Shown piece after piece: positions 1 through 50,233 of a stretch of 50,233 nt of DNA. Where the stretch lies: positions 1 to 50,233 of the forward strand of contig JAAYEC010000017.1 in the NCBI GenBank assembly GCA_012728915.1. Direction: 5' to 3'. The notes beneath the pieces are model-generated. The model was not told the origin of the DNA and made no database searches. It saw nothing but the letters and a program-made list of their open reading frames with translations. The stretch is from Deltaproteobacteria bacterium. GTDB taxonomy: Bacteria; Desulfobacterota; Syntrophia; Syntrophales; UBA2192. Numbering within the stretch: position 1 is the stretch's first letter; the number at the start of each line of letters is the position of its first letter. A program made the position numbers and the translations under genes.

Positions 1-697
1 CATCGCGTCTAGGGGTCTTCACGGACCCGGGCTTCTTCTTTCCCCGCGCAAAAGCCTCCGCTTCCCTCACGTTGAGGCCCCTCGCGATAATCGCCCTGAA
101 CAGGCGGTTCTGTTCTTCTGCACTTTCCAGGGCGAGGATGGCCCGCGCATGGCCTGCGGTCAGGTTTCGTTTCGCAATGGCGTCACGGATCTCCTTCGGC
201 AGCTTGAGCAGGCGCAGGGCGTTGGTGACCGTGGAGCGGTCCTTTCCGACCGTGGAGGAAAGGGCCTCGTGGGACAGGCCGAATTCGCTGATCAGCCGGT
301 GAAACGCCTCCGCTTCCTCCAGGGGGTTGAGATTGGCCCGGAGAAGGTTTTCGATCAGTGAAAAAACGGCCGCATCCTGCTCTCCGGCTTCCCGGACGAT
401 AACGGGGACACTCTTGAGCCCCGCCTCCTGCGCGGCCCGCCAGCGCCGCTCGCCGGCGATGATTTCATAGCCGCCGTCGAACCGTCTCGCCACGATCGGC
501 TGGACGATGCCGTTTTCGCGGATGGAGGCGACGAGGCTCTTGTGCTCATCCGGATCGAAATCCTTTCTCGCCTGGTAGCGGTTCGGCACGAGCTCCTCGA
601 TGCCGCAGGTAGTCAGCACCGGTTTGTCACCGATCTTCTCGAGGAGGTCGGGAAACATGGCGCCGAGGCCTTTCCCGAGCGAGTTCTTTTTGATCAT
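1..697 (-). CDS. parB: ParB chromosome-partition protein (C-terminus beyond window)
   Basis: ParB binds parS sites near the origin, spreads as a CTP-dependent clamp and recruits ParA and SMC. Reading the minus strand from ATG at 697 gives MIKKNSLGKGLGAMFPDLLE, then the ParB/Srx region with the box around residues 70-80 (GERRWRAAQEAG) and a KorB/HTH-type stretch with DRSTVTNALRLLKLP and GHARAI. The frame stays open to position 1, so about 232 codons are visible and the C-terminal dimerisation domain lies outside. The ATG follows the parA stop codon by one base, so the pair is translationally coupled. The parS consensus is present at 20096. Identification is confident. Confidence 0.95.
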   Translation of the reverse strand, partial: MIKKNSLGKGLGAMFPDLLEKIGDKPVLTTCGIEELVPNRYQARKDFDPDEHKSLVASIRENGIVQPIVARRFDGGYEIIAGERRWRAAQEAGLKSVPVIVREAGEQDAAVFSLIENLLRANLNPLEEAEAFHRLISEFGLSHEALSSTVGKDRSTVTNALRLLKLPKEIRDAIAKRNLTAGHARAILALESAEEQNRLFRAIIARGLNVREAEAFARGKKKPGSVKTPRRD

Positions 698-698
698 C

Positions 699-1469
699 CT
701 AGGCTCTCCCGTCGTAAAGGATTTCATGGGCCAAATCCATGTAGGCGGCGGCCCCGCGCGACTTCACATCGTAGAGAATAATGGGGAGCCCGTGGCTCGG
801 ACTCTCCGAGATCCGGACGTTGCGCGGAATGACCGTCTTGAACACCTTGCTGCCGAAGTGGCTTCTGACCTCTTCGACTACCCGGTGGGACAGCCGGTTG
901 CGGACATCGAACATGGTGAGCAGGATCCCGCCCAGGGACAGAGACGGGTTCATCCTGGAGCGCACGAGCTTGACCGTGTTCAGCAGATGCGCCAGGCCCT
1001 CGAGGGCGAAGTACTCGCACTGCAGCGGGATGATCAGGTAGTCCGAGGCCACAAGCGCGTTCAGTGTCAGAAAACCCAGCGACGGCGGGCAGTCGATTAT
1101 GAAATAGTCATAAGGTGCCTGCAGGTTAGACAGCAGGGCCTTCAGTTTTTTCTCGCGCTCTTCGAGGGAGACGAACTCGATCTCCACCCCGACGAGGTCC
1201 TGATTGGCGGGCGCCACGTCGAGAGTCGGTATCTGGGTCTTAACGATGATCTCTTCGAGGCTGCAGCGACCGATGAGGGCATGATAAAGATTCTTCTTTT
1301 CTATCGATGCCTTGTCGACCCCCATCCCGCTGGTTGTATTGCCCTGGGGGTCCCCGTCGATCAGGAGGACCTTTTTTTCCGCCATGGCGAGGGATGATGA
1401 CAGATTGATCGCCGTCGTGGTCTTTCCGACCCCTCCTTTCTGATTGGCAATAGAAATAATTTTCCGCAT
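699..1469 (-). CDS. parA: ParA/Soj chromosome-partition ATPase
   Basis: A 256-residue ParA/MinD-family ATPase that forms DNA-bound dimers and drives ParB-parS complexes. The deviant Walker A motif KGGVGKTT spans residues 11-18; a switch-I-like DGDPQGN and the Walker B motif FIIDCPPSLG follow. There is no N-terminal HTH, which places it with chromosomal Soj-type ParA rather than plasmid type Ia. It lies between rsmG and parB in the order rsmG-parA-parB seen near many bacterial origins. The 151-bp AT-rich gap upstream of it (1470-1620) probably carries its promoter, but no clear -35/-10 pair is visible there. Confidence 0.96.
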   Translation of the reverse strand: MRKIISIANQKGGVGKTTTAINLSSSLAMAEKKVLLIDGDPQGNTTSGMGVDKASIEKKNLYHALIGRCSLEEIIVKTQIPTLDVAPANQDLVGVEIEFVSLEEREKKLKALLSNLQAPYDYFIIDCPPSLGFLTLNALVASDYLIIPLQCEYFALEGLAHLLNTVKLVRSRMNPSLSLGGILLTMFDVRNRLSHRVVEEVRSHFGSKVFKTVIPRNVRISESPSHGLPIILYDVKSRGAAAYMDLAHEILYDGRA

Positions 1470-1620
1470 TTGATATCGCAGTGACAGGGTGTTATCGTCG
1501 GCTGGATGAAGTTGGCCGATGCTAACATAAAAAAGGGGTTTTTCAAAGGAAATTATGGAAGGGGAGAAGAATATATTTGTTTATTAATTTCAATTAGTTG
1601 AACGGACATAAGCGCCCGGT

Positions 1621-2286
1621 TCAGGCGGGTTTATCCACAAGCACGAGGCGTCGGCGGTCACCGGTCAGGGGAAGGGAAAGCGAGACATCCGCAACCAAGC
1701 GGAAATGAATCGTTTTCAATGAATTCAGGGCGGCGGTCTCCTCGTCCAGGTCCGGACCTTTCATCGCGGCGAGCAGGCCTCCTTTTCTCAACAGGGGAAA
1801 TCCCTTCTCGACAAGCTCGGGCAGCTTGAGGGTTGCCCTGGATACGATCAGGTCGAAAGAGGGACTTCCGGGCTGTTTCAAAAGGTCTTCAAGTCGGGAG
1901 TTGAGAACGGTCACGTCCGGCAGGCAAAGCCTGCGGGAGAGCTCCTTGAGAAACGAGCATTTCTTGCGGGAGGCCTCCAGCAGGGTAACACGAAGGTCGC
2001 TTCGGAAAACCCTCACCGGCATCGCCGGGAATCCGGCGCCGGAGCCGATGTCGAGCAGGGTCCCGGGGCCGGCGGGCAGGTGGGGGAGCAGGGTGAGCGA
2101 GTCGATGAAATGGCGCACGGGCAGGTCGAGTTCGGACTGCAGGGAAACGAGGTTCATCTTGCTGTTCCACAGCAGCAGGGTCTCCCGGTAGGTCTCGAAT
2201 AGGGCGAGGCTGTCCATCGGCATGTCGATGCCCATCTCTGCCGCTGCCGCGACGAGGATCTTGCGAAAATCACCTTCTTTTGCCAT
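1621..2286 (-). CDS. rsmG: 16S rRNA (guanine-N7) methyltransferase RsmG (GidB)
   Basis: RsmG methylates G527 (E. coli numbering) of 16S rRNA with SAM. The 221-residue protein has the SAM-binding motif I LLDIGSGAGFPAMPVRV near residue 75, then VTLLEASRKKCSFLKEL and the family stretch FDLIVSRA. The start chosen is the ATG at 2286 (MAKEGDFRK), giving the usual family length; an upstream in-frame ATG at 2307 would add seven residues. Oddly, the start codon and the purine-rich ribosome-binding region lie inside a tandem 7-bp repeat (2281-2315). It is probably cotranscribed with parA and parB. Confidence 0.93.
   Translation of the reverse strand: MAKEGDFRKILVAAAAEMGIDMPMDSLALFETYRETLLLWNSKMNLVSLQSELDLPVRHFIDSLTLLPHLPAGPGTLLDIGSGAGFPAMPVRVFRSDLRVTLLEASRKKCSFLKELSRRLCLPDVTVLNSRLEDLLKQPGSPSFDLIVSRATLKLPELVEKGFPLLRKGGLLAAMKGPDLDEETAALNSLKTIHFRLVADVSLSLPLTGDRRRLVLVDKPA
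1631..1639 (+). promoter_or_regulatory. Single consensus DnaA box
   Basis: TTATCCACA matches the strong DnaA-box consensus exactly. It falls inside the 3' end of rsmG and encodes part of its last residues. No cluster of further boxes is visible, although the adjoining 1500-1600 stretch is AT-rich, so this may be chance or a minor titration site rather than an origin. Confidence 0.3.
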
Positions 2287-2315
2287 ATGCCTTTTGCCTC
2301 TGGCCATAAGCCAGT
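2281..2315. repeat. Five tandem 7-bp units (period-7 family, copy 1)
   Basis: Read on the plus strand the segment divides into TGCCATA, TGCCTTT, TGCCTCT, GGCCATA and AGCCAGT, all with GCC at the same phase. Only one arm is present here, whereas the other copies are paired inverted arms. It overlaps the rsmG start codon. The same family appears at 12443, 20795 and 21734. Confidence 0.7.
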
Positions 2316-2414
2316 TTTGGACTACCAGACAGGGAGTCGCCTGGCAACGAAAAAGAGAGAACCGATCCCCGGAACTGTAGTAGGCTCGCGCCACCATTCA
2401 GCGAGGTTGAAGGG

Positions 2415-3149
2415 ATGTCCACTCAAGTCCTCCTGGACAATGTCACCGTCGTGCTGAACAGACCCAAGTACCCGGGCAACATCGGCTCCGTCGCCCGGTG
2501 CGCAAAGAATATGGGCATCGAGAACGTCCTGGTTGTCAGCGAGGTCGGCTACGAGGAGGAGAAGATCCGTCAGATGTCGACCCATCTGGCCGCCGACGTG
2601 GTCGACCGGATCCGTTACGAAGCAGACCTGGGGAAAGCCCTGTCGGGGTTTCACTATATCGTGGGGACAACGGCGCGGGTGGGCCGGGCCAGGCCCGCCT
2701 TCCAGACGCCTCGCGAGGCGGCGGCAAAACTTGTGGAGATCTCGCAGAAAAACCGTGTCGCCCTGCTGTTCGGCTCGGAGGACGCGGGATTGACCAACGA
2801 GGAGCTCCGCTACGGTCACCTTCTCGTTCACATCCCCGTCTCGGAACGCTTCCGATCCATCAACCTGTCCCACGCCGTCATGATCCTGTGCTACGAAATC
2901 TTCCTGGCCGCCTCCGGGAAAAAGACTTTCACCCCGAGACTGGCCACGTCGGGCGAGCTCGAGGGGATGTACGGACACATCCGGGACGTGAGCCTCCGCA
3001 TCGGGTTCATCAACCCGCAGAACCCGGAGTACTGGATGACGAGCATCCGGCGTTTCCTGTCCAGGGTGGAGCTTCGGTCACGGGAGGTGAAGATCATCCG
3101 GGGGTTCTGCCGTCAGCTCGACTGGTTCTGCGGGAAACAAAATCCTTGA
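2415..3149 (+). CDS. TrmJ-like SPOUT tRNA/rRNA 2'-O-methyltransferase
   Basis: A 244-residue SpoU/TrmH-family methyltransferase; members transfer a methyl group from SAM to a ribose 2'-OH, and TrmJ acts at tRNA position 32. Three SPOUT motifs are visible: NIGSVARCAKNMG near residue 22, ALLFGSEDAGLTNEEL near 118, and INLSHAVMILCYEIF near 148 in the knot. The C-terminal 75 residues resemble the TrmJ tail. It is divergent from rsmG across a 128-bp gap and heads the plus-strand LPS gene group, which it need not serve. Family assignment is firm; the exact target position is inferred. Confidence 0.85.
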   Translation: MSTQVLLDNVTVVLNRPKYPGNIGSVARCAKNMGIENVLVVSEVGYEEEKIRQMSTHLAADVVDRIRYEADLGKALSGFHYIVGTTARVGRARPAFQTPREAAAKLVEISQKNRVALLFGSEDAGLTNEELRYGHLLVHIPVSERFRSINLSHAVMILCYEIFLAASGKKTFTPRLATSGELEGMYGHIRDVSLRIGFINPQNPEYWMTSIRRFLSRVELRSREVKIIRGFCRQLDWFCGKQNP

Positions 3150-3235
3150 CTTTCAGGGTTGGTCTGCGCCATTCTTCACCGAAACGCCCTCGTGAATTCC
3201 ATAAGCATAAAAGGGGGTTGCAGGAGGATCGATTC

Positions 3236-4393
3236 ATGTACAAGGCCTTTTCCTTCACGGGAGCGAAAAAGATCGTCTTCGGCTGCGGCTCCTTTTCCGG
3301 GCTCGTCGGCCAGGTGCGGGACCTTCGGGCGAAAAAGCCCTTCGTGGCTGTCGACGGCAACCTGGCCAAGCTGGGCGTGGGGGACAGGATCGCGGAGATG
3401 TTTGACCGGGGGGGCATGAAGGCCGTCCTTTACGACCGGGTGTTGCCGGAACCCCCCCTCGAGCAGGCCGACGAGGGCGCCGGGCTCGCCCTGAAGGGCA
3501 AATGCGATATCGTGATCGGGATCGGGGGAGGCAGCGCCATGGACGTGGCCAAGGCCGTGGCCGTCGTGGCGGCCCACGGTGCCGAGGCGAAAGATTTCCT
3601 GGGGCTCAACAGGGTCCCCGGGCCGGGCCTTCCGACGATCATGGTGCCGACGACCGCCGGGACGGGAAGCGAGGTGACCTTCACGGCGGTCTTCGTCCGT
3701 CACGATCTCAAGAAAAAAGAGGGGATGAACAGTATGTTCATGTACCCGGACCTGGCACTGCTCGACCCGGAGCTGACCCTGAGCCTTCCGCCCCAGCCGA
3801 CGGCAGCCTCCGGCATGGACGCACTCTGCCACGCCATCGAGTCCTACACGTCGGTGATCGCGAGCCCGGCAAGCGAGATGTTTTCCCTGCGGGCCATCGG
3901 CCTGATCGCCGAGAACCTGAGAACCTGCGTCCACAACGGCGGGAACCTCGAGGCCCGCGAGGCCCAGATGCTGGGCAGTCTCTACGCGGGCATCGGACTG
4001 GCCAACGCCGGCGTCGGCGCGGCCCACTCGCTCTCCTACCCGCTGGGCGGCAAGTACGGCATCTCCCACGGGGTTGCCAACACGCTCATGCTCCCGCGGA
4101 TCATGGAGTTCAACCTGCCGGGGGCCCTGGAGAAATTCGCGGACGTCGCCGAGATGATGGGGGAAAACACGGAGGGGCTCTCCGTTCGTGACGCGGCCAT
4201 GCTGGCCGTGGAGGCCGTCGATGCCCTCATCGAGGACTGCGGTATCGCCACGGGCCTGGAGGAGCTCGGGATTCCCGAGGAGGATTACTCGGAGATGGCG
4301 AGGGTGGCCATGACGGTCGCAAGGCCCCTGGAGAATAATCCCCGCAAGGTAACCCTCGAGGACGCCATCGCGATCTACCGGACGGCCATGTAA
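3236..4393 (+). CDS. kdnB: Iron-containing alcohol dehydrogenase, probable KDO 8-oxidase (KdnB-like)
   Basis: A 385-residue group III Fe-dependent alcohol dehydrogenase. The NAD(P) motif GGGSAMD covers residues 98-103, and the four metal ligands are visible as D195, H199, H264 and H278. The ATG at 3236 follows AGGAGG at good spacing; a longer in-frame opening upstream has no start signal and overlaps the previous gene. The family alone does not give a substrate, but the next gene is a KdnA-like aminotransferase and hldD and kdsB follow. In Shewanella, KdnB oxidises KDO at C8 and KdnA aminates it. The KdnB role is therefore inferred from context; a general alcohol dehydrogenase is the alternative. 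Confidence 0.72.
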   Translation: MYKAFSFTGAKKIVFGCGSFSGLVGQVRDLRAKKPFVAVDGNLAKLGVGDRIAEMFDRGGMKAVLYDRVLPEPPLEQADEGAGLALKGKCDIVIGIGGGSAMDVAKAVAVVAAHGAEAKDFLGLNRVPGPGLPTIMVPTTAGTGSEVTFTAVFVRHDLKKKEGMNSMFMYPDLALLDPELTLSLPPQPTAASGMDALCHAIESYTSVIASPASEMFSLRAIGLIAENLRTCVHNGGNLEAREAQMLGSLYAGIGLANAGVGAAHSLSYPLGGKYGISHGVANTLMLPRIMEFNLPGALEKFADVAEMMGENTEGLSVRDAAMLAVEAVDALIEDCGIATGLEELGIPEEDYSEMARVAMTVARPLENNPRKVTLEDAIAIYRTAM

Positions 4394-4400
4394 AGAAGAG

Positions 4401-4480
4401 GGCAAGAAGGTTCGAGGGTGAGACGGTGAGATAAAAAAGGAATTTCTCAACCACTTACCTTCTCAACTTCTTACCTTCGC
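4401..4480. repeat. Inverted pair of tandem 8-bp units (period-8 family, copy 1)
   Basis: The left arm (4401-4431) reads as 8-bp units AAGGTTCG, AGGGTGAG, ACGGTGAG. The right arm (4445-4480), on the minus strand, reads AAGGTAAG, AAGTTGAG, AAGGTAAG, TGGTTGAG. The arms are separated by an A-rich 13-bp loop and would form an imperfect hairpin. It lies 8 bp after the kdnB stop codon in an otherwise tight operon. Confidence 0.75.
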
Positions 4481-4548
4481 GAAGGCCGGCTCGGGTCTTT
4501 TCATAACGATATCACAGAACAGTAAAGAGAATCTGGAGGCAGAAAGAC

Positions 4549-5751
4549 ATGGCCGGATCAGAGCTTTTCGGAAAAGAGGAATTGAAAGAAGTCATGGATG
4601 TCATGGAGACGGGCATCCTGATGCGATACGGGTTTGACAAGGAACGGAAGGGCGTTTTCAAGGTCCGGCAGTTCGAGCAAGAATTCGCCGGGTATCTTGG
4701 GGCCTCCCACACGCTTGGCGTAACGTCGGGAACGGCTGCCCTCGTGGTTGCTCTGGCCGCTCTGGATGTCGGGCCCGGCGACGAGGTGATCGTGCCGCCG
4801 TTCACGTTCAATGCCACCTACGAGGCCGTCCTGGAAGCCGGGGCAATGCCGATTCCCGGGGATATCGACGAGAGCCTGAATCTGGACCCCGAGAGCATCG
4901 AGAGGCGGCTGACCCCTTACACGAAGGCCGTCATCCCCGTCCACATGTGCGGAGCGCCGGCCGATATGGACGGAATCATGGCGATCGCCAGGAAACGGAA
5001 TCTCAAGGTGCTCGAGGACAACGCGCAGAGCGCGGGCGGGAGCTACCGCGGGAAAAAGCTCGGGACCATCGGGGACATGGGGATTCTCAGCTTCGACTTC
5101 TACAAGACCATGACGACGGGCGAAGGCGGGATGGTCATCACGAACGACAAAAATCTCTACCTGCGCGCCGAGTGGTATCACGATCACGGCCATGACCACA
5201 ACCCGAAGGTGAGCCGCGCCCTCGAGGGCCGCTCCATTCTCGGCCTGAATTTCCGCATGAACGAGCTTCAGGGGGCCCTGGGCCTTGCCCAGCTGAGAAA
5301 GCTCGACACGATCATCGCCGAGCAGCGTAAGAACAAGGCCGCCGTCCGAGACGCGCTGAGCGCAGTGCCCGGGATCCGTTTCAGGCACATTCCCGACCCG
5401 CAGGGCGACACGGGCACCTTTATCGCGTTCCATCTGCCCTCCGCGTCGCAGACCAGGGACTTCCAGAAGGCGATGCTCGCCCAGGGCGTGGAACTGGTCT
5501 ACTACTACGAAAACTTCTGGCACTACCTGCCCAACTGGGAGCACTTCCTCTCGCAGAGCACCGTGAACTCAAAGAAGTATCCGTTCAAGGATCCTTCCTA
5601 CAAGGGAAAGGCGGAATACGGCCGGGAGCTTTATCCGAAGGCCGAAGAGCTCATGTCCAGGACGCTGTGCATGGCCATCCCCGTGAAAATGCCGGCCGGC
5701 CGCGTCGAGCAAATTGCCGGGGCCGCGCAGAAGGCCGCGGAAGCGATCTGA
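4549..5751 (+). CDS. kdnA: KDO 8-aminotransferase, DegT/DnrJ/EryC1 family (KdnA-like)
   Basis: A 400-residue PLP-dependent sugar aminotransferase. PLP residues are visible: SGTAAL near 60, D157 in LEDNAQSAGGSYRG, and the Schiff-base lysine K186 in SFDFYKTMTTGEGG. Beyond family level, the opening (SELFGKEELKEVMDVMETG), GLNFRMNELQGALGLAQLRK and the WHYLPNWEH stretch closely resemble Shewanella KdnA as recalled. KdnA converts 8-oxo-KDO to 8-amino-3,8-dideoxy-manno-octulosonate with glutamate. GGAGG precedes the ATG. It sits between kdnB and hldD with kdsB downstream, which fits LPS inner-core synthesis. A different sugar-nucleotide aminotransferase remains possible. Confidence 0.82.
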   Translation: MAGSELFGKEELKEVMDVMETGILMRYGFDKERKGVFKVRQFEQEFAGYLGASHTLGVTSGTAALVVALAALDVGPGDEVIVPPFTFNATYEAVLEAGAMPIPGDIDESLNLDPESIERRLTPYTKAVIPVHMCGAPADMDGIMAIARKRNLKVLEDNAQSAGGSYRGKKLGTIGDMGILSFDFYKTMTTGEGGMVITNDKNLYLRAEWYHDHGHDHNPKVSRALEGRSILGLNFRMNELQGALGLAQLRKLDTIIAEQRKNKAAVRDALSAVPGIRFRHIPDPQGDTGTFIAFHLPSASQTRDFQKAMLAQGVELVYYYENFWHYLPNWEHFLSQSTVNSKKYPFKDPSYKGKAEYGRELYPKAEELMSRTLCMAIPVKMPAGRVEQIAGAAQKAAEAI

Positions 5752-5831
5752 AGAAAAATTCGGATTGCCTTTCGCCTCGAGCCCCATGACCGTCGCCGGC
5801 CGCAGAGCGGCATGCGAACGAGGAGACAAAC

Positions 5832-6803
5832 ATGTACATCGTCACCGGAGGGGCCGGTTTCATCGGCAGCGCCTTCGTCTGGAAGCTCAACCAGGAGGGG
5901 ATTGACGATATCCTGATCGTCGATGCCCTGGGTACCTCGGACAAGTGGAAGAATCTCGTCAAGAAACGCTATGCCGACTTCATCCACAAGGACGCCTTCT
6001 ACGAGATGCTCTGCGAAGGCCGGCTTCCCTTCAAGACAAAGGCCGTCATCCACATGGGGGCCTGCTCGTCGACGACGGAGCGCGACGCCGACTACCTCAT
6101 GGAGAACAACGTCCACTACAGCTGCGCGCTGGCACGCTGGGCGGTGGCAAGGAAAATCCCCTTTCTCTACGCCTCCAGCGCGGCCACCTACGGCGACGGC
6201 TCCCTCGGGTTTTCCGACGCCGACAGGACGACGCCGGCGCTTCAGCCCATCAACATGTACGGCTACTCGAAGCAGCTCTTCGATCTCTGGGTGATTCGCA
6301 ACAAGCTCCTGGGAAAGGTCACGGGGATCAAGTTCTTCAACGTCTTCGGGCCCAACGAGTACCACAAGGGCGAGATGCGCAGCGTCGTGCACAAGTCCTT
6401 CGGCCAGATCCGCCAGACGGGGAAGGTGCAGCTCTTCAAGTCCCACCGGGAGGGATTCGGACACGGCGAGCAGGTCCGCGACTTCGTCTACGTGAAGGAC
6501 TGCGTCGAGGTGATGTGGTGGCTGCTGAAGCACCCGAAGGCCAGGGGGATCTTCAATCTCGGCACGGGCAGGGCCCGCACGTGGAACGATCTCGTGTCGG
6601 CCGTGTTCAAGGCCTCGGGCGTGAAACCTGACATCGAGTACATCGACATGCCTCTCGAGATCCGCGACCAGTACCAGTACGTGACGGAAGCGAAGATGGA
6701 CAAACTGCGCAAGACGGGCTGCCCGGTGAAGTGCCGGTCGCTGGAGGACGCCATCGAGGATTACGTGAAGGGGCATCTGCAGCAGAAGGACCCTTACCTG
6801 TGA
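5832..6803 (+). CDS. hldD: ADP-L-glycero-D-manno-heptose 6-epimerase
   Basis: A 323-residue extended short-chain dehydrogenase making the L-glycero-D-manno-heptose donor of the LPS inner core. The NADP-binding GGAGFIG is at residues 6-12, the catalytic region has ASSAATYG followed by YGYSK (Y-x3-K), and FNVFGPNEYHKGEMRS is typical of HldD. GAGGAGA precedes the ATG. It follows kdnA by 80 bp and precedes kdsB, so heptose and KDO precursor genes are clustered. Length equals that of E. coli HldD within a few residues. Confidence 0.92.
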   Translation: MYIVTGGAGFIGSAFVWKLNQEGIDDILIVDALGTSDKWKNLVKKRYADFIHKDAFYEMLCEGRLPFKTKAVIHMGACSSTTERDADYLMENNVHYSCALARWAVARKIPFLYASSAATYGDGSLGFSDADRTTPALQPINMYGYSKQLFDLWVIRNKLLGKVTGIKFFNVFGPNEYHKGEMRSVVHKSFGQIRQTGKVQLFKSHREGFGHGEQVRDFVYVKDCVEVMWWLLKHPKARGIFNLGTGRARTWNDLVSAVFKASGVKPDIEYIDMPLEIRDQYQYVTEAKMDKLRKTGCPVKCRSLEDAIEDYVKGHLQQKDPYL

Positions 6804-6818
6804 GGACCGGGGGCGCAT

Positions 6819-6848
6819 CCTCACCTGCATACCCTCTTACCTTCTGCC
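6819..6848. repeat. Single arm of period-8 repeat (copy 2)
   Basis: On the minus strand this reads as AAGGTAAG, AGGGTATG, CAGGTGAG, the same 8-bp family as 4401-4480 and 11098-11204. No inverted partner is present. It follows a GGGGGCGCATCC motif (6809-6820) just after the hldD stop codon and lies in the 114-bp gap before kdsB. Confidence 0.6.
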
Positions 6849-6917
6849 CTGCAGGGGCCCTGTGTCCGACTTTTTATGACAGCCTGTAAAAAGACAACCG
6901 GCTGCCGGGAAGCAAAC

Positions 6918-7658
6918 ATGAAGGTTGTTGTCGTCATTCCGTCGCGCTATCAGTCGACGCGGTTCATGGGGAAGCCGCTGGCCGACGTGCTGGGAAAGCC
7001 CATGATCCAGCACGTCTATGAAAGGGTGCTGCGGTCGAAGACGGCCTCGCTGGCGGCCGTGGCGACGGACGACCGGCGGATCTTCGAGGCCGTCGAGAAG
7101 TTCGGCGGTCGCGCCATCCTGACCTCGCCGGAGCATCCCTCCGGAACGGACCGGATTGCAGAGGCCGTGGGGAGGCTGGGCCTGGCCGACTCGGACATCG
7201 TCGTCAATATCCAGGGGGACCAGCCCACCTTCGAACCCGTGCAGATCGATGAGGTCGTTGAGCCGCTCCTGAAAGACTCCTCCCTGGACTTCTCGACGCT
7301 GATCTACCGGATCAGCCGGGACGGGGAGCTGACCGACCCCAACGCCGTCAAGGTCGTCTTCGACCGGGACCACTTTGCCCTGTACTTCTCGCGCGCGACG
7401 ATCCCCTTCGTGCGCGACCGGGGGGGAAAAGCGGACTACTGGAAGCACCACGGCATCTACGCCTACCGCAAGTCCTTTCTGATCGCATTCACGAGACTCC
7501 CCCAAGGGACCCTGGAAAAGCTGGAGGCCCTGGAGCAACTCCGGGCCCTCGAGCACGGCTACCGGATCAAGGTGGTGGAGACGGAGTTCGACTCCATCGA
7601 GGTGGACACCCCGGCGGACCTGGAGCGCGTCAAGGCGCTCCTGGCCGCAAAACCCTGA
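6918..7658 (+). CDS. kdsB: CMP-KDO synthetase (3-deoxy-manno-octulosonate cytidylyltransferase)
   Basis: A 246-residue cytidylyltransferase that activates KDO with CTP before transfer to lipid A. The N-terminus IPSRYQSTRFMGKPLADV carries the CTP-binding motif, ATDDRRI and HPSGTDRIAEA follow, and NIQGDQPTFEP is the metal-binding signature. The start is the ATG at 6918; an upstream in-frame ATG at 6876 would add 14 residues unlike the family. In Shewanella the linked KdsB prefers 8-amino-KDO, so this copy may do the same; that cannot be read from sequence. It is 9 bp from the next gene. Confidence 0.93.
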   Translation: MKVVVVIPSRYQSTRFMGKPLADVLGKPMIQHVYERVLRSKTASLAAVATDDRRIFEAVEKFGGRAILTSPEHPSGTDRIAEAVGRLGLADSDIVVNIQGDQPTFEPVQIDEVVEPLLKDSSLDFSTLIYRISRDGELTDPNAVKVVFDRDHFALYFSRATIPFVRDRGGKADYWKHHGIYAYRKSFLIAFTRLPQGTLEKLEALEQLRALEHGYRIKVVETEFDSIEVDTPADLERVKALLAAKP

Positions 7659-7667
7659 GGGGGGCCC

Positions 7668-8411
7668 ATGAAGATCATCGACTCCCACATGCACTGCGGC
7701 ATCCAGAACTCGGAGCTGCCCATCGAGCTCATCCGCGCCTACCTGGACCGCGCGGGCATCAAGGGGGCCTGCCTCTACCCGCCCGTCGAGGACATCTACG
7801 ACCGCTACGATGCTCACTTCGAGGACAACGCCCGCTGGGTGGCGTGCCGGCAGATGGCGAACGACTACCTGCTCGCGATCCAGCAGCGGGACCCCGACAT
7901 TCACGCCTACTACTTCGTCTGGAACGATTTTCGGAAGGGCGAGCTGAAGAGGGGTTACAGGGGAATCAAGTGGCACCGGCACGACTACGAGCCGGTCTAC
8001 CACTATGACGACCCGGCCTGCGAGGCATTCCTGGAAGAGGTCTTTCGTCTCCAGCTGCCCGTCGTCCTGGAGGAGTCCTTCCAGAACACGCGGTATTTTA
8101 TCGGTCGGGTGGCCGGGCGCGTCCCGGTCATCATCCCTCACCTCGGGGGGCTCAACGGGGGATTCGACGCGCTCCTCGAGGCGGGTGTCTGGGACGGCGA
8201 AACGGTTTATGCCGACACGGCCCTCGCATCGACCCGGGAGATGGAGAGATTTCTGAAACGCTACGGCAGCCGAAAGCTGCTCTTCGGCAGCGATTTCCCC
8301 TTCGGCATTCCCACGAGCGAACTATCGAAGGTCCGAAGCCTGGGGCTGAAGGACGAAGATTTCGAAAACGTCGTGAGGAGGAACGTCCTGCGGCTCATCG
8401 GGCAGGAATAG
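7668..8411 (+). CDS. Amidohydrolase-2 family TIM-barrel metal-dependent hydrolase
   Basis: A 247-residue protein with the amidohydrolase metal motif HxH (H7, H9 in DSHMHCG), the core GIKWHRHDYEP, IIPHLGGLNGG and the terminal GSDFPFG aspartate motif. The family includes 2-pyrone-4,6-dicarboxylate lactonase and decarboxylases such as ACMSD. The substrate is not recognisable. GGGGGG precedes the ATG and the gene follows kdsB by 9 bp, so it is cotranscribed with the LPS genes, but no established role in KDO metabolism is known to me. Confidence 0.8.
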   Translation: MKIIDSHMHCGIQNSELPIELIRAYLDRAGIKGACLYPPVEDIYDRYDAHFEDNARWVACRQMANDYLLAIQQRDPDIHAYYFVWNDFRKGELKRGYRGIKWHRHDYEPVYHYDDPACEAFLEEVFRLQLPVVLEESFQNTRYFIGRVAGRVPVIIPHLGGLNGGFDALLEAGVWDGETVYADTALASTREMERFLKRYGSRKLLFGSDFPFGIPTSELSKVRSLGLKDEDFENVVRRNVLRLIGQE

Positions 8412-8536
8412 CGGCTGCCGGACGGGGGCGCACGCCTCCCGTTCGCCCCGTCCTGGCTCGGGAGGTTCGAACGCGTCGGCGGCATGCTGCAGGGCCCTGC
8501 TTTTAGGCAGGCAACGCAGAAGAAAGGAAAGCCGGC

Positions 8537-9178
8537 ATGAAGATTGTCGACGGCCTTTACGGGTTTCTCTGGCGGAGCGCCAGCGAGAACAACTGCAACA
8601 GCTTTTTCATCGACGGCTCGAAGAGGATCCTCATCGACCCGGGTCATCGCCACCTTTTCCAGCACGTCCGCAGGGGCCTGGAGCGGATCGGCGTCACCAC
8701 GGAGCAGATCGATGTCGTTCTCGTCACCCACGGGCATCCCGATCACTTCGAAACTGCGGGCTCTTTTGGACCCTCCGCCCGATGGGCTATGAGCCGCATC
8801 GATTACGAGTTCGTCATGGAGTATCTAGGCGCCCAAACGGACCTTCCCCAGCCCGCCTTTTTCCTCCAGGAAGGCGGCCTGCTGATCGGGGACAGGGACT
8901 TTCTGGTGATCCATACGCCGGGCCACTCCCCCGGGTCGGTCTGCCTGTACTGGCGGCAGCAGAAGGTTCTCTTCACGGGGGACGTGGTCTTCAACCAGAG
9001 CATCGGCAGGACGGATCTGCCCGGCGGGTCGGGCAGGCAGCTCAAGGAGAGCATCTCGAGGCTGGCCGAACTCGACGTGGAGGTCCTCTGCCCGGGTCAC
9101 GGGGACGTGGTGGCCGGACGGGAGAACGTCAGGAAGAACTTCAAGATGATCAAGGATTTCTGGTTCAGCTATTTATGA
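8537..9178 (+). CDS. Metallo-beta-lactamase-fold hydrolase
   Basis: A 213-residue MBL-fold protein. Motif 2 reads THGHPDH near residue 60 (HxHxDH), HTPGHSPGSVCLY near 128 gives the next histidine, TGDVVF near 149 the bridging aspartate, and CPGHGD near 189 the last histidine. All metal ligands of a dinuclear glyoxalase-II-like site are present. Such proteins hydrolyse thioesters or related bonds; the substrate here is unknown. It ends the plus-strand group and overlaps by 14 bp the end of the convergent gene at 9165. Confidence 0.85.
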   Translation: MKIVDGLYGFLWRSASENNCNSFFIDGSKRILIDPGHRHLFQHVRRGLERIGVTTEQIDVVLVTHGHPDHFETAGSFGPSARWAMSRIDYEFVMEYLGAQTDLPQPAFFLQEGGLLIGDRDFLVIHTPGHSPGSVCLYWRQQKVLFTGDVVFNQSIGRTDLPGGSGRQLKESISRLAELDVEVLCPGHGDVVAGRENVRKNFKMIKDFWFSYL

Positions 9179-9686
9179 CCTCGAGGAGGCGCTTTGAGCA
9201 GGCAGCCTGCATCTGCTCCCTCAGCGCTTTCCACTGCGGGTCGGCCTCCGGGTTGGGCAGCACGGCCGAACCCGCGATCCCCTGCGATTCCAGCCCCTCT
9301 CGCTGCCGCTCCGCCAGGGCGGTCTTCCGGGCGAAATACTCGGCCTGGCAGGACCGAAGGGTGTCCTGCAGCCGCTCCCCGGGCGTTCCGACAAGCTCGG
9401 TGACGATTCGGAAGAGCCGCTCGTTGTCGGACTCGGGATCGACATGAAGAGCCAGGGCGTTCTTCAGGTGGCCCATGGCTTCCGCAACGTGGCCGCTCTT
9501 CCTTTCCTTGTCCAGCTCGTCCCTGACGCCGTCGATCGTCAGGCTGTTGTCCAGCAGGCGCTGGACGAGGCCCCGGATGCGCTTTTCGCGCTCCTGCCGG
9601 TGCCACGCCTCGCGCTCTTGCGGGCTTGCGGAGAGGTCTTTCGTGCGCTCCATGATGAGGTCGATGGTGCTCTTGATTTCCGCCAT
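9165..9686 (-). CDS. Hypothetical charged helical protein
   Basis: A 173-residue protein with no domain that I recognise. It is rich in Glu, Arg, Lys and Gln and looks almost wholly helical, with no signal peptide or membrane segment. Segments such as REAWHRQEREKRIRGLVQRLLD and AEYFARKTALAERQREGLESQ suggest coiled coil. A good ribosome-binding site (AGGAGAAGG) precedes the ATG. It is the last gene behind the exporter operon (122-bp gap), so it may be cotranscribed, and its end overlaps the convergent MBL gene. Codon use matches its neighbours, which supports a real gene. Confidence 0.7.
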   Translation of the reverse strand: MAEIKSTIDLIMERTKDLSASPQEREAWHRQEREKRIRGLVQRLLDNSLTIDGVRDELDKERKSGHVAEAMGHLKNALALHVDPESDNERLFRIVTELVGTPGERLQDTLRSCQAEYFARKTALAERQREGLESQGIAGSAVLPNPEADPQWKALREQMQAACSKRLLEVINS

Positions 9687-9808
9687 GGTCCTTCTCCTCG
9701 GGCAGCGATGCGCGCCCTGTCCGGCCGCTTCCGCGTGCTTTGCTCCGGATGGTCATGAAGAATAAGCCCTCCGCGACGATTTGTCCATGAAAATCACCGG
9801 GCTGCAGG

Positions 9809-11038
9809 TTACGTGCGCAGGATGTCCACGGGCTCGAACTGGGTGGCCTTCCTGGACGGATAGATGCCCGCCAGGACGCCGACGAGAACCGAGGCCGAGA
9901 AGGCGATGGCCAGGCCCGTGAGGGAGAGGGTGAAGGGATACTTCAGGACGCCCAGCAGGATGATGCTTATCAGGGCCCCCGAGAAGACGCCGATCATGCC
10001 GCCTGCAAGCGAGATGATGGAGGACTCGATCAGGAACTGCAGCACGATGTCGCGCTTGCGCGACCCCACGGCGCGCCGGATCCCGATCTCGAGCTTCCTC
10101 TCGTTGACGATCAGGATCATGATCGAGAGGATGCCGAGGCCGCCGATGGTGAAGGACACGGCGGCGGCGATTCGGCCGAGCACGGTGATGAGATCCATGG
10201 CCTGAGCCTTCAGGGCCATGACGTCCTTCATGTCGATGACCGCAAAGTCGTCGTTTTGCCCCGGACCGATCTTGTGGCGCTTGCGCAGGAGGGCCTCTAT
10301 GTCCGTTTTCGTCGGGGAGACGAGATCGTCTCGGGTGACCTGGACGAAAATGTTGCTCACGTTCGTCTTGTTGACCAGGACCTTCAGGTAGGTCTGCAGG
10401 GGGACGAAGATCTGATTGTCCTGATCGGCCCCGGAGACATCGGATCCCTTCTCCTCCATGACGCCGATCACCCGGAAGGGGGCCCGCCAGATCAGGATGT
10501 GACGGCCGATGGGGTTTTCGTCGCCGAAAAGCTTCTCCGCGACGGTGCGGCCCAGGACGGCCACCTTGTTGCGGTCCAGGCTGTCCTGATCGGAGAAGAA
10601 GCTTCCCTGCCGGGCGCGGAAGTTCCGGACATCCTGGAAGTTCGGCTCCACTCCGCCGACGAGAATCCCCGCCAGGGAGATGTTGCCGTAACGGACGGGG
10701 AAGGTCTTGTATCCCGCGGCGGACAGGTCGGCAACGGCGGGGATGGACTCCCGGATCGCCCGGGCATCTTCCGGGGTCAGGTTCGTCGCCTGGCTCATCA
10801 GCGGTGTGCCCGCTCCGACGCGCCGCACGATACCGCTGCGGACGATGAGGAGATTCTTGCCTAGGCTGTCGATTTCCTGTTCGGTCTTGACGGCCAGCGA
10901 CCCGGAGAGATTGGAGACGATGATGAGCGAGAACGTGCCGAAGAACACGCCTAGCACGGCGAGCGTGGTGCGCCACTTGAACTGCACCAGCGAACGCCTT
11001 GCGATTTTCAGGTTGAGCAGGATGCGCCTGAGGTCCAT
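9809..11038 (-). CDS. ABC transporter permease, MacB/FtsX type (second permease)
   Basis: A 409-residue MacB-type permease without a fused ATPase. One transmembrane helix near residues 22-45 is followed by a periplasmic MacB_PCD domain of about 220 residues (LTPEDARAIRESIP, VGGVEPNF, NPIGRHILI), then three C-terminal helices (about 285-400) with the coupling segment RRAVGSRKRDI and the ending PVDILRT. The start at 11038 (MDLRRILLNL) gives the normal cytoplasmic N-terminus; upstream in-frame residues run into a repeat. It probably pairs with the other permease and the separate ATPase as a heteromeric MacB. Confidence 0.9.
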   Translation of the reverse strand: MDLRRILLNLKIARRSLVQFKWRTTLAVLGVFFGTFSLIIVSNLSGSLAVKTEQEIDSLGKNLLIVRSGIVRRVGAGTPLMSQATNLTPEDARAIRESIPAVADLSAAGYKTFPVRYGNISLAGILVGGVEPNFQDVRNFRARQGSFFSDQDSLDRNKVAVLGRTVAEKLFGDENPIGRHILIWRAPFRVIGVMEEKGSDVSGADQDNQIFVPLQTYLKVLVNKTNVSNIFVQVTRDDLVSPTKTDIEALLRKRHKIGPGQNDDFAVIDMKDVMALKAQAMDLITVLGRIAAAVSFTIGGLGILSIMILIVNERKLEIGIRRAVGSRKRDIVLQFLIESSIISLAGGMIGVFSGALISIILLGVLKYPFTLSLTGLAIAFSASVLVGVLAGIYPSRKATQFEPVDILRT

Positions 11039-11097
11039 CGATCCATCTCTTCTTCTTATCGGGGCAGTCGGGACTGAATGCCGAACGCGCCTATAGC

Positions 11098-11204
11098 GCA
11101 GAAGGTGAGAGGGTAAGAAGGTAAGAAGGTTGGAGAAGCAGAGGGCAGGCAACAGGCTCTTTCTGTATCCAACGTTCTCACCCTCTCACGTTCTTACCTT
11201 CTGG
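11098..11204. repeat. Inverted pair of tandem 8-bp units (period-8 family, copy 3)
   Basis: The left arm (11098-11133) runs AAGGTGAG, AGGGTAAG, AAGGTAAG, AAGGTTGG. The right arm (11169-11204) on the opposite strand runs AAGGTAAG, AACGTGAG, AGGGTGAG, AACGTTGG. The two 36-bp arms agree at 28 positions and enclose a 35-bp loop. The element fills the gap between the two permease genes and its right arm ends 8 bp before the stop codon of the upstream permease. Confidence 0.82.
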
Positions 11205-11211
11205 TTATCCA

Positions 11212-12426
11212 CTACGTCCTGATCGCCTCGATCGGCTTCAGGTTCGCCGCCTGCCTTGCCGGGTGGAGGCCAAAACCCAACCCGACGGCCCAGGACAAAA
11301 AGAGCCCGGTGACGAAGGCCTTCCAGGAAAAGTACACGGGGATCTCGGCCACGTATGTGAGCAACCGGGCCGCGGCCACCCCGAGGAGGAAGCCCACAAT
11401 GCCCCCGGCGGAGGTGATCATCACGGCCTCCGTGAGAAACTGCGCCAGGATGTCCCTCTTGCGGGCTCCCACGGAGCGACGGATCCCGATCTCCTTGACC
11501 CGCTCCTTCACGGATAGAAGGAACAGGTTGGCCAGGACGAACCCCGCGACGATGAGGGAAATCACGCCCACAACCCCGATGAAGGCCACGAGGGAGCCCG
11601 TGAGGGCGACAAGAAACTTGACGATGTCCTTGGACGTGAAGATCCGGAAATCATCGGGCTGCCCGTCGGGGATCCGGTGGCGGTAACGGAGGAGCCGCTT
11701 CAGTTCCTCGACGCGGCCGTCGATGTTCTCCAGGTCGGTGAAGCGCAGGCGCATGGCGTGGACGTAGCGCTGCTCGTTCAGGAGCTTTTTCATCACCGTA
11801 GTGTAGGGCATGATGATGCGGTTATCGAGGCTGCCGCCCCCCGGCGAGGTCCCGCGCTCGGAGAGCACGCCAACGATCTGGACGGGCAGGTTGCGCACCT
11901 GGACGAACTTGCCCACGGGACTTTGATCGCCGAAGAGCTCCCGGGCCGTTTCCTGACCGATGATCCCCACGTTGGCGTAGCGCCGGATGTCATCCTCGGT
12001 GAAGTCGGAGCCCTCCACGACGGGCCACGTCCAGGCCACGCTGTAATCGCTCGTGGACCCCACGATCTGACTCTGGTACCGGTTTCCCCTGTAGGAAACC
12101 GTGGCGGTTCCCACCCAGGACGAGGGGGCGACGACGTAGGCCGTGGGGAAGGCCTGGCGGATGGCCTCCACGTCCTCGAGGGTAATCGTTTTTTCCCGCT
12201 GGCCGATAGCGCGGGATTCTTCGCTTCCGCCCATGAGCATGACGGAGTCGGGGCCGAAGCTGGCCACGATGTCAAAGGCCTTCTTGTAGGCGCCCTCCGT
12301 GGCGGCGACGATGATCGTGATGGCCGAAATCCCCAGGGCAACGCTCACGAGGCAGAAAAGGGTCCTCAGCTTGAAGGCCTTGACGGCCTCGAAGGACTGG
12401 ATGAGCAGCAGGAAGAAGCGTTCCAT
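11212..12426 (-). CDS. ABC transporter permease, MacB/FtsX type (first permease)
   Basis: A 404-residue FtsX-domain permease. An N-terminal helix near residues 17-42 (TLFCLVSVALGISAITIIVA) precedes a periplasmic MacB_PCD domain with ESRAIGQREKTITLEDVEAIRQ and ETARELFGDQSPVGK. Three C-terminal helices follow, with SVKERVKEIGIRRSVGARKRDIL between them. It ends LKPIEAIRT, like MacB. No strong Shine-Dalgarno sequence precedes the ATG, which lies 97 bp after the ATPase gene, across a period-7 repeat. Substrate is unknown. Confidence 0.9.
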   Translation of the reverse strand: MERFFLLLIQSFEAVKAFKLRTLFCLVSVALGISAITIIVAATEGAYKKAFDIVASFGPDSVMLMGGSEESRAIGQREKTITLEDVEAIRQAFPTAYVVAPSSWVGTATVSYRGNRYQSQIVGSTSDYSVAWTWPVVEGSDFTEDDIRRYANVGIIGQETARELFGDQSPVGKFVQVRNLPVQIVGVLSERGTSPGGGSLDNRIIMPYTTVMKKLLNEQRYVHAMRLRFTDLENIDGRVEELKRLLRYRHRIPDGQPDDFRIFTSKDIVKFLVALTGSLVAFIGVVGVISLIVAGFVLANLFLLSVKERVKEIGIRRSVGARKRDILAQFLTEAVMITSAGGIVGFLLGVAAARLLTYVAEIPVYFSWKAFVTGLFLSWAVGLGFGLHPARQAANLKPIEAIRT

Positions 12427-12442
12427 AGAAAATCCGGGCCCC

Positions 12443-12524
12443 GGGCGAAGGGCGAAAGGCTAAAGGGGTCGAAGGAGAACGAGCTGTCTTGCCGTACGCC
12501 ATAAGCCTTTTGCCCTTAGCCGGC
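12443..12524. repeat. Inverted pair of tandem 7-bp units (period-7 family, copy 2)
   Basis: The left arm (12443-12470) divides into GGGCGAA, GGGCGAA, AGGCTAA, AGGGGTC. The right arm (12490-12524) divides into TGCCGTA, CGCCATA, AGCCTTT, TGCCCTT, AGCCGGC. Reverse-complementing the right arm gives about 19 of 24 matches to the left in the best-preserved part. The right arm meets the stop codon of the ATPase gene, and the left arm lies just upstream of the next start codon. Confidence 0.8.
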
Positions 12525-13198
12525 TATTCATTGATGACCCCGTCGCGGATGTGGATGATCCGACGGGCGTAGGCGGCGATGTCGGCATCGTGGGTGATGA
12601 CGACGACCGTCTTGCCGCGTTCGTTGGTGCGGGTCAGGACCCCCATGATCTCCTCGGCCGTGCGGCTGTCGAGCTGCCCCGTGGGCTCGTCGGCCAGGAG
12701 GAGTTCAGGGTCGTTGATGAGAGCCCTGCAGATGGCGACCCGCTGCTGCTCGCCGCCCGAAAGCTGGGTGGGGCGGAACTTCATCCGCTCCTCGAGACCG
12801 ACGAGCTTGAGCAGTTCCGCGGCCCGCTCACGGACGTGATCCTTCTTCTTCTCGCGGTAAAGCGTCGGCACCAGGACGTTTTCCAGGACCGTGGCGTAGG
12901 GGAGCAGGTAGAAGCTCTGGAACACGAAGCCGATGTGTTCGTTTCGAAGCTCCGAGAGCTCGTCGTCGTCGAGCTGCATGACGTCGCGGCCGGCGAGGAG
13001 GAACCGGCCCGAGGTCGGTACGTCGAGACAGCCCATGAGGTTCATCAGGGTGGACTTCCCCGATCCGGAGGTCCCCATGATGGCCGTGAATTCGCCCTGA
13101 TCGATCCGGAGGTTGATGCCCTTGAGGACGTGCAGGACCTGGTCGCCCACGTGAAAGCTCTTGGTGATGTTTTCCATGAGGCAGATGGGGACGGGCAT
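12524..13198 (-). CDS. ABC transporter ATPase, MacB/LolD type
   Basis: A 224-residue ATPase that would energise the two permeases. Walker A is GTSGSGKST near residue 43, the Q-loop lies in [12 protein letters not shown], the signature is [15 protein letters not shown], Walker B is LLLADEPTG and the switch histidine is in VVITHD. All catalytic motifs are intact. The ATG overlaps the stop codon of the adaptor gene (TGATG), so the two are translationally coupled; an internal ATG at 13177 (MENITKSF) is a less likely start. LolCDE lipoprotein transport is an alternative for this family, but the adaptor and TolC partners favour MacB-like export. Confidence 0.93.
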
Positions 13199-14442
13199 CA
13201 CTTCATCGCCCCCTTCTGCGGGGCCTGGGCGTCGGCAGCCACGGGCAGGATGATCTTCGTGGCGAGCGTGTCGCCCTCGTTTGCCCCGGAAAGGATCTCC
13301 GTGCGGTCCTCTCCGCGGATGCCGATCTTGAGGATCAGCTTTTCGATCTTGTTCTTCCCCGTGACCTTGTAGGCCACCTGCTTTCCGCGCTCGAACTTGA
13401 CGGCTGCGTTGGGCGCCGTGAGGATGTTTGTCTTTTCCTCCGTGATGATCCTTACGTGGGTGGTCATCTCCGGCTTGAGGTAGACGGCGTCTTCGGGAGT
13501 AACCCGCATGGTGGAGAGATAGTAGACGATGTTCTCCTTGACGACGGGCTGAGGGTAGATTTTCTCGATCTTGCCCTTGAAGGTCTTGGCCGGGAAGGTG
13601 TCGACGTAGAATTCCACGTCCTGCCCGGCGGCGGCCTTGCCGATGTCCGTTTCGTCGACGTAGATCCACATCTCCAGCCGCGAGGGATCCAGTACGGTCA
13701 CGAGGTTGGCCACCTGGAGCCCCGCGACGATCGTCTCGCCCTCCTGGGCCGTCACGTCGGAGACGACCCCGTCGATGGGGGCGTAGATCTTCGTGTAGGT
13801 CATCCGGACCTCCTGCTGGCGAAGGCGGGCCTGGATCTCCTCGAGATTGGCCCTGGCGATCGTCATCTGTGTCCTGTACTCGTCCTGGAGGCGCGTGAGA
13901 ACGGCCTCGGCCGCCGTAAACTGGCTCTCGGCCTTGTCGACGGCATCCTTCGTCGTGTACTCGTGTTTGAGCAGCTCGCGCTCGCGGTCTACACTCACCC
14001 TGGCGTAATCGAAGTTGGCGCGGGCCTCGCGAATCCGCTCCGGGTAGGTTTTCTCGATTTGGGCAAGCGTGTTCTGTGCCGACACGAGAGCCGCCTGCTG
14101 CTGGCCGATCTGCTGCCTGATCTCGCGGTCGTCGACCAGGGCGATGAGCTCTCCCGCCTTGACACGGTCACCCACCTTGACCTTCATTTTCTGAATCCGC
14201 CCCGTCGTCTGGGCGCCGATCTTGACGACGGCGCCGACCTGCGACTTGATGATGCCCGTTTCAACGAGGACTCCGCGGATGCTCCCCTTTTCCACGGTCC
14301 CCGTTTCGAGAACCTGCAGAGCGGGTTTTGCGAAAAACGCCCGGTAGAGTAGGAATGCCGCCAGCAGCAGCGCCACAGCGGCCGCCGCGGCGACGGCAAT
14401 CTTTTTCTTCATCGGCAGCGATTTGAGCGAAAAGAGGTTCAT
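13198..14442 (-). CDS. macA: MacA-like periplasmic adaptor (membrane fusion protein)
   Basis: A 414-residue HlyD/MacA adaptor linking the ABC pump to the outer-membrane channel. Residues about 14-33 form an N-terminal membrane anchor. A split lipoyl domain follows (VKIGAQTTGRIQKMKVKVGD and later YAPIDGVVSDVTAQEGE), with a long alpha-helical hairpin between them (about residues 100-215), then a beta-barrel and membrane-proximal domain. The start may be M1 or the in-frame ATG at 14412; neither has a clear ribosome-binding site. It follows tolC by 17 bp and overlaps the ATPase start. Confidence 0.9.
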   Translation of the reverse strand: MNLFSLKSLPMKKKIAVAAAAAVALLLAAFLLYRAFFAKPALQVLETGTVEKGSIRGVLVETGIIKSQVGAVVKIGAQTTGRIQKMKVKVGDRVKAGELIALVDDREIRQQIGQQQAALVSAQNTLAQIEKTYPERIREARANFDYARVSVDRERELLKHEYTTKDAVDKAESQFTAAEAVLTRLQDEYRTQMTIARANLEEIQARLRQQEVRMTYTKIYAPIDGVVSDVTAQEGETIVAGLQVANLVTVLDPSRLEMWIYVDETDIGKAAAGQDVEFYVDTFPAKTFKGKIEKIYPQPVVKENIVYYLSTMRVTPEDAVYLKPEMTTHVRIITEEKTNILTAPNAAVKFERGKQVAYKVTGKNKIEKLILKIGIRGEDRTEILSGANEGDTLATKIILPVAADAQAPQKGAMK

Positions 14443-14459
14443 GGGCGAATATGTCCGTT

Positions 14460-15821
14460 CTAAGGGGTTGCGATCGGGGACCCGGCGGATTCCTTGTCGG
14501 CGGATTGCGCAGGGGCTTCCTGCAAGGCTTCCAGGCGTTCAATGCCGGAGACCCTTTCCAGGAGAGCCTTTGCGAGATACAGGCTGAGCTTCGCCAGGAC
14601 ATCCTGCTCCCGGGCCTGCGAAAGCAGGGTCTCGGCAAACACGACGGACAGGATGTCCCCCTTGCCGACCCGGTATTCGCCGAAGGCCTGGTCGTAATTC
14701 TGCTGGGCCTGCCGGAGCTGCTCGCCCGCAACGTTGACGTTCCGGGACGCGGTGATGAAATCCTCGTAGCTCTTGCGGAGATCGAGTCGCAGCGAGCGCT
14801 CCGTTTCCTTGAGGTTCTTCGCGGCGGTCAGGGTGTCCATCGAGGCGGCCTTTCGGCGATAGAACTTTCCGAACTCGAAAAGGTTCCAGGTGGCCAGAAG
14901 CGATGCTGAGCGGTCCTCATAGGGGTTTCCGTAGACGGAGGCGGACGATGAGGCGGGGTTGCTGGTGTCCGTGCGGGAGTATACGAGGTTGCCCGACACG
15001 ACCGGAAGGAAGTCTCCGGTCGAGACTCCCTCGGCGCTTTCCGCCTTCTTCACTGCCAGTTCGGCCTGGAGGATTTCGGGCCGCCGGAGCAGGGCCTCCT
15101 CCAGGCGCTTCTGATCGGGAAGCGCAAGGCCGAGGGTCAGGGCGCCCTGGAGCGCGGAGGCGTCCGCGACCGGCGTGCCGATGAGGGAGCTCAGCTCGGA
15201 GAGGCTCTTCTGCAGGCTGCCTTCGGCCTGCACGAGATTGAAGCGCGCCTGCTCCAGGCGCACGGAGACCTGCAGGACATCGGAGAGCTTGGCCACGCCG
15301 AACTTCCTTCGGCCCTCGGCCACCTCGTAGTTCTTCAGGGCGTTCTCGAGCTGGATTTTCCTCTGCGCGAGGATGCCGCGGTTCGCCAGGGTCGTGTAGA
15401 AGGAGGACTTGACGCCGAACTCCAGGTCCAGGAGGCTCCTGCGGAGGCCTTCCCGCTCGGAATCGAGGGTGTGGCGCGAGAGGTCCAGGGCATGGCCCCT
15501 CTTGTAGTCGAACAGCCTCATCGAGGCCGTCAAATCGAAATGGTTGGAGGAGGTATCATAGCCGGCCGCGTCGCGCCGTGTCGCGACTCCGGAGGCGTCG
15601 ACACTGGGGACGTAGGCCCCATAGGAGGCCCTGTAGAGGGCCTCCGAAGACTGAACCCGGGCCGCCTGCGCCTGGTAGGCGGGCAGATTCGACTTGGCAA
15701 GGGAGAGGGCCTCTTCGAGTGTGAGGGCCGGTGACGATGCAGGAATCGTTGCGACCAGCGAAACCACGGCGAGCGGTAAGGCAAGAAAGATCTTTTCAAC
15801 CAGACGTCGACAGCACATCAT
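14460..15821 (-). CDS. TolC-family outer-membrane efflux protein
   Basis: A 453-residue TolC/OEP protein forming the outer-membrane channel of the exporter. Residues 1-32 look like a signal peptide (hydrophobic segment and ASSPA). LTLEEALSLAKSNLPAYQAQAARV begins the first OEP repeat and the second begins near residue 240 (LEEALLRRPEIL); long helical stretches and VGKGDILSVVFAETLL are typical. GAGGA precedes the ATG pair at 15821. It is the first gene of the five-gene minus-strand exporter operon, so the operon promoter should lie in 15822-16393. Confidence 0.9.
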   Translation of the reverse strand: MMCCRRLVEKIFLALPLAVVSLVATIPASSPALTLEEALSLAKSNLPAYQAQAARVQSSEALYRASYGAYVPSVDASGVATRRDAAGYDTSSNHFDLTASMRLFDYKRGHALDLSRHTLDSEREGLRRSLLDLEFGVKSSFYTTLANRGILAQRKIQLENALKNYEVAEGRRKFGVAKLSDVLQVSVRLEQARFNLVQAEGSLQKSLSELSSLIGTPVADASALQGALTLGLALPDQKRLEEALLRRPEILQAELAVKKAESAEGVSTGDFLPVVSGNLVYSRTDTSNPASSSASVYGNPYEDRSASLLATWNLFEFGKFYRRKAASMDTLTAAKNLKETERSLRLDLRKSYEDFITASRNVNVAGEQLRQAQQNYDQAFGEYRVGKGDILSVVFAETLLSQAREQDVLAKLSLYLAKALLERVSGIERLEALQEAPAQSADKESAGSPIATP

Positions 15822-16393
15822 GTTTCCTCAGTGGCGGGCGCTATGGGAAGACCCAGGCGCCGGGCGGGGCCGGAGCGCGAGCACGGTCAGTCCTTTCCTG
15901 CAGGGAAGACCGCCCCGGAACGCGGGCCCCCTCACGGGGGCACTCCCGGGAATTGCATGCCTCGGGATGGCCATATCTTTTGTAATGTATGAAGTTTCGC
16001 CCCCTCTTCGCAAGCAGATTTTCTAGATGGGGGGCATCCGATCCGCTCCGGAAGATAAAAGCATAATGCATGCCGACAGATGAATACATTGTAACATTTT
16101 AATAAAGCAGCATAAAATTGATCGGTGGCCAGGGTGATGCCCTTGCGCCTCCCACCTGTCTGCATAATATTTATCCCGACATTGGGGGCATTGTATAAAT
16201 CGTATCCACAGGGATGGGCTTTTCAATGCGGGGTCCTTTTCATCGGGTATTCTTCCGTTTTTCATGACGGCGAACTGTGGTATAAATGTTCCTATAGACA
16301 GTGAGCGTCCTGCGAAATCCGAAGGGGCCCCGGTCATGCGGAAGGGGGGGCGGACCCGGCGGATGCGCACAGACGCTTGATGAGGAGGGACGG
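15822..16393. other. 572-bp intergenic region between divergent operons
   Basis: No convincing gene is present. It separates the minus-strand exporter operon from the plus-strand gene at 16394, so promoters for both should be here. The part at 16020-16300 is clearly more AT-rich than its surroundings and holds several TATAAA-like boxes (16195-16200, 16281-16286). A short GC-rich hairpin (GCCCCC, loop TCAC, GGGGGC) lies at 15926-15941 in what would be the tolC leader. Short openings on either strand have no family resemblance. Confidence 0.6.
16278..16286 (+). promoter_or_regulatory. Putative extended -10 promoter element
   Basis: TGG directly before TATAAA forms an extended -10 (TGnTATAAA), with transcription predicted near 16293 and a leader of about 100 nt before the gene at 16394. 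The -35 region is poor, as is usual for extended -10 promoters. This is a pattern call only. Confidence 0.4.
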
Positions 16394-17200
16394 ATGAAGA
16401 TCGTTCGATTCGTGTCCGAGGAAGGCGCAGGGCTCTACGGGGCTTTCGAGCCGGGGGAGCCAGACAGGGCCCGCGTCATCGAGGGGGATGTCCTGGGGAG
16501 ATTTACCTTGACGACGCGGATCGCGAAGATCGGAAGGATACTGCCGCCGGTGGACCCGCCCAACATCCTGGCGCTCGGATTCAGCTACGGGCGGCATGCC
16601 GGAGAAACGGCGAGCAGGGCTCCGGAGAGCCCGGTGCTGTTCATCAAGGGGACGAACAGCCTTCTGGGACCGGGCGGGACGATCTTTCTGCCCAAGGCGG
16701 GCCCCGAAGAGGTGGATTACGAGGCCGAGCTTGCCCTTGTCATCGGCAAGAGGGCGAAGAACGTTTCGCCTGAAGAGGCCATGGAGTTTGTTCTCGGCTA
16801 TACCTGCGGCAACGACGTCAGCGCCAGGGACTGGCAGATGCGAAAGCAAAAACAGCAGTGGGCCCGCGGAAAGAGCTTTGATACATTCTGCCCGCTGGGA
16901 CCCTTTCTGGTGACGAAAGATGAGATCCCGGATCCGAACAGGCTGCGAATCCGCTCCATTCTCAACGGAAAGGTGATGCAGGACTCCAGCACCTCGGACA
17001 TGCTCTTTCCGGTGGCGCAGATCGTGAGCGATCTCAGCCGTTCAATGACTCTCCTGCCGGGAACGGTTATCATGACGGGCACTCCGGAGGGTGTGGGCTT
17101 TGTGCGCAAACCGCCGGTATTCCTCCAGCACGGCGACGTCATTACGATCGAGATCGAGAAAATCGGGGAACTGACGAACCCGGTCGAACGGGAGCCCTGA
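16394..17200 (+). CDS. Fumarylacetoacetate hydrolase family protein
   Basis: A 268-residue FAH-family enzyme, a group of metal-dependent hydrolases, decarboxylases and isomerases acting on 2-oxo acids. The catalytic domain starts near residue 55 (ILALGFSYGRHA), VDYEAELALVIGKRAKNVS carries the acidic metal ligands, YTCGNDVSARDWQ follows, and the ending LPGTVIMTGTPEGVGF is diagnostic. GAGGAGGG precedes the ATG. It stands alone between a promoter-like region and an intrinsic terminator at 17291. The specific substrate (fumarylpyruvate, oxaloacetate or a homoprotocatechuate intermediate) cannot be read from sequence. Confidence 0.88.
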   Translation: MKIVRFVSEEGAGLYGAFEPGEPDRARVIEGDVLGRFTLTTRIAKIGRILPPVDPPNILALGFSYGRHAGETASRAPESPVLFIKGTNSLLGPGGTIFLPKAGPEEVDYEAELALVIGKRAKNVSPEEAMEFVLGYTCGNDVSARDWQMRKQKQQWARGKSFDTFCPLGPFLVTKDEIPDPNRLRIRSILNGKVMQDSSTSDMLFPVAQIVSDLSRSMTLLPGTVIMTGTPEGVGFVRKPPVFLQHGDVITIEIEKIGELTNPVEREP

Positions 17201-17290
17201 ACCGGCGGCTTCCCCGGGCCACGGAATGCCCTCGCGGTATCGAGCATCACGAACTTGTGGTAAATCCGGGGGGGCTGTGTTATGAACGCA

Positions 17291-17322
17291 GGGGGCTCTG
17301 TGAGGGACAAGCCCCCTTTTTT
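17291..17322 (+). terminator. Rho-independent terminator
   Basis: A GGGGGC arm (17291-17296) pairs with GCCCCC (17311-17316), followed by six T residues (17317-17322). It ends the FAH-family transcript and lies 72 bp before degP, so degP needs its own promoter or read-through. Confidence 0.85.
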
Positions 17323-17394
17323 CGTCGTGAATTCAAAAAATGCGGAAGGCGAGCCCTCGGGGAAAGGACCCATTGGCGCGCACAGGAGGTCTCA

Positions 17395-18930
17395 ATGAGC
17401 GACAGCCCAAACGAGAGAAAACATTTTTTTACGATTCTTGTCGTCTGCCTGGTGGGACTCTTCGTCCTCTCGGTCGTCGGGGTGTTGCGATTTTCGCTGG
17501 CCCCCGGTCTGCGGTCATCCTACGCGGGGGCTGACGGGGCAAGCGCACAGGCAGCGCCTGCGACAACGCCGAAGACCGTCTTCCCATCGACGATCGGGGG
17601 AGCCGCCGCCCCCGGATCGCTCGCAGACCTCGTGGAAAAACTCAGCCCCGCCGTCGTGAACATCAGCACGACCAAGGTCGTCAAGATGGACGGCAAGCGT
17701 TCTCCCTTCAACGACATGTTTCCCTTCGACCGGTTTTTCGGAGGAGAGGACGAGTTTTACCGCCGATTTTTCGGGGACAACCCCGAAAAGGAATTCCGCC
17801 AGCGGAGCCTGGGCTCGGGGTTCATCATCAGCAAGGACGGCTACATCTTCACCAACAACCATGTGATCGAAAGGGCCGACAAGATCAAGGTCCGGCTCTC
17901 GACAGGGAAGGAATACGACGCAACCGTCAAGGGGAGGGACCCGCGGACGGATCTTGCCCTCATCAAGATCATTGCCGACAACAGCCTGCCGACGGTCAAC
18001 CTGGGCGACTCTGACAGGCTCCGGGTGGGCGACTGGGTCATGGCCATCGGCAACCCCTTCGGCCTCGATCACACGGTGACGGCGGGAATCGTGAGCGCGA
18101 AAGGACGAGTCATCGGGGCCGGTCCCTACGACAACTTTATCCAGACGGACGCCTCCATCAACCCCGGAAACAGCGGGGGGCCGCTTTTCAACATGGCCGG
18201 CGAGGTCGTGGGCATCAACACGGCCATCGTGGCCCAGGGACAGGGCATCGGATTCGCCATCCCCGTCAACATGGCCAAGGAGATCCTGGAGGATCTCAAG
18301 GCCAAGGGAAAGGTCACCCGAGGCTGGCTCGGCGTCTCCGTGCAGGACATCACGGAGGATCTGGCGAAGAGCCTCAAGCTCAAGGATCGCAACGGGGCCC
18401 TGGTGACGGAAGTCTTCGAGGGCGACCCGGCGGACAAGGCCGGAATCAAGCAGGGGGACATCATCGTTGAGGTTGACGGCAAGAAGGTGAAGGACACCCA
18501 TGAGCTGCTGCGTTTCGTGGCCGTCCTGCCTGTCGGCAAGAAGACGGCCGTGAAGGTCCTGCGGGAGGGTCAGTTGAAGGAGCTGCAGCTGACGGTGGCC
18601 GAGCGCGAGGAAAAGAAGGAGCTTGCCTCCGGCCGCGGGGAGAGCAAGGACACCTACGGGATGTCCGTTCAGGACATTACCCCCGGCATGGCCAAGCAGC
18701 TCGGACTGCCCTCGGCGGGAGGGGTGATCGTGACGCGGGTCCGCGAGGGAAGCGCGGCTGACGAGGGAGGGCTGCAGCCCTACGACGTGATTCTCCAGGT
18801 TAACAGGGTCAAGGTGAGCTCCGTGAGGGATTTCCAGCGTGAGATCTCCAAGAAAACCGCTGATGACCGGATTCTCCTCCTGATCCGGCGGGGAAAGGGA
18901 ACCTATTACGTGGCCATTCGGAAGGAATAG
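17395..18930 (+). CDS. degP: DegP/DegQ-type periplasmic serine protease (HtrA)
   Basis: A 511-residue HtrA-family protease and chaperone acting on misfolded envelope proteins. Residues 10-33 form a membrane anchor or uncleaved signal segment. The trypsin-like domain has the catalytic triad H156 (TNNHVI), D186 (RTDLALI) and S260 (PGNSGGP), followed by two PDZ domains (about 325-420 and 430-511). CAGGAGG precedes the ATG at 17395; an in-frame opening further upstream runs through the terminator and is not coding. It precedes the glycosylase gene by 22 bp. Confidence 0.94.
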   Translation: MSDSPNERKHFFTILVVCLVGLFVLSVVGVLRFSLAPGLRSSYAGADGASAQAAPATTPKTVFPSTIGGAAAPGSLADLVEKLSPAVVNISTTKVVKMDGKRSPFNDMFPFDRFFGGEDEFYRRFFGDNPEKEFRQRSLGSGFIISKDGYIFTNNHVIERADKIKVRLSTGKEYDATVKGRDPRTDLALIKIIADNSLPTVNLGDSDRLRVGDWVMAIGNPFGLDHTVTAGIVSAKGRVIGAGPYDNFIQTDASINPGNSGGPLFNMAGEVVGINTAIVAQGQGIGFAIPVNMAKEILEDLKAKGKVTRGWLGVSVQDITEDLAKSLKLKDRNGALVTEVFEGDPADKAGIKQGDIIVEVDGKKVKDTHELLRFVAVLPVGKKTAVKVLREGQLKELQLTVAEREEKKELASGRGESKDTYGMSVQDITPGMAKQLGLPSAGGVIVTRVREGSAADEGGLQPYDVILQVNRVKVSSVRDFQREISKKTADDRILLLIRRGKGTYYVAIRKE

Positions 18931-18952
18931 GGGTCGGCCGGACGGAAACGTA

Positions 18953-19672
18953 ATGGATACAAGCGATCAGCTGATCGGCATGTACCGGACGCTGGACCGG
19001 TCGTTTGGACCGCTTCGCTGGTGGCCGGCGGATACGCCTTTCGAAGTTGCTGTCGGGGCGATCCTGACGCAGAATACGAACTGGGCCAACGTGCAGAAGG
19101 CCATCGGGCGGATCAAAGCGAACGGGGCCATGAGCCCGGAGGCGTTATACGGCCTCGAGGACGAGGCTTTGTGGGAGCTGATACGGCCATCGGGCTATTT
19201 CCGGGTCAAGGGGAGACGGCTGAAGGCCTTTCTTGCGGTGCTGTGCGGGGATTTCGCGGGTGACCTGGAAAAGATGCTCGGCGGGGACCTTCACGATGCG
19301 CGCCGAAGGCTGCTCGCCATCCCCGGGATCGGGGAGGAAACCGCGGACAGTATCCTGCTCTATGCGGGCGGAAGGCCTGTCTTCGTAGTTGATGCCTATA
19401 CCCGTCGCATCCTCGAGAGGCACGGGATCCTGAAGGGCAGGCCGACCTACGAGGCAATCCAGCGGCTCTTCATGGAGGCATTGCCGCCCGATGCAGGCCT
19501 GTACAATCAGTACCATGCCCTCATTGTCGAAACGGGAAAGAGATTCTGCCGGAAGGAGCCGCTGTGCGGCCAATGCCCGCTGGGCGGGACATCCGGAAGA
19601 AAACGAATGCCCGGCCAGGACAGGCGGGCGGCGGCGGAGAGAGAGCAGTGTTCATCCGGGAAGAAATCCTGA
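18953..19672 (+). CDS. Endonuclease III-like HhH-GPD DNA glycosylase, probably monofunctional
   Basis: A 239-residue base-excision-repair glycosylase. The N-terminal helical core has FEVAVGAILTQNTNWANV, and the helix-hairpin-helix reads LLAIPGIGEETADSILLYAG. The catalytic aspartate is D147 (VVDAYTRR). The lysine that gives endonuclease III its lyase activity is replaced by E129, and the C-terminal cysteine cluster has only three cysteines (C-x5-C-x2-C), so an iron-sulfur cluster is doubtful. Both features recall the MagIII 3-methyladenine glycosylase group. It overlaps the next gene by 25 bp. Confidence 0.85.
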   Translation: MDTSDQLIGMYRTLDRSFGPLRWWPADTPFEVAVGAILTQNTNWANVQKAIGRIKANGAMSPEALYGLEDEALWELIRPSGYFRVKGRRLKAFLAVLCGDFAGDLEKMLGGDLHDARRRLLAIPGIGEETADSILLYAGGRPVFVVDAYTRRILERHGILKGRPTYEAIQRLFMEALPPDAGLYNQYHALIVETGKRFCRKEPLCGQCPLGGTSGRKRMPGQDRRAAAEREQCSSGKKS

Positions 19673-20790
19673 GGGCGAGGTTTCAGGAAGACCGCCGCAC
19701 GTTCGTCCTGAAGCTCAATGACTACGCCGGGGTCATTCACCTCCACTCCGACTATTCCCATGACGGGCGTGCGTCGATCCGGGAGATCGTCGAGGCGGCC
19801 CGCTCCAACGGCATCGACTTTGTCATGCTCACCGACCACAACTGGCTCCAAGCCAAGTATGACGGCCACGAGCGCTCCTACGACGGCGTTCACCTGATCA
19901 TCGGCATCGAGGTCACCCCGCGCTACAATCATTACATTGCCTTCGGGATCGACGAGCCCCTGATCAGCTGCGACCTGGCCTGGGTCTTTCCCTACGAGGA
20001 CGAACTGGATATCTCTCCGCAGTTCTACATCGACTGGGTGCGAAACAAGGGGGGCATTGGCTTTATCGCCCATCCCGACCACGAGGGATCCCCCAGGTTT
20101 CACGTGAAACAATTCAACTGGAACGACTGGAGCGTAACCGGTTACACGGGCATGGGCATCTGGGACTTCATGACGGACTGGCAGGGGCAGCTGACGGGTT
20201 TCGCACGCGCCCTGCTCAGCTACTATTTGCCCGCCTATATGCTCAAGGGGCCCAAGAAGGAGACGCTCAGGCGCTGGGACGAGCTGAACAGGGCCCGCAG
20301 GGTCGTCGGGATCGGCGAGCTCGACAATCACGAGACCATCAAGGAGATGTTCGGCTTTGAATTCCGCATCTTTCCGTTCAGCAAGGCCTTCCGCTTCATC
20401 CGCACCCACGTCCTGACGGAGGCGAGTTTTCTCGAAGAGGGCGAGCGGAACCGTGAGATCGTCCTGTCGGCTCTGAAGCGCGGCCGGGCCTATGTGGCGC
20501 TCGAGTATTTCGAGGAGACCCGCGGCTTTTCTTTTGTCGTCCTGGACGAGTCGGAAGCGGCCACCATGGGCGACGAGTTCTACCTTGACGACATGGCCAT
20601 CGCCCAGGTCGAGCTCCCGCAAAAAGGGAAGATCCGCCTGATACGCAACGGCGAGCTGTTTCGCGAAACGGTGGGAAGGGAGTTGACCTGCGGGATCGAC
20701 GAGCCGGGCATCTACCGCGTAGAGGCCTATCTCCGGAGAGCCTTCCGGTACCGCCCCTGGATCTTCTCGAACCCGGTCTATGTGCGTTAA
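19648..20790 (+). CDS. PHP-domain metal-dependent phosphoesterase
   Basis: A 380-residue protein of the PHP superfamily (DNA-polymerase-III/histidinol-phosphatase-type phosphoesterases). Metal motifs are visible: HLHSDYSHDG near residue 32, TDHNW near 62, GIEVTPRYNHYIAFG, FIAHPDHEG near 145 and GIGELDNHE near 225. The GTG at 19648 is chosen because GGAGAGAG precedes it; an ATG at 19564 would overlap the glycosylase gene by 109 bp. The last 100 residues (from about 270) are a separate domain whose function I do not recognise. It contains a parS site within its coding sequence. Confidence 0.82.
   Translation: MFIREEILRARFQEDRRTFVLKLNDYAGVIHLHSDYSHDGRASIREIVEAARSNGIDFVMLTDHNWLQAKYDGHERSYDGVHLIIGIEVTPRYNHYIAFGIDEPLISCDLAWVFPYEDELDISPQFYIDWVRNKGGIGFIAHPDHEGSPRFHVKQFNWNDWSVTGYTGMGIWDFMTDWQGQLTGFARALLSYYLPAYMLKGPKKETLRRWDELNRARRVVGIGELDNHETIKEMFGFEFRIFPFSKAFRFIRTHVLTEASFLEEGERNREIVLSALKRGRAYVALEYFEETRGFSFVVLDESEAATMGDEFYLDDMAIAQVELPQKGKIRLIRNGELFRETVGRELTCGIDEPGIYRVEAYLRRAFRYRPWIFSNPVYVR
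20096..20111. promoter_or_regulatory. parS: parS partition site
   Basis: GGTTTCACGTGAAACA matches the parS consensus TGTTTCACGTGAAACA at 15 of 16 positions; only the first base differs, and the central 14 bp are a perfect palindrome. It lies inside the PHP gene, encoding RFHVKQ in frame, as parS sites often lie in coding sequence. parB and parA are 18-19 kb away on the same molecule. Confidence 0.88.
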
Positions 20791-20794
20791 AAAC

Positions 20795-20891
20795 AGGCTG
20801 AAGGCGTAAGACTAAGGGCCCAAGGCAAAGACGAAGAGGATCCGATGGATTCTTTCTGCCCTAAGCCTTTTGCCCTTCGCCTTATGCCTCA
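20795..20891. repeat. Inverted pair of tandem 7-bp units (period-7 family, copy 3)
   Basis: The left arm (20795-20829) divides into AGGCTGA, AGGCGTA, AGACTAA, GGGCCCA, AGGCAAA. The right arm (20857-20891) divides into TGCCCTA, AGCCTTT, TGCCCTT, CGCCTTA, TGCCTCA. About 24 of 35 positions match when one arm is inverted. It fills the gap between convergent stop codons of the PHP gene (20790) and lipA (20893), where it could also act as a transcription-stopping hairpin. Confidence 0.85.
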
Positions 20892-20892
20892 A

Positions 20893-21729
20893 TCATGCAT
20901 ATTCCGCCGCGCGGTAGGAGCTGCGGACGAGCGGTCCGGAGACGACGGTTCTGAATCCCCTGAGAAGCGCTTCCCGCCTGAATCCTTCGAATTCTTCCGG
21001 CGTGTAGAATTTATCGACGGGCCGGTGAGCGGCCGTGGGCTGCAGGTATTGGCCGATGGTGAGGCTCGAGCAGGAAGCAGCGGAAAGGTCGTCGAGGAGC
21101 GAAAGGATCTCGTCCCGGTGTTCCCCGAAGCCGATCATGAACCCGGACTTCGTGATCGGCCCGCCCCGCGCGGCGGCCCGGCGGAGAAGCTCCAGCGAAA
21201 GGGCGTAGCTGCCCTGGGGCCGCAGATCGGAAAAGAGCCGGGGGATCACCTCGACGTTGTGATTCAGAACCCGGGGACCCGCCTCGAGGATCCTGTCCAG
21301 GGCCTCCCAGTTTCCTCGCAGATCCGGGACCAAGACCTCCACCCTGCAATCCGGGATCTCCTCTTTCAGTAGGCGAACACAGCGGGCAAAAAGGCCCGCG
21401 CCGCCGTCCGGGAGATCATCCCGCGTGACGGAGGTGATGACGATGTGGCGCAGCCCGAGATGTTTGGCCGCTGCCGCGAGGCGCTCGGGCTCCGACTCGT
21501 CCACCGGGGCGGGCTTGCCGTGCCGAACATTGCAGTACCGGCAGTTCCGGGTACAGAGGCGGCCTAGGATCAGGAAGGTGGCCGTGCCGGAGCGGAAACA
21601 CTCCCCCATGTTGGGGCATCGGGCCTCCTGGCAGACGGAATGGAGGCCGAGGCTGTCGAGGAGCCCGCGGACCTCGATGAATTCCCGTGAGTTCGGCAGG
21701 GGGACCTTGAGCCAGTCGGGTTTACGCAT
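20893..21729 (-). CDS. lipA: Lipoyl synthase
   Basis: A 278-residue radical-SAM enzyme inserting two sulfurs into an octanoyl group on GcvH and related proteins. The auxiliary cluster cysteines are C33, C38 and C44 (CQEARCPNMGEC), and the radical-SAM motif is C59-C63-C66 (CTRNCRYC). LNHNVEV and SGFMIGFGE follow. The start is the ATG at 21729; an in-frame TTG at 21762 would add 11 residues encoded by repeat DNA. The conserved C-terminal RSSY is present. It closes the glycine-cleavage cluster and serves its H protein. No lipB is in view. Confidence 0.95.
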   Translation of the reverse strand: MRKPDWLKVPLPNSREFIEVRGLLDSLGLHSVCQEARCPNMGECFRSGTATFLILGRLCTRNCRYCNVRHGKPAPVDESEPERLAAAAKHLGLRHIVITSVTRDDLPDGGAGLFARCVRLLKEEIPDCRVEVLVPDLRGNWEALDRILEAGPRVLNHNVEVIPRLFSDLRPQGSYALSLELLRRAAARGGPITKSGFMIGFGEHRDEILSLLDDLSAASCSSLTIGQYLQPTAAHRPVDKFYTPEEFEGFRREALLRGFRTVVSGPLVRSSYRAAEYA

Positions 21730-21733
21730 GGGA

Positions 21734-21801
21734 TGGCCAAAGGCTAAAAGTTCCAGAGACAAGATGAATGATTTCCCTTAGCCTATTGCCCTTCGCCGGC
21801 T
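21734..21801. repeat. Inverted pair of tandem 7-bp units (period-7 family, copy 4)
   Basis: The left arm starts TGGCCAA, AGGCTAA (21734-21747) and decays; the right arm (21774-21801) keeps GCC at 21781, 21788 and 21795, exactly 7 bp apart. It fills the gap between the aminomutase stop codon (21801-21803) and the lipA start codon (21729). Confidence 0.72.
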
Positions 21802-23615
21802 CAGAAGTAGTACCAGATGGAGGAATAATCGTTGACATTCTCTCCGTCTCCGGCCAGCCGCTTGAGGTAGTCGTAGATGGCGACGTCCGTGTGCAGGTAA
21901 TCCAGCGCCGTGACGAGACGCACCTCCCACGAATAGAACCGGTAGATCCGTCGGCCGTCGGGCAGGATGTTGACGATCTCGTGGTCCTGCCAGGCGCGCA
22001 GGTTGACCTTCCCCAGCCGCGGGACGTTGAAGACGGGCTCGTCGGTGCGCACCAGGCCGGGAAGCAGGCGCGCCTCCTCCATCTGCTCCTGCTCCATTCG
22101 GCAGATGGGCACCCTGAAATCGATGGTCTCCTCCTTGCCCTTCGTGCTGAAGGAATAGTAGGGGTCCACGCCGGAGAGTTTCAGCGCCTTTCTCAACAGC
22201 GCGGTCTCGAAGCGGCGGCTGTTGTAGTAGGTAAAGACCTGCTGGTTGTAGACGTTCATCCCGAGGCCCTTGATCCTGCGGATGCACTCCAGTGAATCGG
22301 GGGTCATCTCCGCAGGGTGCTCGAAGTGAGTGACGACGGCCACCTCCCGCTTGCCCCACTGGTGGTACTTGCGGAAAACGTCCAGGAGTCCCGAATCGAT
22401 GCGGAAGGGCAGGGTGACGGGGATGCGCGTCCCGATCCGGATCCGTTCGACATGCCGGATGGCGGCCACTTCGCCGATGAGCCAGTCGAGGTAATCGTTG
22501 CCAAGGGTCAGCGGGTCGCCTCCCGTGATGAGCACTTCGGTGATGCTCTCGTTTTCATCTATCCAGCGGAGGGCCTCCTTCACCTTCTTTTTGGCCATCA
22601 TCACCGTGTCGTCCATGCCCTTGATCTCCCAGTTGCGCTGGCAGTAGACGCAGATCTGGGGGCAGGAGTTGTAGGGCTTCAGGATCAGGATCTCCGGGTA
22701 GCGTCGGGTGACGCCGTCGATGGGGCTGGTGGATTTTTCTCCCATGAAATCCAGGTCGACCCCCTTGCGCCGGCTCTCGGCCACCTGCTCGCAGTAGACC
22801 GTGCTCGGGATGACCTGGGCGCGGATCGCGCGGTCGGAATCGGTTCGGCCCTCCTTGCGGAAGAGCGACAGGTAGTAGGGCGTGATCTCGACGGGGATGC
22901 CGTTCTTCTTCGCGCTCGCCAGGCCGCTCACCTCGTCCTTCTCGAGCTTCACCAGTGCCCGGATCGTATCCATGTCCTTGACGACGTGGCGCAGGTGCCA
23001 GCGGTGGTCCTGCCAGTCCTTTTCCTCGGCCCCGAAGAACCTCAGGATGTCGTCCTTGAGGGCCTTTCGCTCGCGGAGCAGGGTCTTGTCGTAGCCCGTC
23101 CTGTAGCGGCGGAAATACCTGCGGATGCTGCCGGCGTAGTCGTCGAGCTGCTTCGAGCGGGCGATGGCGGCCTCGCGGCCGTCCTTCATCTGGAAGACTT
23201 CCTTGCGCCTGAGGTGCTTTCCGCCCTTTCCGGTGATGCCCAGGAACAGGGCGAGGTACTCGCACAGAAACCCTTCGGAGACCCGGTCGAGCGCTTCCTG
23301 CTTGCCCTGTGCCAGATCGTAGAGAACCTGCATGGGGGAGAAATGGGTGACGTATTCGTTCTCGGTCCGCAAGGTGTTGGAGAGCACCCGGATGCACTCC
23401 TTGGCGTTGCGCTTTTCCACGATGTTGAGATTGACGAAGTAGGTGTCCGACCGCATGTTGAAGAGGTCGCGCTCGAGGCGGTTGAGATAATCGAACAGCA
23501 GGTGACGGGCCTCTTCCATGTGCCTGGAATTTTTGAATATTTGTCTGATCCGGGGCTCCGCTGCCCAGAGCTGCTCGGCAAGTTCTTCCTTGGACCAGTT
23601 CAGCCAGTTCTTCAT
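21801..23615 (-). CDS. KamA-family radical-SAM aminomutase, probable glutamate 2,3-aminomutase
   Basis: A 604-residue PLP- and SAM-dependent aminomutase with a roughly 195-residue N-terminal extension before the KamA core (WQDHRWHLRHVVKD). The radical-SAM cysteines are C318, C322 and C325 (CPQICVYC), followed by LITGGDPL. The PLP lysine corresponds to K536 (RLGK). Clostridial lysine 2,3-aminomutase binds the lysine side chain with D293 and D330; here the aligned residues are K492 (STKGK) and N530 (FNVP). The same Lys/Asn pair marks glutamate 2,3-aminomutase, which makes beta-glutamate, a compatible solute. It lies 54 bp after gcvPB in the glycine-cleavage cluster. Substrate is an inference from those two residues. 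Confidence 0.75.
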   Translation of the reverse strand: MKNWLNWSKEELAEQLWAAEPRIRQIFKNSRHMEEARHLLFDYLNRLERDLFNMRSDTYFVNLNIVEKRNAKECIRVLSNTLRTENEYVTHFSPMQVLYDLAQGKQEALDRVSEGFLCEYLALFLGITGKGGKHLRRKEVFQMKDGREAAIARSKQLDDYAGSIRRYFRRYRTGYDKTLLRERKALKDDILRFFGAEEKDWQDHRWHLRHVVKDMDTIRALVKLEKDEVSGLASAKKNGIPVEITPYYLSLFRKEGRTDSDRAIRAQVIPSTVYCEQVAESRRKGVDLDFMGEKSTSPIDGVTRRYPEILILKPYNSCPQICVYCQRNWEIKGMDDTVMMAKKKVKEALRWIDENESITEVLITGGDPLTLGNDYLDWLIGEVAAIRHVERIRIGTRIPVTLPFRIDSGLLDVFRKYHQWGKREVAVVTHFEHPAEMTPDSLECIRRIKGLGMNVYNQQVFTYYNSRRFETALLRKALKLSGVDPYYSFSTKGKEETIDFRVPICRMEQEQMEEARLLPGLVRTDEPVFNVPRLGKVNLRAWQDHEIVNILPDGRRIYRFYSWEVRLVTALDYLHTDVAIYDYLKRLAGDGENVNDYSSIWYYF

Positions 23616-23669
23616 GTTGTCTCTCTCGGGGCGGTTGAACGTTTGTGCCTGCGCAACGGGCTCGTGCGT

Positions 23670-25112
23670 CTAGCAAAGGGTCCAGCAGACGTCGGGCTTC
23701 CTGGCCGCCAGGACATCGTCGAGGCGCTTGACCGGTGTCGTCAGGGGTGCCGATCTCACGAGCTCCGGGGTCTCTTCCGCCTCCCTGGCTATGGATATCA
23801 TGGCCTCGCAAAACTCGTCCAGCGTTTCCTTGCTCTCCGTCTCCGTGGGCTCGATCATGATGGCCTCCCGGACGATCATGGGGAAGTAGATCGTCGGGGG
23901 ATGAAAACCGTAGTCGAGCAGCCGCTTGGCGATATCCGTCGCGTGCACGCCGCTTTGCTGGACCTGCTTCTCTGCCGTGAAGACGCATTCGTGCATGCAC
24001 GGCCGGTCATAGGCCAGCCGATAACAGGGTTTCAGCCGTGCCATGACGTAGTTCGCGTTGAGAACAGCGTTCTCGCTCACCCGTCGGATCCCGGCTGCCC
24101 CCAGGGCGCGGATGTACGCGTAGACCTTGACCATGACGTTGACGTTTCCGTAGAAGGCCCGTACGCGTCCGATCGTGAGCGGAAAGTCTTCCGACCACCG
24201 GTACCGTTTTCCTTTTTTTACGATCCGCGGGACGGGCAGGAACGGCGCAAGACGCCGCTTGACGCCGACGGGTCCGCTGCCCGGGCCGCCGCATCCGTGA
24301 GGTGTCGAAAAGGTCTTGTGCAGGTTGAGCTGAATGATGTCGAACCCCATGTCGCCCGGTCTTGTGACGCCGACGAGCGCGTTGGCGTTGGCGCCGTCGC
24401 AGTAAAGAAGTCCGCCCTTTCGGTGGACGATGGCCGCAACCTTCTCGATATTACGTTCGAAGAGCCCCAAGGTGTTGGGGTTGGTCAGCATGAGCCCCGC
24501 CACGTCCCCCGTCATCAGCTCCTGCAGGTGCCGGATGTCGACGCCCCCCTCGGCGTTGGAGCGGACCGTGGCAACCTGGAACCCGCAGAGCGCCACGGAC
24601 GCGGGATTTGTCCCGTGGGCCGTGTCGGGGATGAGGATCGTGGTTCGCTTCTGGCCCTTCTTCTCGAAGTGTCTCTTGATAATCATGACGCCCGTGAGCT
24701 CCCCGTGCGCGCCCGCCGCGGGCTGAAGGGTGAAGTCATCCATCCCGCAGATTTCGCACAGGTATCCGGCCAGCCCGTAGAGAAGCTCGAGGTTTCCCTG
24801 GGAGAAGGTCTCCGGCGCATACGGGTGCAACGCCGTGAAACCATCCAGGCGGGCCGCGTTCTCGTTCACCTTGGGGTTGTATTTCATCGTGCAGGACCCC
24901 AGGGGGTAGAAGCCCGCGTCGACGCCGAAATTCCGCCGCGACAGCCGCGTATAGTGACGAACGATATCGACCTCGGCCATTTCCGGCAGATTGAGTTCGT
25001 CCCGCAGGAGGTCGCGGCCGATGAGTCCTTCCAGCGATTTTTCGGGGACGTCGCTGGCCGGGAGGGCAGCCGCCGTGCGTCCGGGCCTGCTTTTTTCGAA
25101 AATGAGTTCCAT
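23670..25112 (-). CDS. gcvPB: Glycine dehydrogenase (decarboxylating) subunit 2
   Basis: A 480-residue PLP-containing half of the two-subunit P protein. It removes CO2 from glycine and passes the aminomethyl group to lipoylated GcvH. The Schiff-base lysine is in [19 protein letters not shown], with [10 protein letters not shown] upstream and [11 protein letters not shown] near residue 125. The ATG at 25112 is preferred because GAGGTG precedes it; a GTG at 25118 would leave no ribosome-binding site. It is separated from gcvPA by 51 bp containing a perfect 16-bp palindrome. Confidence 0.95.
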
Positions 25113-25128
25113 GGCCACCTCGATTTCG

Positions 25129-25144
25129 CTTGTAACGTTACAAG
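25129..25144. promoter_or_regulatory. Perfect 16-bp palindrome between gcvPA and gcvPB
   Basis: CTTGTAACGTTACAAG is a perfect palindrome, and an extra GTAAC overlaps its right end. It sits in the 51-bp gap between two genes of one enzyme, 17 bp before the gcvPB start codon. It looks like the operator of a dimeric repressor, but no regulator gene is nearby, and a chance palindrome cannot be excluded. Confidence 0.4.
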
Positions 25145-25163
25145 TAACGGAGGTCCGCTTATT

Positions 25164-26489
25164 TCACTTTAGGAGAGCGGCAACCCGGTCCATATCCTCG
25201 CGGCGGAGCATTTCGGTTGCGCAGAAGAGGATGCCTCCGTCGAGTTCGGGATAGTCTTTGGCCAGGTCGTATCCGCCCGTGAACCCCGCCTTTTCTAGAC
25301 GCCGGTTCGCGTCCCCGGCGTCCGGGCAGGCCAGAGCGAACTCGTTGTAGACGGGTCCCGTGAAGAGCGGCTTCCAGCCCGGCAGGGCAGAGAGAATCTC
25401 CTTCAGGTAGGTTGCCTTCCAGACATTGAGGGCCGCCAGCTTTTTCAGGTTCTTTCCCAGGCTTGCCAGGTAGACGGCGGCGGCGAGCATGCAAAGGGCC
25501 TCGTTGGAGCAGATGTTGGACGTCGCCTTCTCGCGCCGGATGTGCTGCTCGCGCGTCTGGAGGGTGAGCACGTATCCCCGCTTCCCCTCGCGGTCCACCG
25601 TGGCGCCCACAAGCCTGCCGGGAATCTTTCGCATGAAGGCCTCCGTGCCGGCCAGTATACCCAGATAGGGCCCCCCGTAGCTCAAGGGGTTGCCGAAGCC
25701 CTGGCCTTCCCCGACTACAAGGTCCGCGCCCGCTTCCCCGGGAGGTTTCAGGATGCCCAGCGAAGTGGGGTCTGCGAAGCCGGCCACGAGTAACGCGCCT
25801 TGCCCGTGGGCCAGGTCGGCCAGCGGTTTGATCTTCTCGATTACGCCGAAGAAATTCGGGCTCTGGACAAGCACGGCCGCCGTCCGGCCGTCGAGCAGCC
25901 CCCGGAGCGCCTCGCCGTTCACTTGTCCCGTTGCCTCGAAGGGAATCTCCGCGCACTCGAACCCGTTGGCCCAGGCATAGGTCGCCACGACCTTACGGTA
26001 CTCGGGGTGAACCGATCGCGCCAGGACAAGTCGATCTCTTCCCAGGCTCTTGGCCGCCAGAACGGCCGCCTCGGCCATGGCCGTCGCCCCGTCGTACATG
26101 GACGCGTTGGCCACCTGCGTCCCCGTGAGCCGCGTGACCATGGTCTGGTACTCGTAAATCGCCTGCAGGATCCCCTGGCTGATCTCGGCCTGGTACGGCG
26201 TGTAGGCGGTGTAAAATTCGGACCTCCCGACCATGTGGCTCACCACCGCGGGGATGTAGTGATGGTAGGCCCCGGCACCCGTCAGCGTCGCGACGGGGAG
26301 CCTGTTGCGGCAGGCCAGGCGGCCCATGTGTTCCCAGATTTCCTGCTCCGAGAGCGGCGGCGGCAGCTCGAGGAGCCCCCTGAGGCGGCACGTTTCCGGG
26401 ATGTCGGCGAAGAGCGCCTCGAGGGACTCGATTCCGATGGCCCTCAGCATCTCCTTCTGATCGTCCGGGGTATGCGGGACGTAGTCCAT
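25164..26489 (-). CDS. gcvPA: Glycine dehydrogenase (decarboxylating) subunit 1
   Basis: A 441-residue partner of GcvPB; together they equal the single-chain P protein of E. coli. The N-terminus YVPHTPDDQKEMLRAIG is characteristic, as are GAGAYHHYIPAVV near residue 80, YTPYQAEISQG and the stretch SNICSNEALCMLAA near 330. The start is the ATG at 26489 with AGGA upstream; an in-frame opening extends 18 codons further without a start signal. Gene order gcvT-gcvH-gcvPA-gcvPB is the usual one for bacteria with split P protein. Confidence 0.95.
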   Translation of the reverse strand: MDYVPHTPDDQKEMLRAIGIESLEALFADIPETCRLRGLLELPPPLSEQEIWEHMGRLACRNRLPVATLTGAGAYHHYIPAVVSHMVGRSEFYTAYTPYQAEISQGILQAIYEYQTMVTRLTGTQVANASMYDGATAMAEAAVLAAKSLGRDRLVLARSVHPEYRKVVATYAWANGFECAEIPFEATGQVNGEALRGLLDGRTAAVLVQSPNFFGVIEKIKPLADLAHGQGALLVAGFADPTSLGILKPPGEAGADLVVGEGQGFGNPLSYGGPYLGILAGTEAFMRKIPGRLVGATVDREGKRGYVLTLQTREQHIRREKATSNICSNEALCMLAAAVYLASLGKNLKKLAALNVWKATYLKEILSALPGWKPLFTGPVYNEFALACPDAGDANRRLEKAGFTGGYDLAKDYPELDGGILFCATEMLRREDMDRVAALLK

Positions 26490-26565
26490 AAGACGTTCCT
26501 GTCCTGAGCCTGTTCGATTCGCTTTTCCGTCACCCTTCCGCACCCGGGCGCTTCCCGCGCCCCTT

Positions 26566-26964
26566 CTAGCGCGGGGCGACCTTGATGTGCCCTTCGTACT
26601 GTTCCGCCGTCATGAGCCCGTCGAGCTCGGCGGGATGGCTCATCCTGATCCTGGCGATCCAGCCCTCGCCGAAGGCGTCTTTGTTGACAATCTCCGGGGC
26701 GGCCTCCAGGGCCTGGTTGACCTCGACGACTTCCCCGCTCACGGGGGCGAAGATGTCCGATACGGACTTCACGGACTCGACAACCGCGAACGGTTCCGCC
26801 TGCCTGACCTTCCGGCCCACCTTCGGCAACTCCACGTAGACCACGTCCGTGAGCATCTCCTGGGCGTAGTCCGTGATGCCCATGGTGATCGTTTCGCCTC
26901 CCTCATCCTTGGCCCATTCGTGCTCCCTGGTGTACTTTCTGTCGTTGGGACTGGGTTTGGCCAT
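26566..26964 (-). CDS. gcvH: Glycine cleavage system H protein
   Basis: A 132-residue lipoyl carrier shuttling the aminomethyl group between P, T and L proteins. The lipoylation lysine is K66 in VESVKSVSD, with YTREHEWA at the start and GEGWIARI near the end, all standard. The ATG at 26964 follows AGGAGC. It is likely the target of the LipA encoded four genes downstream. The L protein (dihydrolipoyl dehydrogenase) is not in the window. Confidence 0.96.
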   Translation of the reverse strand: MAKPSPNDRKYTREHEWAKDEGGETITMGITDYAQEMLTDVVYVELPKVGRKVRQAEPFAVVESVKSVSDIFAPVSGEVVEVNQALEAAPEIVNKDAFGEGWIARIRMSHPAELDGLMTAEQYEGHIKVAPR

Positions 26965-27025
26965 CTGTCGCTCCTTTCGCTGTCTAGCCCCTCAATCCGC
27001 CGCTGCCGGGGGCTTTTCCGCATCG

Positions 27026-28132
27026 TCATTGGCCGCCTGTTTTTCTTCTCCTGTAGAAGGGCAGCGCGACCACCCTGGCCCGGACGCGCCGGCCGCGGAT
27101 TTCGATCCCTATCTCCGTCCCCGGATCCTTAAAGCGGACCGGCACGAAGGCCAGGCCGATGGCCTTTCCGAGCGTCGGCGAGAAGGTCCCCGAGGTGACT
27201 TCCCCGATCTTTTCCCCGGCGGCCAGGACAGAGTACCCCTGGCGGGCTATCCCGCGATCGACGAGTTCAAAGCCGATCAGTTTCCTTCGAACCCCTTCCT
27301 CTTTCTGCTTCTTGAGCGCAGCCCGTCCGATAAACTCCTTGTCCAGGTCCGTGATCCATCCGTAGGGGACTTCGAAGGGCGTCACGGTCTCACCCATCTC
27401 GTGGCCGAACAGCATCATCCCAGCCTCGAGGCGGAGCGTGTCCCTGGCGCCCAGACCGGCGGGCTTCAGGCCGTACGGCTCCCCGATGTGCATGAGCAGG
27501 TCCCAGATTTCGCCGATCCTTCCGGCCTGCGCGTAGACTTCGAACCCGTCCTCGCCGGTATAGCCGCTGCGCGAAACCAGCGCGTTCATCCCGCCCACGC
27601 GGGTCTCCATGGCGTGATAGAAGCGCAGGCCCGGGAGGTCCCCCTCGGCGATCTCCGAGAGGATCTTCTCGGCGAGCGGCCCCTGGATGTCCACCTTCCC
27701 GACGGTGTCCGTGCGATCCGTCAGGACAGCGCCTGCGATCCCGAAGTCCTCTTTCGCCTTGAGGAGCCAGGCCATGTCCCCCTCTTGGGTCGCCGCATTC
27801 GTGACCACCATGTAATGCTCCCGGCCGCGCCTGTACACCGTCACGTCGTCGATGATCCCCCCCCTTTCGTTGGTGATGGCCGAGAGCTTCATCTCGCCCA
27901 CCCGCTGCCCGGACAGGTTCCGGCTCATGACCCGCTGGAGCAGCTCGAGGGCCTGCGGACCCTCGACGTCGATCTCCCCCATGTGACAGACATCGAACAG
28001 GCCGGCCCGGGTCCTCGTGTTTTTGTGCTCGTCGATGACTCCCGTGTACTGGACGGGCATGGTCCATCCTCCAAACTCGGTCATGGCAGCGCCCAGGGCC
28101 ACGTGCCGCTCGTACAGCGGTGTCTTTTTCAT
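27026..28132 (-). CDS. gcvT: Aminomethyltransferase (glycine cleavage T protein)
   Basis: A 368-residue folate-dependent enzyme transferring the methylene group from GcvH to tetrahydrofolate and releasing ammonia. The N-terminus TPLYERHVALGAAMTEFGGW and FDVCHMGEIDVEG are diagnostic; the catalytic aspartate lies in the following region, and GYTGEDGFEVY appears near residue 190. The ATG at 28132 has AGGAG upstream. It is the first gene of the six-gene cluster, so regulation should act on the 527-bp region before it. Confidence 0.95.
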   Translation of the reverse strand: MKKTPLYERHVALGAAMTEFGGWTMPVQYTGVIDEHKNTRTRAGLFDVCHMGEIDVEGPQALELLQRVMSRNLSGQRVGEMKLSAITNERGGIIDDVTVYRRGREHYMVVTNAATQEGDMAWLLKAKEDFGIAGAVLTDRTDTVGKVDIQGPLAEKILSEIAEGDLPGLRFYHAMETRVGGMNALVSRSGYTGEDGFEVYAQAGRIGEIWDLLMHIGEPYGLKPAGLGARDTLRLEAGMMLFGHEMGETVTPFEVPYGWITDLDKEFIGRAALKKQKEEGVRRKLIGFELVDRGIARQGYSVLAAGEKIGEVTSGTFSPTLGKAIGLAFVPVRFKDPGTEIGIEIRGRRVRARVVALPFYRRRKTGGQ

Positions 28133-28659
28133 GCGTTTCTCCTGTGAGGGTGGCCTTGCGGCATAGGGGGGGCGGAAGGGAAGGGAGGGGGCTCGGGTCG
28201 GGCCCGCGTCGGACCGTCCCCCGGTACCCGCACCGAGGGACGGCGTTTGAAAGGGCAGATGGAACTTCGGGCTTGCCTGATCGCGATCCCTGGCCATAGC
28301 TGCCGTTTGCTCGAGGGTTGTCCTGAATCGCCGTCCACCAGGCTCCCCGGTCGGTCATCCGACGAGAGGAGACCGTGCCCGTTTGCGGGAGCGCACGCTG
28401 AGCCTACACCAATCACCGCGAGATTTCAATACGGATGAGGTTGACTTCCGACATTATCCCCTTCCGGCCCCCCCCGGAGGGCGGTGCCGAAAAATTTCAG
28501 TAGAAATTTACCCCCAATTGTATTACACGATCGCCATATCCAATATTTTCTTTGAAGAGCCAGCGGTTCTCGATCCGCGTTTGCGCGGAAAAGGCAGTGG
28601 AACAAGCCCCGCTTGTCGCTTCTTCAGGAGACGCCTGACCGCGCAGGGAGAAGATCATC
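28133..28659. other. 527-bp intergenic region between divergent gcvT and aminotransferase genes
   Basis: No gene is visible. Nested and adjacent inverted repeats at about 28341-28396 suggest a structured leader: GTCGG-TCAT-CCGAC (28350-28363) flanked by GGCTCC and GGAGACC, then GTG-CCCG-TTTG-CGGG-AGCG-CAC. The pattern does not match the glycine riboswitch consensus that I know. A short AT-rich stretch (28495-28560) is the best place for the plus-strand promoter. Confidence 0.5.
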
Positions 28660-29973
28660 ATGAGATTCGACATCGCCAAGAGAGGAAACGGGCTGACCTA
28701 CGAAATCCGCAACATCGTCGGGGTGGCGAACCGGCTCAAGGCCTGCGGCATGGAAGTGACCTGGGAGAACATCGGGGACCCCGTCCAGAAAGGCGAGCAG
28801 ATCCCGGAGTGGATGAAGGATGTCCTCGTGGAGATCATCCGGGAGAACAAGTCCTTCGGCTACTCCCCCACGCAGGGGATGGATGAGACGCGGGAGTTTC
28901 TGGCCGACCTGGTCAACCGGCGCGGCAAGACGCAGATCACGACCGAGGACATTCTCTTCTTCAACGGGCTCGGGGATGCCATTGCACGCTGCTACAGCGC
29001 GATCCGTGTGGACGCGCGGGTGATCCTGCCGGAGCCGACCTACTCGACCCATTTCCTGGCCGAGGTGCTCCACGCGTCGTTTCCGCCCAACACGTACCGG
29101 ATGAACCCGTACCACAAGTGGCACCCGGACATGAACGAGCTGGAGATGAAGGTGAAGAACCACAAGGCGATCGTGGGGATTCTCGTCATCAACCCCGACA
29201 ACCCCACGGGCTTCGTCTACCACGAGGAGACGCTTAAGAGGATCGTCCGCATCGCCCGGGAGAACGACCTGTTCCTCATCTTCGACGAGACCTACATCAA
29301 CATGGTCTACAACGGCAAGGTTGCCGTGCCGCTCTCCGACATCATCGAGGACGTTCCCGCCATGAGCCTGAAGGGCATCTCGAAGGAGTTTCCCTGGCCC
29401 GGCGCGCGCTGCGGCTGGATCGAATTCTACAACGCAGAAAGAGACGAGACCTTCCAGCGCTACACCAGCGCCATCCTGCAGCAGAAGATGTCCGAGGTCT
29501 GCTCGACGACTCTTCCCCAGATGTCGATCCCGCGGGTCATGACGCACCCGGAGTACCCCAAGTACCTCAACGCCCGGATCCGCCGCTACGAAAAGCTCTC
29601 CAACATGGCCTTCAACATTCTGAAAAATGTCCCCTACATCGTTGTGAACCGCACCGACGGGGCCTTCTACATGAGCGTGGTCTTCAACGAGGCCGTGCTG
29701 AACAACCAGCAGACCCTGCCGATCGAGCACGACGGCATCAGGCAGTACATCGAAAAGATCACCTCGGACAACATCGAACTCGACAAGCGCTTCGTCTATT
29801 ACCTGCTGGGCTCGACGGGCATCTGCGTCGTGCCGCTGACGTCGTTCTTCACGCCGCTCATGGGCTTCCGCCTCACGCTGCTGGAGACCGACGAGGACCG
29901 CTTCGAGCACACGGTGAAAAAGCTCGGCGAGAAAATCGTCGAGTACATCGATTCGACAAAGCGAACGGCGTAA
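28660..29973 (+). CDS. Class I/II PLP-dependent aminotransferase
   Basis: A 437-residue fold-type I aminotransferase of the aspartate/alanine group. NPDNPTGFVY near residue 186, FDETYINMVY near 208 and the Schiff-base lysine in SLKGISKEFPWPGARCGW near 240 define the site. TQGMDETREFLADLVN near 73 matches the AspC/AlaA N-terminal part. The amino-acid substrate cannot be decided; aspartate, alanine or a branched amino acid are possible. It is monocistronic, ending at the terminator at 30005, and is divergent from gcvT. Confidence 0.9.
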   Translation: MRFDIAKRGNGLTYEIRNIVGVANRLKACGMEVTWENIGDPVQKGEQIPEWMKDVLVEIIRENKSFGYSPTQGMDETREFLADLVNRRGKTQITTEDILFFNGLGDAIARCYSAIRVDARVILPEPTYSTHFLAEVLHASFPPNTYRMNPYHKWHPDMNELEMKVKNHKAIVGILVINPDNPTGFVYHEETLKRIVRIARENDLFLIFDETYINMVYNGKVAVPLSDIIEDVPAMSLKGISKEFPWPGARCGWIEFYNAERDETFQRYTSAILQQKMSEVCSTTLPQMSIPRVMTHPEYPKYLNARIRRYEKLSNMAFNILKNVPYIVVNRTDGAFYMSVVFNEAVLNNQQTLPIEHDGIRQYIEKITSDNIELDKRFVYYLLGSTGICVVPLTSFFTPLMGFRLTLLETDEDRFEHTVKKLGEKIVEYIDSTKRTA

Positions 29974-30004
29974 GGCCGTCCGTCAAAGAACCGGAAAAAA
30001 CAGA

Positions 30005-30043
30005 AAACCCCCGGTCGGCAATCCCGGGGGTTTCTCTATTTTT
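30005..30043. terminator. Bidirectional intrinsic terminator
   Basis: AAACCCCCGG (30005-30014) pairs with CCGGGGGTTT (30024-30033), followed by CTCTATTTTT on the plus strand and by a TTTTCTGTTTTTT tract on the minus strand. It serves the aminotransferase and the convergent J-domain gene, whose TAG stop codon (30036-30038) lies inside the T-rich tail. Confidence 0.9.
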
Positions 30044-30395
30044 CTTCCAGCCTGTTTTTCGGCCTCCTCGGGGGCGTTTCCCCCCGGCCCTCTTCCGGGA
30101 AATGGCGGCCCCAGATGTGGTCATCGCCGAACTGCCTCCACCACCATCGGTCGTATTCGTCCCAGGGGTCGAGGACGCCGAATTCCTCCTTCATCAGGAA
30201 GGCATAGGCCTCGTTCAGCTCCTGCATCCGGGCATGGGCTTCCTCTCCGGGGTTGACGTCGGGGTGCCACCGTTTGGCCAGCTCCCGGTAGTTCTTCCTG
30301 GCCTCCTCGGCCGTCGCGTCCCGGCCGAGGCCCAGCAGCTTACGGGCCCGGCCGATTTTGTAATTGCGGTTTCGGATTCGATTTGTACCGGACAT
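30036..30395 (-). CDS. Small J-domain (DnaJ-like) protein
   Basis: A protein of about 119 residues with one J domain: RKLLGLGRDATAEEARKNYRELAKRWHPDVNPG, including the essential HPD motif that stimulates Hsp70, then MQELNEAYAFLMKEE. A tail rich in Trp and Asp (WDEYDRWWWRQFGDDH) follows; no zinc-finger or substrate-binding domain of full DnaJ is present. The start is uncertain: ATG at 30395 has AAAGGA very close, whereas a GTG at 30425 would add ten residues. A specific Hsp70 partner is not evident. Confidence 0.8.
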   Translation of the reverse strand: MSGTNRIRNRNYKIGRARKLLGLGRDATAEEARKNYRELAKRWHPDVNPGEEAHARMQELNEAYAFLMKEEFGVLDPWDEYDRWWWRQFGDDHIWGRHFPEEGRGETPPRRPKNRLEEK

Positions 30396-30467
30396 TTCCT
30401 TTACACCTGTCCCGGCAATCCTCACCCCGGCGCTTTTCCGTTTTGCCCTGGGACCGCGCCCCGCACG

Positions 30468-31244
30468 TCAGCGGTCCTTCCAGACGGGCTTGCGCTTCTC
30501 CAGGAACGCCGCCACCCCTTCCTTCCCGTCCTCGGTGAAGAAGTTGTTCACGATGACATTCGAGGCCAGATCGTAGGCCGCCGCGTCGGACAGGTTGACC
30601 TGGCTGTAAAAGGCCTGCTTGCCGGCGGCAAGGCACGAGAGGCTTGCCTTCGCGATGTGCCGGGCGAGCTCCATCGTTTCCGCTTCGAGCCCGTCGGCCG
30701 GCACGACCCTGTTGACGAGGCCCCACTCGACGGCCTCGCGGGCGCTGATGAGGCGCGCCGTGAAGAGCATCTCCAGCGCCCGCTTGCGGCCCACGGCGCG
30801 AACGATGGAAACAGCCGGTGACGAGCAGAAGACGCCGAGGTTGACGCCGGGGGTCCCGAACCGGGCCCCTTCCTCGGCGACGGCGAGATCGCAGGCCGCC
30901 ACGAGCTGGCAGCCCGCCGCCGTGGCGATCCCCTGGACCTGGGCGATCACGGGCTGGGGCATCCGCTGGAGCCGGAGCATCATCTCCGAGCAGATCGCGA
31001 ACATCCGGTTGTGAACGGCGATCTCCCTGCCCGCCAGGTCGCTCAGATCATGGCCGGCGCAGAAGTTCCTTCCCGCGGCCCTGATGACCAGCGTCTTCAC
31101 CTCGCGGCTCTCCGCGACAGCCGCCAGACACCGGTTCATCTCCTCCAGCAGGGCAATGGACAGCGCATTCTGCCTCGCCGGGCGGTTGAGGGTGACGATT
31201 CCCAGGGCGTCCGATTTTTCGTAGAGGATGTTCTGAAATTCCAT
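30468..31244 (-). CDS. Enoyl-CoA hydratase/isomerase family protein lacking both catalytic glutamates
   Basis: A 258-residue crotonase-fold protein. The oxyanion hole is intact (FCAGHDLSDL near residue 61 and GIATAAGC near 105). The two glutamates of classical enoyl-CoA hydratase are replaced by Q113 (GCQLVAACD) and G133 (FGTPGVNLG), so ordinary hydration is unlikely; this resembles the ECHDC3-type branch. AAGGAGGG precedes the ATG at 31244. It is divergent from the OYE gene at 31413. Activity is unknown; acyl-CoA binding is the safe statement. Confidence 0.85.
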   Translation of the reverse strand: MEFQNILYEKSDALGIVTLNRPARQNALSIALLEEMNRCLAAVAESREVKTLVIRAAGRNFCAGHDLSDLAGREIAVHNRMFAICSEMMLRLQRMPQPVIAQVQGIATAAGCQLVAACDLAVAEEGARFGTPGVNLGVFCSSPAVSIVRAVGRKRALEMLFTARLISAREAVEWGLVNRVVPADGLEAETMELARHIAKASLSCLAAGKQAFYSQVNLSDAAAYDLASNVIVNNFFTEDGKEGVAAFLEKRKPVWKDR

Positions 31245-31412
31245 GCGGGTCCCTCCTTGCATAAACCGGCGTGGATGGCCTTTTCTTGACGGCCGCCTCC
31301 CGATGGGATAGGAAAATTAACGGCGGGAATTTCCGGGAGAGGCCTTGTTTCCCATATCGAGTGAAAGCGGCCTTGTCAACAGGATATCCCATCCAGGACA
31401 GGAGGCGGTTGC

Positions 31413-32540
31413 ATGAGCGAATCTGTTCTCTTTCACCCCGCGAGGATCGGCTCCCTGGAGCTCCCCAACCGGTTTGTCCGCTCCGCCACATGGGAAGGCC
31501 TTGCGGCGCCCGACGGGGACTGCACGGAGGAACTCGTCAGGCTCATGGGGGAGCTTGCCGCAGGCGGCGTGGGGCTCATCATTTCGAGCCACGCCTACGT
31601 GAAGCCCGAGGGGTTTGCAGTGAGGGGGCAGCTGGGCGTCGACCGCGACGAACGCATCCCCGGGCTTGCCCGGATGGCAAAGGCCGTGCATGACAGGGGC
31701 GGGAGAATCGTCCTGCAGTTGGCCCACGGCGGCATCCTGGCGGGCACCGAGCCGGCGGGACAGCCCGTCTTTGCCCCGTCGCGGGAAGGGGGCCCCGAGA
31801 AGACACGCCGCCGCGAAATGATGCATGCCGATATCGCCGACACGGTCAGGGCCTACGGCGAGGCGGCGCTGAGGGCCAAAAAGGCGGGCTTTGACGGGAT
31901 ACAGGTCCACGCCGCCCACGGCTACCTCCTCAGCCAGTTCCTCTCCCCCTGGTTCAACCGCAGAACGGATCAATACGGCGGAAGCATCGAAAACAGGGTA
32001 CGGATCATCCAGGAGATCCTTGCCGAAGCGCGAAGGGCCGTGGGCGGGGAGTACCCCGTCCTGGTGAAGATGAATTCCGAGGATTTCCTGGAGGGCGGCC
32101 TCTCGCGGCAGGACGCTCGGCAGGCGGGGCTTCTCATCGCCGCAGCCGGCGCCGATGCGATCGAACTCTCCGGCGGCACACTTCTTTCAGGCAGGCTGAG
32201 CCCCTCGCGCGCGAAGATCGACACCCCCGCGCAGGAAGCGTACTTCCGGGATGCCGCCCGGGCCCTGAGGTCGAAGCTGAAGATCCCCCTGATCCTCGTC
32301 GGCGGGATCCGGTCCTTCGAGGTGGCCGAGGCCCTGGTCAGGGAGGGGTTCGCGGATTTCGTCTCGATGAGCCGCCCCTTCATCCGGGAGCCGGGCCTCG
32401 TCAACCGCTGGAAGAGCGGCGACCGGAGAAGGTCGACCTGCGTGTCGGACAACCGCTGCTTCGGGCCGGCCATGCGCGGGACGGGCTTTTACTGCGTCGC
32501 AGAAAAGGAAGGAAGGCCGGAAAGGCAGGAGAGCGGATAA
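31413..32540 (+). CDS. NADH:flavin oxidoreductase / Old Yellow Enzyme family
   Basis: A 375-residue single-domain FMN enzyme. PARIGSLELPNRFVRSATWEG is the typical start; VLQLAHGG near 100, QVHAAHGYLLSQFLSPWFNRRTD near 165 (His pair for substrate) and VGGIRSFEVAEALV near 305 (phosphate binding) complete the barrel. It lacks the iron-sulfur and FAD/NAD domains of 2,4-dienoyl-CoA reductase, though the C-terminus has CVSDNRCFG. Substrates of this group are activated alkenes; which one is unknown. Confidence 0.9.
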   Translation: MSESVLFHPARIGSLELPNRFVRSATWEGLAAPDGDCTEELVRLMGELAAGGVGLIISSHAYVKPEGFAVRGQLGVDRDERIPGLARMAKAVHDRGGRIVLQLAHGGILAGTEPAGQPVFAPSREGGPEKTRRREMMHADIADTVRAYGEAALRAKKAGFDGIQVHAAHGYLLSQFLSPWFNRRTDQYGGSIENRVRIIQEILAEARRAVGGEYPVLVKMNSEDFLEGGLSRQDARQAGLLIAAAGADAIELSGGTLLSGRLSPSRAKIDTPAQEAYFRDAARALRSKLKIPLILVGGIRSFEVAEALVREGFADFVSMSRPFIREPGLVNRWKSGDRRRSTCVSDNRCFGPAMRGTGFYCVAEKEGRPERQESG

Positions 32541-32566
32541 GCGAAACGGTTCGTTTTCTGCTCTTC

Positions 32567-33001
32567 CTACCTTTCGATCGTTTTCGCGTTCTTCTTGCCG
32601 CGGGTGCGATGGTAGCCCAGGGCCTGCCCCGTGGCGACGAGCGTTCCCGATCCGCCGTGCACCTCGACGGTCCAGAGGCTCAGGGCCCTCTTGATGTCGA
32701 CGGGTCTGGCCTCCGCCGTGATGCGCTCCCCGGGGGCTGCGGCGGCGAGGTAGTTGATCTTGAGCTCCACGAGCAGGACGTCGTCCCCCAGCGAGTTGGC
32801 GGCCACGGCGGCCGCCTGGTCGATTACGGACGACAGGATCATCCCGTGCGCGCGTTCATGGCTGTTCAGATACTCGGGACGGATCTCGACGGAGAGGCGG
32901 GAATAGGCCCGCCGGACCTCCTCGAGGCGGATCCCGAGGAACGAGGCCATGGGGTCCCTGGCCACGATTTCGCGGGCGTAGGTCACGTTGGCATCATCCA
33001 T
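32567..33001 (-). CDS. PaaI-like hotdog-fold thioesterase
   Basis: A 144-residue hotdog protein. FLGIRLEEVRRAYSRLSVEIRPEYLNSHERAHGMILSSVIDQAAAVAAN matches the 4HBT/PaaI pattern, with HGM in place of the usual HGG and the helix carrying D near residue 61. Members hydrolyse aryl-acyl or acyl-CoA thioesters. It is convergent with the OYE gene (27 bp apart). No linked aromatic-degradation genes are visible, so a role in clearing acyl-CoA is inferred from family only. Confidence 0.85.
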   Translation of the reverse strand: MDDANVTYAREIVARDPMASFLGIRLEEVRRAYSRLSVEIRPEYLNSHERAHGMILSSVIDQAAAVAANSLGDDVLLVELKINYLAAAAPGERITAEARPVDIKRALSLWTVEVHGGSGTLVATGQALGYHRTRGKKNAKTIER

Positions 33002-33187
33002 GATGAACGTTCTTTTATCAGGACTGTTTGAAAATATCCAGAATCAAGGCTATCTGAAAGAATGGACGCGAGGATGCATGGACGTCAGCCCGGTTCGTGT
33101 TCGAACTCGAACATGACGCCCGCTGCGGACAACAGCCCGGCATCCGGCCGGTCTGCCGCCGAACCGGCGGCTGGCAGGGGATAGGCG

Positions 33188-33640
33188 ATGGGTCGGGACG
33201 AGCATTTCATGAGGCTGGCCCTCGCGGAGGCCGGGAAGGCCCTTGCGGCGGGGGAGGTGCCCGTCGGCGCCGTCGTGGTCAGCGGCGACGAGGTCGTTGC
33301 CTCGGCCTGCAACGGACCCGTGGGACTCCGCGATCCCTCGGCCCACGCCGAGATTCTGGCCCTGCGGAGGGCGGCTGCGACCGGCGGCAATTACCGGCTT
33401 GCGGGCACGACACTCTACGTAACGCTCGAGCCCTGTATTATGTGTGCCGGCGCCCTTGTCCATGCCCGCGTATCACGGCTTGTCTTCGGGGCGGCCGACC
33501 CGAAGGGAGGCGCCGTCGTGTCGCTCTACCGGTTGCTCGAGGATGGGCGGCTGAATCACCGGGTGGAAGTGACCGGCGGGGTTCTGGCGGTGGAATGCGG
33601 TGAAATTTTAAGTAGATTTTTCCGTGAAAAACGATTATGA
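33188..33640 (+). CDS. tadA: tRNA-specific adenosine deaminase
   Basis: A 150-residue zinc enzyme converting A34 to inosine in tRNA-Arg(ACG). The zinc site is H53 with catalytic E55 (AHAEILAL) and C83/C86 (EPCIMCAGAL). EVPVGAVVV near residue 23 and ARVSRLVFGAADPKGGAVVSL are typical. The ATG at 33188 follows a GGGG-containing leader and it ends 16 bp before tRNA-Ser(CGA). A hairpin (CCGCCG-AA-CCGGCGG) lies in the 186-bp gap upstream. Confidence 0.95.
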   Translation: MGRDEHFMRLALAEAGKALAAGEVPVGAVVVSGDEVVASACNGPVGLRDPSAHAEILALRRAAATGGNYRLAGTTLYVTLEPCIMCAGALVHARVSRLVFGAADPKGGAVVSLYRLLEDGRLNHRVEVTGGVLAVECGEILSRFFREKRL

Positions 33641-33655
33641 AACGCACAGGAGAGC

Positions 33656-33750
33656 GGAGAGATACCGAAGTGGTCATAACGGGACCGACTCGAAATCGGT
33701 TTGAGGGCCTAACAGCTCTCACGGGGGTTCGAATCCCCCTCTCTCCGCCA
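33656..33750 (+). tRNA. tRNA-Ser (anticodon CGA)
   Basis: The acceptor GGAGAGA (33656-33662) pairs with TCTCTCC (33740-33746), the discriminator is G and CCA is encoded. The anticodon loop CTCGAAA gives CGA, reading UCG. A long variable arm and the T arm GGGGG-TTCGAAT-CCCCC confirm a class II serine tRNA of 95 nt. Confidence 0.96.
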
Positions 33751-33943
33751 TTATTTTCTTTCCTTCCTGTGCCCCCGCTTCCCCCGTCTTCGTGACTCGC
33801 CCTTCTGCATTTCCTTCGCTCCGGCAGGGTTTGCGTTTTGCCCTGCAAGAAGTGTATGGACAAACGGCCGTTAAACTGCTAAGAGACGCCCAATGCCGGG
33901 AGGGCCCCCATCGGGGCCCCTCTTCGCTGATGAGGGAATTCGC

Positions 33944-34038
33944 GGAGAGATGCCAGAGAGGCCGAATGGGCACGACTGGAAATCGTGTGTGCGCCCCTTA
34001 AAGGTGCACCGGGGGTTCGAATCCCCCTCTCTCCGCCA
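33944..34038 (+). tRNA. tRNA-Ser (anticodon GGA)
   Basis: The acceptor GGAGAGA (33944-33950) pairs with TCTCTCC, with encoded CCA at 34036-34038. The anticodon loop CTGGAAA gives GGA, reading UCC and UCU. A long variable arm is present. Acceptor and T arm equal those of tRNA-Ser(CGA). A GGGCCCC-CATC-GGGGCCC hairpin lies 24 bp upstream (33902-33919). Confidence 0.96.
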
Positions 34039-34045
34039 GAACACG

Positions 34046-34079
34046 AAACGGCGGCGATCGGGAGTTGCCCGCCGTTTTT
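34046..34079 (+). terminator. Intrinsic terminator after tRNA-Ser(GGA)
   Basis: AAACGGCGG (34046-34054) pairs with CCGCCGTTT (34069-34077), followed by further T residues to 34079. It ends the tRNA transcript 8 bp after the CCA end, 32 bp before the threonine synthase start. Confidence 0.85.
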
Positions 34080-34110
34080 CGTTCCCGGGCCCCGGGGTGC
34101 GGATCTACGC

Positions 34111-35328
34111 GTGAAAAGGCTCCTGTCCACCATCTCCAGCGAGGTCTTTCCTTTCGACCGCATCGAGGAGTTCGCCGGAAACGGGGAGTCCCTGGAGGTC
34201 GAGATGGACGGGCTGGCCACCGCTCGCACGCGTTCGGGCCGGCGCATCTGGGAGCGTTTCGCGGAGTTTCTCCCTGTTGCGATCGACGGTGAGATCTCTC
34301 TGGGCGAAGTCGACACGCCGCTTCTGCCGGCGGGGAAGTCTCTCTGCGACTATGCCGGGATCGGGCGGCTGCTCCTGAAAAACGAAACCCTCAGCCCCAC
34401 GTGGAGCTTCAAGGACCGGGGTTCGCTCACCTCGATCGCCATGGCCCGGCAGATGGGGGAGTCCGTCACGGCCACGATCTCCACGGGCAACATGGGCAAC
34501 TCGATTGCCGCCTACGCGGCGCGAGCGGGGATCCGGGCCGTCGTCTTCGTTCCTCGCTACGCGCCCCTGGAGAAAATTCGCGCCATGGCCATTCATGGGG
34601 CCACGGTCGTACGGGTCACCGCCCCCGACTACTCCGTGATGAAGCGGGAGGTGCTCGGGCTGGCCGCGGGACTCGGACTCCGTGTCGTCTCGGGCAACGG
34701 TCCGATCCGCGCGGAGGGATACAAGCTGGCGGCCTTCGAGATGTACGAGCAGCTCGAGGGCAAGGTCCCCGACTTCATTGCCGTGCCCACATCGGCCTGC
34801 GGGCACATCCGGGGAATTTTCAAGGGGTACCGGGAACTCCTGGCGGCGGGGCTCACCGACCGGCTCCCGCGGATGGTCGTCGTCCAGGCGGCAAATGTCA
34901 ACCCCGTCGTTTCCGCCATCCGGGAAGGCCGTGACCGGATCGTCCCCGTGACCGGTAAGGAAACCGTGGCCGAGGCCATCACCTCGGTCGACCCCCCGGG
35001 AGGCGACGAGATCGTCCTCAAGGCCCGGCAGTTCGGGTGGCTGGCCGAGGACGTGACGGAAGGGGAGATCCTCGAGGCCCAGCGCCGGCTGGGCCTCGAG
35101 GGGTACTTCGTTGAGCCGGCGGCGGCGACCTCTCTTGCGGCCGTGAGCAAGCTCCGTGCCGCGGGGAAGATCGGCGGGGAGGACCTGGTCATCCTCATGC
35201 TCACGGGCTCGGGCCTGAAGGACATGGGCGTCTTTGCCCGCCGACGCGTCGAGATCATCGAAAGCGACCTCCGGAACATCCGGGGGGAGATGGAAAAAAT
35301 CCTCGCCACTTCCCATCGGAAACGGTAA
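34111..35328 (+). CDS. thrC: Threonine synthase
   Basis: A 405-residue PLP enzyme converting O-phosphohomoserine to threonine. The PLP lysine is K101 in TWSFKDRGS, TISTGNMGNSIAAYAA near 130 binds the phosphate, and SACGHIRGIFKGYREL and LTGSGLKDMG follow. An N-terminal segment (FPFDRIEEFAGNGESLEVEMDG) resembles a zinc-less version of the archaeal-type leader domain. The GTG at 34111 is used because the in-frame opening upstream runs through the tRNA and terminator; its ribosome-binding site is weak and the start is therefore uncertain. Confidence 0.88.
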   Translation: MKRLLSTISSEVFPFDRIEEFAGNGESLEVEMDGLATARTRSGRRIWERFAEFLPVAIDGEISLGEVDTPLLPAGKSLCDYAGIGRLLLKNETLSPTWSFKDRGSLTSIAMARQMGESVTATISTGNMGNSIAAYAARAGIRAVVFVPRYAPLEKIRAMAIHGATVVRVTAPDYSVMKREVLGLAAGLGLRVVSGNGPIRAEGYKLAAFEMYEQLEGKVPDFIAVPTSACGHIRGIFKGYRELLAAGLTDRLPRMVVVQAANVNPVVSAIREGRDRIVPVTGKETVAEAITSVDPPGGDEIVLKARQFGWLAEDVTEGEILEAQRRLGLEGYFVEPAAATSLAAVSKLRAAGKIGGEDLVILMLTGSGLKDMGVFARRRVEIIESDLRNIRGEMEKILATSHRKR

Positions 35329-35338
35329 AGGATATACT
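35310..35338 (+). promoter_or_regulatory. Promoter of the SRP RNA gene
   Basis: TTCCCA (35310-35315) and TATACT (35333-35338) are spaced by 17 bp, placing the start near 35346, exactly at the 5' end of the SRP RNA stem. The -35 box overlaps the 3' end of thrC. Confidence 0.65.
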
Positions 35339-35346
35339 GAAAAAAG

Positions 35347-35446
35347 ATAGCCGGGCCCCGTGCAACGCCGACTTGTGAACCCCGTCAGGTCCGGAAGGAA
35401 GCAGCGGTAGCAAGACCCGTCGTGTGCTACGGAAAGCCTGGCTATC
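35347..35446 (+). ncRNA. ffs: 4.5S signal recognition particle RNA
   Basis: About 100 nt forming one long hairpin. The apical conserved core is present: GTCAGGTCCGGAAGGAAGCA (35384-35403), including the GGAA tetraloop, with the symmetric loop bases AGCAGC. The ends ATAGCCGGGC and GCCTGGCTAT pair. It binds Ffh for co-translational targeting. Location directly before dnaX is common in bacteria. Confidence 0.97.
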
Positions 35447-35469
35447 CTTAATATCATCCCGCCGGGGCC

Positions 35470-37131
35470 ATGGTGGAATACTTAGTCCTAGCCAGAAAGT
35501 GGAGACCCCAGCTCTTCGAGGACGTCGTCGGGCAGGATCACGTCGTCACGACCTTGCGGAACGCGATCCGGCTGGGCCGCGTGGCCCACGCCTTCATCTT
35601 CAGCGGCCCCCGGGGGGTCGGCAAGACCTCGGTGGCCCGCATCCTCGCCAAGGCCCTCAACTGCGAACACGGCCCCACCGAGAGGCCGTGCAACGCCTGT
35701 TCGAACTGCCGGGAGATCACGGACGGCTCTTCCATGGACGTCCACGAGATCGACGGGGCGTCCAACCGGGGCATCGACGAGATCCGTGAGTTGAGGGAGA
35801 ACGTGAAGTTCTCCCCCTCGGCGTCGCGCTACAAGATTTACATCATCGACGAAGTGCACATGCTCACCAAGGAGGCCTTCAACGCGCTGTTGAAGACCCT
35901 CGAGGAGCCTCCGCCCCACGTCATCTTCGTCTTTGCCACGACGGAGACCCACAAGATCCCCGCCACGATCCTCTCGCGGTGCCAGCGCTACGAGTTCAAG
36001 CGCATCTCTCTCCGGGAGATCACGGCCACCCTGCGCAGGATCGCCGATGGGGAGGGCATCCGGGCAAGCGACCAGGCCCTCTCCTGGATCGCCCAAGGGG
36101 GTGAGGGGAGCCTGCGGGACTCCCAAAGCATCCTTGATCAGGCCATCTCCTTTGCCGGCGCCGACATCGCCGATGCCGACGTGGAGGCCCTGCTGGGCAT
36201 GGGCGACCGGAAGCATCTCCTGTCTCTTTCCCGCGCCGTTCTCACCCGGGATGCCGCCGCCTGCCTGAAGGTCATCGACGAGGCCTTCTATGCCGGGGCC
36301 GACATGAAGGTGTTCTACGAACGGATGCTCGCCCATTTCCGCAACCTTCTTCTCGTCAGGATCACGGCCGGCGAGGGGGACCTGCTGGATCTGGCCGACC
36401 ACGAGATGGCCGAGCTCAGGCAGCAGGCAGCCACCGCCTCGCAGGAGACGCTGCAGCGGCTTCTCGACATTCTCCTGGCCGGCCAGGAGGAGGTTCGCAA
36501 GAGCTTCAACCCCCGGCTGATCCTGGAATTCGCAGTCGTCAAGATGGCCTGGCAGGAGCCTCTGATCGCCGTCGATGAAATCCTCTCGCGGATGGAGGGG
36601 ATCGAAAAGCGTCTCGGTGCGGGCCCCCCGGCTCCGCGGACCGCCCTGGGGCCGGTCTACTCGGCCGCCCCCGAGCGCACGGTTCTCGAGAAACGTGCCG
36701 ACGAGACCGCCGTGAGCGAGCCGGCGCCGCCTGCAGCCGGGGAGCAGTGGCCGGACTTCGTACAGTTCGTCAAGCGGCGCAACCAGCCCCTCTGGGCGAA
36801 GATCGAGCCGGGCAGGCTGATCGGGCTCTCCGGCGGGACGCTGCGCCTCGGGTTCCCGAAGGGTTACCTGTTCCTCGACTTCTTCGAGGAGAAGGCCCAG
36901 CGGGACAAGTTTGAGGAGCTGGCCCGCGAGTTTTTCGGCCGTCCCGTGAGCCTGGACGTGAAAACGGTCGACAACGGACCCGGCGAGGCCGACGGCCCGC
37001 CGAGAAATGGCCCGAATTCCGGACGGATCAACCAGATTCGCCGGGAGGCGCTGAACCATCCGCTGTTGCAGAAGGTCATGGATGTCTTCGAAGGAGCCGA
37101 AGTGCAGGAAGTGATTGTCAAGGAGAAGTAA
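35470..37131 (+). CDS. dnaX: DNA polymerase III subunits gamma/tau
   Basis: A 553-residue clamp-loader ATPase. Walker A GPRGVGKTS is at residues 46-54, the zinc cysteines lie in CEHGPTERPCNACSNC, IYIIDEVHML is Walker B and ATILSRCQRYEF the SRC motif. The C-terminal part after about 370 is Pro/Ala-rich and then ordered, giving a tau-like product shorter than that of E. coli. No obvious slippery A-stretch for frameshifting is visible. It heads the classical dnaX-ybaB-recR operon, 24 bp after the SRP RNA. Confidence 0.95.
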   Translation: MVEYLVLARKWRPQLFEDVVGQDHVVTTLRNAIRLGRVAHAFIFSGPRGVGKTSVARILAKALNCEHGPTERPCNACSNCREITDGSSMDVHEIDGASNRGIDEIRELRENVKFSPSASRYKIYIIDEVHMLTKEAFNALLKTLEEPPPHVIFVFATTETHKIPATILSRCQRYEFKRISLREITATLRRIADGEGIRASDQALSWIAQGGEGSLRDSQSILDQAISFAGADIADADVEALLGMGDRKHLLSLSRAVLTRDAAACLKVIDEAFYAGADMKVFYERMLAHFRNLLLVRITAGEGDLLDLADHEMAELRQQAATASQETLQRLLDILLAGQEEVRKSFNPRLILEFAVVKMAWQEPLIAVDEILSRMEGIEKRLGAGPPAPRTALGPVYSAAPERTVLEKRADETAVSEPAPPAAGEQWPDFVQFVKRRNQPLWAKIEPGRLIGLSGGTLRLGFPKGYLFLDFFEEKAQRDKFEELAREFFGRPVSLDVKTVDNGPGEADGPPRNGPNSGRINQIRREALNHPLLQKVMDVFEGAEVQEVIVKEK

Positions 37132-37228
37132 GAGGGCGGCGCGGCGAGAAGAGCTGCCGAGAGGAAGGAGGCCCGACAGATCAAAAAGGCCGGATCGGCG
37201 AGACAGACCGGTTCAGGAGGTAGCGGGA

Positions 37229-37537
37229 TTGAATTTCCAGAATCTGATGAAGCAGGCCCAGAAGCTTCAGGAGAAAATGGCGAAGGTCCAGGAGGAACTC
37301 GCCTCGAAAACCGTCGAGGCGACCGCCGGGGGCGGCATGGTGACGGCCGTTGTCAACGGCAAGTCCGAACTCGTGTCGATCCGGATCGAGAAGGACGTCG
37401 TCAACCCCGATGATGTCGAGATGCTGCAAGACCTCATCGTGGCCGCGGTGGGCGAGGGTGTCCGCAGGGCCCAGGAGATGGCCTCGGCGGAGATGGCCAG
37501 GGTCACCGGCGGGATGAAGCTGCCCGGCATGATGTGA
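37229..37537 (+). CDS. ybaB: YbaB/EbfC-family nucleoid-associated protein
   Basis: A 102-residue dimeric DNA-binding protein. The N-terminal helix NLMKQAQKLQEKMAKVQEELAS and core GGGMVTAVVNGKSELVSIRIEKDVVNPDDVEMLQDLI are characteristic. The start is a TTG at 37229, preceded by AGGAGG with 8-bp spacing; upstream in-frame codons are low-complexity Arg-rich and not family-like. Located between dnaX and recR, 12 bp before recR. Confidence 0.93.
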   Translation: MNFQNLMKQAQKLQEKMAKVQEELASKTVEATAGGGMVTAVVNGKSELVSIRIEKDVVNPDDVEMLQDLIVAAVGEGVRRAQEMASAEMARVTGGMKLPGMM

Positions 37538-37549
37538 GGGGGGTGCGCG

Positions 37550-38149
37550 ATGACGGGATACGCAGCCCCCATCCAGCGCCTCATCCAGGAACTCGGCCGC
37601 CTGCCGGGCATCGGGGAGAAGACGGCCACGCGTCTGGCCATGTTCATCCTGAGGCGGCCGGATGAGGAGGCCCGGAGACTCGCCGAGAGCATCCTCGACG
37701 TCAAGGAAAAAATCCGCTTCTGCTCGGTCTGCTTCAACCTTGCCGAGGGGGAGCTATGCCCTGTCTGCTCCGACCCGGCCCGGGACCGGGAGCGCATCTG
37801 TGTCGTCGAGGATCCCGACTCGCTCACCGCCATCGAGGAGAGCGGCAGCTTCCGCGGCACCTACCATGTCCTGCACGGGGCGCTGGCCCCCTTGGACGGG
37901 ATCGGCCCGGACCAGATCCGTATCCGCGAGCTTTCAGAGCGGCTGCTGCGCGGCGGCATCCGCGAGGTTATTGTGGCCACCAACCCCAGCGTACAGGGGG
38001 AGTCGACGGCCCTCCTGATCATGAGGCTTCTCAAGGAAAAAGGGGTCGAGGTCACGCGGATCGCCCTCGGGGTTCCCGTGGGCGGCGATTTGCGCTACAC
38101 CGACAAGATGACACTGGCCAAGGCGATGGAACACCGCCGGGGCATGTAG
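37550..38149 (+). CDS. recR: Recombination protein RecR
   Basis: A 199-residue protein that with RecO loads RecA on gapped DNA. An N-terminal HhH ([16 protein letters not shown]), the zinc finger [16 protein letters not shown] and a Toprim domain ([17 protein letters not shown] to [16 protein letters not shown]) are in the normal order, ending with the Walker-like [17 protein letters not shown]. It is the last gene of the dnaX operon. Confidence 0.96.
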
Positions 38150-38258
38150 ACGGTGTCCGACAGGGGGGGCGCATCCGGCCCTCTTCCTGCCCTCTGCCCT
38201 ATGGGGGCTCCCGCATCATGGGGGACCGCGCACAGGCAAGGACAAGCGCTGTGCGCCT

Positions 38259-39014
38259 TCAAACATTTGTTTTTATCATACTTTTTTTGATCAAGGCGAT
38301 CCCCAGCCAGGTCAGCACGATGGCAAAGAGGATCCTCAGGGTTTGCTCCGGCAGGAAATTGGCAACGGCTCCCCCCAGGAAGGCCCCGATGAGGATTCCG
38401 ACCGCGAGGCCCGGCAGGATGGGAACCTCGACGTTGCCGCGGCGCCAGTGGGCCCATGCCCCGACGGCCGCCGCCGGCACCATGCTCAGCAGGGAGCTGC
38501 CCTGGGCGACGTGCTGGCTCATCCCGATGAAGATCACCATCCCCGCGATCATGAAGGCCCCGCCGCCGATGCCCAGAAGCCCCGCGACGAACCCCGTGAC
38601 CAGGCCCGTGACCGCAAGGGCCGCCATCGCCGCCCATCCGGTGAGCGAAAAGACGGCCAGGAATTGCAGATACGGCTTTGTCGCCAGGAGGAATGCCGCG
38701 ACCACCAGGATGCAGCCGAAATACCGCTTCAGCTCCCATTCCGGCAGGATCGAGCAATAATGGGCGCCCATCCGGGCCGTGACGGAAGCCGTTGCGGCCA
38801 GGATCAGGGCTGCCCCGTAGTCGACGGTGCCCTCCAGGGCATAGGCGAAGGCCCCGGACAGGCCGGCCGCTACGACGACGGCGAGGCTCGTGCCGTGGGC
38901 ACGGGCCTGCGGTACGCCCATGAAACGGGTCATCAGGGGAACCATGACCACCCCGCCGCCCAGCCCCACGAGGCCTCCGAAAACCCCGGCAATCAAACCG
39001 ATCAGAAAGCTCAT
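38259..39014 (-). CDS. TauE/SafE-family sulfite/organic-anion exporter-like permease
   Basis: A 251-residue membrane protein with about eight hydrophobic segments. Two TauE/SafE repeats each carry the glycine-rich pair: LIGLIAGVFGGLVGLGGGVVMVPLM at the N-terminus and FVAGLLGIGGGAFMIAGMV near residue 142. The family moves sulfonates, sulfoacetate or small carboxylates across the inner membrane. AAGGAG precedes the ATG at 39014; an in-frame extension of 66 codons upstream is not membrane-like and crosses a hairpin. Substrate is unknown. It is convergent with recR and divergent from the por operon. Confidence 0.88.
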   Translation of the reverse strand: MSFLIGLIAGVFGGLVGLGGGVVMVPLMTRFMGVPQARAHGTSLAVVVAAGLSGAFAYALEGTVDYGAALILAATASVTARMGAHYCSILPEWELKRYFGCILVVAAFLLATKPYLQFLAVFSLTGWAAMAALAVTGLVTGFVAGLLGIGGGAFMIAGMVIFIGMSQHVAQGSSLLSMVPAAAVGAWAHWRRGNVEVPILPGLAVGILIGAFLGGAVANFLPEQTLRILFAIVLTWLGIALIKKSMIKTNV

Positions 39015-39083
39015 CCCGCACTCCTTCTGCTGACGGGGGAAAATAACACGGAACAGTGCCTGATATCCACCCCAAAGAGTTGT

Positions 39084-39119
39084 TTTTTCGCGGTTTCTTC
39101 CGCAGGAAACCGCGAAAAA
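39084..39119. promoter_or_regulatory. 14-bp inverted repeat between divergent tauE-like and por operons
   Basis: TTTTTCGCGGTTTC (39084-39097) and GAAACCGCGAAAAA (39106-39119) are perfect inverted copies around an 8-bp loop. The T run is on the 5' side and the A run on the 3' side in either direction, so it is not an ordinary intrinsic terminator. Its place between divergent genes suggests an operator or a leader hairpin. Confidence 0.5.
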
Positions 39120-39144
39120 CATCTGAAAAATTACCAAATTGCTA

Positions 39145-39171
39145 TTGACAGGCAATCCCGATTCGGATATG
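39145..39171 (+). promoter_or_regulatory. Putative promoter of the por operon
   Basis: TTGACA (39145-39150) is a perfect -35 box. The -10 is weaker: GATATG or TATGGG at 15-17 bp spacing. It lies about 75 bp upstream of porC in an AT-rich stretch. Confidence 0.4.
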
Positions 39172-39246
39172 GGAATTTCCCTGTGATATAGATTCCGCCA
39201 ATCCCTACTCATTCGCTACGCAAATCTTTCCGGGGGAGAATCACCG

Positions 39247-39801
39247 ATGATCGAGATCCGATGGCATGGAAGAGGCGGCCAGGGGGCCGTAACGTCCGTT
39301 GAGATGCTGGCCCTTGCGGCCATCGAGGCGGGGAAATATGCCCAGGGTTTCCCGGCTTTCGGGCCGGAGAGACGCGGTGCGCCCGTCATGGCCTTCAACC
39401 GCGTGTCCGACAAGCCCATCAAGATCCGGTCGGGCATCTATCAGCCCGATGTGGTCGTCGTCCTCGACCCCAGCCTTGTGGGTCTCGTACCCGTAACGGA
39501 CGGGCTTAAACCTGCGGGCATCCTCATCGTCAACACGGCGAAGCCTGCCGAAGAGATTCGCAAGAAGCTGAATTACAAAGGGAAACTCTTCACTGTGGAC
39601 GCCACGCACATCGCCCGGGAAGAGCTCGGGCTCCCCATTGCGAACACGACGATGCTCGGGGCCGTCCTCAAGGCCACGGGCGTGCTGGGCCTCAACGCCA
39701 TGAAATCGCCCGTCGAGCACCGTTTCGGCCGCGTGGCCTCGAAGAACCTGTCCGCCATGAAGCGGGCCTTCAGCGAAATGAAAGCAGCAAAAGCCGCCTG
39801 A
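39247..39801 (+). CDS. porC: Pyruvate/2-oxoacid:ferredoxin oxidoreductase gamma subunit
   Basis: A 184-residue gamma domain. The start EIRWHGRGGQGAVTSVEMLALAAIEAGKYAQGFPAFGPERRGAPV is the classical signature of PorC. It forms a complex with the three proteins encoded downstream; separate gamma, delta, alpha and beta subunits are the archaeal-type arrangement, also found in anaerobic bacteria. The operon oxidatively decarboxylates a 2-oxoacid to acyl-CoA, reducing ferredoxin, or runs in reverse. It begins the operon, with GGGGGAGAA before the ATG. Confidence 0.93.
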   Translation: MIEIRWHGRGGQGAVTSVEMLALAAIEAGKYAQGFPAFGPERRGAPVMAFNRVSDKPIKIRSGIYQPDVVVVLDPSLVGLVPVTDGLKPAGILIVNTAKPAEEIRKKLNYKGKLFTVDATHIAREELGLPIANTTMLGAVLKATGVLGLNAMKSPVEHRFGRVASKNLSAMKRAFSEMKAAKAA

Positions 39802-39819
39802 TCGACATGAGGTTTTGAT

Positions 39820-40128
39820 ATGGCAAAGAAAAAGACAGTGCAGAAGAAGTGGCCCGAAACGTGGCAGGAGCTGAACCCCGGCTGCATGGTCTTCGCCGCG
39901 GGAAACGCCGCCAACTATAAAACCGGGAGCTGGAAATCCCAGCGCCCCGTCTGGGACAACGCCAAGTGCATCAAGTGCGGGATCTGTTACATCTTCTGCC
40001 CCGAGGGGTGCATCCAGGAGACGAAGGACGGCTTCTATGAGGCGAACCTGGACTACTGCAAGGGCTGCGGGATTTGCGCCCACGAGTGCTGGCCGGGCGC
40101 CATCGTGATGCGCGAGGAGGAGGAGTGA
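39820..40128 (+). CDS. porD: 2-oxoacid:ferredoxin oxidoreductase delta subunit (2x[4Fe-4S] ferredoxin)
   Basis: A 102-residue ferredoxin-like subunit. Two CxxCxxCxxxC clusters are visible: CIKCGICYIFCPEGC near residue 48 and CKGCGICAHECWPGA near 78. They carry electrons from the TPP site to external ferredoxin. An N-terminal 45-residue extension with WPETWQELNPGCMV is typical of PorD. It is separated by one base from porA, so the genes are coupled. Confidence 0.94.
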   Translation: MAKKKTVQKKWPETWQELNPGCMVFAAGNAANYKTGSWKSQRPVWDNAKCIKCGICYIFCPEGCIQETKDGFYEANLDYCKGCGICAHECWPGAIVMREEEE

Positions 40129-40129
40129 G

Positions 40130-41293
40130 ATGGGAAAGCGCGTTGGAATGGAAGTAGCCATTGCGGCGGCCGAGGCCGTTGCGCTCTGTAATATCGACGT
40201 GGCGGCCGTCTACCCGATCACGCCGCAGTCCCACATCGCCGAGCACATGGCGGACATCATCCACGACGGCCGTATCGACGCGGAGTTCATCACCGTCGAA
40301 TCCGAGCACTCCGCCATCAGCGCGCTGGCCGGCGCCTCGGCGGCCGGGGCCCGCGCCTACACGGCGACGAGCTCCCAGGGTCTGATGCTCATGCACGAGA
40401 TCCTGCCCATCGTCTCGGCCATGCGCCTGCCCATCTGCATGGCCAATGCCAACCGCGCCGTCTCGGGGCCTCTCAACATCTGGAACGACCACACGGACAT
40501 CATGCCCCAGCGCGACAGCGGCTGGATCTGCCTGTTCACGGAAAACGGCCAGGAGGCCATCGACCTGTCGATCATGTCCTTTAAGATCGCCGAGGACCCC
40601 GAGGTGATGCTGCCCTGCGTGGTCAACATCGACGGCTTCCAGCTCACCCACATGATCGAGCCCCTCGAGTTCCCGAGCCAGGCTGAGGTGGCGAAGTTCC
40701 TGCCGCCGAGAAAGCCCTTCGCGCAGCTCCACCCGGACAACCCCATCTCCATGGGCTGCTTCGCCATGCCGGATACCTACACGGAGACCGTGAAGGCCAA
40801 GGAGGTGGCCCTGCAGGGGGCCAAGAAGGTTGTCATCCGGGTCTTCAGCGAGTGGGCCAAGCGCTTCGGCCGCAAGTACGGCGTCGTCGAGACGTACAGG
40901 GCCAAGGACGCCGAGACCCTCATGCTGACCATGGGCTCCATGGGCGAGACGGCGGCCACGGCCGTCGACGAAATGAGGAAAAAAGGCAAGAAGGTGGGTC
41001 TCGTGAAGCTGCGCCTCTGGAGGCCCTTCCCCGTCGAGGAATTCAAGGCCGCCATTGCCGGCTGCAAGACGCTTGTCGTTATGGACCGCGCCCTCTCCAC
41101 GGGCGGAGCCGGGGGCCCCGTGGCGACGGACATCAAATCGATCCTCTACGGGGAGAAGAAAAAGCCCCGCGTCCTGAATGTGGTCGCCGGTCTCGGCGGG
41201 CGAGATCTAACCGTAGGGGACTTCGTGAACATGTTCGGTCTGGCCAACAAGAAGAAAAATGAAATCTTCGAATTTTACGGAGTGAGGGAATAA
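40130..41293 (+). CDS. porA: 2-oxoacid:ferredoxin oxidoreductase alpha subunit
   Basis: A 387-residue alpha subunit. The pyrimidine-binding domain has MEVAIAAAEAVALCNIDVAAVYPITPQSHIAEHMA, ITVESEHSAISALAGASAAGARA (Glu for TPP activation) and NRAVSGPLNIWNDHTDIMPQRDSGW, close to PorA of Thermotoga and archaea. The C-terminal domain II starts near 220. These features favour pyruvate over 2-oxoglutarate, but branched 2-oxoacids are not excluded. Its stop overlaps the porB start (TAATG). Confidence 0.93.
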   Translation: MGKRVGMEVAIAAAEAVALCNIDVAAVYPITPQSHIAEHMADIIHDGRIDAEFITVESEHSAISALAGASAAGARAYTATSSQGLMLMHEILPIVSAMRLPICMANANRAVSGPLNIWNDHTDIMPQRDSGWICLFTENGQEAIDLSIMSFKIAEDPEVMLPCVVNIDGFQLTHMIEPLEFPSQAEVAKFLPPRKPFAQLHPDNPISMGCFAMPDTYTETVKAKEVALQGAKKVVIRVFSEWAKRFGRKYGVVETYRAKDAETLMLTMGSMGETAATAVDEMRKKGKKVGLVKLRLWRPFPVEEFKAAIAGCKTLVVMDRALSTGGAGGPVATDIKSILYGEKKKPRVLNVVAGLGGRDLTVGDFVNMFGLANKKKNEIFEFYGVRE

Positions 41294-42240
41294 TGGATCC
41301 GGTACAGAATTTCGAGATCTTCGCGCCGAAACTCATCGACCGCAAGGAATACTTCAGCCCCGGCCACCGCGCCTGCCAGGGATGCGGCGAGGTGCTCGCG
41401 CTGCGCCACATCCTCAAGGCCCTGGGCGACGACGTGGTCGTGGCCAACGCCACGGGCTGCATGTAGATCATCTCCTCTGGCTACCCCCAGACGGCCTGGG
41501 AGGTTCCCTATGTCCACGTGGCCTTTGAAAACGCCGCCGCCGTCGGGTCCGGCGTCGAGGCGGCCCTCAAGGCCCTTCGCCGCAAGGGGCGGATCGCGGA
41601 CCGCTACGTGAAGACCATCGCCGTTGCCGGCGACGGAGGCACCTGCGACATCGGGCTGCAGGCCCTCTCCGGCGCCATGGAGCGCGGACACGACATGATT
41701 TTCTTCTGCCTCGACAACGAGGCGTACATGAACACGGGCATCCAGCGCTCGAGCGCCACCCCCTTCATGGCGGCCACGACGACCTCGCCGGCGGGCGAGG
41801 CCATCCCGGGCCAGCGCACCTGGAAGAAGAACGTCCCGGAGATCATGGTGGCCCACAAGGTGCCCTACGTGGCCACGGCTTGCCCGAGCTACCCCATCGA
41901 CCTCGTCAACAAGGTGAAGAAAGCCGCGGCCGTCCGGGGACCTGCCTACATACACGTATTCTCCATGTGCCCCACGGGCTGGCGCTGCGCCTCGGAGATC
42001 ACCATCAAGATGGGACGCCTTGCCGTCGAGACGGGCGTCTTCCCCCTCTACGAGGTGGAGAACGGAAAGTACAGACTCACGATGGAGGTGCCCGAGAAGC
42101 TGCGCCCCGTGAAGGACTACCTGACGCCCCAGGGGCGGTTCCGCCACCTGACCCCCTCGAACATCGAGCGAATCCAGGAGCAGGTCCATCGCGAGTGGGA
42201 GATTCTCCTGAACAAGGTCGAGTGCATGCAGCCCTGGTAA
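41293..42240 (+). pseudogene. porB: 2-oxoacid:ferredoxin oxidoreductase beta subunit with an in-frame amber codon
   Basis: This is the TPP-binding beta subunit. The reading frame from ATG 41293 gives FSPGHRACQGCGEVLALRHI, reaches NATGCM and then hits TAG at 41464-41466 (codon 58). It continues in the same frame with IISSGYPQTAWEVPY, GDGGTCDIGLQALSGAMERG (TPP/Mg motif) and MCPTGWR to the normal end, 315 codons in all. Homologs have Glu after GC-Leu/Met, so one GAG-to-TAG change explains it. Other genes nearby use TAG as a stop, so general recoding is unlikely. Possibilities are a sequencing error, a recent nonsense mutation, or amber read-through. The rest of the operon looks intact. Confidence 0.85.
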
Positions 42241-42292
42241 GGTTCCGCATCACGGGACGAAAACAGAAAACGGAAAGATAAGGTGACAGGGA

Positions 42293-44191
42293 ATGAGCGC
42301 AGTATCCTTCAGCAGCTGGAATGGGAAAATCATCGACAACCGGACCGGGAAGGCGGCCAGGGTCGACGCGGGCGTCCCGACGATGCTGGGAGACAAGTCC
42401 TTCACGGCCCTCATGGGCTGGAACGGGCTGGTCGTTTCGGGCGCCGCAAACATCCCGTCGCTGGCCCTCGGCTATCTCCGGGAAGCCCGGAAACTCTCCT
42501 GCGGCGAGTGCTCTGTGTGCAGTATCGGCATCGACCGGATCGCGGCTCTGCTGGAAGGGCTCATCGCCGGCAGGGGCAAGAAGCAGGACGTCGCCGAGAT
42601 CGAACGGGTTGCCCGGGGGGTCATGGAGCTCTCCAAGTGCAACTTCGGGCGTGCCTCGGCGGTCACCCCCGTTCTCGATGCCGTACGGTACTATAAGGAT
42701 GACTTCCTCGCCCTGGCGACGGGCAAGAAAGGGACGACGAGCCCCTACAAGACGGCGGTCACGGCGCCCTGCATCGAAGCCTGCCCGGCCCGGCTCGACA
42801 TCCCGGGCTACATCGAACTGATCCGGAACAACAAGTTCGACGAATCCCTCGACCTTATCCGCAAACGCTGCATCCTGCCCGGCGTTATCGGCCGGGCCTG
42901 CACGCACCCCTGCGAGGAGGCCTGCATCCGCAACGGCATCGACCAGACGCTGGCCATCCGCCTTCTCAAGCGCGCGGCCGCGGACAACGACCTGGCCTCG
43001 GGGGGCGGCGCCTTGAAGAAACCGACCGCCGAAAGGCCCGAAAAGGTGGCCATCGTCGGTGCGGGGCCTGCCGGTCTTGCCGCGGCCTATCACCTCCGCA
43101 GGATGGGCTACCAGGTGACGATCTTCGAGGCCTTCCCGAAGGGGGGCGGCATGGCCGCCGTGGGCATTCCTGACTACCGGCTGCCCAAGAACATCCTCGA
43201 GCACGAGACGAGGCTCATCCGCGAGCTGGGTGCCGATATCCAGTACAACAGGAAAATCACGAAGCTCGACATGGACGAGCTGACGGCCCAGGGCTTCAAG
43301 GCCGTCTTTCTCGGCGTGGGCGCCCACGAGGGGACGAGGATGGGCTGCAAGGGGGAGGATGCCGGCTACGAGGGATTTGTCGACGGCGCCGTGTTCCTCC
43401 GCGACCTCGCTCTCGGAAAGCCCGTCGAGCCGAAAGGCAAGGTCGTCATTGTCGGAGGCGGAAACGTGGCCATGGACTGCGCCCGCAGTTGCCTGCGCCT
43501 CGGCTTCAAGGACGTGGAGATCCTCTATCGGCGCACCCGCAAGGAGATGCCGGCGCGCGCCGAGGAGATCGACGAGGCCCTTGAAGAAGGGGTCAAGATC
43601 CGTTACCTCGTGGCCCCCGTGAGCGTGCTGGCCGACGGCAACAGGGTGAAGGGGCTCGAGTGCATCCGAATGAAACTGGGCGAGCCCGATTCCAGTGGCC
43701 GCCGCCGCCCTGTTCCGGTGAAGGGCTCCGAATTCAAGGTGAAGGCGGACATGGTCATTCCCGCCATCGGCCAGAAACCGGAACTCGGGTTTGCGGGGGA
43801 TGTGCTGCAGGTCACGGGATGGGGCACCATCGAGGTGAACCCCGAGACGCTGAGAACGAACCTGGAAGGAGTGTTCGCCGGCGGCGACTGCGTTTCCGGC
43901 CCGGCCACCCTCATCGAGGCCCTCGATGCCGGAAACCGGGTCGCCCGCAGCATCGACGCCTACCTCCAGGGCCGCACCTTCGAGCCCGAGATGAGCTTCA
44001 AGGGGATCGACGTGAAGGCCCAGCGCGCGTTAGGGCATGTCGATGCATGCCCGCAGGAGAAAGTGAGCCTGCTCGAACCGAAGGAGCGGGTGAAGAGCTT
44101 CGCCGAGGTCGAGGCCCCGTACAGCGACGCGACGGCCATGAAGGAAGCCAACCGCTGCCTGCGCTGCTACCGGCTGGTGGTCTGGGAATAA
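42293..44191 (+). CDS. NuoF-C/GltD fusion: NAD(P)H-dependent FAD oxidoreductase
   Basis: A 632-residue iron-sulfur flavoprotein. Residues about 60-150 match the NuoF C-terminal cluster domain (LSCGECSVCSIGIDRI, then SKCNFGRASAVTPVL). From about 160 a GltD-type dihydropyrimidine-dehydrogenase domain with PCIEACPARLDIPGYI and GRACTHPCEEAC binds 4Fe-4S. Two Rossmann motifs follow: VAIVGAGPAGLAAA near 250 for FAD and VVIVGGGNVAMDCARSC near 385 for NAD(P). The end has ANRCLRCY. Position in the por operon suggests it links ferredoxin to NAD(P)H, as in Nfn- or HydB-like complexes. No strict partner can be named. Confidence 0.88.
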   Translation: MSAVSFSSWNGKIIDNRTGKAARVDAGVPTMLGDKSFTALMGWNGLVVSGAANIPSLALGYLREARKLSCGECSVCSIGIDRIAALLEGLIAGRGKKQDVAEIERVARGVMELSKCNFGRASAVTPVLDAVRYYKDDFLALATGKKGTTSPYKTAVTAPCIEACPARLDIPGYIELIRNNKFDESLDLIRKRCILPGVIGRACTHPCEEACIRNGIDQTLAIRLLKRAAADNDLASGGGALKKPTAERPEKVAIVGAGPAGLAAAYHLRRMGYQVTIFEAFPKGGGMAAVGIPDYRLPKNILEHETRLIRELGADIQYNRKITKLDMDELTAQGFKAVFLGVGAHEGTRMGCKGEDAGYEGFVDGAVFLRDLALGKPVEPKGKVVIVGGGNVAMDCARSCLRLGFKDVEILYRRTRKEMPARAEEIDEALEEGVKIRYLVAPVSVLADGNRVKGLECIRMKLGEPDSSGRRRPVPVKGSEFKVKADMVIPAIGQKPELGFAGDVLQVTGWGTIEVNPETLRTNLEGVFAGGDCVSGPATLIEALDAGNRVARSIDAYLQGRTFEPEMSFKGIDVKAQRALGHVDACPQEKVSLLEPKERVKSFAEVEAPYSDATAMKEANRCLRCYRLVVWE

Positions 44192-44195
44192 TCTT

Positions 44196-44281
44196 GTCTG
44201 TCTCGTCTATCTGGTCTATTTGGTCTGTTTCGTCGAAAGACAGGACCGAGGCGACCGAAAAGACGGAACGACTGAATAGAC
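44196..44281. repeat. Inverted pair of tandem 9-bp units (period-9 family)
   Basis: GTC recurs at 44196, 44205, 44214, 44223 and 44232, exactly 9 bp apart, with unit GTCTRTYTS. GAC then recurs at 44244, 44253, 44262, 44270 and 44279 as the inverted complement, with one lost base. The whole would fold into an imperfect hairpin in the 109-bp gap between two cotranscribed genes. I saw no second copy in the window. Confidence 0.8.
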
Positions 44282-44300
44282 TTTCATAGAGGGGAATTCG

Positions 44301-45008
44301 ATGCTGAACGTCACGATTGATGGCAAGAAACTGGAAGCGAAAGACGGGGAGACGATCCTTCAGGTCTGCCAGGCCAACCATGTTCGAATTCCTACGCTGT
44401 GCTTCCACAAGGACCTCACGCCCTTCGGGGCCTGCCGGCTCTGCGTCGTGGAGGTGAAGACCGACGGCAAGTGGCAGCTGGCGAGCTCTTGCGACACGCT
44501 GGTCCGCAACAAGATGGAGGTCCGGACGAACACCGACAGGGTGAAGGAGAGCCGCAAACTCGCCGCGGAGCTTCTGTGCTACAAGTACCCCTCGACGAAG
44601 GCCGTCCGCGACATGGCAGAGAGCCTGGGGGTGGAGGTGCCCGAAGGGAAGGCCGACGGCAGCGACTGCATCCTCTGCGGTCTGTGCACGAGGACCTGCC
44701 ACGAGATCGTCGGCGTCGACGCCCTGAAGTTCCTCGACCGCGGTCTCGGGCGCAGCGTCTCCGAGCCCCGGATCGAGTACATCGCCGATGCCTGTATCGG
44801 CTGCGGCTCCTGCGCCTACGTCTGCCCGACGGGCTTCGTGAAGATGGAGGCCTCCGGCGACCGCCGGGTGATCTGGGACAAGTCCTTCAAGATGACGGCC
44901 TGCGATAAGTGCGGGCGGTATTTCGCGCCCGAAGAGCAGCTCAAGTGGATCAGCAGGAAGACGGGCGTCCCCATGAGCAAGCTGACAGTCTGCACGAGCT
45001 GCAGGTAG
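44301..45008 (+). CDS. NuoG/HoxU-like iron-sulfur protein
   Basis: A 235-residue electron-transfer protein. The [2Fe-2S] plant-type domain has IPTLCFHKDLTPFGACRLCVVEV near residues 30-50 and C65 in SSCDTL. The NuoG-type His-Cys region is followed by two [4Fe-4S] motifs: CILCGLCTRTC near 127 and CIGCGSCAYVCPTG near 167. Two further pairs (CDKCGRYF and CTSCR at the end) may hold a zinc or another cluster. It resembles HoxU/HydC-like modules. It ends the por operon and probably transfers electrons between the NuoF-GltD protein and ferredoxin. Confidence 0.88.
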   Translation: MLNVTIDGKKLEAKDGETILQVCQANHVRIPTLCFHKDLTPFGACRLCVVEVKTDGKWQLASSCDTLVRNKMEVRTNTDRVKESRKLAAELLCYKYPSTKAVRDMAESLGVEVPEGKADGSDCILCGLCTRTCHEIVGVDALKFLDRGLGRSVSEPRIEYIADACIGCGSCAYVCPTGFVKMEASGDRRVIWDKSFKMTACDKCGRYFAPEEQLKWISRKTGVPMSKLTVCTSCR

Positions 45009-45045
45009 ACAAAAGGCGCGTTTCGGAACCACCGAAAGACCGCTC

Positions 45046-45074
45046 TTGACAAGGGGCGGTCTTTCCATTAATAT
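45046..45074 (+). promoter_or_regulatory. Promoter of tRNA-Asn
   Basis: TTGACA (45046-45051) and TAATAT (45069-45074) are spaced by 17 bp, giving a predicted start near 45081, 21 bp before the tRNA. A perfect 10-bp inverted repeat, GAAAGACCGC (45034-45043) and GCGGTCTTTC (45056-45065), encloses the -35 box. Confidence 0.75.
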
Positions 45075-45101
45075 CCAACATTCGATTTTACACAGACCTA
45101 T

Positions 45102-45177
45102 TCCCCGGTAGCTCAGTCGGTAGAGCAGCTGGCTGTTAACCAGCGGGTCACATGTTCGAGTCATGTCCGGGGAGCCA
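45102..45177 (+). tRNA. tRNA-Asn (anticodon GUU)
   Basis: The acceptor TCCCCGG (45102-45108) pairs with CCGGGGA (45167-45173), with discriminator G and encoded CCA (45175-45177). The anticodon loop CTGTTAA gives GTT. The D arm (GCTCAGTCGGTAGAGC) and T loop (TTCGAGT) are canonical. It marks the boundary to the lower-GC segment that follows. Confidence 0.96.
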
Positions 45178-45215
45178 TAAACAAGGGGCTCGGCCTTGCG
45201 CCGAGCCCTTGTTTA
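45178..45215. terminator. Long inverted repeat next to tRNA-Asn, probable bidirectional terminator
   Basis: TAAACAAGGGGCTCGGC (45178-45194) and GCCGAGCCCTTGTTTA (45200-45215) pair over 16 bp with one bulged G and a five-base loop. The ends are A/T-rich but lack a long T run. It directly follows the tRNA and lies after the convergent helicase gene, so it can stop both transcripts; its location is also typical of an integration site. Confidence 0.6.
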
Positions 45216-45319
45216 TGGCACTCTCGGTCTGGCAAGAACATCGACATTCCCGACCAATGGAACTTTCTTATGGAGCATGTTGATTCGCCCTGGTGGGTCT
45301 ATATTTGCTCCAAGACGGG

Positions 45320-48034
45320 CTACCAACCTTTTTGCAATGCTTCCAGTTGGCTCGTGGAATCCAGCACCTTGCTGCAGGTTTCCCAATCGACATTTTCAAT
45401 GCGGTCGTAGCGCATTTCGAAGGGATGGCGTTTCGGTACGGCATCAATGATACGCCGGGCTTCCTCTTCGTCTTGTAAGGCCGCGGCAATCCAGACGTCC
45501 TCAAGGGTGTCAGGGATCTGGCCGAACATATTCCGGATGTTCTCGAGTCGCTCCGACAGGAGCTCGTGGACCCGGTCCTCCACGGAGCCCTTGTAGCGCA
45601 TATTGTAAATCAGAACCTCCGGCCGCAGTTGCCCTATCCGCTGGATCCTTCCTTTTCGCTGTTCCAGCCTGGTCGGATTCCAGGGAAGGTCCAGGTTGAT
45701 CAGCGATCCAAGACGCTGCAGATTAAGCCCCTCCGATGCAGCATCCGTCCCGATCACCAGGCGCAACTCGCCGCCAGTGATCTTCTTTTTGATCTCGTCA
45801 CGATTTACGCGACGGAATATTCCCTTTTCTAGAATACCCGATTTCGCCGTATTGGCGTAGATGGCGATCTGCTCGTCGGGCATGCGGCGCGACAGGCGTT
45901 GCCCAAGCCATAGAACAGAATCGTAGAACTGGCTGAAGATGATACAGCCCAGCGCAAGCCAGCCTTCCGTGCCGGGAACTCCGGTTGAAAGAATAGATTC
46001 CACTCGTTGCAGCTTAGGGTCTTCATCTCTATTTTCTTCCAATATCAGCAGATATCGGTTCAGGGCATCCCGCTCTTCTTTCGTCAATGGGTAGATAGAG
46101 GAGGTCACTTCCGGCGTATCGTCGTCCACGTCTTCATCTTCATCAGCCCTCGATCCCAGCATCTGCTGGGCCGTGAGCCGTCCTGCCTCAATGGTGCTGC
46201 CCGCCCGTCTCAAGAGAATCGTTTTCATGAATCCGGAATTCAGACCGGGCCTGCGGCCGAGGATCGAACAGAATTCCTCCGCTGCCGCGTAGGCATCGCT
46301 TAAGAAAGGCGGCAGAATAATCGCCTCCCTGTCGCTTTCGCCGAAAAGTCGTAACCCTATACGCTGCAGGTAGGGTTCGTTGGTCCAGGGATCTATCGTA
46401 TTCTCCAGATAATCTCTGGTTCGACGGACGATATGCCTGAGAAAAGGGTTGTGATCCTGGAAGAAGCGCCGAGAAAGTTTGTTGATCCTTTGCCTGTCGG
46501 GCCCCGATACGGCGTAATAAACTTCCGGCGCCGCCCAGTGGTCTGATGCCCCGACTTTCAGGTTTCTTCTGAGAAGTTCGAAGTCCACGCCTTCCTTAGC
46601 GGGCGGTAGCGGGTCCCTCATCCACTCCCAGGCATCCGTCGGCTCTGCTGGAGGCGATGCCTGTCTTAGTACGATATCGAGGCCTTCCTGAGCCCGCATG
46701 CGCCAGCGGCTGTAAGACGATCCTAGAACGCTGTTGTTCCCCTCATTCAGCGCGTTGAGGAGGTCCCATGCCTCTATGGGATCGAGTTGGACCGGTGTCG
46801 CCGTAGCAAGCAGCAGACTTCTGGTTTTCGGGGCTATGCTCGTCAAAAAGCGTAAAAGATTATTCGGCTCCGGCTTTTCCCCCTTGTGGGATGGGCCCAG
46901 GTTCGAGCGCCGGGCCCGGTGGGCCTCATCCAAGATGACGCAATCGTAGCTCATCTCCTGGAGGATGTCTGCCGCTTCCGAACGACGGATAATGAGGCCG
47001 GTCGAGACGAGACCAAGACGCCTCGGACATTTTCGAATTCCCTGTGTGCCGGATTCGGGATAGATGATACCTTGTTCATCGATCCACTGCCGGCCGTTCC
47101 AGCGCGCCGATGGTAGTTCAAGGAGGTTCCAAAGTTCGTCCTGCCATTGAATCATTAAAGGCCGCGGAACAAGGATGAGGACGGGATTGTCGCCGTACAG
47201 GGCCATGAGCTTGGCTGCAAGCGCCAGCTGGATCGTTTTTCCTAAACCAACCTGATCCGCCAGCAAATACCGTGCACCGCCGTTTTTGTGGGCTTCGAAC
47301 GCCAATTTGATGAAGAATTTTTGATGTGCCCAAAGGCCGTTTTCACGGCGATAAACGGGGAGTTCTACAACCGGCGCTGCAGGTTCAGCTTCGTCCTTCT
47401 TCCACACGCCAACGGTAGGCATAACGACGCGGTCGATCAACCGGGCGACGTCTTGCACCACAGCCTCGGCCAAATCCACTGCATAAGGTGAAGCCCAAAG
47501 GGCGTCAAACTCTTCCTGAACCCATCGAACGCCGTCCGCGCTCTCATCCAGCCAGACCATCTCGTAATTATTCACCCACGCGGTCCGTGATTCATTGACG
47601 CTTCCAATAAAGCATGCCTTGGAGCCATCCTTCCTGGTGATGACGCCGGCCTTACCATGGATCAAGCCGAAAGCATTGTCGGGGAGGACCTTCACCTTCA
47701 GGCGGCCGCTCGCGAGGAAGTCGTGCAACCGTTGAAGCCGGAGCTTCATGGTCTCGGGAATATCGGCAGGAAGCGAGGCACACCACTCACGGTGCATGCC
47801 CCATTTTGCTGTTCGGGCAGTCTGGACATCGAGCGGGCTCAAGGACGAGTTGCAGACTACGCGGACGCTGGTTCCGTCACCTGGATCGCCCATTTTCTCC
47901 AAAGCCTCACCGGCAACTTCCAGAAGAGAGGAGCTAAAGAATCCGGCGATCCGGTCATACTGCCTGGCACCATTCAGGTGATCAGTCAAAAAATCCTTCA
48001 GCGGGCTGCGCCGGGAGGAATAGCGACGGATCAT
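45320..48034 (-). CDS. PLD-SNF2 helicase/translocase of a putative defence island
   Basis: A 904-residue protein. Residues about 10-165 form a phospholipase-D-like domain with one HKD half-site (H126-x-K128, then GSVNES with N147), as in restriction nucleases. From about 235 a SNF2/SF2 ATPase follows: Walker A ADQVGLGKT (259-267), VILDEAHR near 350, LLLATATPVQ near 400, and RLEQRKGRIQRIGQ in the C-terminal RecA lobe. Its ATG overlaps the methyltransferase stop (ATGA). It probably translocates on and cuts unmodified DNA, an inference from domain pairing. Base composition is lower in GC than the rest of the window. Confidence 0.88.
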   Translation of the reverse strand: MIRRYSSRRSPLKDFLTDHLNGARQYDRIAGFFSSSLLEVAGEALEKMGDPGDGTSVRVVCNSSLSPLDVQTARTAKWGMHREWCASLPADIPETMKLRLQRLHDFLASGRLKVKVLPDNAFGLIHGKAGVITRKDGSKACFIGSVNESRTAWVNNYEMVWLDESADGVRWVQEEFDALWASPYAVDLAEAVVQDVARLIDRVVMPTVGVWKKDEAEPAAPVVELPVYRRENGLWAHQKFFIKLAFEAHKNGGARYLLADQVGLGKTIQLALAAKLMALYGDNPVLILVPRPLMIQWQDELWNLLELPSARWNGRQWIDEQGIIYPESGTQGIRKCPRRLGLVSTGLIIRRSEAADILQEMSYDCVILDEAHRARRSNLGPSHKGEKPEPNNLLRFLTSIAPKTRSLLLATATPVQLDPIEAWDLLNALNEGNNSVLGSSYSRWRMRAQEGLDIVLRQASPPAEPTDAWEWMRDPLPPAKEGVDFELLRRNLKVGASDHWAAPEVYYAVSGPDRQRINKLSRRFFQDHNPFLRHIVRRTRDYLENTIDPWTNEPYLQRIGLRLFGESDREAIILPPFLSDAYAAAEEFCSILGRRPGLNSGFMKTILLRRAGSTIEAGRLTAQQMLGSRADEDEDVDDDTPEVTSSIYPLTKEERDALNRYLLILEENRDEDPKLQRVESILSTGVPGTEGWLALGCIIFSQFYDSVLWLGQRLSRRMPDEQIAIYANTAKSGILEKGIFRRVNRDEIKKKITGGELRLVIGTDAASEGLNLQRLGSLINLDLPWNPTRLEQRKGRIQRIGQLRPEVLIYNMRYKGSVEDRVHELLSERLENIRNMFGQIPDTLEDVWIAAALQDEEEARRIIDAVPKRHPFEMRYDRIENVDWETCSKVLDSTSQLEALQKGW

Positions 48035-50233
48035 AGGCTATCCCCTTCTACGGTACCGAGTAGCAGGTGGGCTGCCTCCGTGTCTTTTTTCCAGTGCGTC
48101 ATGGACCCTGAAGGCTTATTCGACAGGTAGTCGAGCAAGGCAATAACTGTGCGCCGCTGATCCCAATAGCCCGGAAGCTCCTGCTTCAGATAGTCAAGGC
48201 CCGGCTGCGGGTCGTCCTCCTCAGCCGTCTTGTAAACGGCGAAGAGGACCTGACGGAGAAGTGATCCTGCAAACCCTTCACCGGATAGGTCGCGACCTTT
48301 CAACTCACTGGCTGTCTTGAGGCGGGTCTGATTGGCAGCATCGCTTCCCAGAAGCCACCGATAATCCCGAATGCCGAATCCCCTGGCGAATTCTTGATAG
48401 ACGCCGTCTCGGTATTCACCGTGGGCCTCGATCTCAACTCCTTTAATATAGAAGCGCTCTTCCGGCGCCAGCTGTCTCCAAATAGTCTTGTCCAATCCAT
48501 CGGGTACGAGAAAATCGGATGCGATCCGGACCGCGCTTCGGATCATATCCGACAACGGTGATGTCTCACCCGGCCTCCGAGTCCTTCGCAGTTCCCTTTC
48601 GACGTCGATATCTTCGATAGCACCATAGGCCGTCACGACCCGGAGGGCTGCAGCGTAGGCGGCTAGCTGATAATCTGCATCGCCGAAATTCGGGTCTTCT
48701 TTGTCATCAAGCTCCAGCATGGCGGCAAGCTGGCGCCTGACCTCGTTTTGGACTTCTGGCCAGATGTCGGCCCGGTCACCTCGGAGGGAATCCCTGCGTT
48801 TGCGGAGCACGAGGAGAACTGTCCCCTGAACGTACTTTCCCGTTCGGAATGAGGTATCTGTTTCGGTGGCGATGGTCCATGCAGCCGTAACCCGAAGCCC
48901 CGCCGCCCAGAGAATAAGGGCCAGATCGGACCACACATCCACATCCTGGTGGGTGAACATGACCAGTTGAAAGCCATTGTCCGGCATTTTTTCCGCCAGC
49001 TTTTTGTAACACTCCACCATGGCCACCCGGAAGTTTTCGTCGGCCCCCTTTACGGCAAGCGCCCGCTTGCTGTCGGTGTACCATTCAGGGAAAAGGACGG
49101 GCAGGCGCTTCTCGTACCAGGCGAGGAATAGCTCCGAGAGTTCCTCGTAGTTGACGGCATCGGCGTAAGGCGGGTCCGTGACCCAGAGGTCAGCGGAATA
49201 ATTCGTTATCCTTGCATCTAAGGGAAGTATTTCCGAATTGCTAGAGATACTTCTCTCAGGCACGCTGAAATGCCAAGAGGTTTTCAAAGCACCAAATCCC
49301 CTTGTTGCGTAATTAGCCAAAGGGTTCAATGCCTGATTGAAGTATGCTTGTGCGCCTTTTTCGTTTGCGGCACTCGAGTCCCATCTCGATAATCGTGAGC
49401 ACCAGTCCGCCAAGCGCCCGATCCCCAAAAGTAGAACCACACGGTCCTGCGGAGATGTCGCGATCTCATCGCTTATTTTCTGAAACAGGCCGATCATCAG
49501 CAATTGCCGGGGATTGTAGAGGTGATGCCAGTGGGTCCAGCCACGGGTCCGTATAGGCTCATCTGTTTTGTCTCCCGGCTCGATCCTTCGGTGGGGAATG
49601 TAACCCTTTTCCTGCCATTCATGGAATCTCTTCTTGAGCAGGCGATTGACCTTATCTTCTCTTTCAATATCTGCCTCGGTCGGCGCGCGATAATACTTAT
49701 TGCCTGTTTCCGGGTCCACCCAGCGAATACAGTAGAGACGCTCTTGAAAAGCATCGGATTGTCTTGGGACAACATCACCGTCATCCCAAAGGCGTAAACC
49801 TTCGCGACCTCGGATTTCTCCAATTGGTGTTGCCGTCCGAAGATGAGGTGGGATCAGGTTTCCGTCTCGATCGACTGGGCAAAAGATTCCATTCGTTGAT
49901 GCAGTTGCTTGTTTCGCTTCTTCCATCTCTTCCAGCGACACATTTTGGATGATATCAATCCGGAAGGACTTTGTCTTTTTATCGGGGATCAAGCGGGCAA
50001 CGGTACGGGTCTTATGGCCGATGATCCATGAAGGTGCGAGAGGTACCCGCCAGCCAGTAGCCGGGTCGACAGCCTCGACGCAGTAAAGATAATAATCGGC
50101 ATTCCAGCCTTTCCCGATGGTCTTCCCGGAGGTTTCGTCGCGCCAGCCTTCGTCATTCCGCTCGATGCCCCACTTTTCGATCTGTCGTCCGACAGCCTCG
50201 TAAACCTTTTTCTGAATTTTCAGGATTTCTTCG
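48031..50233 (-). CDS. DUF1156/COG1743-like DNA methyltransferase (N-terminus beyond window)
   Basis: The frame is open from the window edge to the TGA at 48031, at least 733 codons; internal TTG and ATG codons are not needed as starts because family-like sequence continues upstream (KGWNADYYLYCVEAVDPATGW). The catalytic motif is DPPY in LWVTDPPYADAVNYEELSELFLAW, typical of N6-adenine or N4-cytosine methyltransferases; the SAM-binding FxGxG part should lie outside. The length and layout fit DUF1156-type adenine methylases, which in my recollection often sit beside DUF499 ATPases and SNF2 helicases. It is translationally coupled to the helicase. It likely marks self DNA. Confidence 0.82.
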   Translation of the reverse strand, partial: EEILKIQKKVYEAVGRQIEKWGIERNDEGWRDETSGKTIGKGWNADYYLYCVEAVDPATGWRVPLAPSWIIGHKTRTVARLIPDKKTKSFRIDIIQNVSLEEMEEAKQATASTNGIFCPVDRDGNLIPPHLRTATPIGEIRGREGLRLWDDGDVVPRQSDAFQERLYCIRWVDPETGNKYYRAPTEADIEREDKVNRLLKKRFHEWQEKGYIPHRRIEPGDKTDEPIRTRGWTHWHHLYNPRQLLMIGLFQKISDEIATSPQDRVVLLLGIGRLADWCSRLSRWDSSAANEKGAQAYFNQALNPLANYATRGFGALKTSWHFSVPERSISSNSEILPLDARITNYSADLWVTDPPYADAVNYEELSELFLAWYEKRLPVLFPEWYTDSKRALAVKGADENFRVAMVECYKKLAEKMPDNGFQLVMFTHQDVDVWSDLALILWAAGLRVTAAWTIATETDTSFRTGKYVQGTVLLVLRKRRDSLRGDRADIWPEVQNEVRRQLAAMLELDDKEDPNFGDADYQLAAYAAALRVVTAYGAIEDIDVERELRRTRRPGETSPLSDMIRSAVRIASDFLVPDGLDKTIWRQLAPEERFYIKGVEIEAHGEYRDGVYQEFARGFGIRDYRWLLGSDAANQTRLKTASELKGRDLSGEGFAGSLLRQVLFAVYKTAEEDDPQPGLDYLKQELPGYWDQRRTVIALLDYLSNKPSGSMTHWKKDTEAAHLLLGTVEGDSL

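Follow-up and report, generated by a model that had tools for sequence, protein, structure and literature searches.

Known Periodic Hairpins and Related Repeats

Intervening sequences (IVS) of the 23S rRNA, known from Coxiella and Leptospira, are bounded by inverted stem arms, form part of the host transcript and, in the gene-bearing members, hold a PF05635 open reading frame (ORF) in the loop. In Coxiella, GACAGAT heptamers are repeated in tandem upstream of the S23 ORF and the IVS is cut by RNase III, and proposals that rRNA intervening sequences are mobile go back decades (PMC4990558). The elements analyzed here share with the IVS the inverted arms, the PF05635 ORF in the loop of gene-bearing members, the tandem repeats beside it and, presumably, the position within a host transcript. 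They differ in being intergenic between protein genes and mostly gene-less, in their period of 8 and in their dispersal over dozens of copies.

The cyanobacterial short tandemly repeated repetitive (STRR) sequences are intergenic, hairpin-capable repeats, usually of 7-bp units, with no function assigned (PMC2670836). They were described as repeats only, and the octamer units in our window differ from them in having 8 bp; two other hairpins of the window, at 12444–12521 and 20802–20889, do have a period of 7. The STRR unit CCCCAAT of the older literature resembles the AATCCCC repeats found here in the arms around a Planktothrix gene for the 23S rRNA intervening sequence protein (IVP/S23). The multicopy hairpins of Geobacter, with five tandem heptamers each and drawn as two looped strands, were predicted to be regulator binding sites (PMC2700814), and differ from the octamer elements in unit and period. 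REPINs, associated with RAYT, are also non-autonomous two-part inverted hairpins occurring in many copies, their type being tied to a gene of the same genome (PMC3116915), but the tied gene in our case encodes a four-helix-bundle protein and not a tyrosine transposase, and the arms are periodic. In the open literature, most subscription journals being outside the scope of the search, we found neither a paper tying solitary periodic hairpins to IVP/S23 genes nor a published period-8 variant, and the Coxiella paper (PMC4990558) alone brought IVP/S23 and periodic repeats together.

Octamer Hairpins in the Analyzed Window

The window, i.e., the whole analyzed stretch of 50,233 nucleotides, is contig C8 of genome G000 (2.79 Mb, 81 contigs). 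Its octamer copies lie between protein genes and none is inside a 23S rRNA gene. The full-length standard hairpin at 11098–11204 (plus strand, 107 bp) consists of four octamers, a 35-nt loop and four inverted octamers, and its consensus orientation (+) is opposite to that of the flanking minus-strand MacB-type permease genes. Its 36-nt inverted arms, CAGAAGGTGAGAGGGTAAGAAGGTAAGAAGGTTGGA and CAGAAGGTAAGAACGTGAGAGGGTGAGAACGTTGGA, have the dominant period 8 and match at 29 of 36 positions, one more than the 28 counted in the preliminary description. The inverted-repeat score of 44 exceeded the maximum of 20 among mononucleotide shuffles, the RNA fold gave z of −7.3/−6.5, and the covariance model R1 scored 103.8 bits on the plus and 88.4 bits on the minus strand. 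An intrinsic terminator was rejected for this element, as no T-run directly follows the stem in the direction of the transcript. Some copies elsewhere, embedded in a larger palindrome, do have a T-run directly after the stem.

A shorter-looped hairpin occupies 4395–4481, directly 3′ of a stop codon (gene end at 4393) and ahead of a DegT-type aminotransferase gene. It has two four-octamer arms of period 8, an inverted-repeat score of 28 (shuffled maximum 24) and a model match with E of 2.6e-9, such covariance-model values being rough. The two inverted four-octamer arms previously placed at 4401–4480 and 11098–11204 are thus confirmed, the inverted repeats themselves spanning 4398–4478 and 11099–11203. 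The single arm previously seen at 6819–6848 was found at 6820–6851 on the minus strand, between heptose epimerase and KdsB-type genes, as the remnant of an element that is kept in fuller form in the related genome G005. The flank alignment of 45 copies identified around this remnant the halves of the larger palindrome, which surrounds many octamer elements of the genus: the 5′ half (GACCGGGGGCGCATCC) at 6804–6820 and the 3′ half with a T-run (GTGTCCGACTTTTTATGACAGCC) at 6862–6884, both on the plus strand. All three elements lie between co-directional genes, in agreement with the operon location first proposed.

Further members of the window are a weak octamer hairpin of the GGAAG/GGAAGAGC type at 32501–32585 on the plus strand (model R1, rough E of 8e-5), a period-7 hairpin with a GGCTAAA-type unit at 12444–12521, one gap further along in the permease/ABC gene cluster (score 32, shuffled maximum 22), a period-7 hairpin with an AGGC-type unit at 20802–20889 in a convergent gap (30 versus 20) and a short decayed hairpin (GGCCAAAGGCTAA) at 21735–21790. 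Near matches to the octamer pair numbered 19 in the window versus 2.5 expected. At the Rfam gathering threshold, matches in the window were confined to tRNAs and the small SRP RNA, and the elements had none.

A Dispersed Family of Octamer Elements

A search of the whole genome with the octamer pair, allowing at most two mismatches, gave 262 matches versus 8 for the reversed pattern, which clearly contradicts the absence of further copies that the preliminary description had named as a refutation. The stretches around these matches were read. The standard form, about 107 bp in total, starts with CAG and four octamers (roughly AGGGTAAG AGGGTNTG AAGGTGAG AAGGTTGG), continues through a loop of about 35 nt with conserved stretches (AGAAGC..GAGCAT..), and ends with four inverted octamers and CTG. 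Individual octamers differ from each other at fixed positions common to dozens of loci, and the element has a polarity that becomes visible only once the copies are oriented. In the genus, the covariance model, scoring at most 65 candidates per genome, gave 33 matches in one of the seven genomes and at least 62–65 in each of the others, figures that cover both strands and are not exact copy numbers; elsewhere in the order, fewer matches occurred in some other families and none in most. The repeat unit, and not the hairpin alone, is conserved, as had been suggested, and this holds genome-wide and genus-wide. The nearest named genomes with the octamer repeat were mostly Syntrophaceae/Syntrophobacterales metagenome genomes (UBA5744, UBA2192, PtaB.Bin038, Gw_SlDig_bin_8).

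The origin of the copies through slippage plus inversion, put forward in the preliminary description, was not supported by this analysis. An explanation of that kind, in which slippage and template switching repeatedly create octamer arrays and quasi-palindromes without any dispersal, would account for the octamer periodicity, for long perfect arrays such as an uninterrupted run of 12 identical octamers in genome G051, and for the variation of period and unit between species at one gap. It does not account for the fixed unit number and length, the common loop, the fixed-position differences and the polarity over dozens of loci, nor for the stability of orthologous copies, and we consider it highly improbable. 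The shared consensus of about 107 bp, together with these features, indicates that the copies spread as units, and slippage may be active in some lineages, as the G051 array suggests.

The arms of the octamer element pair at 83% of the alignment cells, yet compensatory covariation of the arms was absent from the alignment of gene-less copies, all measures lying below the shuffled means. This points to a dispersed family that has drifted rather than to stems renewed by compensatory change, and selection for the octamer stem is accordingly not claimed. The closest within-genome pair among the sampled copies was 89% alike. Hence, there is no sign of recent spread, recent copying bursts were ruled out for the sampled copies, and no movement of the elements was seen among them.

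IVP/S23 Genes Enclosed by Periodic Arms

On another contig of the same genome (C48, 32233–32701), the same octamer arms (AGAAGGTAAG/AGAAGGTGAG) enclose an intact ORF of 127 aa. Its product matches the IVP/S23 family PF05635 with E 3e-33 and the four-helix-bundle protein model TIGR02436 with E 4e-31, and has solved relatives 2rld and 2gsc. The window copies at 4395–4481 and 11098–11204 thus share their arm unit with an IVP gene of their own genome. Avd is an accessory protein of diversity-generating retroelements (PMC10053308); the C48 protein appears to be distantly related to it as judged from weak model matches (NF033474 E 1e-6 and PF22296 E 2e-5), both below the curated cut-offs. The octamer arms may possibly form a binding array, judging from their position around a gene whose family has nucleic-acid-binding relatives. 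Gene-less copies far outnumber the gene-bearing ones, and the loops of the window copies, about 15–35 nt, leave no room for an IVP gene, so that the window copies can be gene-less relatives at most.

The enclosure of IVP genes by periodic arms extends well beyond this genome. Among 122 IVP loci from Desulfobacterota, Cyanobacteria, Bacteroidota, one spirochaete and one alphaproteobacterium, 84 had inverted arms that were significant against mononucleotide shuffles, with period 7 (64), 8 (17) or 9 (3) and none other; significant arms were absent at the remaining 38. Arms were present at 50 of the 74 PF05635 loci that could be read in the order (period 7 at 39, period 8 at 11), at 18 of 30 loci in the phylum-wide set (16 with period 7, one each with 8 and 9) and at 16 of 18 loci on named plasmids (periods 7, 8 and 9 at nine, five and two, respectively), the latter including Nostoc, Brasilonema, Tolypothrix, Leptolyngbya, Planktothrix, Calothrix, Pseudanabaena, Bernardetia, Treponema and Azospirillum. 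Control genes read in the same way had arms in 7 of 347 cases; five of these seven were period-8 octamer arms, and four of the five genes adjoin octamer elements of genome G000.

Arm Type Follows the IVP Clade and the Genome

Mapped onto the IVP tree, period 8 is clustered, requiring 4 changes versus a shuffled mean of 10.5 (none of 500 shuffles was as low). Period-8 arms belong mainly to one clade (support 98/98), in which eight of the nine members have them, and the members from the genus separate into two sub-clades, one with GGT and the other with GGAAG arms. Cyanobacterial proteins, about 55% identical, are the nearest named relatives of the octamer IVP, and the close cyanobacterial relatives read in new data mostly have arms of period 8 or 9. 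Among relatives about 52% identical, the one in G071 has period-7 arms and those in G057 and G081 lack clear period-8 arms.

Octamer repeats and close IVP relatives co-occur among 100 genomes (Fisher 2e-10; 6e-6 without the genus; phylogeny uncorrected). Within the genus, solitary GGAAG arrays gave 35–158 matches in the four genomes that possess an IVP gene with GGAAG arms versus 3–27 in the other three. CGGGATT arrays gave 345 matches in G006, whose IVP genes include one with CGGGATT arms, 168 in its relative G004 and at most 29 elsewhere. No matching IVP gene was present among those examined in G004, an incomplete genome; in G002, also incomplete, 15 octamer matches were counted and a close IVP relative was not found.

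The reading that we favor, and hold to be reasonably probable, is that the period-8 elements of the window are gene-less (non-autonomous) relatives of hairpin elements that carry an IVP gene, the rRNA intervening sequences being the known rRNA-located examples. It is supported by the match of arms within one genome, the location of IVP genes in arms of period 7–9, the way arm type follows both IVP clade and genome, the shared consensus of about 107 bp, the different hairpins of related species at one gap and the mostly single orientation to transcription. Against it count the lack of observed movement, the exceptions in G002, G004, G057, G071 and G081, the 38 IVP loci without significant arms, and the missing covariation and slightly better antisense fold of the gene-less copies.

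The Same Gaps in Related Species

The comparison of orthologous gaps, proposed at the outset, revealed an empty gap, hairpins of other units or fuller hairpins in related species. The gap at 11050–11212 is almost without spacer in G002, holds an unrelated spacer in G005 and an octamer hairpin of the GGAAGAGC (GGAAG) type in G004 and G006. The gap orthologous to 11098–11204 is thus empty in G002, but the whole spacer differs there and offers no exact junction for a target-site duplication. At 4394–4549, GGT-type units are found in the own genome and G005, a GGAAG-type hairpin in G004, and GGAAG-type units at the same place, in more diverged sequence, in G001 and G003. At 6803–6876, G005 keeps a full element of 99 bp, G004 mainly the other arm, and other species fragments.

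The gap at 21727–21800 contains a GGT-type octamer hairpin in G004 and a decayed hairpin in the own genome. Heptamer hairpins occupy it in two further species, of the CGGGATT type in G006 and of the AAAGGCT type in G005. An IVP gene of G006 has arms that match the hairpin of that species in this gap; G005 also has an IVP gene with arms like its hairpin, these arms falling just below the significance threshold. Four orthologous copies are 79–93% identical, three of them being about as conserved as their coding flanks.

The empty gap in G002, the dispersed unit of about 107 bp with its polarity and the REPIN-like layout of two inverted parts and a loop would also suit a REPIN or MITE that depends for its movement on a transposase not related to IVP and that captured the IVP gene once. 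Four Y1 transposase genes are indeed present in the own genome, but no octamer arms lie near any of them; with no octamer arrays in the roughly 3.3 kb read at each of the four Y1_Tnp loci, Y1/RAYT transposases were rejected as partners. Moreover, a single capture leaves unexplained the period 7–9 arms around most IVP genes in five phyla. We regard such an origin as improbable.

Placement and Orientation Relative to Genes

Genes around the loci were called with a small script that had learned its codon usage from the window; by these calls, 38 of the 51 octamer features of the own genome lay between tandem genes, seven in convergent and three in divergent gaps. Full copies in tandem gaps were located at a median of 29 nt from the stop codon to the element and 60 nt from the element to the next start. 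In the orientation of the model, 40 of them ran opposite to transcription versus 7 along it, four of these seven being near ties between the strands. Many copies are embedded in the larger palindrome (5′ GGCTGTTGACCGGGGGCGCATCC ... GCATCCGGGCGTTTTTGAACAGCC 3′), whose halves also flank the remnant at 6820–6851; the copy at 11098 is not. The orientation bias is equally present in copies without this palindrome. Where both neighbors could be called, 35 IVP genes had genes of the same direction as themselves on either side, and none was enclosed by two oppositely directed genes; on named plasmids, by annotation, the corresponding numbers were 10 versus 3. Both forms, gene-less (40:7) and gene-bearing (35:0), hence tend toward one orientation to the transcript.

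The tight placement after stop codons, the near absence from divergent gaps, the prevailing single orientation, the conservation of the four orthologous copies and the excess of gene-less copies would all fit hairpins maintained by the host as RNA-processing or transcription-attenuating elements, with IVP genes as mere passengers in tolerant loops and without a role in spread; 23S rRNA offers a parallel, as its hairpin loops tolerate insertions. The IVP arms, however, are built from many unrelated units, always of period 7–9, and their type follows the IVP clade, a pattern that insertion into hairpins of whatever kind would not produce, and the loop and consensus are common to dozens of diverged copies. 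We judge the passenger explanation to be rather unlikely, if still deserving attention.

The preferred reading, relatedness of the window copies to IVP-bearing hairpins, suggests the following course of events. The elements would be transcribed within the host operon, and the RNA would fold into a duplex of about 35 bp that RNase III can cut, as in the Coxiella rRNA intervening sequence. On the transcript strand, the copies fold with a mean of −49 kcal/mol versus −36 for random window stretches; the fold of the antisense strand is slightly better still, which speaks against simple selection for an mRNA stem. The IVP protein would recognize the periodic arms and help the element to spread or persist, acting in trans on gene-less copies, and the spread may follow an RNA-level route. 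The orientation could come from spread by the RNA route or from selection on orientation.

Implications for the IVP/S23 Family

A broader proposal, which we offer tentatively and as a rather doubtful extension, is that IVP/S23 proteins may be the factors dedicated to periodic-arm hairpins throughout bacteria, a class to which both the heptamer repeats of cyanobacteria and the intervening sequences of rRNA would belong, with each IVP clade recognizing its own unit and period. In this view, the placement in sense orientation only would point to spread or persistence by way of the transcript, i.e., through RNA. The short tandem heptamer hairpins of cyanobacteria and other bacteria and the role of the four-helix-bundle protein from rRNA intervening sequences, both long-standing puzzles, may then be a single one. 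If this is true, a widespread family of small proteins, so far carrying no other annotation than "four helix bundle protein" or "S23 ribosomal protein", would gain a testable role, and every solitary hairpin type would point to a partner protein. The sense-only placement would ask for an explanation at the RNA level, and regulatory elements proposed from intergenic tandem heptamers would need a second look.

Inverted Repeats around the Octamer Hairpins and Elsewhere in the Window

In the flanks of many copies, and also in the window, the octamer hairpin was enclosed by a larger palindrome, GGCTGTTGACCGGGGGCGCATCC ... GCATCCGGGCGTTTTTGAACAGCC, whose halves in the window lie at 6804-6820 and 6862-6884. 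The octamer element may have inserted into this palindrome as a pre-existing repeat or terminator; alternatively, the palindrome may form the outer part of the element itself. Two strong intergenic inverted repeats of the window are non-periodic, TTTTTCGCGGTTTC (39084-39119) and AAAAACAGAAAACCCCCGG (29996-30043), the latter perhaps being a two-way terminator. A long inverted repeat, GCCATAAACAAGGGGCTCGGC (45152-45241), overlaps the tRNA gene at 45102-45174 and then extends past it.

Intervening Sequence Proteins and Periodic Arms in Other Genomes

Genes for the 23S rRNA intervening sequence protein (IVP) were found inside defence operons, in Pseudanabaena between cas6 and cas4 (stretch L236, 607-966) and in Planktothrix between the DISARM gene drmD and the BREX gene pglX (stretch L234, 634-993). 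A figure legend on CRISPR-linked proteins names IVP (PMC10910872), which could be explained by passenger insertion.

The IVP gene of stretch L252 (contig C59 of the compared genome G071) is enclosed by very long period-7 arms of the ACAGATG/ACAGACT type, the same kind as the heptamer GACAGAT reported for the Coxiella rRNA intervening sequence. An exact match to the octamer pattern was observed in a contig filed as Bacteroidetes (RUG11592; L097, 1177-1573), where octamer arms flank a non-IVP gene.

Chance Adapter Match in the GGAAG-Type Arrays

Octamer arrays of the GGAAG type match by chance, and exactly, the 13-mer of the common Illumina adapter (AGATCGGAAGAGC / GCTCTTCCGATCT), both in the gap between two MacB-type genes of the congeneric genomes G004 and G006 (stretches L076 and L077) and at many other GGAAG-type array sites. 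The natural GGAAG-type repeats of this genus could be cut or masked by read trimming or contamination screens.
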